From positions 1 through 41,510 of the forward strand of contig JAFIET010000028.1 of the NCBI GenBank assembly GCA_020832405.1: a DNA stretch of 41,510 bases, read 5' to 3'. Made by a program: the position numbers and the translations under genes. Shown piece after piece: positions 1-41,510 of this stretch (the first letter of the stretch is position 1; the number at the start of each line of letters is the position of its first letter). The notes below the pieces were generated by a model. That model searched no databases, was not told where the DNA came from, and worked only from the letters and a program-made list of their open reading frames with translations. This DNA comes from Balneolales bacterium. GTDB taxonomy: Bacteria; Bacteroidota; Rhodothermia; Balneolales; Cyclonatronaceae.

Positions 1-349
1 CACAATCCGTCAAAACACAATCTGCCGGGCGCACAGCAGTCTTGTTTTTTTAGGTAGAATTTCGTGAACATCAGTGGCACAAAAGCAGATTACAGCCCAA
101 AATCCCAAGATACAAGCCCGTGGTTTTTGGTTGCGTGAATTAACTCAGCTCACGTATCCAGCTTAGAATTGGCAGCAGTTAACCCTTCAAAAGAATCGGC
201 TGTACATACCCAAAGGTAATACACCCGAAACATGTTCAGGCTGCCGTGTATAGTAAGTACACCGTTTCATAATCCCTGAATCTGAACAAAATTGATTACA
301 TTCTTTTAGCCGCTTTAAGTTTTCCGGCGTTTTTGGCCGATGCTGTAAC
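1..349. other. Window edge, no gene recognised
   Basis: I see no convincing coding region here. A short minus-strand open frame ending near 187 overlaps the C-terminus of the next gene and has no recognisable composition or domain. The stretch lies downstream of the minus-strand membrane-protein gene that stops at 350. I found no strong hairpin plus T-run terminator in it. Confidence 0.5.
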
Positions 350-2203
350 TCAGGTACGCAGCGCTTTCCTCCACTGAGCTGATACCGGACGCAGCTTGGA
401 TAGCGCTGTGTCCGGTCCATCAGGCAGGGTCTGTAAGGCTGAAGACTGTGTACCGGTTCCTGCTGTTTCCTGAGCCTGTTCCGTTATAAGCCGCAGTTTT
501 TCACGGCTTGCACCATAGCTCAGATGCAGGAAATTCACAGCCTCATCGCTTAGCGGAATCCGGTACACATTCACCATGGTATGTGCCATTTGCTCAGCCG
601 CTGCCGAGAGGCTGTTGTCGGTTTCCTGCACAAGCCGTTCAAAAAGCTGCTGTTTTTGGACAGCCGTAAGGTCGGGACTCAGCTCGCCAAGATACATGGC
701 TTTGGTAGCGTTCAGATTCCGGCGGATTTCAGGTTTGGAAAGGCCAATCATAGGGTCCAAAATTACAGCTGTTTCAATAACAAGCCTTCGCACAGCTTCA
801 CAGCGGTCGTTGTAGCCGGTATCCGGAACTTCCCCCACATGATGTGCTTTAAGGAGCGGAGCAATTCCCCCTTGCCGGAAGTACCAGCTGAGATGGCGTA
901 CCAGCTCATCCTTATGTTCGCTGCTAAGGCTCAGGCTTGTTTCATTTACGTCTATGCCGCGGCGGCTCCAGCGGTTTTGGATAAACCGGATTCGATCAGG
1001 TTTGCTGCTAAGCCTGTTCCATCCGGATACGGCTGATAAATACCTTTCACGGGTTTTCCCTACATCCGCGTAGCCTTTCACGGCCATTTCATAGAGTTTT
1101 AGTCCGTTTTCGAGTACCAGCTTATGGGCTGTCTTCTCATTTTTGCTCATACCTTTAGCATGCATTTGCTCAATGGTTTCACTCAAACGGTCAAGCTCCT
1201 GATACAGAAAGCGCGCGAGTTCAGCCGGTGCCAGGCCTTTAGGGATGTTAGTTTCATCACAAACACCGCTCTCACGCAGGTAAGCAGCAAGGGCGAAAAT
1301 ACGGTTAGAACCCTTTGCCTGTGCAATCCTGTAAGCCATGCGGCTGCGTTCAAGGGTATCAAAGGCCTCTGCAACGGCCCAGTTGCCGCGATAGGAGAAA
1401 AAAAGCACGGGCAGTTCGCGTCCGCTGATGAGTTCCAGGCAAAGAATCAGAAATTCTTCCGCATCTTTGAGGGTAATCAGATAAGGATCATCCTTCTCAA
1501 CCGCAGCAAAAATGCGCTGCAGGAAAAAAGGCTCCCGTTCAACTCCCTGCCTCAGACTTGTACCTTTCGTTTGCTCAAAACGCGTGATAAGTATCGCTGC
1601 AGTATCCGGTGAATCGGTTTCAAGAAGGCCTGTTTTTTCTGTTATATAGGGCCTGAACCGATTTTGCAAATTATTTACATATGAAAAAAGGCCGGCTTTA
1701 CGGTAAATGTGCATACGGCTCATAATCAGCCCCGTTTTCCGATCCCCAGTGAGGTCTGTGAAGGCCAGATACGTACCATAGGGAGAGAGCTCAACCCGGC
1801 GGATCAGCTGAAGTGCGGCCTCGCGTTTACGCTCGGGCCCTTCATAGGCTTCAATCTGAAGGTTTCTGACGTCAAGAACAAGGGAGCCGATTTCACCTGT
1901 AATAAATTTTGAGTCTTGTTCCCGCTGCTGCTGCACATGCCCTCTCGTGCTGTCATATACGAATTTGGCAAGCAGGCCGGTTAATCCCGAAAAAACGGTA
2001 AAACTTATGAAGTATATCATCAGCTCGGTTGGCGGCATTTTCCCGTAGCCGATATAATAGCCCAGGGTTAGCCCGATAGCGGTAACCGGGCCGGCTGTCC
2101 AGAAAAGCTGCATCAGCGCTTTTGAGAATCGCATCCTGCGTAAGATCCTGAACATGCGGCTGTTCTGCAAAGCAGCGGACTTATTTAACTTAATATCTTT
2201 CAA
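350..2203 (-). CDS. Unrecognised membrane protein with two N-terminal TM helices
   Basis: I do not recognise this 617-residue protein. After a basic N-terminus (about residues 1-28) there are two hydrophobic segments, at about 30-52 and 60-82, separated by a short polar turn. A long, mostly helical, charged soluble part of over 500 residues follows, predicted to be cytoplasmic by the positive-inside rule. No nucleotide-binding loop, kinase box or enzyme signature was seen. The tail after about residue 570 is Ser/Thr/Gln-rich and low in complexity. The gene is transcribed away from the porin gene and shares the AT-rich 500-bp divergent region with it. The frame is long, open and has normal codon composition, so I am confident it is coding, but no function can be given. 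Confidence 0.85.
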   Translation of the reverse strand: MKDIKLNKSAALQNSRMFRILRRMRFSKALMQLFWTAGPVTAIGLTLGYYIGYGKMPPTELMIYFISFTVFSGLTGLLAKFVYDSTRGHVQQQREQDSKFITGEIGSLVLDVRNLQIEAYEGPERKREAALQLIRRVELSPYGTYLAFTDLTGDRKTGLIMSRMHIYRKAGLFSYVNNLQNRFRPYITEKTGLLETDSPDTAAILITRFEQTKGTSLRQGVEREPFFLQRIFAAVEKDDPYLITLKDAEEFLILCLELISGRELPVLFFSYRGNWAVAEAFDTLERSRMAYRIAQAKGSNRIFALAAYLRESGVCDETNIPKGLAPAELARFLYQELDRLSETIEQMHAKGMSKNEKTAHKLVLENGLKLYEMAVKGYADVGKTRERYLSAVSGWNRLSSKPDRIRFIQNRWSRRGIDVNETSLSLSSEHKDELVRHLSWYFRQGGIAPLLKAHHVGEVPDTGYNDRCEAVRRLVIETAVILDPMIGLSKPEIRRNLNATKAMYLGELSPDLTAVQKQQLFERLVQETDNSLSAAAEQMAHTMVNVYRIPLSDEAVNFLHLSYGASREKLRLITEQAQETAGTGTQSSALQTLPDGPDTALSKLRPVSAQWRKALRT

Positions 2204-2706
2204 CAGCTTCTAAGTTATGTAAAAAAAATGAGTAGTAATTTGGTCTGAATGAATAGGGAATAGAGTTGAATATCCTATTATTCCGGGTAGTAAACTTGTC
2301 TCATAAAGCATTATAAAACAATTTCTTGTGGCCGTTAGGTTTGGGCAGTAATTCGGGTATTCCAAACAACGTTTCAGAGTATTTGTTTGAAATCAAAATG
2401 TATATACATAAAATTACCTATGTAACACAAATCAATAGTTGAAGGTGGCGTGCTTTTTGGAAAATGTTATTAATTTCTTAGTTTATAATGATTTGAATAA
2501 TTGGAAGTATTAACGGCAATAATAACGGGATAATTGTTGATAATGATATGAAAGTCTGTTTTGAGACAGATCTATATAAGTGCAATCCTATATTATTTTA
2601 TAGAAAAAATGCGATTAAATCCGCATAATTGAACAATAAATGATTCGAAAAAAATCAGTTTGATGCTGAATGTTTCGATGGACTAAATGCAAATAATGGA
2701 GTACCT
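2204..2706. promoter_or_regulatory. AT-rich divergent promoter region (membrane protein / porin)
   Basis: This gene-free stretch of about 500 bp separates two divergent genes and is much more AT-rich than its flanks. It holds a perfect 12-bp palindrome, ATGTATATACAT, at 2398-2409. An imperfect dyad at about 2609-2626 (ATGC-GATT-A-AATC-C-GCAT) lies roughly 80 bp before the porin start. GGAG at 2698-2701, five bases before the porin ATG, is a plausible ribosome-binding site. Operator function for either dyad is only inference. Confidence 0.45.
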
Positions 2707-3912
2707 ATGATTAATAAGCTACTGACCGCTGCCTTGCTGGCAGCTTTCCTGATTCCGTTTACCGGAAACGGAAATTTTCAGGCTGATGCCGCAACACTTA
2801 CAACAAATGATCAGGATGAGCCCTCCCTTCATATTGGAGGAGCCCTCAGGTTTAACCTGCTGCTACAAAATTACGAAAGTGATATCACTCCAAACAGCGG
2901 AACTTTCACACTCGATACCTGGCGACTCAATGCTGTTTATACCAATCCGGGCGGCATCGGTATGAATTTTGAATACCGCTTTTATCCTACTTTCAACACT
3001 CATTTCATAAAGCAGGCGTGGCTGCAGTACGATTTTAACCCTCAGACGCAGGCGCAGCTTGGCGTTACACAGGTGCCTTTCGGTAACCTTCAGTATAATT
3101 CAAACAACTGGTGGTTCAGCCTTAACTATTACGTTGGCCTTGAGGATGACCATGATATGGGCCTTAAGCTCACCCACCGCACCGATAGCTGGCAGTGGGA
3201 TGTAGCTTACTTCTTCCAGCCTGAGCCGGCCGGTCCTGCTGGCGGCGAAGCTGCTTTCAACTTTGGCGGCTCCGGGCGATATTCCTACGATGTAATCCCG
3301 GATGGCAACCTCAGCCTGCAGGAACGTAATCAATTTAACCTGCGCGGCGCTTATCAGCTGGATAATGGCGAAGTCGGCGCGTCGGTACAATTCGGACAGC
3401 TTTATAATGAAGTGCTTGATGAATTCGATACCCGCTACGCGCTCGCTGCACACGCAAGCCTGAATTACGGCAACTTTAATGTAAAGCCGCAGCTTACCTA
3501 TTACATGATGAACGCCACCGACGACGACGGAAACCAATCGCCCGTTGTTCGCATGGGCGCATACGGATCGCCTTACGATGTGGCAACCGAAGCCCTGATC
3601 GGTACACTCGGTCTGGCATATTCCTATGATGTTGACTGGGGCCCTGTAACCAACCTGCTGTTCTACAACGATTTCAGCTACATGGAGAAATATCTCACCG
3701 AAGATTTTGATGCAGAGCACGTGATCCAGAACATAACCGGTGTATTGCTCAGTGCCGGTCCGGTTTTTACCTATTTCGATATTGCGCAGGGTTATAACCA
3801 TCCCTGGCTTACCGATAGCTTTGGCGTAGGGCTCGGGCCAGGCCATGGCGATCTCGGTAATGAAGCGGAGTATAACATCCGTTTCAACATCAACATTGGC
3901 TTCTATTTCTAA
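2707..3912 (+). CDS. Outer-membrane beta-barrel porin
   Basis: This 401-residue protein is probably an outer-membrane channel. It has a cleavable signal peptide (about residues 1-28, ending near ADA). Alternating-hydrophobicity strands rich in Tyr, Trp, Asn and Gly follow, with acidic turns, and the last residue is an aromatic Phe in GFYF, the usual terminal strand signal for barrel assembly. The middle pattern (QAWLQYDFNP, then LGVTQVPFGN) resembles phosphate/anion-selective porins of the OprO/OprP type, but the substrate cannot be read from the sequence. GGAG five bases upstream supports the start. A terminator hairpin follows at 3923, and the BCCT transporter gene lies just downstream on the same strand, so the porin could admit small solutes for it (inference). 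Confidence 0.85.
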   Translation: MINKLLTAALLAAFLIPFTGNGNFQADAATLTTNDQDEPSLHIGGALRFNLLLQNYESDITPNSGTFTLDTWRLNAVYTNPGGIGMNFEYRFYPTFNTHFIKQAWLQYDFNPQTQAQLGVTQVPFGNLQYNSNNWWFSLNYYVGLEDDHDMGLKLTHRTDSWQWDVAYFFQPEPAGPAGGEAAFNFGGSGRYSYDVIPDGNLSLQERNQFNLRGAYQLDNGEVGASVQFGQLYNEVLDEFDTRYALAAHASLNYGNFNVKPQLTYYMMNATDDDGNQSPVVRMGAYGSPYDVATEALIGTLGLAYSYDVDWGPVTNLLFYNDFSYMEKYLTEDFDAEHVIQNITGVLLSAGPVFTYFDIAQGYNHPWLTDSFGVGLGPGHGDLGNEAEYNIRFNINIGFYF

Positions 3913-3922
3913 AGAAATTTCT

Positions 3923-3960
3923 GCGGGTCCGGTCACAGGCCGGATCCGCTTCTTTTTTAT
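3923..3960 (+). terminator. Rho-independent terminator after porin gene
   Basis: A 10-bp stem (GCGGGTCCGG pairing with CCGGATCCGC, one G-T wobble) with a 7-base loop is followed by a T-rich tract (TTCTTTTTT). It starts 11 bases after the porin stop and separates the porin transcript from the BCCT-Usp pair. Confidence 0.8.
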
Positions 3961-4101
3961 CAGTACCGGTACAGAGGTATTTCCCGAAACCGGATAGCTG
4001 CGCAGCTTAATTCTGACAAGCCTGCTGATTAGCCCGAATATCCTGTTTTGCCTGCGAATATAAAGGCACAGGTTCATGACTATCACTTTAAAACGAATAA
4101 T

Positions 4102-5736
4102 ATGAGCGAGAGTACTACGCCAAAACCAAAGACACCGCTAAAAAAGAAAAAGGATACCTTCTTTACAGCGCTGCACGGGCCGGTTTTTTGGCCTTCGATA
4201 ATAATAATTTTGATTATGATTGTTGGAACCATCATGCTTGGCGATACAGCCGCAGGCTGGTTCAACACAGCACGTGTTAACATTACCGATTGGGGAAGCT
4301 GGCTGTTTGTATTCGGCGTAAATGCCTTCATTGTATTCAGCCTTTATTTTGCTTTTTCAAAATTCGGGAAAATTCGTTTGGGTGGTGAAAAGGCAAAGCC
4401 TGATTTCAGCACATCCGCATGGTTTGCGATGCTTTTTAGTGCCGGTATGGGAATCGGTCTGATGTTTTTTGCAGTCGCTGAGCCGATGTGGCACCTGTTG
4501 TACCCCCCACATGCGGAAGTAGGGTCTATAGATTCCGTTCGCGATGCTATGGGCGTAACCTTCCTTCACTGGGGGCTGCATGCCTGGGCCATTTATGCGG
4601 TTGTAGGCTTGTCGCTGGCTTTTTTTGCGTTCAACCGAAAACTGCCTCTCTCTTTTCGTTCAGTATTTTATCCCTTACTGGGCGATAGAATAAACGGCTG
4701 GATTGGTGATGTGATTGACATCCTCGCGGTCCTCGCAACCCTGTTTGGTCTGGCAACTTCGCTGGGCCTTGGTGCTGCACAGGCCGGTGCAGGTATGGAG
4801 TTTGTCTTTGGATTCGAAAACACAACCACGCTGCAGGTTATCATTATCGTAGTTGTTACGCTCGTTGCTCTTGTTTCCGTTTTGCTTGGTGTACAGAAAG
4901 GGGTTAAGGTACTGAGTGAATTCAATATTCGCCTGGCCGGGCTTTTCCTGCTTGCCATCCTCATATTTGGACCAACGCTGTTTATTCTGGGTACCTTTAT
5001 ACAGAGTACCGGGTACTATTTCCAAAACTTCCTCGAATATGCAACTTGGGTAGAAGCATTTGATGAAGATGGCTCGTTTATGCCAACCTGGACGGTCTTT
5101 TACTGGGCCTGGTGGATTTCATGGTCGCCTTATGTGGGCATGTTCATTGCCCGCATTTCCAGAGGCCGTACGATAAGAGAGTTTGTACTCGGCGTGCTGA
5201 TTGTTCCCACAATGGTTACTTTCCTGTGGATGAGCGGCTTTGGCGGAACGGCAATTTTCCTGGAAACTACCGGGATTGCTGATATTGCCGCTGCTGTGGA
5301 AGCCGATCAGACAACATCCCTGTTTATACTGCTTCAGCAGTTTCCTTTGGCCATAGTTACTTCAATTCTGGCAATTATCCTGGTGCTGAGCTTCTTTGTT
5401 ACTTCATCAGATTCCGGTTCGCTGGTAATCGACGGCCTCACAACAGGCGGAAATATTGATTCCCCGGCTTCGTTACGTGCTTTCTGGGCTTCAGCCGAAG
5501 GTTTGGTCGCTGCCATACTACTGATAGGCGGCGGACTCGGGGCCCTGCAGGCCGCATCTATTACTACGGGCTTACCATTTGTGATACTGTTGCTTGTGAT
5601 GTGTTACAGCCTTAATAAAGGCCTATCAGCAGAATACAAAGAAAATATGGCACGCGATCGCGATAAAGAACGCGAAGACTACCGTACCCTCGTAGCCCGT
5701 TTGCTGAAAGAACAACGCGAAAAGAAAACCTCCTAA
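4102..5736 (+). CDS. BCCT-family betaine/osmolyte transporter, Na+-coupled type
   Basis: This 544-residue inner-membrane carrier belongs to the betaine/choline/carnitine family. Twelve hydrophobic segments are visible. The TM3 glycine segment reads GMGIGL (residues 115-120), the form found in Na+-coupled betaine carriers such as BetP; choline and carnitine carriers differ here. The aromatic TM8 signature WTVFYWAWWISWSPYVGMF, followed by ARISRGRTIREF, is intact. The start at 4102 (MSEST) is preferred over the upstream in-frame ATG at 4048, because the intervening residues look non-coding and the family normally begins with a short polar tail. The C-terminus is short and highly charged, as in osmosensing members. 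The UspA gene starts 18 bases later, suggesting one transcript. A role in compatible-solute uptake under salt stress is likely; the exact substrate is inferred. Confidence 0.95.
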   Translation: MSESTTPKPKTPLKKKKDTFFTALHGPVFWPSIIIILIMIVGTIMLGDTAAGWFNTARVNITDWGSWLFVFGVNAFIVFSLYFAFSKFGKIRLGGEKAKPDFSTSAWFAMLFSAGMGIGLMFFAVAEPMWHLLYPPHAEVGSIDSVRDAMGVTFLHWGLHAWAIYAVVGLSLAFFAFNRKLPLSFRSVFYPLLGDRINGWIGDVIDILAVLATLFGLATSLGLGAAQAGAGMEFVFGFENTTTLQVIIIVVVTLVALVSVLLGVQKGVKVLSEFNIRLAGLFLLAILIFGPTLFILGTFIQSTGYYFQNFLEYATWVEAFDEDGSFMPTWTVFYWAWWISWSPYVGMFIARISRGRTIREFVLGVLIVPTMVTFLWMSGFGGTAIFLETTGIADIAAAVEADQTTSLFILLQQFPLAIVTSILAIILVLSFFVTSSDSGSLVIDGLTTGGNIDSPASLRAFWASAEGLVAAILLIGGGLGALQAASITTGLPFVILLLVMCYSLNKGLSAEYKENMARDRDKEREDYRTLVARLLKEQREKKTS

Positions 5737-5754
5737 TTTAAAATACCGCGTATT

Positions 5755-6681
5755 ATGGAACTCAAACCCTTAAAAAAATGGGTCGCCTGTATTGATCTCA
5801 CAAATATGGATCAGGCACTCATTGGCTACATCAATTATCTTGCAACTATTTTTAAACCCGAATCGGTTAAGTTCTTTCATGTTATTCAGTCTTATGATGT
5901 TTTTCATGACCTGATTGAAGAATTTCCGGAACTCGAAACCGAAGAAGACCTCAATGAGCTGCTGTCGAAGCAGATTCAGGAAGAGGTAACACAGGGCTTT
6001 ACCCATGAAGGGGTTGAGCTTCAGGTAGAGATCCGAAAAGGCAGCCCGACCGGCGAAATTATTCGGTACATCGAAAAGCAGCAGCCTGATTTGCTTATTT
6101 TGGGAAAAAAGGCCGGATACAAGGGGGAAGGCATCCTCGCGCAGCGCATTGTGAAATATGTACCCTGCTCGGTGCTGTTTGTGCCTGAAACCTCACGGTA
6201 CACCCTGCAAAACATAACCGTACCGGTTGATTTCTCCGAACAGTCTGAAATCGCGGCCCGCTTTGCGCTCAACCTTGTGAAGCCCGCAGGCGGGCGCGTT
6301 ATGGCCCAGCACCTGTACGACTATCCCAAGCAGTTCTTCCCCTACATGCCCGACAAGAAAACCATGAAGAAAATGGATGAAGAGCTTGAGGCCAAAAAAG
6401 AAGCGTTTCTCAGTAAAATAAAAACACCGGGTGATACGGATCTCGATTTCGAGCTGACTCTCCATAAAGACGGTAAAATGTCGGATACCATCTACGATAT
6501 GTGCGTTTCAACGCAGTCTGATATGATTGTCGTTTTTGCAAAGGCCCGTAAAAATCTGCTTGCCTTGATGAACGACAAGCTCCCTGATCGGATGGCTTCC
6601 TACCCGTTCGGCCTCCCGCTGCTTATTCTGAAAAATAAAGACCGGAATCAAAAGCTGTTCAGTATGTTCCTGAAAAGCTGA
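5755..6681 (+). CDS. Universal stress protein, tandem UspA domains
   Basis: The protein has 308 residues, twice the length of a single UspA domain. Domain 1 (about residues 7-145) ends with LLILGKKAG...CSVLFVP, the form of the nucleotide-loop region seen in many Bacteroidota Usp proteins. Domain 2 (about 150-300) begins ITVPVDFSEQSE and ends DMIVVF...LPLLILKN. The classical G-x2-G-x9-G(S/T) ATP loop is not clear in domain 2, so nucleotide binding may be limited to one domain. The protein should be cytoplasmic. It lies 18 bases downstream of the BCCT gene, a pairing common for Usp proteins and transporters, so it probably modulates or accompanies osmolyte uptake (inference). Confidence 0.9.
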   Translation: MELKPLKKWVACIDLTNMDQALIGYINYLATIFKPESVKFFHVIQSYDVFHDLIEEFPELETEEDLNELLSKQIQEEVTQGFTHEGVELQVEIRKGSPTGEIIRYIEKQQPDLLILGKKAGYKGEGILAQRIVKYVPCSVLFVPETSRYTLQNITVPVDFSEQSEIAARFALNLVKPAGGRVMAQHLYDYPKQFFPYMPDKKTMKKMDEELEAKKEAFLSKIKTPGDTDLDFELTLHKDGKMSDTIYDMCVSTQSDMIVVFAKARKNLLALMNDKLPDRMASYPFGLPLLILKNKDRNQKLFSMFLKS

Positions 6682-6722
6682 GGTTGAGACCCGAAACCCG
6701 GTCGCTGTTTTCTTGTCAATAA

Positions 6723-6767
6723 AGGCCGTATCTGCTTAACAAAACAGGCAGATGCGGCCTTTTTTAT
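6723..6767 (+). terminator. Strong terminator between convergent genes
   Basis: A 13-bp stem (AGGCCGTATCTGC with GCAGATGCGGCCT, one wobble pair) has a 12-base loop and is followed by a run of seven T. It lies between the Usp gene (+) and the convergent GWxTD-like gene (-). The short A-run on the left gives only weak activity for the other strand. Confidence 0.85.
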
Positions 6768-6844
6768 TGGTGCGTGAGGATGCAGCTACAGCGCGCATCA
6801 TCCAAAAAGAAAAACAGAAAAGAATGTGTGTGAAAACGGAGGGC

Positions 6845-8989
6845 TTAGTTTGCAAGCACTTCAAATGTCAGCTGCCGGTCGGCGATGATGGAATCTGCTT
6901 CATCGAGCAGGCTGATGCTGAGCAAATACCTGCCCGGCTGATAACCTGAGGTGTCGATGCTGATGAGGTGGCTGCCCCGGCTTTGTGTGGTTTCGAGCTC
7001 AAGCACGGTTGCCTGTGTTCCCGCACTTCCCCGCGCAAACAGGCGGCGCAGCGCCCCCCGGGGCCGTTCGCCCTCAACCTGATAGCGCAGCCGGTATGTT
7101 AGCGTGTTGCTGTTTTCCGGGCGGGGCATCAGGTCGAGCCCGTACACTTCAAAAAACAAATCGAGGTCGAAGCCTTCCGGTATAGCCTGCTGCGCAGGTA
7201 CGTAGAAAGGGATTACATCATCCTGAAACGGAATTTCCTGTTCCTGCTGCGTGAGTTCGTCGTGCAGGTAGCCCATCACAATATCACTGAAACCGGGGCG
7301 GTTTGCCGTAACAGGGTTTTGTGCTGACAGCAGTTCGAGCACCCGGCCCGACTCAGCAAGGATGTGCCTTGGCACCTGCCGGAAGCCGGCTGAAGCAGCC
7401 GAAGCAAGTTCGGGCTGCGCCGCGTAGGTTTCATTAAACAGGGTAGCGCTAAGCTGGAAAGTTCCGGTGCCGTTCTGAGGGCGTACCAAAAAAGCGGAGC
7501 TGCCCGGCAACAGGCGCCCGTCGGGGCCGAAGCGGTCGAACCACACGAGCGGGAAATCGTGCGTGCGGTCGATCAGCTGCCAGGTATCGGTGTAGGTGCT
7601 CACGCTGTGGCGCAGGTGATACTCGGGCTCGGTGCCGTTTCCATGCGGGCGAAAGGCATTAAAATCGTTGAGGATGCGCGCGTGCGGCTCGGAGTACACA
7701 AGCACAAGTTCGAGCGGTGCCCCGTTTTCATCCATAAATCGGAACTGCCGTGTTTCAAGGGGGATGCTTGCGAAGGTGTCGAATTCAGAGCTCATTTGCG
7801 GGGCAAGATTACGGATGGCCGCGAGCTCGTCGGCATAGCGGTACAGCAGGTGCGTATAGCTGGACTCCTGAATCACAGACTGATCGCTCATGAGGCGGTC
7901 GTAGTAGTCGTAGTAGATATCCATGAAAGTGTCATCCACGAAACGCAGATCTTTATAAAACGACAGCTGTATGATGGGGCCAACATTAAAATTGAAATCT
8001 CCGACCCGCATGCGCCGCTCCCGGAACGCACTCAGCGGAATGAAATCTTCCGGAGAACCCTGCAATCCGAAGGCACGGCTTTGGGCATTAACCCCGAACA
8101 TAAAGGTAACATTACGCCGGCCGGGCCACTGCCGGTTTTCATATACCCAAACCTCGTACCGGTCAGAGATGCGCTGTGTGAGCACATTTTCGGTGATCAG
8201 TTTGGCGAGGTTATCCTTGAAAATTTCATCCTGAATAAAACTTGTGAGGCTTGAGGGGGCATCGCCAAAACCGGAAGAAGGATCGCGTGCACGCTCATTT
8301 TCCTGCTGATTAATCATCTCACCTACAAAATGTAGGATGTCGTTTACATTCATCGAAAAGCTGCCCCTTTCGATACGGTCGGCAGGGCCATAGCGAACGT
8401 AGATCAGCCCTCGGTCGTCGGTGTCGTAAATGGTTGTGCTGTTTCGGGTGAAGTGCTTCCTTGCGTATGCAATGCGCTCCCAGTGCTCAATCAGGCGCTC
8501 GTTCAGGCTTGTGCTTAGCACCGGATCAAGCTGTACGAAAAAACCGCGTATGCCGGTAAGCACCCCTGTTGAGCGCTGCTGAAGCTCAACGCTGAGTTCC
8601 GCATACAGCGTTTCGCTCATAATAGGCCTGAGGCGTTCCAGCTCGTCAGCTATGTAGGGATGGAAGCGCCCGATATCGCTTGTTTCGAGCCCCCAGAAGT
8701 AAAAGGCACTTGCCAGCGGATAAAGCCGGCTGAGCTGTTCCCTGGTGATGAGCTCGATCGCGGCAACACCAATCCTGAAATCAGCCTCCCCCTGAAGGCT
8801 GAGCCGTGCTTTTTCACCTATCCAAAGGTTAATGGCTTCCTCAACCTGACCGGCTTCTGCCAGCGCGCGCCCCTCGAGGTAGGCGTCGCCTTCCGTAGGT
8901 ACGGCTTGCATTGCCGGTACTATGCCTGCAAAAAACAGGGCACAGGTGAGCAGGAGCGATAGGGGAAGGGTAGCGCTGCGGGGACTCAT
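6845..8989 (-). CDS. GWxTD-domain-like secreted protein
   Basis: The protein has about 714 residues and carries a signal peptide (hydrophobic LSLLLTCALFFAGIV). An N-terminal helical part contains a TPR-like segment (GRALAEAGQVEEAINLW). The segment DTDDRGLIYVRYGPADRIER, followed later by YEVWVYENRQWPG, matches the core of GWxTD proteins, where a D-R-G-x-x-Y-x-x-Y-G-x-P-D motif precedes Y-E-x-W-x-Y. The C-terminal third looks like beta-sandwich domains (YRLRYQVEG, GRYLLSISLLD). The start at 8989 is preferred to 9025 because the signal peptide then follows a short basic N-terminus. The function of this family is unknown; it is typical of Bacteroidota-like genomes. A small lipoprotein gene lies 66 bases upstream on the same strand, so the two are probably co-transcribed. 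Confidence 0.75.
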   Translation of the reverse strand: MSPRSATLPLSLLLTCALFFAGIVPAMQAVPTEGDAYLEGRALAEAGQVEEAINLWIGEKARLSLQGEADFRIGVAAIELITREQLSRLYPLASAFYFWGLETSDIGRFHPYIADELERLRPIMSETLYAELSVELQQRSTGVLTGIRGFFVQLDPVLSTSLNERLIEHWERIAYARKHFTRNSTTIYDTDDRGLIYVRYGPADRIERGSFSMNVNDILHFVGEMINQQENERARDPSSGFGDAPSSLTSFIQDEIFKDNLAKLITENVLTQRISDRYEVWVYENRQWPGRRNVTFMFGVNAQSRAFGLQGSPEDFIPLSAFRERRMRVGDFNFNVGPIIQLSFYKDLRFVDDTFMDIYYDYYDRLMSDQSVIQESSYTHLLYRYADELAAIRNLAPQMSSEFDTFASIPLETRQFRFMDENGAPLELVLVYSEPHARILNDFNAFRPHGNGTEPEYHLRHSVSTYTDTWQLIDRTHDFPLVWFDRFGPDGRLLPGSSAFLVRPQNGTGTFQLSATLFNETYAAQPELASAASAGFRQVPRHILAESGRVLELLSAQNPVTANRPGFSDIVMGYLHDELTQQEQEIPFQDDVIPFYVPAQQAIPEGFDLDLFFEVYGLDLMPRPENSNTLTYRLRYQVEGERPRGALRRLFARGSAGTQATVLELETTQSRGSHLISIDTSGYQPGRYLLSISLLDEADSIIADRQLTFEVLAN

Positions 8990-9091
8990 ATGGGCGTAGC
9001 AGTTGGTGATGCGGGTAACAAGCAATTGTTTTTTGTTAACAAAAGCCTGTCTGAAAAGTTCATTCGCCTGGAAAATGCTCGTGTAATGTGC

Positions 9092-9577
9092 CTACTCGAG
9101 TACGCTTACAAGTACCGGATAATCTTTCGGAAGTGTGATGGTGATGGGTTCACCGTCACTGCGGCGAAAGCGGAGCTTCCCGGTAAGCATCATGAGTTGC
9201 GGGCTGCTGATTTCGTACCGGAAATCGGGCCCGGGGTTTTGGCTCAAAAAGTTGCCTACACGAATGGCGATATCCAGCCGGGTGAACGGCTCTGCCAGCA
9301 GCTCTGTGCCGCCGGCAGCACGATCGCCGGCTTCAACCTCAAAGAAAACAGCCGTTGCAGGAAGGGCAAAGGCGTTGGTTGACAGCTCGCTGTGGCGGTC
9401 GTAGTGTTCGAAACGGATATCGTCAACCTTAATCCAGCTGCCGCCCGCAATTTCGCCGGGACCGGAAAAGTCAAGCTCCACATGTGCCCCTGTGTAGTTT
9501 CGGCTGCTCTCTGAGCTGCAATTCATGAGGGAAAAACTGACGAGAAAAGTCAGCAGAAGCAGGGTAGCATATTTCAT
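9092..9577 (-). CDS. Small lipoprotein of unknown function
   Basis: The protein has 161 residues from the ATG at 9577, chosen because it places a basic residue directly before the hydrophobic stretch TLLLLTFLVSFSLM. The lipobox-like LMNCSS gives a predicted lipidated Cys. The mature part is beta-rich and moderately acidic (VELDFSGPGEIAGGSWIKVDDIRFEHYD), in the style of a carbohydrate-binding or jelly-roll fold, but no named family is recognised. An in-frame ATG at 9595 would add six residues. It precedes the GWxTD-like gene by 66 bases and probably works with it in the envelope. Confidence 0.75.
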   Translation of the reverse strand: MKYATLLLLTFLVSFSLMNCSSESSRNYTGAHVELDFSGPGEIAGGSWIKVDDIRFEHYDRHSELSTNAFALPATAVFFEVEAGDRAAGGTELLAEPFTRLDIAIRVGNFLSQNPGPDFRYEISSPQLMMLTGKLRFRRSDGEPITITLPKDYPVLVSVLE

Positions 9578-9791
9578 AAAGGATGAAAGAAGCATAGTTA
9601 GAAATGAAAAGGTGAATTCATGCCAAAATAGAAAATTGTGCCCGTAGCTGCTTGTCTAAAAAATAATTGCTTTGGAAGATGTGATTTGTCGTTCAGGCTG
9701 CCGATATTAATCGACTGTTAAAATGAATAATTATTACCTTTAGTGTAAATTTAAAAATTAACGCTCCGTATTTGGCTAACGACTTTAGAAT

Positions 9792-12700
9792 ATGACCCAT
9801 AGAAAGCTGCTGCCGGCCGTCCTTTTATTGTTTGTGTGGATTTGGGCACAATGTACATCATCAGAAAAACATGATTATTATAGTTTTGAATGGCAGGATG
9901 AGGATGGGTACCGCTGGGCTGAGCTTCCCGTAAAAAGCGGCCATACCGTCGGGTTTCATTCCGTTAGCTCCGTTTGGAGCGGAGTTGATTTTGTTAACGG
10001 GCTCACTCCTGATCAGATCGCAGATAACCGGAATTTGTTAAATGGTTCAGGGGTAGCCGCCGGCGACCTTACCGGTAACGGTTTTCCGGACCTGCTGTTT
10101 TTACGATTAGACGGCCCAAACGTGCTGTATGAAAATTTGGGTGCCTTCAGGTTTCAGGATATTACAGAAGGTTCGGGCCTCGCCTTGCCCGATCAGTTTT
10201 CAACCGGCGCTTTGGTGGCCGATTTTAACGGGAACGGGTTGAATGATGTCGTCATAACCGCAATCGGAAGTCCGAACCGGCTTTTTTTTAATCAGGGAGG
10301 AGGCGTGTTTGAGGAAGCGCCCGGCGGCCTGCCTGCATCCCGAACCTACGGCAGCATGACCGCCGCGGCAGGCGACCTCACCGGAAACGGCGCGCCCGAC
10401 ATCTACATCACCAATTTCAAGGAGCGCTCCGTACGCGATTCCCACTGGGGCCGCAACACCATGCGTCACATTGTGGAAACGCTCGATGACGGCAGTTTCC
10501 GGGTAACGGAAGAATTCGAGGGGCATTACAAACTCAGCCTGCGCGGCAATACGCTGGTTTGGTTCGAGCTGGGTGAGCCGGACCTGCTGTACCTAAACGA
10601 CGGCGCCGGTAATTTCACTAAAATGCCGCTCACCTCCGGCATGTTTCTGGACGAAGACGGAAATCCCGTTACGGAAATCATGCCCGACTGGGGCCTTGAT
10701 GTTGGCATTCAGGACCTCACCGGTAACGGCCTGCCCGATATTTTTGTGGCCAACGATTTTGAATCGCCCGACCGTATCTGGATCAATCAGGGCGACGGCA
10801 CCTTTCGCGCCCTGCCGCCGCTCGCCATTCGAAAGAGCAGCCTGTCTGCAATGGCCGTCGCCTTTTCGGACCTTCAGCGAAACGGCCTCACCGATATGTT
10901 TGTGGTCGAAATGCTCAGCCGCTCGCATGAGGAGCGTCAGCGGCAGATGAGCACGCTCGCGCCTTCGCAGCAGGAGCCCGGCCTGTACACCGACCGCCCG
11001 CAGTTTCTCGGCAACACCCTCTACCTGAACCGCGGCGACAACACCTGGGCCGAAATCGCCGAATATGCCGGCGTGCACCGCTCCGAATGGTCGTGGGGTA
11101 CGGTTTTTCTGGATGTGAACCTCAACGGCTTCGAAGACATCCTCATCACCAACGGGCACTATTTTGATGTGCAGGATACCGATGCAAATACCATGATAGG
11201 GGCAAAGCTGCAGCGCCGCATGATCAGCGGGGAGCGCTACATGCTCGAATATCCGCGCCTGCCCAACCGGAACGCTGCCTTCCGCAACAATGGCGACCTC
11301 ACCTTCACCGATACCGGCGAAGCGTGGGGCTTCGCGAGCCTCGATATTTCGCACGGCATGGCCCTTGCGGACCTCAACAAGGACGGCTACCCCGATGTGA
11401 TCATCAACCGGGTTGACGAGCCGGCCCTCATTCTCAAAAACCGCGCGACTCAGCCCCGGATTGCGGTCAGGCTCAGGGGCACATCCCCCAACACCACCGC
11501 CATCGGTGCTGTGATTGAGGTGGAAGGCGGCCCCGTGCCGCAGTCGAAATATGTGCGCGGCGGGGGCACTTACCTCTCCACGAGCGAGTACAGCTACACC
11601 TTCGCCGCCGGAGAGGCCGAACGCCTGCGCATCCGCGTGCGCTGGCCCGACGGCAGCGAGCGTGTGCTGGATGATGTCCGACCCAACCGCATTTACGAGA
11701 TAAATCAGCGCGCCGCAGCTGTCGTACCCGCCGCGCCTCAGCCGGAGGCAGAGCCGGTGCAGCCCCTGTTCCGCGATGCGACCTCCGCGCTTGCACACCG
11801 GCACACGCAGCAGCGCTACAACGATTTTGAAAGGCAACCGCTGCTGCCCTATCACCTGAGTCAGCACGGGCCGCTCACGGCGGTTATCGAAAATCCGGCG
11901 TCTGCCGGCGGTACCCGTATTTTTGTGACGTCCGGTCCGGGCGAAACCCTCAGCGGTTTTTCGGCCCGCCGCGGCGGCGGATGGCGGCAGGATGCCATCA
12001 CCCTTGCCCCCGACTTTGAGGCCTACGAGAAATCGGCCGTTTCCGGCTGGTACGATGCCGAAGGCCGGCTGCACCTGCTTGTGGCCTATTCCAACTATCA
12101 AACCGGCGCCGGTAGTGCGCCTGCTGCCGTGTATTATCAGCTCACCGGAAACCGGGCTGAAACGGTTCAGGTGCTCGAAGGCTTTGGTGCGACCATCGGC
12201 GGGATCTTCCTTGCCGATTACAGCGGCAACGGCTACCCCGACCTGCTCCTGACCGGTCGCGTAGAGCCGGGCCGTTACCCCGAAGCGGCCGATTCCCGCC
12301 TGTACCTCAACGAGGGCGGCCGCTTCGTGCCGGATGCGCGCAACAATGCGCTGCTCGAAAGCATCGGGCTGGTGCAGGGCGCGGTGTTCAGCGACCTCAC
12401 CGGCAACGGGCGGCCTGAGCTGCTGCTTGCCCCGCGCTGGGGCGCCCTGCGCGTGCTGGGGCTGGATGCGCAGCGGCAGTTCACCGATATCACGGCTGAG
12501 CTGGGGCTCGACTCCGGCAGTGGCTGGTGGAACGGCATCACAACGGGCGACCTCACCGGCAACGGCCGCCCCGATATCGTGGCAACCAACTGGGGCCTGA
12601 ACCATCTTTACGCCTCTGCGCAGGGTGGCGAAGCGCTTATTTTTTATGAAGATTTTGCGGGCATGGGCACCAATTCCGTGATCGAAAGCTACCGCGATGA

Positions 12701-13517
12701 AGCCGGGCGCTACCTGCCCCGCCGCAACTTCGAAATGCTCTCGCGGAATCCGCCCTTCATCCGGAATACCGCCCGCACCTTTTCCAACTACGCGCAGATG
12801 AGCCTGCCGCTGATTCTCGGCCGGCCGATCGATGCCCTCAACCGCGTGGAAGCCTCGCAGTTTGCGCACATGCTTTTTTTGCAGGATGATGCGGGCCGCT
12901 TCCATGCCCGTGCCCTGCCGCCCGAGGCACAATTTGCCCCGGCCTTCGAGGTAATCATCGCCGATTTCACCGGGGATGGCAACGAGGATGTTTTTCTGAG
13001 CCAGAACTTTTTTGCGTACATCCCCGAAACCCCGCGCAGCGACGCCGGCCGCGGACTTTTGCTTCAGGGGGATGGCCGCGGAAACCTGAACCCGGTTCCG
13101 GGGCAGCTATCGGGCATTCTCGTGTACGGTGAGCAGCGCGGGGCCTCGGCCGCTGACCTCACCGGCGACGGCCGCCTCGACCTGCTCGTTGCCCAAAACG
13201 GAGCCGAAACCCGGCTGCTGCTGAATCAGGCTGCCGAGCCCGGCCTGCGCGTGCTGCTCGCAGGCAGCCCGGAAAACCCTGCTGCCATCGGGGCACGCCT
13301 CTTTTTGAAATATGAGGACGGCAGCACCGGTCCGCAGCGCGAAGTACGGGCCGCCTCCGGATTTGGCTCGCAGCACGGTTTTGTTCAGGTGATGGGCATC
13401 CGGCCCGGCGGCAGCCCGGTGTCGGTACAGGTCATCTGGCCCGATCAGACCCAGACCGAACACCCCCTCCAACCCGGTCAGCGCGAAATCCGCCTGCAAC
13501 ACGGCATCACGCCCTGA
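9792..13517 (+). CDS. CRTAC1-type VCBS/FG-GAP repeat lipoprotein with two ASPIC/UnbV modules
   Basis: This surface or periplasmic lipoprotein has 1241 residues. The signal peptide ends in WAQC, so Cys21 is the likely lipidation site. Twelve loops of the type D-L-T-G-N-G-x-P-D (for example DLTGNGFPD, DFNGNGLND, DLNKDGYPD, DLTGDGRLD) are spread over the protein. They are the Asp-rich, probably Ca2+-binding loops of VCBS/FG-GAP beta-propeller blades. Two ASPIC/UnbV domains are visible, at about residues 556-640 (AIGAVIEVEGG...VRWPDGSERVLDDV) and 1156-1240 (AIGARLFLKYEDG...VIWPDQTQ). The protein therefore looks like two propeller-plus-ASPIC units in tandem, about twice a common family length. Such proteins are thought to act in adhesion or polymer binding. 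The ligand is unknown. GC content rises in the middle of the gene. Confidence 0.9.
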   Translation: MTHRKLLPAVLLLFVWIWAQCTSSEKHDYYSFEWQDEDGYRWAELPVKSGHTVGFHSVSSVWSGVDFVNGLTPDQIADNRNLLNGSGVAAGDLTGNGFPDLLFLRLDGPNVLYENLGAFRFQDITEGSGLALPDQFSTGALVADFNGNGLNDVVITAIGSPNRLFFNQGGGVFEEAPGGLPASRTYGSMTAAAGDLTGNGAPDIYITNFKERSVRDSHWGRNTMRHIVETLDDGSFRVTEEFEGHYKLSLRGNTLVWFELGEPDLLYLNDGAGNFTKMPLTSGMFLDEDGNPVTEIMPDWGLDVGIQDLTGNGLPDIFVANDFESPDRIWINQGDGTFRALPPLAIRKSSLSAMAVAFSDLQRNGLTDMFVVEMLSRSHEERQRQMSTLAPSQQEPGLYTDRPQFLGNTLYLNRGDNTWAEIAEYAGVHRSEWSWGTVFLDVNLNGFEDILITNGHYFDVQDTDANTMIGAKLQRRMISGERYMLEYPRLPNRNAAFRNNGDLTFTDTGEAWGFASLDISHGMALADLNKDGYPDVIINRVDEPALILKNRATQPRIAVRLRGTSPNTTAIGAVIEVEGGPVPQSKYVRGGGTYLSTSEYSYTFAAGEAERLRIRVRWPDGSERVLDDVRPNRIYEINQRAAAVVPAAPQPEAEPVQPLFRDATSALAHRHTQQRYNDFERQPLLPYHLSQHGPLTAVIENPASAGGTRIFVTSGPGETLSGFSARRGGGWRQDAITLAPDFEAYEKSAVSGWYDAEGRLHLLVAYSNYQTGAGSAPAAVYYQLTGNRAETVQVLEGFGATIGGIFLADYSGNGYPDLLLTGRVEPGRYPEAADSRLYLNEGGRFVPDARNNALLESIGLVQGAVFSDLTGNGRPELLLAPRWGALRVLGLDAQRQFTDITAELGLDSGSGWWNGITTGDLTGNGRPDIVATNWGLNHLYASAQGGEALIFYEDFAGMGTNSVIESYRDEAGRYLPRRNFEMLSRNPPFIRNTARTFSNYAQMSLPLILGRPIDALNRVEASQFAHMLFLQDDAGRFHARALPPEAQFAPAFEVIIADFTGDGNEDVFLSQNFFAYIPETPRSDAGRGLLLQGDGRGNLNPVPGQLSGILVYGEQRGASAADLTGDGRLDLLVAQNGAETRLLLNQAAEPGLRVLLAGSPENPAAIGARLFLKYEDGSTGPQREVRAASGFGSQHGFVQVMGIRPGGSPVSVQVIWPDQTQTEHPLQPGQREIRLQHGITP

Positions 13518-13539
13518 AGCCGGTTTGGTTCCGGGATGT

Positions 13540-13797
13540 GAATTGGAGTCGAACCGGTTTGATTTGCGTTTGCAGAATTTGGATATGCGGTTTGGGATAG
13601 ATTCGGTCGTGGTTGCGATTTCCGTTTCCGTTTCGGTCGTGGTTGTGAATGCGGTTTCGAAATCGGATTCGAATTCGGAGTCGGATTGAACGCGGTTTTG
13701 GATATCGGACTCCGATTTAGGTTGGGGGTTGCGTTTAGAGATGATTCCGGAATCGGTACCGGTTCGAATTCCGGTTCCGATTCCGAATCCGTTTCCG
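13540..13797. repeat. Degenerate phased hexanucleotide tract
   Basis: Between two plus-strand genes lies a tract in which six-base units keep phase, clearest from 13600 to 13797. Examples are GATTCG, GTTTCG, AAATCG, GATTCG, AATTCG, GAGTCG and later ATTCCG, GTTCCG, ATTCCG, AATCCG, TTTCCG. The approximate consensus is NNTTCG/NNTCCG. The units vary at the first two or three bases. Open frames across it on the minus strand give dipeptide-like patterns (NSNP, SEPEFEP), which are a by-product of the period. No gene is supported in 13518-13927. Confidence 0.75.
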
Positions 13798-13927
13798 GGT
13801 AAAGGCAGGGCATGGCCTGTCTCTATGATGCCACGCCCCACCCCGTAACCTGTTCCGAACGTTCGCCCCATGCCGCTGGTTTTGGTGCGGAAACCCATCC
13901 CCCTAAACCACACAGGCATTTTTTGCT

Positions 13928-14611
13928 ATGCCGCTTCTGAACCTGAGCTTGCAGCTGCCTTTGTTGCTGCTGCCGATTTTTATTTCAGCGGCCTTGGCCC
14001 TGAATCTGAATTCCAACCCCAACCCGAATCCAAATTCCAGCACCGTGAGCTTTTACAGCAGTGAACCCGCTTCATCATCCCCCAAAGAAACAGCGCCGCA
14101 GCAGGAATCTTCCGAAAACGTGCTGATCCGCTTCGGTGATGATGCCCCGCAGTTTTGGCAGGTCGTGAATGACGGGGTGATGGGCGGCATTTCCCAAAGC
14201 CGGATTCGTCCGCTGGAAGCCGGCCATGCGGTATTTGAGGGTGTCGTTTCGCTGGAAAACAATGGCGGTTTTGCCTCCATCCGCACCCGCGCAAGCCGCC
14301 CGGTTGATCTTTCCGGGTTTGCGGGATTAACCATCCATGCGAAAGGGGACGGCAAAGTGTACTGCCTGCGCATCAAAACGGTGGAGAACGGGCGCGTTAC
14401 CGATTACGCCTGGGAAGCCCGGTTTACGGCAGGCCCGGAGTGGCAAACGCATCAGCTGTCGTTTGATGATTTCAGGCCGGTGTTCCGCGGCCGGAATCTG
14501 CGCGGTGTGCCGCCCCTGCGCAGCGCAGCCATCTTCGAAATCGGCCTCATGATCCGCGATGAACAGCAGGGCCCGTTTGCCCTGGAGGTTATGACGCTTG
14601 GGGTGTTTTGA
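13928..14611 (+). CDS. CIA30 (complex I intermediate-associated) domain protein, exported
   Basis: The protein has 227 residues. A hydrophobic signal segment (residues 5-24) is followed by a low-complexity Asn/Pro run (LNLNSNPNPNPNSS) encoded by hexamer-like repeats. The rest (about residues 50-227) is a CIA30 domain. It starts with VLIRFGDDAPQFWQVVNDGVMGG, whose W-x-x-V-N-D-G-V-M-G-G motif is diagnostic, then has FEGVVSLENNGGFASIRT and ends ALEVMTLGVF. CIA30 is a galactose-binding-like jelly roll. Mitochondrial members assist complex I assembly, but the bacterial role is unknown. The hexamer tract just upstream and the repeat-coded linker appear related, so the linker may have grown by repeat expansion. 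Export is likely but not certain. Confidence 0.85.
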   Translation: MPLLNLSLQLPLLLLPIFISAALALNLNSNPNPNPNSSTVSFYSSEPASSSPKETAPQQESSENVLIRFGDDAPQFWQVVNDGVMGGISQSRIRPLEAGHAVFEGVVSLENNGGFASIRTRASRPVDLSGFAGLTIHAKGDGKVYCLRIKTVENGRVTDYAWEARFTAGPEWQTHQLSFDDFRPVFRGRNLRGVPPLRSAAIFEIGLMIRDEQQGPFALEVMTLGVF

Positions 14612-14634
14612 GGGGCATGTATCTACCCATTGTT

Positions 14635-15414
14635 TTAAATCAATATTTTTCGCTTAATTTTTCTGGATAAATCTGCTTCGGCATCAAGCGAGGCAACCAT
14701 CTCCCCGCCGGCGTTCGAAAGCCTTGCTAAATCAGCTTTAGGTATCGTCTGCTGATCTGCGAAAACCAGCAGGCTGTCAAAATCAGCCCCGGCCCTTAAA
14801 AGCCGTTCCAAAATAATTGTTGTGAGCCGGGCTTTGTCTTTTCCTGAAATACCGAAGAGAAACAAGGGTGAATTTTTGCCCTGAATAAAGTAATCGACAG
14901 GATAGTCACCGGAGTTTTCAATTTTTGGATAGAAGTAGTTGCGTTGGATTTTTTCTTCAGAAACAAGTTTTGTCAGGCGTTCTTCCAAATCATCGTAAAA
15001 GGTTGATTCGGTTCTGAAGCGGTTGAGAAAGCTAAGGTCTGTCATTTTCGTAAGCCCTTGTCCGAACCTGAAAAGCGTTTTTGAAAGATCGTCTGCAGAG
15101 GTATCGGTATATATTTCCCCGTTAGCTTCAAAGAGGTCAAACTCAGCCTTGATTTGTTCAAATAGCCTGCCACGTGTACCTTCCCTGAGTTTAGCAGTAT
15201 CTGTTTCGTAACTCAGATGCATGAAAGTATGCCCTCTGTCAGTAACACGCAGAATTCCGCCGGGCATTTCTTTAAGGTAGATTTGATAGGCATCTCCGTC
15301 TGCAAAGTAAAAGGGGGTTTGCATCGTGATGTGGCCGTTCTGCCTGCTCAGCTTAACCTCAGCGCAAAGCGATTTGCAGAGCGAATCCTGTAGTTTTTCA
15401 ATATTGAGATTCAT
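14635..15414 (-). CDS. DUF1828/DUF1829-type protein
   Basis: The protein has 259 residues from the ATG at 15414 (MNLNIEKLQDSL). The upstream in-frame ATG at 15507 lies inside the preceding gene and is less likely. The N-terminal part, with MQTPFYFADGDAYQIYLKE then RVTDRGHTFMHLSYE, matches the DUF1828 pattern (a short beta domain with a conserved T-D-x-G). The C-terminal half (about 120-255) looks like the nuclease-fold-like DUF1829 region (DYPVDYFIQGKNSPLFLFGISGKDKARLTTII, quoted in part). Its biochemical role is unknown. The start follows the stop of the upstream gene by one base, so the pair is translationally coupled. Such small two-gene cassettes are often defence or toxin-antitoxin modules; here that is speculation. 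Confidence 0.75.
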   Translation of the reverse strand: MNLNIEKLQDSLCKSLCAEVKLSRQNGHITMQTPFYFADGDAYQIYLKEMPGGILRVTDRGHTFMHLSYETDTAKLREGTRGRLFEQIKAEFDLFEANGEIYTDTSADDLSKTLFRFGQGLTKMTDLSFLNRFRTESTFYDDLEERLTKLVSEEKIQRNYFYPKIENSGDYPVDYFIQGKNSPLFLFGISGKDKARLTTIILERLLRAGADFDSLLVFADQQTIPKADLARLSNAGGEMVASLDAEADLSRKIKRKILI

Positions 15415-15415
15415 G

Positions 15416-15912
15416 CTATTCAAAAAGGGAAAACTGGGAAGGGGTATCCGGATTAGTGAGTATTCCGGTGATATTACAGTCTTGTACCAAACAATGTAGG
15501 GCACCATTTAGTGTAGTAAACCGGTCTGTGATTTTCGCAAATCCTTCCGGCCTCCGGTTACTGTTTATATACTTTTCTGTTGCATAATGAATATGGCACT
15601 TATCCTGAAAAGAATCACCCTCCAAATGGTTCTTATGGCGATGACTGGGGCCATTATACCGGCGCAGGGTAAGAGATGCACCGCCGGGGCTTATCCAGGA
15701 AATTCCGCATGAAAAATCATGGTGCATCCCTTCGAGCAGGTTTTGCCGTAGGTAAACCATGAAATTCCAACCGCTGCCATCAGTTGCAATTACTATATAG
15801 TTTACCTGTTCGGTACTGTCCTGCTGCTTCTTTCTGGTCTGAGGGTTTGTGATCTTTTTGGGACAGTTTATCAGGTCTGAAATTTTATCATCAGTTAAAT
15901 TTCAAATGGCAT
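15416..15912 (-). CDS. DUF6978-like protein, apparent 5' frameshift
   Basis: The core frame (114 residues from the ATG at 15760) has ISWISPGGASLTLRRYNG, SHRHKNHLEGD, HIHYATEKYI and EGFAKITDRF, which fit a small family I recall as DUF6978; the name is tentative. Reading upstream, the same frame stays open and protein-like back to 15901 (LTDDKISDLINCPKKI) but contains no ATG, GTG or TTG. An ATG at 15912 in another frame gives MPFEI and then a stop. One extra base in the GAAATTT run would join it to the open frame as MPFENLTDDK. The gene is therefore either frameshifted or mis-sequenced there, or starts late or at a rare codon. It ends one base before the DUF1828 gene starts. Confidence 0.6.
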
Positions 15913-16030
15913 AGGATGAAATTCCGGGCAAGTAAAATGACGTACAGTTAGGTTGTTTTCAAAAAGATACGAATCAGTGATCAAAAATTGCTCGTGTTGT
16001 GCCTTTGGTTCCCTCCATCCCCCAAACCGC

Positions 16031-16062
16031 AAAAGCCCGAAACCAAGCGGCTTCAGGCTTTT
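16031..16062 (-). terminator. Probable terminator-like hairpin downstream of acs
   Basis: AAAAGCC pairs with GGCTTTT, and inner GAA/TTC and CC/GG pairs enclose an AAGC loop, with isolated mismatches. It lies about 100 bases downstream of the acs stop on the minus strand and ends in only four T, so termination would be moderate. The rest of 15913-16159 has no supported gene. Confidence 0.45.
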
Positions 16063-16139
16063 GAATGGCGGGTTCAGCATACGGAAAACAGTGCCGGGCT
16101 TAATGCCGGCCTTGGTTCAGCTGCTGAAGTTGAGCTTCC

Positions 16140-16168
16140 TCTTCATCCTGATCCTAATCCTAATCCTG
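16140..16168. repeat. Short hexamer repeat at the acs 3' end
   Basis: CATCCTGATCCTAATCCTAA begins at about 16144 and contains consecutive xATCCT units (CATCCT, GATCCT, AATCCT, AATCCT). It abuts the acs stop codon at 16160. The six-base period resembles the tract at 13600-13797 and the repeat-coded linker of the CIA30 gene. Confidence 0.55.
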
Positions 16169-18049
16169 CAGGGTTGAGGTGTCGCCGGGGTCTTCGCCGA
16201 GGGCTTCGGCTTTGAGGAGGCGGCGCACAATTTTGCCGCTGCGGGTTTTGGGGAGTTCGGTTTTGAAGATGATTTCCGAAGGTGTCGCAATCGGGCCGAG
16301 CTCGCGGCGTACGTGATCGCGCAGCACGCCTTTGAGGTGATCTTTGGCTTCAAAGCCGGGCTTGAGTACCACGTAGGCCTGAATGCGCTCGCCTTTCACT
16401 TCGTCAGGCAGGCCTACAACGGCCGATTCGGCCACCGACTGATGCGTGAGGAAGGCGCTTTCCACTTCGGCGGTTCCGATGCGGTGTCCGGCTACGTTCA
16501 TTACATCATCGGCGCGGCCGAGTACGCAGAAATAGCCGTCTTCATCATAAAAGGCCACATCGCCGCTCGTGTAGCAGCCGGGGAAATCTTCCCAGTATTT
16601 CTGATAGCGCTCGTCGTTGTTCCAGATGGTGCGCATCATGTAGGGCAGGGGGCGCCGCAGGATGAGCAGGCCGCCTTTGTTCGGGCCTGTTGTTTCGCCG
16701 GCGGGTGTTACCACATCGCAGCTTACGCCGGGCAGCGGCTTGCCGACCTTGCCGAGTTTGGCATCAAAAGCCGGCAGGGTGCCGAGTACCGGCGAGGCGA
16801 CCTCCGTTTGCCACCAGTTATCAACCACGAGGCCGCGGTCTTTCAGGATGTTTTCCTGCGCCCACACATGGGCCTCAGGGTTAAGAGGCTCGCCGGCACA
16901 GGCCATCAGCCGCAGGGTCGATACATCATACTTGTCCACAAATTCCTTCCCGAAGCGCATAAACATGCGGATGGCGGTAGGCGCGGTGAACATCACGTTT
17001 ACCCCAAAGCGCTCCACGATTTTCCAGACCACACCGGGATCGGGGTAGTCGATGCTGCCTTCGCGCGCGAGGATGGTTGCCCCGTTCACCATGGGGCCGT
17101 ACACAATGTAGCTGTGCCCCACAATCCAGCCGATATCGGAGGTGCTCCAGAAAATATCGGATTCCTTCACATTGTAAAATGCGCGGGTGAGGTAGTAGGT
17201 GCCCACCATGTAGCCGCCGTGTACGTGCACCACGCCTTTGGGCGTGCCGGTAGTGCCGCTTGTGTAGAGGATGAACAGCGGGTCTTCGGCGTCCATCTCT
17301 TCGGGTTCGCACCACACGGGCTGCGGATCTACGAACTCGTAGTAGTCGAATTCGCGCTCCGAACTGATTTCCAGAAACGGCTCCTGACGCCGGTGCACGA
17401 CTACGGTTTCCACAAAATCGAGGTCTTCGATGGCGCTGTCCACGATGGATTTCAGCCCGACGCGCTTGCCGCGGCGGTAGGTTACATCGGCATAAATCAC
17501 GACCTTCGCTTTGCTGTCTTCAATGCGGGACTTCAGCGCCTGAACGCCCATGCCGGCGTACACCACGGAGTGTATGGCGCCAATGCGCGCGCAGGCCAGC
17601 ATCGACACGATGCCCTGCGGGGTGAGCGGCATGTAGATGATTACGCGGTCACCTTTCTTCACGCCCCGGGATTTGAGGGCGTTGGCCATCTGGCACACGC
17701 GCCGCAGCAGGCGGTCGTAGGTCATTACGACCTCTTTGCCGTCTTCAGCGATCCAGATGAGGGCTACTTTCTGCCGCTTCGGGCCTTTCACGTGCCGGTC
17801 GAGCGCGTTAATGGTGATGTTGGTTGTGCCGCCGATAAACCATTTGTGGCGGGGCGGCTTAAAATCGAGCACTTTGTTAAAGGGCTTTATCCACTCCAGT
17901 TCCCGTGCGATGGCTCCCCAGAAGGCATCGGGGTTTTGGATGGAATGGCGGTAGAGGGAATCATACTCCTGAATAAGGCACTGCTGTAAGAGGCTGTCAG
18001 GTGCAGTTAAGGTTCGGGATTCCTGAACGAGGGCTTCAATGGATGACAT
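16160..18049 (-). CDS. acs: Acetyl-CoA synthetase (AMP-forming)
   Basis: The 629-residue cytoplasmic enzyme activates acetate (possibly propionate) with ATP and CoA by way of an acyl-adenylate. The N-terminal ACAS segment is present (YDSLYRHSIQNPDAFWGAIARE). Then come the P-loop-like LYTSGTTGTPKGVVH, the WWQTE core, TSGDVAFYDEDGYFCVLGRADDV and the A10 motif PKTRSGKIVRR with catalytic Lys606, the usual acetylation target. The residues after WWQTE read VASPVLG rather than the TGG of enterobacterial Acs, so substrate preference may differ. The length is normal for the family. It is followed on the same strand by its 3' hexamer repeat and hairpin. The upstream gap to the REC-PAS gene is about 100 bases. 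Confidence 0.9.
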   Translation of the reverse strand: MSSIEALVQESRTLTAPDSLLQQCLIQEYDSLYRHSIQNPDAFWGAIARELEWIKPFNKVLDFKPPRHKWFIGGTTNITINALDRHVKGPKRQKVALIWIAEDGKEVVMTYDRLLRRVCQMANALKSRGVKKGDRVIIYMPLTPQGIVSMLACARIGAIHSVVYAGMGVQALKSRIEDSKAKVVIYADVTYRRGKRVGLKSIVDSAIEDLDFVETVVVHRRQEPFLEISSEREFDYYEFVDPQPVWCEPEEMDAEDPLFILYTSGTTGTPKGVVHVHGGYMVGTYYLTRAFYNVKESDIFWSTSDIGWIVGHSYIVYGPMVNGATILAREGSIDYPDPGVVWKIVERFGVNVMFTAPTAIRMFMRFGKEFVDKYDVSTLRLMACAGEPLNPEAHVWAQENILKDRGLVVDNWWQTEVASPVLGTLPAFDAKLGKVGKPLPGVSCDVVTPAGETTGPNKGGLLILRRPLPYMMRTIWNNDERYQKYWEDFPGCYTSGDVAFYDEDGYFCVLGRADDVMNVAGHRIGTAEVESAFLTHQSVAESAVVGLPDEVKGERIQAYVVLKPGFEAKDHLKGVLRDHVRRELGPIATPSEIIFKTELPKTRSGKIVRRLLKAEALGEDPGDTSTLQD

Positions 18050-18150
18050 AAGTGTAACGGGTTGGGTGAGGTTGGAAATAAAAGCGTTTTTCTAAAGCTA
18101 ATACAGATATTCAATTTAGCAAATTTTCGCTAAAAATAAATTATACGCTT

Positions 18151-19269
18151 TTACTCACCGCTTGCTTTTTCCATGCCGGGAACGGTTTTTTTGCCTGTTT
18201 CTTTAATTTTACCCTCAATTTCATCCACAACGTACGTTTTCTGTGAGATCTCCAGAATGATATTCTCGAATTCTTCAGTGGCGTCTAAAATAGCCTGATG
18301 CACGCTCTGCTCGCTCATGAATTCAAAATCTTTTTCAGCATATAAATCCATCAGGCCCTTTAGCCGCGCCAGCGGTGCCCGCACCACATGCGACTGCACC
18401 CAGGAGATTTCACGCAGGGTTTTGTTTTGTTTCTCGAGCAGCTCAAGTTGTCTTTTTTGTTGGGTGATATCCTGCAGGGTACCGATTGCATAAGCAATCT
18501 CTCCGTTCTCGTTTTCGAAGAATTCGCCATGTTCTTCAATCCAGCGGATTTCACCCTTGCGGTTGATGCGGTACTGAGCAGAAAAAGTTTTTTTTTTGGC
18601 TTTTCGTTTAGCTTTTTGGAGCGCCTTCTTCCATGTGTTTTGTAAAATCGGAAGGGCACTCTCCAAGACCGGTTCCAGGGTTTGCTTTAGGGAAAGGGTT
18701 TTGGTTTTTTTCAGGCCAAAAATTTCAAAACTTTGCTCAGACCATTTCATCTCATTACTGCTCAGGTCAATGCGCCAGCTGCCGATATTGGCAACCCGCT
18801 GTGCTTGTTTGAGATTATAGGTCCGGATTTTGACCTTTTCCTCCAGTGTCTTTTTGATTTCTTCCAGCTCGCGGCGCGTATTGATGTACTGTAGTTTGGT
18901 TCTTACGCGCATCTGTACTTCCCGATTGGAAAAGGGCTTTACGATGTAATCAGCTGCACCATGTTCGAAAGCCATTAGTTTGCTTTCGGTGTCTTCCCTG
19001 GCGGAAATAAAAATTACCGGAATACCGCTGGTTTTGGGGTTTTCTTTAAGGATTTGGTTAAGCTGAAACCCCGACATGCCGGGCATCATAATATCCAGCA
19101 AAATCAAATCAGGCAGGTCAGAGCTTATTTTATTGAGCGCATTTTCCGGGTTGTTAAAAGCGAGAACCCTGTATTCCGGCTGTTTGAGAATATGAGAAAG
19201 TAACTTTAAGTTTTCGGCCTGATCATCAACAATGTAAATGGTGTTTTTTCGGGGTGAATCTTTCATCAT
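18151..19269 (-). CDS. Response regulator-PAS protein with orphan DHp-like histidine module
   Basis: This cytoplasmic signalling protein has about 372 residues. It starts with a receiver domain: acidic pair in IYIVDDQ, phospho-acceptor Asp in LILLDIMMPGMSG and the conserved Lys in YIVKPF. A coiled linker follows (REELEEIKKTLEEK-like), then a PAS fold (VANIGSWRIDLSSNEMKW to AIGTLQDITQQKRQ). The C-terminus has ISWVQSHVVRAPLARLKGL, an H-box-like motif with a candidate phospho-His, then a helix ending near KTYVVDEIE. No N, G1 or G2 ATP-binding boxes follow, so it cannot be a complete kinase. The same C-terminal module ends the neighbouring 1459-residue sensor. ATGs at 19290, 19269 and 19266 are all possible. 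It may be a phosphotransfer partner of that sensor (inference). Confidence 0.85.
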   Translation of the reverse strand: MMKDSPRKNTIYIVDDQAENLKLLSHILKQPEYRVLAFNNPENALNKISSDLPDLILLDIMMPGMSGFQLNQILKENPKTSGIPVIFISAREDTESKLMAFEHGAADYIVKPFSNREVQMRVRTKLQYINTRRELEEIKKTLEEKVKIRTYNLKQAQRVANIGSWRIDLSSNEMKWSEQSFEIFGLKKTKTLSLKQTLEPVLESALPILQNTWKKALQKAKRKAKKKTFSAQYRINRKGEIRWIEEHGEFFENENGEIAYAIGTLQDITQQKRQLELLEKQNKTLREISWVQSHVVRAPLARLKGLMDLYAEKDFEFMSEQSVHQAILDATEEFENIILEISQKTYVVDEIEGKIKETGKKTVPGMEKASGE

Positions 19270-19478
19270 GAGTTTTGACCATCGTTTCAAAGCTGAGGTT
19301 AGGTATTTTTCAGCAGCAATAATTATACTTTCCGGCTGCGAGGCCCGCTCTGTTGATTAAAAAAGTAAGCGAATAAGCTTGTGCCGCCGGTAAGCTAAAT
19401 CCGGTGCCAAAAACCGAATATAAGTATTTTAATATGAGTTTTATTACCGTGAGAATCAAGACGTTGAAAAGGCAGGTG

Positions 19479-22400
19479 TTAAAGCTCTCTTTCTATCTCA
19501 TCAACAATGTAGGTTTTCCTGGAAATGTCAAGGATTACATTTTCGAATTCGTCAGCAGCTTTTTCAATTTCAGCCAGAATCTGTTCTTCGGTCATAATTT
19601 CAAAATCTTTTTCTTTATACAGATCCATAAGGCCTTTCATGCGTGCGAGCGGTGCCCGAACCACATGCGATTGTACCCACGAAATCTGCCGCAGGGTTTC
19701 GTTTTGTTTCTTAACGGCCTGGAAATATTTGGTCTGTTTGGTGATATCCATGGTAAAAGCTGCAAACAGGGATTCCCCCTCGTACTCAAAAAGCTGCAGG
19801 TGTACAAATACATCATATAAAGAACCGTCTTTACGGATATGGCGCGCAGAGAAAGGCAGTAGTTTCTCAGTGCCGTAAAGCAGGGGTTTTACCAGTTTTT
19901 CGAATTTACCAAGATCGTACCCATCTTTGATATTGTAGGCGGTAAACTGCTGAAGCTCCTGCTGCGAGTAGCCAAGGTTGCGCAGGGCGGCATTGTTGGC
20001 ACTGATAAAGCGATAGGTTTTACTGTCAAAAAAGTAAATTTCGTTGAGGGACTCTTCAACCACAAACTCCAGGCGGCGGCTGTTGCGCTCTCCTTCTTTT
20101 TGGGAAGTTATATCACGAACGATAATCAGAATTTCGTGTCTGCCGTAGGGCACAAGGCGGGCTTCGTAATAAAATTTAGATCCCTGAATATTAATATCAT
20201 AGGATAGCTGCTGTGGCTCCTGCGTGCGGTGCGTGAGCATAATTTTTTCTTCAAGCGTACCTGCTACCCCGCGCGGCAAAATCTGATAAATGGGCTTGCC
20301 AACAAATTCATCGGGAGGCATAAGCAGGGCGTCATCATCTTTGGCGTAATATTCGGTAATACGCAGATCGAGACCTATTACAAACATCAGGTCGGGGTTG
20401 GCCTGCAGCACGGCAGTTGTGCGTTCCAAAGCCTGACGTTCCTGCTGCTCCGCTTTACGGAGTTCGGTTATTTCGGTAATGATTGCGCATAAGCCGGTTA
20501 CTTCCTCTTTGGAATTGATAACCGGAAATTTGACGGAGATGAAATAGCGTGCATCTTCCCCCAAGCCGAGTTTTTCTTCTGTCTCTATGGTTATCTTATT
20601 CTGAACCACTTTGTTGTCGTTGGCAATGAAGTCTTCAGCGGTTTCAGGCTCGAAAAGGTCGTTGTCGTTTTTACCGATTACCTGTTGCCGGTTTAAACCG
20701 GTAACCTCCTCCCATTTTTTATTTACGGTATGATAAATGCCCGCCTTATTTTTAACGGCAATAAGAGAACCGCTGTTTTCGAAAATATCGGTAAGAAATT
20801 GCTGCCGGTCGTTGAGGGCATAAATGAGGTCTGTTTTGGCATAGGTGTTAACCAGCATGCCGGTAAAAAGCGTAAGCAGACCTACTTCATCATCAGTTTG
20901 AGAATGGGGATGCTCAAGCCATTGCAGGTTCAGGAAGCCTCTACAGGAATTGTTCAGTATCAGCGGCACGCTCATGAAGCTTTTTACTTTGCTAAGGCCC
21001 GGCACAAAGAAAATTTTTTCGTCGGGGTTTAAGCGGTCAAGATCGTCTATAACAACCCAGCTTCCGTACCGGTGCTTGTTTGCCAGGGCAGAGAAGTGCC
21101 GCAGCGGGTAGGGATCATGCAGCTTAACTTCCGAATTAAAGCCGGTTTGGTACCAATGGTGGGTTTTCGTGCAGCTTTCCTGTTTGAAATCGTAAGCATA
21201 TAGCTCAAAACGGGAAGCACCTATAAACTCGCCGAGTTCCTGCAACGAGCGGTTGATCAGCTCATCTTCTTCGCCGGGCATTGAAGCGATAAAGCGGTTT
21301 GCAATACGCACAAAGAGCTGCTGCAGCTGCGATTGCCGCTGCAGCGTGTACAGGGTTTCCCGCTGCCGGGTGATATCCTGAACCGAGCCCCAAAAGGCAA
21401 CGCATTCCCCGTTTTGATGCAGCCCCTTGCCAATGGTTCGCACCCATTTCTCCTCGCCGGCTGCCGTGCGCAGCTTTAGCTCCAGGTCGTAGGGGGTGCC
21501 GTCGGCAATACAGGCCGAAACGGCTTTTTCGACCCTGCTGCGGCTCTGGCTTTCATCTTCAGCGTAAAGCTCTATAAGCCCTGAAACTTCTGCTGAAACA
21601 CCCGGCTCAACACCCATGATTTGTGCTGCTACTTCATTAAGGTTTGCTTTTCCTTTTTCCAAATCAACCTCCCAAAAACCAATTGCGGCAAGTTGCCCGA
21701 ACTGCTCTGTACGGGAGTTGGTTTGCTTAAGCTTAAGGCTTTGCTCTTTAATTGCCGTGATATCGCTGAAGGTTGTGTACACCTGCCAGGGTTTTGCCTC
21801 ACCGGGCCGGAACTGCGGGCGGGCACTGATTTTAATCCATACCCGTTTTTCTTTTTCGGGGTGAAAGACACCCATCTCAACATTTTCAACCATTTTGCCG
21901 GTACGCAGGGTTACCATGGCCGGATGCTCTTCGCCGGGGAAGGGCGTTCCGTCGGCTTTTACGGCATGCCAGCGTGGATCGGTCGAGGCGCGGCCCTGCA
22001 TCTGATCCAAACTCAGGCCCAGCAGCCGTTCTGCCGCCGGGTTAGCCTTTGTGATGTATCCGTCTGCATTCTGATAGACTACACCTTCTGCCATCGATTC
22101 ATACAGATAAGAAAACTCGTTTTCAGTATGCTGAAGCTGTTCGAGCTGAGCTTTCCGCTGTGAAATATTAAGAATAATATCCGCCAGCATAAACGGGATG
22201 TTCAGCTCGTAGCTGTAAAAGTCGCCCGCCTCTCCGCCGGCTTCAAAACCCAGAAACCCAATAAGCCGGTCTTCTGCTATCAGTGGAATCACAAGGCTTT
22301 TGATCCGTTCATTGTGTTCAAGCCAGCTGCCGGGAGCCGTCAGGGTGATTGTTTCTCCCCTAAGCAGCTGCATTTGCGCATTGTGGCCGGCGCGGTCAAA

Positions 22401-23858
22401 GCCCGTATCCTCAAGGGTTCGGTGCGCTGTTTCCCAGTTTCCGTTTGGTTTCTGCTGCCAGGTATGCCAGAAGCTCAGCGTTTGGGCGGCTGTGTCTTCG
22501 TCCGTTTTCAGGCCGGCAATGAAACTGCGTTCAACCCCCAGTGCCTTGCTTACCAGCGCCAGCGCCTGATTCATACCCGTATCGAGCTGCTCCGGAGGCA
22601 TGTTTATAAAGCGGGCTGAAAGCTCGGAGAGCAGCTTCAGCTGATCCTGCTGCTGCCGGTGCCGGTTAGAAGCGAGCGTGCGTTCCGTAATGTCAATGAG
22701 GGAAAATATATAGTTGGAAGGGTGCGAAATATGCCTGAACTCAGCATATACATCACCGCCGTTTTTGCATCTGATCCTGAAATCAACATTCGGAAGCTGC
22801 CTGTTTGTTATAAGAGCTTCACCGGGTTTCGCTTTTTCCCAGCGTTCAGCGATTTCATTGCGGTAGCTTTCGTTGGGGTAAGCAAGCTCGCGCCATTCGC
22901 TTAGCGTGCTGAAATCCTGCTTTGTGTAGCCGGTGAACTCAGTGAACTTCTTGTTGAGCTGTACCAGCTGTTCGCTGTTGTCAAATACGATAATGGGAAG
23001 CGGAATCTGATCGAATAGCGAATGCAGATTCTGTTCGTAGAGATTCGACCGGGTGATGTAGTCGTAAACTTCCGTAACGTCGAGTACAAAACCATCTGTC
23101 TGGTACGGGCTGCCGTCAGCATGCCGGCGGGTTTTGGCCTGTTCAAACAGGACACGCGTTTCTCCGCTCGGGCGCTTAATCCGGTGCAGCAACTCATATG
23201 GGATGTTTTTGGTAAGGTGCTCTTCAAACCTTTGGCGTACCTGTTCCCGGTCGTCTTCATGGAGAGCATTAAAAAAGCTATGGTAGTCAGGCGAAGGTAC
23301 ATTTTTAGGCAGACCAAACATTTCATACACCTCATCAGACCAGTTTAGCTTTCCGCTTTTCACGTCAAATTGCCAGGTACCTGATCGGGTTGCGGTAAGC
23401 AGCTGACCGAAACTGCTGAAAGGGGAGGGCTGTGCTTCTGATTTATGCATCCGGGCTTTTTGTGCTTCATCCTGCTTTTCAACCGGCTCGCCCGGGAAAA
23501 CCAGCAGCCTGTAAGCTGCAGCCTGATCGGGCCCGGCTTCCTGCGCAACAGGCTCTAATTCGGCCTTATGGGTGTAAGTCGTACCGCCGCGTGTAAACTC
23601 AAGCAAAAAAAAGGCAGAAGCCTGTTTGTCTGCGGTTTGTGCTAAAGAGCAAAGCTGTGCCTGAAGTGTCCGGAAGCCATTCTCTCCGAGGAGTTCGCTC
23701 ACCTCCGCCCCGGCTCCTCCATGTTTTATAGCGGAATCCAGACCCGCATACCGGCGGAAACAGTCGTTAATGCCGGCAACAACCATGTCTGCATCAAAGT
23801 AAAGAATGCCAAGATGATTGCTGGAAAAGAAAGGGAAAGTATGAATGACTTGACTCAT
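19479..23858 (-). CDS. Giant PAS/GAF sensor ending in an orphan DHp-like histidine module
   Basis: The protein has 1459 residues and no transmembrane segments, so it is probably cytoplasmic. Approximate domain order: PAS 10-120, PAS 150-265, PAS 275-395, GAF 405-570, PAS 580-705, PAS 718-832, GAF 845-1010, PAS 1018-1135, PAS 1142-1255, PAS 1260-1378, then the H-box-like SWVQSHVVRAPLARMKGL with candidate His1398. The PAS ends are marked by recurring D-I-T motifs (SLIDITERT, VQDITRQRE, VRDITSQKE, TMDITKQTK). The protein stops about 60 residues after the His, so it has no HATPase domain. It can sense many inputs but cannot autophosphorylate in the usual way alone. The downstream REC-PAS protein ends in a close copy of its last 70 residues. 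Ligands are unknown; no haem or flavin signature was recognised. Confidence 0.85.
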   Translation of the reverse strand: MSQVIHTFPFFSSNHLGILYFDADMVVAGINDCFRRYAGLDSAIKHGGAGAEVSELLGENGFRTLQAQLCSLAQTADKQASAFFLLEFTRGGTTYTHKAELEPVAQEAGPDQAAAYRLLVFPGEPVEKQDEAQKARMHKSEAQPSPFSSFGQLLTATRSGTWQFDVKSGKLNWSDEVYEMFGLPKNVPSPDYHSFFNALHEDDREQVRQRFEEHLTKNIPYELLHRIKRPSGETRVLFEQAKTRRHADGSPYQTDGFVLDVTEVYDYITRSNLYEQNLHSLFDQIPLPIIVFDNSEQLVQLNKKFTEFTGYTKQDFSTLSEWRELAYPNESYRNEIAERWEKAKPGEALITNRQLPNVDFRIRCKNGGDVYAEFRHISHPSNYIFSLIDITERTLASNRHRQQQDQLKLLSELSARFINMPPEQLDTGMNQALALVSKALGVERSFIAGLKTDEDTAAQTLSFWHTWQQKPNGNWETAHRTLEDTGFDRAGHNAQMQLLRGETITLTAPGSWLEHNERIKSLVIPLIAEDRLIGFLGFEAGGEAGDFYSYELNIPFMLADIILNISQRKAQLEQLQHTENEFSYLYESMAEGVVYQNADGYITKANPAAERLLGLSLDQMQGRASTDPRWHAVKADGTPFPGEEHPAMVTLRTGKMVENVEMGVFHPEKEKRVWIKISARPQFRPGEAKPWQVYTTFSDITAIKEQSLKLKQTNSRTEQFGQLAAIGFWEVDLEKGKANLNEVAAQIMGVEPGVSAEVSGLIELYAEDESQSRSRVEKAVSACIADGTPYDLELKLRTAAGEEKWVRTIGKGLHQNGECVAFWGSVQDITRQRETLYTLQRQSQLQQLFVRIANRFIASMPGEEDELINRSLQELGEFIGASRFELYAYDFKQESCTKTHHWYQTGFNSEVKLHDPYPLRHFSALANKHRYGSWVVIDDLDRLNPDEKIFFVPGLSKVKSFMSVPLILNNSCRGFLNLQWLEHPHSQTDDEVGLLTLFTGMLVNTYAKTDLIYALNDRQQFLTDIFENSGSLIAVKNKAGIYHTVNKKWEEVTGLNRQQVIGKNDNDLFEPETAEDFIANDNKVVQNKITIETEEKLGLGEDARYFISVKFPVINSKEEVTGLCAIITEITELRKAEQQERQALERTTAVLQANPDLMFVIGLDLRITEYYAKDDDALLMPPDEFVGKPIYQILPRGVAGTLEEKIMLTHRTQEPQQLSYDINIQGSKFYYEARLVPYGRHEILIIVRDITSQKEGERNSRRLEFVVEESLNEIYFFDSKTYRFISANNAALRNLGYSQQELQQFTAYNIKDGYDLGKFEKLVKPLLYGTEKLLPFSARHIRKDGSLYDVFVHLQLFEYEGESLFAAFTMDITKQTKYFQAVKKQNETLRQISWVQSHVVRAPLARMKGLMDLYKEKDFEIMTEEQILAEIEKAADEFENVILDISRKTYIVDEIEREL

Positions 23859-24278
23859 GAAACTTGCAAAGGTTTAGTATAGTAGCATTTGGTGTATGCG
23901 ATATTAGAAGCAGACGTTATTTGTGTGCCATGCTCGTTTGGTTGGAGTTCCAAACTACGTTTCGGTACGTATTATTTTCTGTGTATATAGCCCAATATGC
24001 AGTAAGTATTTAAACTTAATAAAAACAACAATTAAGTAATTTATGCTTAATATGTATTCTTAGCAACAGCCAAGTGTATTTTTTGTAAATATAATTGAGG
24101 GTCTGGCCCTGTTTCTGGTTTTATAAAATGGAGAAGCAGTAACCTTTTGGGCGGAGACCAGGCAGATTAAGAGAGCAGCAAATTTTGTATATTATCTGCT
24201 TGTTTAATTCTTAGTTAAAACAATCAGCACGGAGTGCCGTGCTGAGGTTCCGATTCATTCAAACTCATTTCTCCCTTT
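23859..24278. promoter_or_regulatory. AT-rich divergent promoter region (PAS sensor / copper lipoprotein)
   Basis: These 420 bases are without a gene and are AT-rich in the middle. A perfect 9-bp hairpin, TCAGCACGG-AGTG-CCGTGCTGA, lies at 24224-24245, ending 33 bases before the CusF-like start. It lacks a T-run, so it is more likely a 5' leader structure or an operator than a terminator. Confidence 0.5.
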
Positions 24279-24677
24279 ATGTTACCAGAAATATTTTCTT
24301 TCCGCTCCAGCCTGCTTTTTGCAATTGCAGCAGCCTTTACCTTCGCCGCCTGCAGCGGGGAAACCGAAACCGTACCTGCTGAAGATCAGGCCGCACAAGA
24401 GCAAACCTATGAAGTGCGCGGCTTTTTTGTGGAAGTGGATGATGCCGGGCAGATTATCACCATCCTGCACGAAGAAATCCCTGAGGTGATGCGGTCGATG
24501 CAGATGCGCATGATTCTGGAAAACGCGGCCGATGCAGAGAACCTTGAGCGCGGTGATATGGTCTCGTTTACGATGGTTCGTATCGGTAATTCCTGGTATG
24601 TACGTAATGTGCAGCCCCTGCCGGAAGATACCGAGCTTGAGATCGCAGATGAATTGAAGGAGCGGGCACGGATTTAA
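24279..24677 (+). CDS. CusF-like copper-binding lipoprotein
   Basis: The protein has 132 residues with a signal peptide ending in FAACSG, so Cys25 is the likely lipidation site. The mature part is one small beta-barrel-sized domain. Its segment HEEIPEVMRSMQMRM has the spacing H-x6-M-x2-M-x-M, matching HEPIPGLMPAMTM of CusF/PcoE-type copper-binding proteins. His64, Met71, Met74 and Met76 are the candidate Cu(I)/Ag(I) ligands; the E. coli CusF Trp position appears to be Met71. It then ends in the expected L-x-x-G-D-x-V-x-F (ERGDMVSFTMV). A role in periplasmic copper binding or delivery is likely. No efflux pump genes are adjacent, so it may act alone. Confidence 0.7.
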   Translation: MLPEIFSFRSSLLFAIAAAFTFAACSGETETVPAEDQAAQEQTYEVRGFFVEVDDAGQIITILHEEIPEVMRSMQMRMILENAADAENLERGDMVSFTMVRIGNSWYVRNVQPLPEDTELEIADELKERARI

Positions 24678-24705
24678 TCCGGTTTTTCGCCTTAAATCTT
24701 AAATC

Positions 24706-24747
24706 GGCTTGCAGGGCAGTGTTTTTGCTGCTTTGCAAGCCTTTTTT
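24706..24747 (+). terminator. Terminator after copper-protein gene
   Basis: GGCTTGCA pairs with TGCAAGCC around a 20-base loop that has a further GCAG/CTGC pairing, followed by six T. It lies about 30 bases after the stop of the CusF-like gene. No gene is seen in the rest of the gap up to 24935. Confidence 0.75.
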
Positions 24748-24935
24748 GTTTTATACCAGGGTGATGCGTGCAGTGCCCTGCGCTGCGTGCCTTGCCGGTA
24801 TAGCTTTGGCAGGGCCCGCGGGCATGGTTCGCGCCGCATCGGTGCAGCCGAAACCTGCTGCGCTAATCTGTTGTTAGGGCAACAGAGATCGCCCTTGGCT
24901 TTTGCCGCATACAAGCGCATTTTGGGCGCAGTATT

Positions 24936-26264
24936 TCAGGAGCGGCCGAGGAAGTGCGTCTTGCCCTTAACGTCATCGAAGGAGGAAGCTATGATGAGGC
25001 TTTCGAAGCCGTAGCGGTTGTTGATGGTGTCGCGGGCGCGGAAGAGGTTCCTGAGTTTTTCATCTTCCCGAAAAAAAAGCTCAAGCTGACCGCTGGCATC
25101 GAGGTCGAGCGTGCTCACGCCAAAGCCGCGGATGCGCTGCCCGTGCCGCAGGTAGTGCCGCACAACCGGCATGAACGCATTCAGGGCTGCGTCTGTAACG
25201 TACTGATCGAGGTTCGTGAGCCCGGAGGTGGCAAAAACGACCTGCACCCCGCGCCAGCTTTCATCCTGAAAGCGCAGGTAGCCCGAAAACCGCCTTGCCC
25301 GCCGGTCGTAGCCCCGCATGCGGTAACACAGCTGCCGTACCGATTTGGTGATTTCACCCCGCACCTGCTCCGGATCGGTGGTCCATTGCGAGAAGGTGTG
25401 CATGTAGCTTACCTCATCCGGCACATGCTCAGGGGCGTCGGCAACGATGGCGCGGTCGAGGCCGCACACGGTTTCCCAGAGCATGCGGCCGAAGTAGGCT
25501 CCGAAAAGCTTCTGAAAGGTGCCGCTGCCCTGCTGCACGGCCTCAGCTATGGTGCGCAGCCCGGCCTGTTCGAGGCGGGCAAACCGGCGGCTGCCAATGC
25601 CCCACACTTCATCGAGCTGCAGCGGGTGGATGAGCCGCCGCTCGGCGGCCTCGTCGGTCACTATTGTAAGCCCGTTAGGTTTCACCAGGTCGGAGGCCAG
25701 CTTGGCGTAGGTCTTTGACCGTGCGATGCCCAGTGAGCAAAACAGCGCCGTTGCCTCGTGTATATCGCGCTTGATGCGCTGCGCATAGCGCCGCAGTTTT
25801 TCGTCAGACTGCCGGATCATGAAGGTGAGGTCGAGGAAGTATTCGTCCATCGAGTAGGCTTCTACGTCGGCGGCGTAGCTGTCGAGCACTTCGCGGATTT
25901 GCCGGCTGATGGCCTGATATTTTTCATAGTGCACCTGCATGAACACCACGTACGGGCAAAGCTGCACGGCCTCGAAGGCGCTCATGCCGGTTTTGATGCC
26001 AAACTTGCGGGCTTCATAGCTTGAGGTTGCTACGATGCCGCGGGCCGTGCCGTCGGGTTTGCGCCAGCCGCCAACCACCAGCGGCAGCCCCTGCAGGTCG
26101 TACGAAACCTGCTCCACCTGCGCGTAAAAGCAGTTCATATCGAGATGGAGGTACAGCCGCGGTTTGGCCCGCACATGCCGCTGCTCTGCCGAAATGGTGT
26201 TGTACAGGGTTATGCGGTGCACGTTCCTGGTGAGGTCGTATGCGCCGGGGTCGAGCTTCTTCAT
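24936..26264 (-). CDS. Y-family translesion DNA polymerase (DinB/UmuC-like)
   Basis: The 442-residue error-prone polymerase has a palm first motif YLHLDMNCFYAQVE (Asp42) and a second catalytic motif SMDEYFLD (Asp140, Glu141), so the metal ligands are intact. The finger segment ARGIVATSSYEARKFGIKTGM and the helix-hairpin-helix (DEVWGIGSRRFARLEQAGL) are typical, and a little-finger domain follows. SMDEYF in place of the SIDEA of DinB, and a 35-residue N-terminal extension, set it apart from canonical Pol IV. A C-terminal clamp motif may be QLELFF (residues about 399-404), of the QxxLxF type. It should act in damage tolerance. A 99-residue gene diverges from it, with a shared 11-mer in front of both. 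It is probably damage-inducible, but no known LexA box was recognised. Confidence 0.9.
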   Translation of the reverse strand: MKKLDPGAYDLTRNVHRITLYNTISAEQRHVRAKPRLYLHLDMNCFYAQVEQVSYDLQGLPLVVGGWRKPDGTARGIVATSSYEARKFGIKTGMSAFEAVQLCPYVVFMQVHYEKYQAISRQIREVLDSYAADVEAYSMDEYFLDLTFMIRQSDEKLRRYAQRIKRDIHEATALFCSLGIARSKTYAKLASDLVKPNGLTIVTDEAAERRLIHPLQLDEVWGIGSRRFARLEQAGLRTIAEAVQQGSGTFQKLFGAYFGRMLWETVCGLDRAIVADAPEHVPDEVSYMHTFSQWTTDPEQVRGEITKSVRQLCYRMRGYDRRARRFSGYLRFQDESWRGVQVVFATSGLTNLDQYVTDAALNAFMPVVRHYLRHGQRIRGFGVSTLDLDASGQLELFFREDEKLRNLFRARDTINNRYGFESLIIASSFDDVKGKTHFLGRS

Positions 26265-26282
26265 GCACCCAAATTACATATA

Positions 26283-26486
26283 TTGCACATATTCCGATGT
26301 AAAACTTTCGGGCGCGTAACCGGCATTTCGGTGTAAGCTTCCCTCCGTTGTCACCCTTTGTTCCTTAACTGCTTTACTATCAGATGCTTGAGCCGGGCAG
26401 GGGATGTCACGTGAAAAATTGGCACTGCAGGCTGACGATTTATCGGGCGTGTTGCGGCTTGTGGTATATGTGTGTAATATGTGCAA
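26283..26486. promoter_or_regulatory. Divergent promoter region with inverted 11-mer
   Basis: The 11-mer TTGCACATATT at 26283-26293 is repeated exactly in inverted orientation (AATATGTGCAA) at 26476-26486. Each copy lies close upstream of one of the two divergent genes, 18 bases before the polymerase ATG and 32 bases before the 99-residue gene. In the sense direction of each gene the word is the same. It is a candidate shared operator or promoter element (inference). Confidence 0.5.
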
Positions 26487-26518
26487 AAGCCAACACAGAC
26501 CTAAACAAAAAGCGTTTT

Positions 26519-26818
26519 ATGCAAGTTGCCAAGCTGGAAAAAATCAATGTTATAGCTGCGTATGCCGGCTTCCGGACGGATACGCTTACCCGGGCTATTA
26601 CGCCGATCCGGTTTATGCTTGCAAACGGCGACCGGCATCAGGTGGCGGAGGTTAAGCGCTCGTACTCGGAGCGGGTGGGCGATTCGCTGCACGTGCATTT
26701 CGTGGTGAAGACCAAAGAGAACCGCTATTTCGATATCGTGTACGACAGCAAGCGCATCACCTGGATGCTGGTGGTTGAGCTGGAGGAAGCCTTGTTTACC
26801 GCGCAGGGCATGGCGTGA
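26519..26818 (+). CDS. Small polymerase-associated protein (possibly DUF6504-like)
   Basis: The protein has 99 residues from the ATG at 26519 (MQVAKLEK). The frame extends upstream, but those residues are Cys-rich, improbable and overlap the promoter. The core PIRFMLANGDRHQVAEVKRSY then HVHFVVKTKENRYFDIVYDSKRITWML resembles small proteins encoded beside SOS Y-family polymerases (pattern R-P-x-R-F, V-x-x-V, F-x-L-x-x-D, W-x-L). I associate these tentatively with DUF6504. It has no catalytic motif and is predicted to be a small beta-rich fold. The divergent arrangement with the polymerase gene and the shared 11-mer suggest co-regulation. Confidence 0.7.
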   Translation: MQVAKLEKINVIAAYAGFRTDTLTRAITPIRFMLANGDRHQVAEVKRSYSERVGDSLHVHFVVKTKENRYFDIVYDSKRITWMLVVELEEALFTAQGMA

Positions 26819-27020
26819 GAACCATGTATGGCCCGCCGGTTTTTCGGCAGGTTCGGAGGTTTGGTAATTTGATGATTTGAAGGCTGATGCTCAGGTGATG
26901 TTTTCACACAAAAAAGTTCGTGCAGGCTTTGGATGTTTAATTGAGGTGATGGCGGTGCCGGGTGTGCAGCTGTGCTGTTTGGCCGGGAGTTCTGCTGCTG
27001 CGTGCTGGCAGTCCCGGTAC

Positions 27021-27071
27021 AAAAAAAGCCCCGCTGCAGGTCCTTGTTTTGCGGACCTTGCAGCGGGGCTT
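27021..27071 (-). terminator. Terminator of sugar dehydrogenase gene
   Basis: AAGCCCCGCTGCAGGTCC pairs with its complement (one bulged base) around a short loop. The A7 run on the plus strand gives a U-run on the minus strand. It lies about 50 bases after the dehydrogenase stop. The rest of 26819-27117 holds no supported gene. Confidence 0.85.
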
Positions 27072-27117
27072 GATTTGTTTACGCTGCCCCGTTTTGTTTC
27101 GGGGCTTTAAGTTTTGC

Positions 27118-28308
27118 CTATCGCTGAATCGGCACGAGGCGCAGCACGCGGCCGTTGCTTTCATCGATGATGTAGAGGAAGCCGTCCGGGGCGAAGCGTA
27201 CGTCGCGGATCCGGGCGAGGCCGGGCACGAGGCGCTCCTGATGTACGGCGCGCTCATTTTCGAGATCAACTACGATGCGGTTGAGGTGGCGGCCGGCAAG
27301 GGCACCGCTGAATACGTTGCCGTTCCAGCCGGGGTAGCGCGCACTGTTGTGCACGATGGCCATGCCTGAGGGCGCGATGGAGGGGGTCCAGTGGTGCAGG
27401 GGCTGCTCCATACCAACGGCAGCGGTATCCTGACTGATGGGGGAGCCGTCGTAATCAACCCCGTGGGTGATTACGGGCCAGCCGTAGTTGCGGCCACGGC
27501 GCAGGATGTTGATTTCATCGCCGCCGCGGGCGCCGTGCTCGTGCGACCACACTTCGCCGGTTACTGGATGCACGACCATGCCCTGAATGTTACGGTTGCC
27601 CAGGGTAAAGATTTCGGGCATGCCGCCGTCAACGTTTACGAAGGGGTTGTCGCGGGGTACGCGGCCGTCGTCATAGATTCGCATAGATTTGCCCGCGTGA
27701 TTGGTTACGAGCTGTGCGTTTTCCATTACGCCGCGGTCGCCGATGGCGAAGTAGAGGAAGCCGTCGGCATCGAATACGATGCGGCTGCCAAAGTGGAAGG
27801 GGCGGGCGGTGTTCGGGTGCCCGCGGAAAATTTCTTCAAAATCGTGAAGCATGTACCCGTCAAGGCGTCCGCGGCCTATGGCGGTGTTGGAAGTGCCGGC
27901 CTGTGAGTAGGAGTAGGCCAGGTAAACCAGCTGATTGTTGATAAAATCGGGGTGCAGGGCTACATCGAGCAGACCGCCCTGATTGCGGTTAAATACGGTT
28001 GGCGTACCGCCGATAACCTGCGGGCTGAGCTGCCCGTTTTCGACTATGCGAAGGCTCCCGCCTTTTTCGGTGATAAGCACGCGCCCGTCGGGCAGGAATG
28101 CCAGTGCCCAAGCGTCGCTGAGGCCATCAACAACGGTTTCGAGCCAAAAAGTGACCTCTTCTGATTGAAAGACGTTACCGGTAATTTCTCCGGTCGGGAA
28201 GTAGAAGTCGTCTGGCAGGTGCTGAGCTTTTGCTTCAGCTGTGAAAAAAGCGACTATCACGGTTAAAAATGCCGCTATCAGTACAGTGGAGTTAAATCTC
28301 ATAATCAA
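27118..28308 (-). CDS. PQQ-dependent aldose sugar dehydrogenase (soluble GDH/YliI type)
   Basis: This 396-residue periplasmic enzyme has a signal peptide (IAAFLTVIVAFFTAEAKA). The six-bladed propeller motifs of the soluble glucose/sorbosone dehydrogenase family are clear: LPDGRVLITEKGGSLR, GGLLDVALHPDF, FGSRIVFDADGFLYFAIGDRG, GNRNIQGM..HPVTGEVWSHEHGARGGDEIN, GRNYGWPVITHGVDYDG and WTPSIAPSGMAI. These carry the usual catalytic His and the PQQ and Ca2+ binding loops. It oxidises aldose sugars and passes electrons to the respiratory chain by way of PQQ. No PQQ synthesis genes are in the window, so the cofactor may be made elsewhere or taken up. An ATG at 28302 is an alternative start. Confidence 0.9.
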   Translation of the reverse strand: MIMRFNSTVLIAAFLTVIVAFFTAEAKAQHLPDDFYFPTGEITGNVFQSEEVTFWLETVVDGLSDAWALAFLPDGRVLITEKGGSLRIVENGQLSPQVIGGTPTVFNRNQGGLLDVALHPDFINNQLVYLAYSYSQAGTSNTAIGRGRLDGYMLHDFEEIFRGHPNTARPFHFGSRIVFDADGFLYFAIGDRGVMENAQLVTNHAGKSMRIYDDGRVPRDNPFVNVDGGMPEIFTLGNRNIQGMVVHPVTGEVWSHEHGARGGDEINILRRGRNYGWPVITHGVDYDGSPISQDTAAVGMEQPLHHWTPSIAPSGMAIVHNSARYPGWNGNVFSGALAGRHLNRIVVDLENERAVHQERLVPGLARIRDVRFAPDGFLYIIDESNGRVLRLVPIQR

Positions 28309-28572
28309 ATAGGTGAGCGTGTTAAGGGTTTAAATTGATGAGGCACATAAATACAATCTAACAAATTAGCGGATAATTTACCTGAGATTATGAGATGCCG
28401 CGGGCAGTGTTTGGGTGTACGGGCCGGGGTTTGTGGAGCCGGGGGCTTTCGGGGTGAGCGATGGGGTTTGGGATGCAGTGCCGACGGGCTCCCCTGTGTA
28501 TGCGGGGCCTGTCGGGCGGCTGAACGGGTTTGGCAACGGCGGCAGGTTGTGAATGGAAAAACATCCCCCGAT
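28309..28572. other. Gene-free spacer with G-rich patch
   Basis: About 260 bases between the dehydrogenase start and the rhodopsin terminator. The centre (28430-28480) has four runs of four or five G separated by 5 to 11 bases on the plus strand. This might fold as a loose quadruplex, but the loops are long. No gene is supported. Confidence 0.4.
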
Positions 28573-28616
28573 AAAAAAATAAAAAAGCCCGGCTGCCATT
28601 TGGCAACCGGGCTTTT
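28573..28616 (-). terminator. Terminator of rhodopsin gene
   Basis: AAAAGCCCGG (28583-28592) pairs with CCGGGCTTTT (28607-28616), with an inner TGCC/GGCA pairing. The A-rich run at 28573-28586 gives a U-run on the minus strand. It lies 50 bases after the rhodopsin stop. Confidence 0.85.
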
Positions 28617-28665
28617 GAAAATTCAGATCAGATTGTTTACTGAACTTTTAATTTTTCTCAGCGGC

Positions 28666-29541
28666 TTAATTGGTTTCGCCGTCGCGGTTGTAGTCGTATC
28701 CATTAGCGTTGCTCATGATCTGAGCTACGATGGTGAGCAGGATACCGTAAACTACTTTTGAAGAAACGTCGGCGATGGTGTAGGTGAGCTGACGACCAAC
28801 TACAGCTGCCTCAGCGGCAAGACCTGTGAGCGAGGGCTCGAGTCCTGGCGGGATGAGGTATGGCATCAGGTAGGCGCCAGGGTAGAGCATCCATGACCAG
28901 AAGAAAACAACCCAGATGTAATTCATGTAACGGGCTGCATCAGCAGGAATTCCTTCAGAACCTTCAGCGATAACTTTCTTCATGGTGATAAGGATATCAA
29001 TGAAGAAAACCGTAGAAATGGTACCCCAAACTACGAACAGGGTGAAGTTGGTTACTTCGTAGTACTGACCAATGTAACCGGTGAGAATCATGAGTGTACC
29101 GGAAATCCAGAAGCGGTTACGCACAGAAGAAAAGCTGCTCTTTGTGAGTGTTACAACAAACAGGATTTGGAAAAGAAGCATGGGTACGTCAATCAACCAG
29201 TTCAGGTAACGGTAACCGTTATTGAACAGCGCAGCGCCGTCGGCCAGGAAGTAGCGGCCCTGATCGGTATCAAAGGCAAAAGCATTTACCCAGTTCTGAG
29301 CCTGAATGAAGAGCAGGAGCCCTGCTGATACCATTACCACAACCGAAAGAACGGCTGTTGTGCGGTACTTTGGCTGTACGGTTTTAATGGTGAGAATGAA
29401 ATAGATGAGCGCTGCAAACATCACAGCATACCCCACCGTTAGTACGTGTGCTACCATTTGGAACGACATTTCGGACAGTCCGTTTTCGAGACCGACGTAG
29501 TTCTCAAAGGTAGCATTACCTAGTCTTTCTGTAGCTTGCAT
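28666..29541 (-). CDS. Light-driven sodium-pumping rhodopsin (NDQ type, KR2-like)
   Basis: This 291-residue seven-helix retinal protein closely resembles KR2 of Krokinobacter. Helix C reads RYLNWLIDVPMLLFQ: Arg111, Asn114, Asp118 and Gln125 form the NDQ motif that marks Na+ pumps (KR2 Arg109, Asn112, Asp116, Gln123). The retinal Schiff-base Lys262 lies in IADVSSKVVYG, with Asp258 (KR2 Asp251) and Arg250 (KR2 Arg243) conserved. His32 and Ser72 match KR2 His30 and Ser70. Gly173 in VWGTIST is the small residue that leaves an opening for a carotenoid antenna in some rhodopsins. Differences from KR2 are Ala63 (Asn61), Phe27 (Tyr25), Ala104 (Asp102) and Thr270 (Gly263), sites linked in KR2 to ion uptake, external Na+ binding and selectivity. 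No retinal-synthesis gene is nearby. A 20-bp palindrome lies 35 bases upstream. Confidence 0.96.
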   Translation of the reverse strand: MQATERLGNATFENYVGLENGLSEMSFQMVAHVLTVGYAVMFAALIYFILTIKTVQPKYRTTAVLSVVVMVSAGLLLFIQAQNWVNAFAFDTDQGRYFLADGAALFNNGYRYLNWLIDVPMLLFQILFVVTLTKSSFSSVRNRFWISGTLMILTGYIGQYYEVTNFTLFVVWGTISTVFFIDILITMKKVIAEGSEGIPADAARYMNYIWVVFFWSWMLYPGAYLMPYLIPPGLEPSLTGLAAEAAVVGRQLTYTIADVSSKVVYGILLTIVAQIMSNANGYDYNRDGETN

Positions 29542-29575
29542 AGTCAGAGAGTTAGATTATTAGTGAATTGAGCCA

Positions 29576-29618
29576 CAAAACGATGTATCGTTTTGGTGTT
29601 TTGCTTAGCGTTTTGTGG
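29576..29618 (-). promoter_or_regulatory. Palindromic element upstream of the rhodopsin gene
   Basis: CAAAACGATGTATCGTTTTG (29576-29595) is a perfect 9-bp inverted repeat with a two-base centre, 35-54 bases before the rhodopsin ATG. A further CGTTTTGTGG at 29609-29618 is the complement of CCACAAAACG at 29573-29582. Three CAAAACG-type half sites are therefore clustered. It may be an operator for a dimeric regulator or a leader hairpin. No other gene is seen in 29542-29899. Confidence 0.55.
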
Positions 29619-29899
29619 TTAGGTATTGCGCATAACATGACCCTTATGCATTTCGTTTGGCTAAACGTCTATTTTTCTTTAAAAAACTTTCCGTTTGGGT
29701 CTAAGTGTATGTGCAGCAATGTTTTGTTGAAAGCGCTTTTTTTGTGGTTCTAAATATCAGATTAACAGTGTTTTGCCAATTGTACTGTGTTCCCGAATCT
29801 GTAGTGATATGGTGCCCATAGACTTAAATATTAAGCAAACGATTGAAGCCCCGGCAGGTGTTTGGCTGAAACAGCTATCTGTACTTAACCCTGATTAAT

Positions 29900-30469
29900 A
29901 TGATTGATGCAAAAAAGGATTTACATCAGAATTTGGATGAAATTTTTGGGTGGTTGCGGCGTGCTGCGGCTGATGTACGCTCCCCTTTCCGGCAGCCGGT
30001 GCTATCAACTGTTGATGCCAATTTATTGCCGCACAGCCGGATACTTGTGCTTCGCGAGGTGAGTACGGAGGGTTATCTGATTTTTTTTACGGATGCGCGC
30101 ACACCTAAAGTTGAAGCGCTCAGGCAAAACCCGCGGGCATCGCTGCTGTTTTGGGATCCGCGGAAGCAGGTGCAGATTAGCATGCAGGCTAACGGCATTA
30201 TTCTGGAGGATGATGCCCGCCTTGCCGGATACCGTGCCCGTGTGAAGGGCCGCGCGCAGCAGTCGTACACGACCTCACTGCCGCCCGGTACCGCCGTTGA
30301 TGCGCCCGAAGCCGCCCGGAGCTGCACCGATTTTGAAACCACAAATTATTTTACCGTGCTGGAATTCCGGCCGGTTTCGCTCACGGTGCTTGAGCTGGGC
30401 CCGGAACATCTTCGTTTTAAAGCAGTGAAAACGGCCGATGGCTGGCAGGCAAACTGGGTTGTGCCTTAG
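29900..30469 (+). CDS. Pyridoxamine 5'-phosphate oxidase-family flavoprotein
   Basis: The protein has 189 residues and the FMN-binding split-barrel fold of the PPOX family. PVLSTVDANLLPHSRILVLREV, YLIFFTDARTPKVEALRQNPRASLLFWDPRKQVQI and the C-terminal LEFRPVSLTVLELGP match the general PNPOx/general-stress layout (R-x-V-L; F-x-T-D; K-x-x-x-L; A-x-L-x-F-W). The C-terminal dimerisation/substrate motif of true PdxH is not evident, so I call it a PPOX-family protein and not PdxH. It should be cytoplasmic and bind FMN. It is monocistronic and convergent with the OB-fold gene, with 43 bases between them. Confidence 0.85.
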   Translation: MIDAKKDLHQNLDEIFGWLRRAAADVRSPFRQPVLSTVDANLLPHSRILVLREVSTEGYLIFFTDARTPKVEALRQNPRASLLFWDPRKQVQISMQANGIILEDDARLAGYRARVKGRAQQSYTTSLPPGTAVDAPEAARSCTDFETTNYFTVLEFRPVSLTVLELGPEHLRFKAVKTADGWQANWVVP

Positions 30470-30512
30470 GCAGAGCGCTTTTATTCAGGCAAGGGCGATG
30501 CCTGTGCCGTCC

Positions 30513-30935
30513 TCAGCGCTGCCCGAAAAAAAGGTGCTGTTGCTGCCTCACAACTATTTGCGGCCGCCCCTGGTGCTCGCTGATTTCGCCCACAGCACAA
30601 ACATAACCCCGCCCGAACTCCTGCTGCGGGGGCTGCGGCCAGCGATGGTAATCGCGCTCCCAGATTACGGCGGTGAAGCTTTGGTTTGGGTGAGGTGCAC
30701 CAAAATTGAGGAATACGGGGTTGCCGGCAATTTCACCGGCGAGCCGGGCCTGTGCAACCTCCCCGCAAACCTGCGCGCGCTGCCCGATGTGCGCCGCCGC
30801 CTCGGTGTAGTGAAGCTCTGCCAGCGGCAGCTGACCCGCATCGGGGCGAATTACGCGTGAAAGCAGCAGGCTGCCAATCATAACGACAGCAAGTAAAGGG
30901 ATGGCATAGATCAGGTATTTCCGAAGGGTACGCAT
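30513..30935 (-). CDS. Membrane-anchored OB-fold protein
   Basis: The protein has 140 residues from the ATG at 30935 (MRTLRKYL), chosen because it directly precedes one hydrophobic helix (IYAIPLLAVVMIGSLLLS). An upstream in-frame ATG at 31010 adds a Pro-rich stretch that looks untranslated. The soluble part (about residues 48-140) has AHIGQRAQVCGEVAQARLA then PVFLNFGAPHPNQSFTAVIW and VCAVGEISEHQGRPQIVV, the five-strand pattern of OB-fold (tRNA_anti-like) domains that are often annotated as DNA-binding or unknown. With the anchor, it is probably periplasmic-facing and its ligand is unknown. Confidence 0.7.
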   Translation of the reverse strand: MRTLRKYLIYAIPLLAVVMIGSLLLSRVIRPDAGQLPLAELHYTEAAAHIGQRAQVCGEVAQARLAGEIAGNPVFLNFGAPHPNQSFTAVIWERDYHRWPQPPQQEFGRGYVCAVGEISEHQGRPQIVVRQQQHLFFGQR

Positions 30936-31151
30936 GGTGAGCTTTGGTTTGATCGGGGGGGATGGAGGAGCCGTTAAATTAATGGACGGCACTAAAATAT
31001 ATTTCCTCAAAAAGGGGACTTTTCGGCGGGCTTCTGCGCAGAACCTGGCCTGATGAACAGGTCTGCAAAATCGAATACGAAGGTTTGTATTTTAATTGCA
31101 AAAGCGCTACCATATCATCATAAAGTAATATAGTTTTTAATCACTCCCACC

Positions 31152-31156
31152 GGAGG
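31152..31156 (+). promoter_or_regulatory. Strong Shine-Dalgarno of the DUF1641 gene
   Basis: GGAGG lies seven bases before the ATG at 31164. Such a strong site is unusual here, since most genes in this window lack one, and suggests high translation of the DUF1641-SQR operon. Confidence 0.6.
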
Positions 31157-31163
31157 AAACCTT

Positions 31164-32249
31164 ATGTATTCCGAAAACGGAACCCTGACCGCTGAGCCGG
31201 ATTATCAGAAGATGCTTGCGGAGCGGCTGGCGCAGCCGGAAACCGCCAAGGCGCTGATTGGCCTGCTCGACCGCATCGACACGGTCGAGACCGCGCTGAG
31301 TGCCGCGGAAGAAGTGCTCACGAAATTGCCCGAAATCGTACATTCGATGCAGGAAGAGTCGCGCATGCAGACCCGCCTGCGCGAAATGAACGTGCTGTTC
31401 GATAAGCTTTCCCAGCCTGAAGTGATGCGCGCACTGGGTGGCATTATCGATAAAGCCGAAGTGCTGGAAACAGCGGTTTCGGCCATTGAAATGCTCACCG
31501 AAAAAGCCCCCGAGCTGATCGACTCCATGCAGCATGAGGCCAAATTCGGCGGCACGCTTTCCGAGTTGTCGCGGCTCACCGGCCTGCTGTCTGACCCCGA
31601 CACCATGCGCAACATCACAACCGTGGTGGAAAACCTCGATACCATTGCAACGCTCACGAGCGCGCTGGGTGAAGCGGAGCGCAAACTGCCGGAGCTGTTC
31701 GAATCTTTCAACAGCGAGAGCGACCTGGGTAAGACCATCCATCAATACCTGATGCTGGGTCAGAAATTTGCCGACGACCGCGTGATCAACAACCTCAACA
31801 ATCTGGTCGATAAAATTGAGAACCTCGATGCGGTGCTCAATATTCTGGATGAGGTGGTGCGCAACAACCCCGAGCTGAAAGAGCCCAACAGCGTAACCGC
31901 CCGCAACATCAACGAGCTGTTCGAACTGCTCACCAAATCTATGAAAGATGAGGAAGCCACGATTCTGGAAACGGCCCGGGGCGGCATCGCAATCCTGGCG
32001 GAGGTGAACCGCATCCTGCTGTCGCCGAAAATGCAGGTCATCATCCGCGGCATTACGAGTGCGATGGAGTATGATAAAGATGATGTGCCCGAAGTAGGCC
32101 CGATTAAGCTCATCAAAATGCTTTCCGATAAAAACACGCGCAAAACGCTGGGCCTTACCTCGCTGCTTGCCCACGAAATTGGCGGTCAGCTGGATTACCT
32201 CGACTGCCACCGTGTTCGCGATTTTGATTCTAAACATCCTAAAAAATAA
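31164..32249 (+). CDS. DUF1641 protein with four exact 60-residue repeats
   Basis: The 361-residue, all-helical, acidic protein has no signal peptide. Four tandem repeats start at residues 21 (RLAQPETAKALIGLLDRID), 81 (KLSQPEVMRALGGIIDKAE), 141 (LLSDPDTMRNITTVVENLD) and 201 (KFADDRVINNLNNLVDKIE). The period is exactly 60, each followed by a helix ending in PE and a Ser/Met/Glu turn in the first three. A C-terminal region (about 265-345) contains the DUF1641-like VGPIKLIKMLSDKNTRKTLGLTSLLAHEIG. DUF1641 proteins are known neighbours of sulfide:quinone oxidoreductase and related redox genes. The SQR gene starts six bases after the stop here, so it is almost certainly an accessory or membrane-docking subunit (inference). 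Confidence 0.85.
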   Translation: MYSENGTLTAEPDYQKMLAERLAQPETAKALIGLLDRIDTVETALSAAEEVLTKLPEIVHSMQEESRMQTRLREMNVLFDKLSQPEVMRALGGIIDKAEVLETAVSAIEMLTEKAPELIDSMQHEAKFGGTLSELSRLTGLLSDPDTMRNITTVVENLDTIATLTSALGEAERKLPELFESFNSESDLGKTIHQYLMLGQKFADDRVINNLNNLVDKIENLDAVLNILDEVVRNNPELKEPNSVTARNINELFELLTKSMKDEEATILETARGGIAILAEVNRILLSPKMQVIIRGITSAMEYDKDDVPEVGPIKLIKMLSDKNTRKTLGLTSLLAHEIGGQLDYLDCHRVRDFDSKHPKK

Positions 32250-32255
32250 ACAATT

Positions 32256-33491
32256 ATGAGTACCTACACCGAACATGAAGTTGTAGTAGTAGGCGGCGGA
32301 ACCGGCGGCATTATGGTTGCCGCACAGCTGCTGCGCAAAGACAAAGAGCTGGATGTGGTGATCATTGAGCCCTCTGATGTGCACTACTATCAGCCGGCCT
32401 GGACCCTCGTGGGCGCCGGCACTTTCGAAAATAAAGAAACAAAGCGGCCCATGGCCGACTGCATTCCGCCACGGGCGAAATGGCTGAAGGACAGCGTCGC
32501 AAGTTTTGAGCCTGATAAAAACCGCCTCACAACGGCCGGCGGAAAAGTGGTGAGCTACCGCTTTCTGGTGCTTGCACCCGGCATTCAGATCAACTGGGAT
32601 GCCGTGAAAGGCCTGCCCGAAGCCCTGAATAAAAACGGCGTGTGCAGCAATTACGACTACCACATGGCGCCCTACACCTGGAAGGTGCTTCAGTCAACCA
32701 AGAAGGGGAAGGTGCTGTTTTCGCAGCCCAACACGCCGATTAAGTGCGGCGGCGCACCGCAGAAAATCATGTACCTGGCCGATGAGGCCTTCCGCAGAGC
32801 AGGCGTGCGGCAGGATGTGGACATTCACTTTTTCTCGCCCGGTACCGTGGTGTTCGGCGTGGAGGTTTTTGCCAAAACGCTCAAAAAGGTGATTAAAGAG
32901 AAAAACATCGATTTCCACCTCGGGCATAATCTCGTTGAGGTGAAGGGTGATGAGGGCATTGCAGTGTTCGATGTTACCGGCGAAGACGGCAAGTTTACGA
33001 AGAAGGAAGTGGAATTCAGCATGTTCCATGTGGTTCCGCCGATGAGCGCGCCTGACTTCATCCGGAACAGTCCGCTCGCCATGGCAGAGGGTCCGCTGAA
33101 GGGCTGGATTGATGTTGACCATCACACTCTGCAGCACAACAGTTTTGCCAATGTGTTCGCCGTAGGCGATGCAGCCGCGCTGCCGACCGCTAAAACCGGA
33201 TCGGCCATCCGCAAGCAGGCGCCCGTAGTAGTCGAAAACCTGCTGCGCATCCGTGAGGCCATGCTCACCGAAGCCGAGCCCGATGCCCTCAACAACAGCT
33301 ATAACGGCTACAGCTCGTGTCCGCTGGTGACCGGCTACGGCAAAATGGTGCTGGCCGAGTTCGACTATCAGAATCAGCCTGATCCTACGTTCCCGTTTGA
33401 TCAGAGCGAGGAGCGCTACGACATGTACGTGCTCAAAAAATGGGGCCTGCCCTGGATGTACTGGAACCTGATGCTGAAAGGAAAGGCCTGA
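32256..33491 (+). CDS. sqr: Sulfide:quinone oxidoreductase, type II (SQOR-like)
   Basis: This 411-residue membrane-associated flavoprotein oxidises sulfide and reduces quinone. It has the N-terminal FAD Rossmann motif VVVVGGGTGGIMVAAQLL, followed by VHYYQPAWTLVGAG, NGVCSNYDY, NTPIKCGGAPQKIMYLADE, FAVGDAAALPTAKTGSAIRKQ and SSCPLVTGYGKMVLAEFDY. Cys164 and Cys355 correspond to the redox-active pair of mitochondrial SQOR. The C-terminus is amphipathic (KKWGLPWMYWNLMLKGKA), as expected for membrane docking. The form is closer to type II than to the cyanobacterial type I enzyme. It is co-transcribed with the DUF1641 protein. The cell can therefore use or detoxify sulfide. Related flavoproteins cannot be excluded, but the two Cys contexts are convincing. 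Confidence 0.9.
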   Translation: MSTYTEHEVVVVGGGTGGIMVAAQLLRKDKELDVVIIEPSDVHYYQPAWTLVGAGTFENKETKRPMADCIPPRAKWLKDSVASFEPDKNRLTTAGGKVVSYRFLVLAPGIQINWDAVKGLPEALNKNGVCSNYDYHMAPYTWKVLQSTKKGKVLFSQPNTPIKCGGAPQKIMYLADEAFRRAGVRQDVDIHFFSPGTVVFGVEVFAKTLKKVIKEKNIDFHLGHNLVEVKGDEGIAVFDVTGEDGKFTKKEVEFSMFHVVPPMSAPDFIRNSPLAMAEGPLKGWIDVDHHTLQHNSFANVFAVGDAAALPTAKTGSAIRKQAPVVVENLLRIREAMLTEAEPDALNNSYNGYSSCPLVTGYGKMVLAEFDYQNQPDPTFPFDQSEERYDMYVLKKWGLPWMYWNLMLKGKA

Positions 33492-33542
33492 GATTCGGGG
33501 TTTAATGTTTTGAGTTCCCTTTTTGGAAATGTTCTAAACTGG

Positions 33543-33586
33543 AAAAGCCGCTTAGCTGCATGTGTTGCAGCGGGCGGCTTTTTTGA
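33543..33586 (+). terminator. Terminator of DUF1641-SQR operon
   Basis: AAAAGCCGC pairs with GCGGCTTTT and GCTGCA pairs with TGCAGC inside it, with a small internal loop and a T6 run. It lies 51 bases after the SQR stop. The remaining 33587-33825 has no supported gene; the lplA promoter should lie there. Confidence 0.85.
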
Positions 33587-33825
33587 TTTTCCCGAAGGTT
33601 TCAGTTGCCGGATTTTACCGGTCTTTGGAATGTGATATTGAACAGAAGGTGATTTCAGGGCACGCGGCGGAATGCGGCGAAAGAAAAAGAACTTGTTTTT
33701 TCACATTTAGGGAAACGCTGTGCAGGGTTTTCTGCCTGCGGGCTTTTGATTGGTATTGATGCTGCAATAGCCTTAATTTGGAATCAAAAATTTGCACATA
33801 GCCCCTAATCCATATAAACAATACC

Positions 33826-34842
33826 ATGATTTTCATTGAGAACGAAGGAATCACCGACCCCCGCATCAACCTTGCACTTGAAGAGTACGCCCTCAAAAAT
33901 TTTCGGGAAGGCCAGGATTTTCTGCTGTTTTACATCAATGAGCCTTCCATCATAATCGGGCGGAATCAGAACACTCTGGAAGAGATAAACCACGAGTACG
34001 TGGAGCAGAACGGTATTCACGTGGTGCGGCGGATGAGCGGCGGCGGTGCGGTGTACCACGATTTGGGGAACCTGAACTTCAGCTTCATCACCGATTACGA
34101 CATGAAGAGCCTGAACAACTTCGCCAAGTTTACCGGCCCGGTGATAAAGGTGCTGCGGGCGATGGGCGTTGATGCCGAACTCAGCGGCCGGAACGACATC
34201 CTTGCTGAGGGCCGCAAAATTTCGGGCAACGCGCAGTACTCCACCACCAAGCGCATGTTCAGCCACGGCACCCTGCTGTTCGATACCGAGCTGGGGGAGG
34301 TCGCCAATGCCCTGAACGTGAAGATGAGCAAAATTCAGTCAAAGGGGCACAAATCGGTGCGCAGCCGTGTGGCCAACATCAGCGAGTTTCTGAAGGAGCC
34401 GATCACGACCACGGAATTTCGCGCGCGCCTGCTCAAAGGTCTGTTCGATGAGCGGGATGATTTCGAAACCTACCGCCTTACCGAAGCCGAGTGGAAGGGC
34501 GTGCATGAGCTGCGCGACCAGAAGTACGGCAACTGGGACTGGAACTACGGCCGCTCCCCGAAATTCAACATACAGCGGGAGCGCCGCTTCCCGGTCGGGG
34601 AAATTGACCTGCGCCTGCAGGTTGAAAAAGGCGTCATCGAGGAAATAACCATTTTCGGCGATTTTTTCGGTAAAGATCCGGTAGCCGAACTGCAGGAGCT
34701 GCTCACCGGCATCCGCTACGACAAGGCCGCTATCACCGAAGCCCTCGCCGAAACGGAAATAAGCCGCTTCTTCGGGGATGTCTCCAAAGCCGACTTCATC
34801 GAGCTGCTCTACGGCGCCGATGAAGATGCGGGCTCACAATAA
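33826..34842 (+). CDS. lplA: Lipoate-protein ligase A
   Basis: This 338-residue enzyme activates lipoate with ATP and attaches it to lipoyl domains of 2-oxoacid dehydrogenases and GcvH. The family motifs are all visible: INEPSIIIGRNQNTLEEIN, RRMSGGGAVYHDLGNLNFSFI and GRKISGNAQYSTTKRMFSHGTLLFD, with the Lys of GRKISG as the lipoyl-AMP ligand, then SVRSRVANISEFL and the C-terminal accessory domain (IQRERRFPVGEIDLRLQVEKG). Its length matches bacterial LplA with the C-terminal domain. The aminotransferase gene follows 27 bases later and is probably co-transcribed, though the functional link is unclear. Confidence 0.95.
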   Translation: MIFIENEGITDPRINLALEEYALKNFREGQDFLLFYINEPSIIIGRNQNTLEEINHEYVEQNGIHVVRRMSGGGAVYHDLGNLNFSFITDYDMKSLNNFAKFTGPVIKVLRAMGVDAELSGRNDILAEGRKISGNAQYSTTKRMFSHGTLLFDTELGEVANALNVKMSKIQSKGHKSVRSRVANISEFLKEPITTTEFRARLLKGLFDERDDFETYRLTEAEWKGVHELRDQKYGNWDWNYGRSPKFNIQRERRFPVGEIDLRLQVEKGVIEEITIFGDFFGKDPVAELQELLTGIRYDKAAITEALAETEISRFFGDVSKADFIELLYGADEDAGSQ

Positions 34843-34869
34843 TTCCGATTTTCTGAATTCCCTCCCTCC

Positions 34870-36063
34870 ATGAAACCTCTCGCTTCCTGCACGAACGGCC
34901 TGCGCCAGAGCGGCATCCGTGCCGTAACACAGCTTGTAAACCAGTATGGCGGCATCAATATGGGGCAGGGTATCTGCGACCTGCCCGCCCCGGATGCGGT
35001 AAAGCAGGGCGCCATCGATGCCATCACCGGCGATCAGTCGGTGTACAGCTACCACAGCGGCATTTCGGAACTGCGGCAGCGCACCCTGCAAAAATTTCAG
35101 CGCTTCAACAAGATTCCGTGCAGCAGCGAAGAAGAAGTGATGATCACCAACGGCTCTACCGGCGCCTTTGTGGCGGCCTGCCTTGCCCTGCTTGAGCCGG
35201 GCGATGAAGTGATTCAGTTCGAGCCGTTTTACGGCTACCATGTGCAGCTGCTGAAGGTGCTGGGCTTCAAACCGGTTTTTGTGCCGCTCAGCGGCAGCAG
35301 CTGGGAGCCGGATTTCGATTCGCTTCGCGCGGCCATCACGCCGCGGACCAAAGCCGTGCTGGTCACCAATCCCGGAAATCCGAACGGGAAGGTGTGGCAG
35401 GAGGGCGAGCTGATGCAGCTGCTTGCGGTGCTGCAGGAACACGACCTGTGGGCCTTCACCGACGAGGTGTACGAGTACATGACCTACGACGGCAACCGGC
35501 ATCTTTCGCTGGCTTCGCTGCCGGGCGGCTGGGAGCGCACCATCACCATGTCGAGCTTTTCCAAAACCTACAACATGACGGGCTGGCGCCTCGGGAGTGC
35601 GGTTGCGCCGGCGCACATCATCGAAAAAATGGGCCTCATCAACGACCTGATTTACATCTGTCCGCCAACGCCCCTACAGCACGGCCTTGCCAAAGCCTTT
35701 GATTTACCCGAAAGCTACTTCACGCAGCTCGCCGCCGACTACGACCGCAAGCGCAGCCTTTTCTGTGATGCGCTTCGCGCGGCCGGTTTCAGCTTTGAAG
35801 CCCCGCAGGGCGCCTACTACGTTTTCGCAAGCTTCGAGCCCCTGCACCGCGCGGGCATCCCCGGTTTCGAAAATGATGAGGCTGCCTGCCATACGCTGAT
35901 TAAGCAGACCGGCATCGGCACGGTGCCGGGCCGGTCGTTTTTCTCCGACCCCGGGCGCGGCCGCTTCCACCTCCGCTTCTGCTACGCCAAAGAATACCCG
36001 GTACTCGAGCGCGCCTGTGCGGCAATGCGGGCGTTCGGGGAAAAGCATGGCGTAAATCGCTGA
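34870..36063 (+). CDS. PLP-dependent aminotransferase, class I/II
   Basis: This 397-residue fold-type I cytosolic aminotransferase has ITNGSTGAFVAACLALLEPGDEV (PLP phosphate), TNPGNPNGKVW (cofactor-binding Asn), FTDEVYEYMTYDG (Asp and Tyr) and SSFSKTYNMTGWRLGSAV with the Schiff-base Lys. The C-terminal substrate Arg is in RFHLRFCYA. The opening RQSGIRAVTQLVNQYGGINMGQGICDLP and the ending resemble methionine/kynurenine/aspartate-type aminotransferases, and the substrate cannot be fixed. It is 27 bases downstream of lplA. Confidence 0.9.
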   Translation: MKPLASCTNGLRQSGIRAVTQLVNQYGGINMGQGICDLPAPDAVKQGAIDAITGDQSVYSYHSGISELRQRTLQKFQRFNKIPCSSEEEVMITNGSTGAFVAACLALLEPGDEVIQFEPFYGYHVQLLKVLGFKPVFVPLSGSSWEPDFDSLRAAITPRTKAVLVTNPGNPNGKVWQEGELMQLLAVLQEHDLWAFTDEVYEYMTYDGNRHLSLASLPGGWERTITMSSFSKTYNMTGWRLGSAVAPAHIIEKMGLINDLIYICPPTPLQHGLAKAFDLPESYFTQLAADYDRKRSLFCDALRAAGFSFEAPQGAYYVFASFEPLHRAGIPGFENDEAACHTLIKQTGIGTVPGRSFFSDPGRGRFHLRFCYAKEYPVLERACAAMRAFGEKHGVNR

Positions 36064-36156
36064 AGCTTTCGTGAGGGCTTCTATCCCCGAGAATTTCTTT
36101 TCGCCTGAACGGATTTCAGGTATCGGAATCGGGTCGGGCAGGGGACACATCCATCG

Positions 36157-36368
36157 TTAAAAAACAGCTTTCTGAATAAGCCCGCGCAGCTTTTCGAGCT
36201 ATGCGCTGATGTCTGCGGCAAGCGCTTTGGGCAGCTGCCCGAGCTTGCTTTCGATTTCAGCGATGCAGTCGCCGGCTTGTGCGTGGTGGAATTTGTTGTA
36301 AGGGTGAAGGCTTTCAGCTCGTTTTCGGATAGCTGCATTTCCGGATGGTAGAGACGGATTTTTGAAAT
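36157..36368 (-). pseudogene. Decayed gene fragment, frameshifted with an internal stop
   Basis: On the minus strand one frame reads IRLYHPEMQLSENELKAF. After a one-base shift near the AAAGCCTTCACCC region another frame continues HPYNKFHHAQAGDCIAEIES, then KLGQLPKALAADISA, an in-frame TAG and LEKLRGLIQKAVF before a final stop. The pieces join into a convincing protein-like sequence that is broken twice, so it looks like a recent pseudogene fragment. I do not recognise the family, and no intact gene exists in 36064-36423. Confidence 0.45.
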
Positions 36369-36423
36369 CGCTCCTTAGAGATGCCTAACCCTCCTCTCTG
36401 TTGCGGATTGGTTGAACGTCCGG

Positions 36424-37779
36424 TCACCGCAGGGGCGTGAGCGCCTGAGTATAAGGCAGGAAGAGGAAGGCGTCGTAGCGGCGGGGGAGGTCGGTATTCA
36501 CGTAATTCTGGACGGCGTCGTTTTCCGGGTTGTACACCACGCCAACCGCCCGGTGTGGTACGGTACTGCTGAAAACATCACGGGCAGCATCATTACGCAG
36601 CGGGAACCAAATCGCGCCCATGCCCAGGCTATAGAGTCCGGCTTCGAGGCTGCCGGGCTGTGCATCGGGCATTTCGACCACCTGCATCGGGCCCTCCCAC
36701 TCGAAACCCACGTTCACGCTGCCTGAAAAGGTACCGAATCCGAGTGCGAACACCTCCTCATCGCCGAAAGCGGTGCGCGTGAGCTGACCGATGTTGTGCA
36801 TCCCCGCGCTGCCCATATCCGTTGCGCGGGCGTCGCCGATGTGGGTGTTGTGCGCCCAGCCGATGCCGCGTGCTTCCTCCCCGTAAAAATCGAGCAGCCG
36901 GGCGAAGGTCTGCTTAAAGTTGGCTGCCCGCTCGTTCCATGACTGAGGCCCCCGGAACAGCATCCCGCGCAGGTGAAGATCGGCCTGACGAAAAACCTGT
37001 GCGTGCTGTATCAGGTTGAGCCAGGCATCTTCGCTGAAGTCATCCGGGCGCGCCGTGTTTTCGAGTTGTTGCACAAGTTCCAGGATGTCACGCCCGCAGT
37101 GTTCGCCGGTATTGGCCACCGTTTGCAGATAGGCGCGGCTGTCGCCCCGGAACCGGTTGATGCACTGTGTTGCGACCCGCATCGAGGTGCGCAGCTCCCC
37201 TTCAAAGCGGTCGGACTGCTCCCGCAGGAAGCGCACCGATTCCGGCCAGCCGTACACATCTATCCCGTAAAAGCCAACCTTTTGGGCGCCTTCCGGGAGG
37301 GCGTCGTTCCGGGCGCGCAGCCACTCAACCAGTTCAAGCGTTTCCACGTTGTTCCACAACCAAAACGGCCAGCGGGTGAAATGCCCGAGGGCTTCCCGCG
37401 CGGAGGCCGGGGCACCGGGCAGCTGTTTGATGTATTTGTTAACCTGCCAGGCGGCATCCCAGTCGCCTTCAACGGCGATGAAATTGTAGCCGTGCTCTTC
37501 AATCAGAATTTTGCTGAGGGCTGCCCGGAGCCGGTAGTATTCGGAGGTGCCGTGTGTGGATTCGCCCAGCAGCACAGCCCGCCTGCCGGCCGCTTTTGAG
37601 GCAATTGCTGGTAGGCTTTCCTCGGAAAAACTCAGGAACAGCTCTGCTGAACGTTCAGCCTGAGACGAAACGCCTTCATCGGAAGTATTGGTTGACAGCC
37701 CGACCCCTGATATACCCAAAGGAAAAAACAGCAGAAGCAAAACAAAAAACAAAAAAAGCTTATGGGATTGATGTGACAT
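36424..37779 (-). CDS. Erythromycin-esterase-family protein, exported
   Basis: The protein has 451 residues. A signal peptide (LFLFFVLLLLFFPLGISG) precedes the EreA/B-like domain: AVLLGESTHGTSEYYRLRAAL with its candidate catalytic His, NFIAVEGDWDAAWQVNKYI with Glu, RWPFWLWNNVETLELVEWLRARN and GFYGIDVYGW, then GIGWAHNTHIGDARATDMG with a second His, and LGFGTFSGSV. These are the metal-independent active-site segments of the family. Macrolide hydrolysis is only one family activity, and an exported paralogue far from resistance genes may hydrolyse other esters or lactones. It is transcribed alone. Confidence 0.9.
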   Translation of the reverse strand: MSHQSHKLFLFFVLLLLFFPLGISGVGLSTNTSDEGVSSQAERSAELFLSFSEESLPAIASKAAGRRAVLLGESTHGTSEYYRLRAALSKILIEEHGYNFIAVEGDWDAAWQVNKYIKQLPGAPASAREALGHFTRWPFWLWNNVETLELVEWLRARNDALPEGAQKVGFYGIDVYGWPESVRFLREQSDRFEGELRTSMRVATQCINRFRGDSRAYLQTVANTGEHCGRDILELVQQLENTARPDDFSEDAWLNLIQHAQVFRQADLHLRGMLFRGPQSWNERAANFKQTFARLLDFYGEEARGIGWAHNTHIGDARATDMGSAGMHNIGQLTRTAFGDEEVFALGFGTFSGSVNVGFEWEGPMQVVEMPDAQPGSLEAGLYSLGMGAIWFPLRNDAARDVFSSTVPHRAVGVVYNPENDAVQNYVNTDLPRRYDAFLFLPYTQALTPLR

Positions 37780-37934
37780 AAGAGCGTAGTTCAGGTGGTT
37801 TTAGGAGGAGCGGCAAGCCCGTCAGTTTTTACCGGGTGATCAGTGAAAATGCAATAATGAAACAAAATAGCATTTCCAGGCAAAAACTATAGCGAAATTG
37901 AAAGACGCATTTGTGACACGCGGAATCTGAGTAT

Positions 37935-39629
37935 TTAATCGTTGTCACGCGCTTCAAGCTCACGCAATCCCTGCTGAAGTAACTTCCCTTTTTTAGTCAG
38001 ACGGTACCTTTGAGAAGAGCTTTGTGGCTTATCGGGCATAACTAATTCGATAAGACCCAGCCTCAAGGCTTCATTTAGGTAGGATGTCCTGAAGTTTTTC
38101 TTATCAGTGAGCTTTAGCAGCTCCTGTAGCTCAGCTCTCGTTTTCTCTCCTTGCAGTACCAGAATAAGGGCATTAACATGGGGGGTAGCTTGAGGGGTAG
38201 CTTGGGGGGTGTCTTCGGTTAGGAATATCCCATTCGAATATCTTAATTGTTCCCGAAAGGCCTTGCCTATTTCGGTGAGTTTGTACTTTTGTAATGGGCT
38301 TTGTGGCTTGTCTGGAATGCTCATTTCGATGAATCGGTGCTTCAGAGCCTCATTAATATATAAAGTTCTAAAGCTTTTCCGGTCGCTGAGCCGTAATTGC
38401 TTTTGTATTTCAGATCTGGTTTTCTCTCCATCCAGTACCATAATTAAAGCTTTAACCTGGGGGGTAGCTTGGGGGGTTACTTGGGGGGAGACATGAGGGG
38501 CAACCCGCTCGATAGTACTTTCAACACCAACAATTGTGTCCTCTTCTTCACCGAGAAGCCAGGCATTTGGGAAGGTCATTCTTAGAAAATTTTCAGTGAA
38601 CCTGAAGCATTTTTTTGAATACTTTTCAAGGATACGCGGAATCCCTGAGCCGAGGTGCTCGACAAGTTCCAGGTCTTTAAAAATCCGCATGATTTCCTGA
38701 TTACGGGGGATAGAAAATCCTTCAAAAAATTCATTCTGGTTTAGGGCTTCAGGAAGGCTGCCGGCAGAAGTGATTTCAATGCGGTCGTCGAATATTTCGA
38801 ACTTTGGCGGAATTTCCCGGGTGTAGTCGTTGTGAACTATTGCATTGATAACGGCTTCACGTATTGCAACCGGATTCCAAAGCCTGGTATCAATTCTCGT
38901 TGTTGAGGTAATCCGGCTTCGGGTAGCGTTTTCGAGTTCGATTTTGTCCAGAACCTGCTTGGTTGCTTTTATGAGGCAGCAATATCCGTATTCATTGTTT
39001 TCAAGAAGGTGAGTACGGCTTGTACCCATGTACTTGGCTACCTTAACGGAGAGGCTGTTACTATCTGATAACAAAAAGCCTGCATAATTGTAACGGCCAT
39101 CTTTTGTTAAAAGGCCCAGATTTCCAGCAAACTTAGCGTTTAGCTTTTTGCCGGATTCCTCATAGTAAATTCGAAGCTGTTCAAATTTAAGCGACTGCCG
39201 GTTTGACTCAATCTGTCCGATTGAGTTTCTGATGCGGCTTGCAAAAAGGTTTTCGATCATTCGGGAGGGCATCGGCTCCGAAGCAGAGCCGATGCGTATG
39301 AAGCACCCTTTTTCTGACATACCTGATTTTTTAAGGTAATATGGCTTCTCCGGACCACTGGCAACAATAATTTTTAAGACCCATTTACCGTCTCTTTCTT
39401 CCTGAATGATATCAAATAAACCCAGGCTTACAGGCTGAATATTGCTTTTCAGACGGTCTTTAATAGTAAGCTGCATGGCGTCAGGGTTGTCTATTCCTGC
39501 AATGCTGCCGTCATCATTGATGCCAATGTAGATAATTCCCCCTTCACGGTAGTTTAGAAAAGCAACAACTTCTTTTTCGAGTGAATCTGTAAGGGTGCGT
39601 TTTAGTTCTATCCGGTTTGATTCTTTCAT
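37935..39629 (-). CDS. AlbA_2/Schlafen-type ATP-binding regulator with duplicated C-terminal winged helices
   Basis: The protein has 564 residues from the ATG at 39629 (MKESNRIELK). The longer frame from 39701 adds an unlikely leader. The N-terminal AlbA_2 domain (ELKRTLTDSLEKEVVAFLNYREGGIIYIGINDDG) is followed by an HATPase_c_4 domain (NPVAIREAVINAIVHNDYTREIP, FDDRIEITSAGSLPE, NQEIMRIFKDLELVEHLGSGIPRI). The tail has Thr-Pro-Gln linkers and two copies of an about 80-residue winged-helix unit (ALIMVLDGEKTRSEIQKQL... and ALILVLQGEKTRAELQELL..., each with DKPQS and KYKLT/RYRLT). It is probably a transcriptional or defence-linked regulator. The usual family form has one such helix unit at the C-terminus. 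It stands alone, ending 154 bases from the erythromycin-esterase start. Confidence 0.85.
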   Translation of the reverse strand: MKESNRIELKRTLTDSLEKEVVAFLNYREGGIIYIGINDDGSIAGIDNPDAMQLTIKDRLKSNIQPVSLGLFDIIQEERDGKWVLKIIVASGPEKPYYLKKSGMSEKGCFIRIGSASEPMPSRMIENLFASRIRNSIGQIESNRQSLKFEQLRIYYEESGKKLNAKFAGNLGLLTKDGRYNYAGFLLSDSNSLSVKVAKYMGTSRTHLLENNEYGYCCLIKATKQVLDKIELENATRSRITSTTRIDTRLWNPVAIREAVINAIVHNDYTREIPPKFEIFDDRIEITSAGSLPEALNQNEFFEGFSIPRNQEIMRIFKDLELVEHLGSGIPRILEKYSKKCFRFTENFLRMTFPNAWLLGEEEDTIVGVESTIERVAPHVSPQVTPQATPQVKALIMVLDGEKTRSEIQKQLRLSDRKSFRTLYINEALKHRFIEMSIPDKPQSPLQKYKLTEIGKAFREQLRYSNGIFLTEDTPQATPQATPHVNALILVLQGEKTRAELQELLKLTDKKNFRTSYLNEALRLGLIELVMPDKPQSSSQRYRLTKKGKLLQQGLRELEARDND

Positions 39630-39722
39630 AGGCGGATATTTACTTGAATAAAGTTCGGGTTGATATAATGTAAGCAAGCTGAAACGGTGATGCAGAAGCA
39701 ATCATAAATGAGAAGCAAAAAA

Positions 39723-39755
39723 AAACCTTCGGGAATTTATAATTTCCGAAGGTTT
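39723..39755 (-). terminator. Terminator of redoxin-DsbD gene pair
   Basis: AAACCTTCGG (39723-39732) pairs perfectly with CCGAAGGTTT (39746-39755). An A-run at 39718-39725 gives a U-run on the minus strand. It lies about 25 bases after the redoxin stop. Confidence 0.85.
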
Positions 39756-39780
39756 AGGCAAAAAGTGTACAAAAAAGTGC

Positions 39781-40407
39781 TTAGTACTTCACAGAGCACC
39801 CGTACGGCCGTGTAGTCGGGATGGCAACCGGCTCGCCGGCCATGGCAGCATCGAGGGCGGCTACGAGGAAGTTGTCGGCTTCGGCGATGGTATCGGGGTT
39901 GGCACTTGGCACGCTGTCGATGGCGCCGTCGTACAGCAGAATGCCGTCGGGGTCGATCACGAACATGTGCGGGGTTGTGCGCGCATTGTAGGCACGGCCT
40001 ACGATACCGGGCTCATCAATCAGGATGGCGTGCTGTGCAGAGTTATGGGTTGCCATGGCCTGCCGTGCCTGTTCCTGTGTGAGGTGCCCTTGTTCGCCTT
40101 CGCGGGAGGAAATGATGGAGAGCCAAACTACGCCCTCATCGGCATAATGGCGCTGCAGGCGCTGCATCTCACCGGCGTTATAAAACTTGCGCACAAACGG
40201 ACAGTCGTGGTTCAGCCACTCGAGCACCACAAAGCTGCCGCGGAAATCAGACAGGCTTACTTCTTCACCGTTCTGATTTACAAGGGTGAACTCAGGGGCG
40301 GCTTCGCCAATCGGCGGAGATTGCGGGTTTTCGCCGGTACCGGCAAAAAGTTCGCTGAACAGCCCTGTAAAGAGCAGGATCGCTATGATGTAAGCTAACT
40401 TTTTCAT
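39781..40407 (-). CDS. Exported redoxin/thioredoxin-family protein
   Basis: The protein has 208 residues: a signal peptide (YIIAILLFTGLFSELFA), then a redoxin/AhpC-TSA-like domain (APEFTLVNQNGEEVSLSDFRG, VVLEWLNHDCPFVRKFYN). The active-site Cys69 lies in DCPF, one Cys and not CxxC, as in many proteins of this group. TTPHMFVIDPDGILLYDGAID is the cis-Pro region, and a second Cys204 sits in PYGCSVKY near the C-terminus, a likely resolving Cys. It should act in the periplasm, probably as a peroxiredoxin-like or thiol-reducing protein. The DsbD N-terminal-domain gene lies 27 bases upstream on the same strand and probably supplies electrons or is the partner. Confidence 0.85.
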   Translation of the reverse strand: MKKLAYIIAILLFTGLFSELFAGTGENPQSPPIGEAAPEFTLVNQNGEEVSLSDFRGSFVVLEWLNHDCPFVRKFYNAGEMQRLQRHYADEGVVWLSIISSREGEQGHLTQEQARQAMATHNSAQHAILIDEPGIVGRAYNARTTPHMFVIDPDGILLYDGAIDSVPSANPDTIAEADNFLVAALDAAMAGEPVAIPTTRPYGCSVKY

Positions 40408-40434
40408 AAGGTTAGGGATTTGTTTATGATTGAT

Positions 40435-41265
40435 TTATGGGTGGTGAGATTCTACGTGAAACGCCTGTTTCCCGTTTTCCGTGCCGTGTACCAAAAGGCC
40501 TTTTATGCTCCGGGGCGCCGTGTGTGCATAGCGGGAGAGGCGCAGCTGCATCCAAAGGGCATCATCGGCGGTTTCGACCTGCTGCGGCGCGGTGTTATCT
40601 ACGAGATCATCGGCTATGGGGTAAAACCGCAGGGTGTCGGTATCCGGGCTGAAGTTTCGGGCGAGTGCGCCTTCGAGGCGGAGGATGATGTGGCCGTTAT
40701 CGGTTGTGAAGGCTGGTTGGAGGTCGTGCTGCTCTGCGGGCAGTTTGTCCCGAAACCGGGCAAAGATCTGCGCATCAGCCGACGGGCTTTGTCCTGAAGC
40801 CGTTACTTCGAGGCTGATGCTGTGCTGCTCAAAAGCCGGCAGGCAGATGGCTTCGCAAACCAGATATTCGAGCCGGGCTTCGAGGGTGTAGCTGCCCGGA
40901 ACCACATCAGCCGAAACAAAGAGCGGCTGCATCAGCAGGGTTTCATCTTTATAGCCGTAGGTGATCAGGTGACCTTCTTCGAAGGTGCCGGGGTAGGGCC
41001 AGTGGATTTCGCCGGTGCTGAAACCTTCGGGCAGCTGCCAAGAAATCCGCGCGGCAAGCCCGGAGTCGCCCGGGTTGCGCCAGTAGGTGTGCCAGCCCTG
41101 CTCGATATCGAAATGAAAGCCGAGGGTGGTTGACTCACCGGCGCTGAGGTCTGTGTGCTCGGCAATCAGCGTTACATCCACATGATCGGAGCCGGGGCTT
41201 GGCTGCGCAAAACTGCTTGTTTGAACAACAAAAAAGGAAATAAAAACGAATAGGAAAAACTTCAT
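40435..41265 (-). CDS. Stand-alone DsbD N-terminal-domain protein
   Basis: The protein has 276 residues with a signal peptide (FFLFVFISFFVVQTSSFA). It matches the N-terminal periplasmic domain of DsbD/ScsB-type reductases: DIEQGWHTYWRNPGDSGLAARISWQLPEGF, EIHWPYPGTFEEGHLITYGY and LEYLVCEAICLPAF with Cys137 and Cys141 (C-x3-C). Full DsbD proteins continue with a membrane electron-transfer domain and a thioredoxin domain. This one ends after the beta domain, with a normal stop and no frameshift. It is therefore a separate carrier, probably donating electrons to the redoxin encoded 27 bases later, or receiving them from a membrane protein encoded elsewhere (inference). Confidence 0.8.
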   Translation of the reverse strand: MKFFLFVFISFFVVQTSSFAQPSPGSDHVDVTLIAEHTDLSAGESTTLGFHFDIEQGWHTYWRNPGDSGLAARISWQLPEGFSTGEIHWPYPGTFEEGHLITYGYKDETLLMQPLFVSADVVPGSYTLEARLEYLVCEAICLPAFEQHSISLEVTASGQSPSADAQIFARFRDKLPAEQHDLQPAFTTDNGHIILRLEGALARNFSPDTDTLRFYPIADDLVDNTAPQQVETADDALWMQLRLSRYAHTAPRSIKGLLVHGTENGKQAFHVESHHP

Positions 41266-41510
41266 GCCGGGCGTCGGTTTTTTGATGAATGATGGTTCCT
41301 ATATATACAAAAACAAATGCCCGTGTGAAACACCGCTGCGAATGCCTTTACATTTTGTGGCAAATCTTTGAAAATCAGGTGCTTCGATTTGGGGGGGGCA
41401 CCGGGGAAAAAAAAGCACGGGCTTATCCGCAGGATTGGGGGTTTTGAAATGCCACGAAAGACCGTGATGCTCACGGAGTTCCACCCAAAAAAAAGAAAAG
41501 CTACTTATTT
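41266..41510. other. Upstream region of DsbD-redoxin operon, window edge
   Basis: The last 245 bases hold no supported gene. Several short open frames on the minus strand overlap one another and have no recognisable domain. The minus-strand promoter for the DsbD-like gene should lie within about 100 bases of 41265. An unusual G9 run occurs at about 41391-41398. Confidence 0.4.

Follow-up and report, generated by a model that had tools for sequence, protein, structure and literature searches.

What the inverted repeat in front of a rhodopsin gene does, and whether it acts as DNA or as RNA, is the question raised by this locus, which lies in a genome that its nearest relatives place in Balneolia. 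A preliminary description of the window (the whole stretch of DNA analyzed, 41,510 nucleotides) had reported a perfect palindrome with an additional half site and had offered two explanations, i.e., binding of a dimeric regulator that possibly responds to light or salt, or a hairpin in an RNA leader. The description of the letters is accurate: CAAAACGAT-GT-ATCGTTTTG at 29576-29595 is an exact 9+2+9 inverted repeat, CGTTTTG is present at 29609-29615, and palindrome and half site together lie 35 to 77 nt upstream of the rhodopsin ATG (29541). The translation of the rhodopsin gene contains RYLNWLIDVPMLLFQ, with N, D, and Q at KR2-type spacing, which we take to be that of KR2 N112/D116/Q123 in helix C and to mark the NDQ sodium-pump family; judged from its translation, the gene at 28666-29541 is a KR2-type NDQ light-driven sodium pump. 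In many relatives, the retinal synthesis gene blh adjoins the rhodopsin gene; here it lies on a separate contig (C156). The features of the locus are as follows:

28666-29541, minus strand: sodium-pump (NDQ, KR2-like) rhodopsin gene, 291 amino acids (Pfam Bac_rhodopsin, 1.3e-40).
29542-29572, minus strand: A/U-rich stretch of 31 nt from stem to ATG, predicted from sequence and leader folds to be unpaired, without a Shine-Dalgarno signal; putative ribosome landing site.
29573-29582, minus strand: outer stem, 3' arm of the RNA (CGUUUUGUGG), a perfect 10-bp pair with 29609-29618; kept in the nearest relative, L084.
29576-29595, no strand: 9+2+9 palindrome, competing with the outer stem for the arm at 29576-29582; two of nine pairs broken in L084.
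29609-29618, minus strand: outer stem, 5' arm of the RNA (CCACAAAACG), including the CGTTTTG half site and pairing with 29573-29582; kept in L084.
29633-29637, minus strand: TGTTA box, putative -10-like promoter element (TGTTA, TGTTT, or GGTTT in the nearest orthologs).
29652-29658, minus strand: AAACGAA box, putative -35-like promoter element, or else the site of an activator, located 40 nt upstream of the stem and common to the nearest orthologs.

The palindrome is not the longest pairing at this site. A repeat finder recovered a perfect 10-bp pair overlooked in the preliminary description, which joins CCACAAAACG (29573-29582) to CGTTTTGTGG (29609-29618) across a 26-nt loop and uses the extra half site together with one arm of the palindrome. 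Since the palindrome and this outer stem share the arm at 29576-29582, the two stems are mutually exclusive. As had been said of the palindrome, this is not an intrinsic terminator (a G+C-rich stem followed by a T-run), because the T-run is absent 3' of the stem on both strands. Inverted repeats of 9 bp with a short spacer are not rare here, with four in the 41-kb window compared to one to six in shuffled sequence. Within the 358-nt intergenic region, an inverted repeat of at least 9 bp (loop of at most 40 nt) is uncommon (4.8% of shuffles), and a 10-bp pair like the outer stem occurs in 1.2%. Folding of the isolated 46-nt element gives -10.0 kcal/mol for the outer stem compared to -7.3 kcal/mol for the inner one; in the 95-nt leader, the predicted minimum-energy fold takes the inner hairpin, not the outer stem. 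The folding energy of this single leader is unremarkable (z = -0.90), and the case for a stem rests on comparison. Rfam 15, riboswitches included, gave no covariance-model match to the leader; the two hits obtained were at chance level (15.2 and 14.5 bits), far under their gathering scores.

Comparison with the nearest relative separates the two stems. In L084, the rhodopsin leader of G005 (a complete genome, with a rhodopsin 95% identical), two of nine palindrome pairs are broken, and all 10 positions of the outer stem remain paired, one A-U pair having become G-C by a double change and another having become a G-U wobble. As the window and L084 are two sequences, this compensation is not significant alone and gains weight from the order-wide pattern described below. 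In the rest of the genus, the sequence at the position of the palindrome is unrelated. The conservation check proposed in the preliminary description thus speaks against the palindrome, which is not conserved upstream of the orthologous genes in close relatives. A 28-codon upstream reading frame running through the hairpin was also considered as a conserved leader peptide and was rejected by eye, since most differences between the window and L084 would alter the encoded amino acid and the stop codon is lost.

Beyond L084, the near orthologs (84 to 89% identical) have different sequence at the same place, nearly all with a stem of their own. The arms of these stems include TTCATGTA/TACATGAA, TTCATGG/CCATGAA, AATCACGGATAA/TTATTCGTGGTT, ATGTAAACT/GGTTTACAT, GATGCAT/ATGCATC, and ATGCATTT/AAATGCAT; in L088, an 11-bp stem lies farther upstream instead and ends 44 nt before the ATG. 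More distant Balneolales orthologs again have unrelated sequence, and most carry their own stem ending about 25 to 38 nt upstream of the ATG. MAFFT did not bring the arms into register when the whole clade was aligned, and per-leader statistics and sister-species pairs were therefore used. For the 10 nearest leaders, with a stem end 24 to 34 nt before the ATG (an interval fixed after inspecting these same leaders), the combined p value against dinucleotide shuffles is 7.5e-9, which, as for all combined p values here, overstates independence because the leaders are related; windows slid upstream give p = 0.37, 0.93, and 0.02. The interval was kept unchanged for 35 other Balneolales leaders, which had been displayed before the test but were not used in setting it, and there the mean z is 1.16 compared to 0.12 for 318 control leaders of other genes (Mann-Whitney U test, p = 1.7e-6). 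A wider test on 77 leaders from outside the clade also gave a positive excess, which on splitting proved to come mostly from Balneolales; among 46 sodium-pump rhodopsin leaders from outside Balneolales, in other Bacteroidota, the excess was not significant (0.17, p = 0.09).

Covariation within the order can be followed in leaders that share a box. Twenty-three leaders picked solely by a TGAAC box contain short hairpins with A-rich loops, and their summed stem score exceeds that of shuffles (z = 6.9, compared to -0.2 when slid by 60 nt). The arm sequences are distinct in 16 of the 18 stems scoring at least 13. Five leaders of this group, which have the motif AACCTTAAACAAACCAC downstream in common, can be aligned across the stem, where 89.7% of cells are paired compared to 23 to 44% in slid positions, and four pairs are changed on both sides. 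In the sister pair L092 and L093 (from G033 and G041), three adjacent stem pairs are changed on both sides, and this concerted change retains two mutually exclusive stems, with three double changes in each. In these two leaders, three segments about 38 to 91 nt before the ATG change together (GGTTG to GGAAA, GCAAC to GTTTC, and CAACC to TTTCC). As read from the two sequences, the change may reflect either a bistable leader or a single template-switch event.

The rhodopsin leader also stands out among the leaders of other genes. In G005, its stem z of 5.44 ranks first among 234 leaders (from 620 kb sampled of the complete genome), a comparison in which the start codons of the control leaders are first-ATG guesses and their positions are consequently blurred. 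The next-ranked leaders in G005 (DJ-1/PfpI, amidohydrolase, inositol phosphatase, and others) have no common theme. The idea that blh shares this leader was rejected on inspection, a comparable stem not being seen in blh leaders.

Sequence upstream of the stem suggests where the transcript begins. The nearest orthologs share AAACGAA, followed after about 14 nt by TGTTA or TGTTT, and in the TGAAC group, TGAAC itself precedes the stem by 32 to 42 nt in 15 of 18 leaders, at a distance similar to that of the AAACGAA box. Taken across the window (29633-29658) and the TGAAC group, the promoter-like boxes read AAACGAA, GAACG, or TGAACT, with TGTT about 14 to 16 nt on. Such boxes look like -35/-10 elements, and the GAAC type recalls promoters of ECF sigma factors. 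Read as a -35/-10 promoter, they would put the stem close to the 5' end of the transcript, which would start roughly 1 to 10 nt upstream of the stem. Farther upstream, about 160 to 200 nt before the ATG, the leaders L087, L088, L008, L090, and L091 carry a conserved CGTTCATTATT upstream of AAACGA. This motif forms an inverted pair with the AAACGA region (TCGTTYATT and AATAAACGA) and is possibly a regulator site.

If the palindrome acted as DNA, a dimeric light- or salt-responsive regulator bound to it and to the half site would control transcription of the rhodopsin gene. Operators of such regulators, of which the CarH/LitR type is an example, likewise show dyad symmetry near the promoter of a light-related gene; the palindrome in the window is exact, close to the promoter region, and accompanied by a third half site, and a link to salt is attractive because the gene encodes a sodium pump. 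However, an operator should persist among close species, and here the dyad is broken in L084, and other members of the genus have unrelated sequence in its place. In the genome search suggested in the preliminary description, the palindrome itself was present once, and one other site came within three mismatches, with more for a backward control pattern, and no regulon is visible in this search, which a regulator with a single target would escape. In addition, the inferred promoter lies upstream of the palindrome, so that an operator would fall inside the transcribed leader. Control through such an operator is therefore very improbable, and of the two explanations first offered, the dimeric regulator falls; the leader hairpin stands, but with the outer pair as its stem. 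Less probable still is that the element is an ordinary inverted repeat arising by chance in an A/T-rich intergenic region. The number of short-spacer repeats in the window and the lack of conservation of the palindrome would keep chance plausible for the inner palindrome alone, but the comparative data speak against it for the overlapping outer stem, which is kept with compensation and whose counterparts recur at the same place across the order.

Two further explanations were considered. When replication switches template, hairpins are created and maintained, and several bases can change at once in a compensatory way (PMC8794818); such switching could make and repair inverted repeats here without selection for an RNA stem. 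The block changes in L092/L093 fit such a process, which predicts neither the fixed distance to the ATG in many lineages nor the excess over slid windows and over the leaders of other genes, and we consider it an unlikely source of the stems as a whole. Alternatively, the leader could be bistable, with two exclusive stems sharing an arm and a signal (salt, temperature, RNA, or protein) tuning rhodopsin output. Both alternative stems are kept in L092/L093, and the window has an inner and an outer stem that are built on a common arm, with 2.7 kcal/mol between them. However, the second stem is lost in L084, neither stem extends to the region of the start codon, and the triple change in L092/L093 could be one template-switch event. 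Because of the loss in L084, a bistable leader is a minority reading, one that we regard as unlikely; it is equally unlikely that Balneolales rhodopsin leaders at large are bistable RNA switches through which salt, temperature, or light-linked physiology sets the amount of the sodium pump.

The preferred reading is a leader hairpin. The arms are complementary and lie at a fixed distance from the ATG, sister species differ by compensatory changes, and such a stem is rare in the leaders of other genes, which together suggest that the leader stem is very probably under selection; compensatory changes and a fixed position, by which a selected leader stem is recognized, are both found in the rhodopsin leader. 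That the selected element is an mRNA stem-loop, whose letters turn over between species as pairing and position are kept, is well supported by these comparisons. What the hairpin does is less certain, and we slightly favor a structured 5' leader of the rhodopsin mRNA with a 5'-proximal hairpin, possibly protecting the 5' end. In the window, the selected stem-loop would be the 10-bp pairing of 29609-29618 with 29573-29582 around a 26-nt loop, in a transcript that, going by the promoter-like boxes, would begin a few bases upstream of the stem. Positioned there, the stem could hinder 5'-end-dependent decay of the message for a membrane protein, assumed here to be abundant, and the roughly 25 to 31 unpaired A/U-rich nucleotides that follow could offer ribosomes a landing site that lacks a Shine-Dalgarno signal. 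For such a protective and insulating role of a stem at the mRNA 5' end, we judge the case evenly balanced.

There is precedent for 5' structure that slows mRNA decay (PMC3997798). The mRNA-stabilizing 5'-terminal stem-loops of E. coli ompA-type leaders, the principle of which is reviewed in PMC3997798, resemble the rhodopsin leader: both precede a membrane-protein gene and have a stem near the 5' end (inferred, for the rhodopsin transcript), followed by an unpaired stretch for ribosome binding. In contrast to them, the rhodopsin leader is known from sequence alone, shows near-complete sequence turnover between species, lacks a Shine-Dalgarno signal, and has a long loop (26 to 36 nt) in the genus of the window. 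Structured RNAs of cyanobacterial and phage photosystem genes are likewise tied to genes for light-energy proteins, but come from other organisms and were described with rhodopsin unmentioned, and the rhodopsin leader has no Rfam match.

Leader hairpins are already known as a kind, and the present one is best filed among them; what is unusual in it is the fast turnover of its sequence. Little work appears to have been done on post-transcriptional control of microbial rhodopsins: a literature search found nothing on the leader structure of rhodopsin mRNAs. Rhodopsin is also absent from a survey of candidate RNAs (PMC2864571). A leader hairpin present across a lineage with near-complete turnover would offer a natural case for studying how compensatory changes in stems evolve, by selection or by template switching. 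Should the stabilizing role hold, the leader would be a candidate part for expressing rhodopsins in hosts whose translation does not use Shine-Dalgarno signals. Balneolales also encode rhodopsins of another type (about 30% identical), of which eight leaders (L202 to L209) were inspected. The stems in these are weakly suggestive: L203 and L204 reach z above 2, but those of L208 and L209 run into promoter-like sequence.
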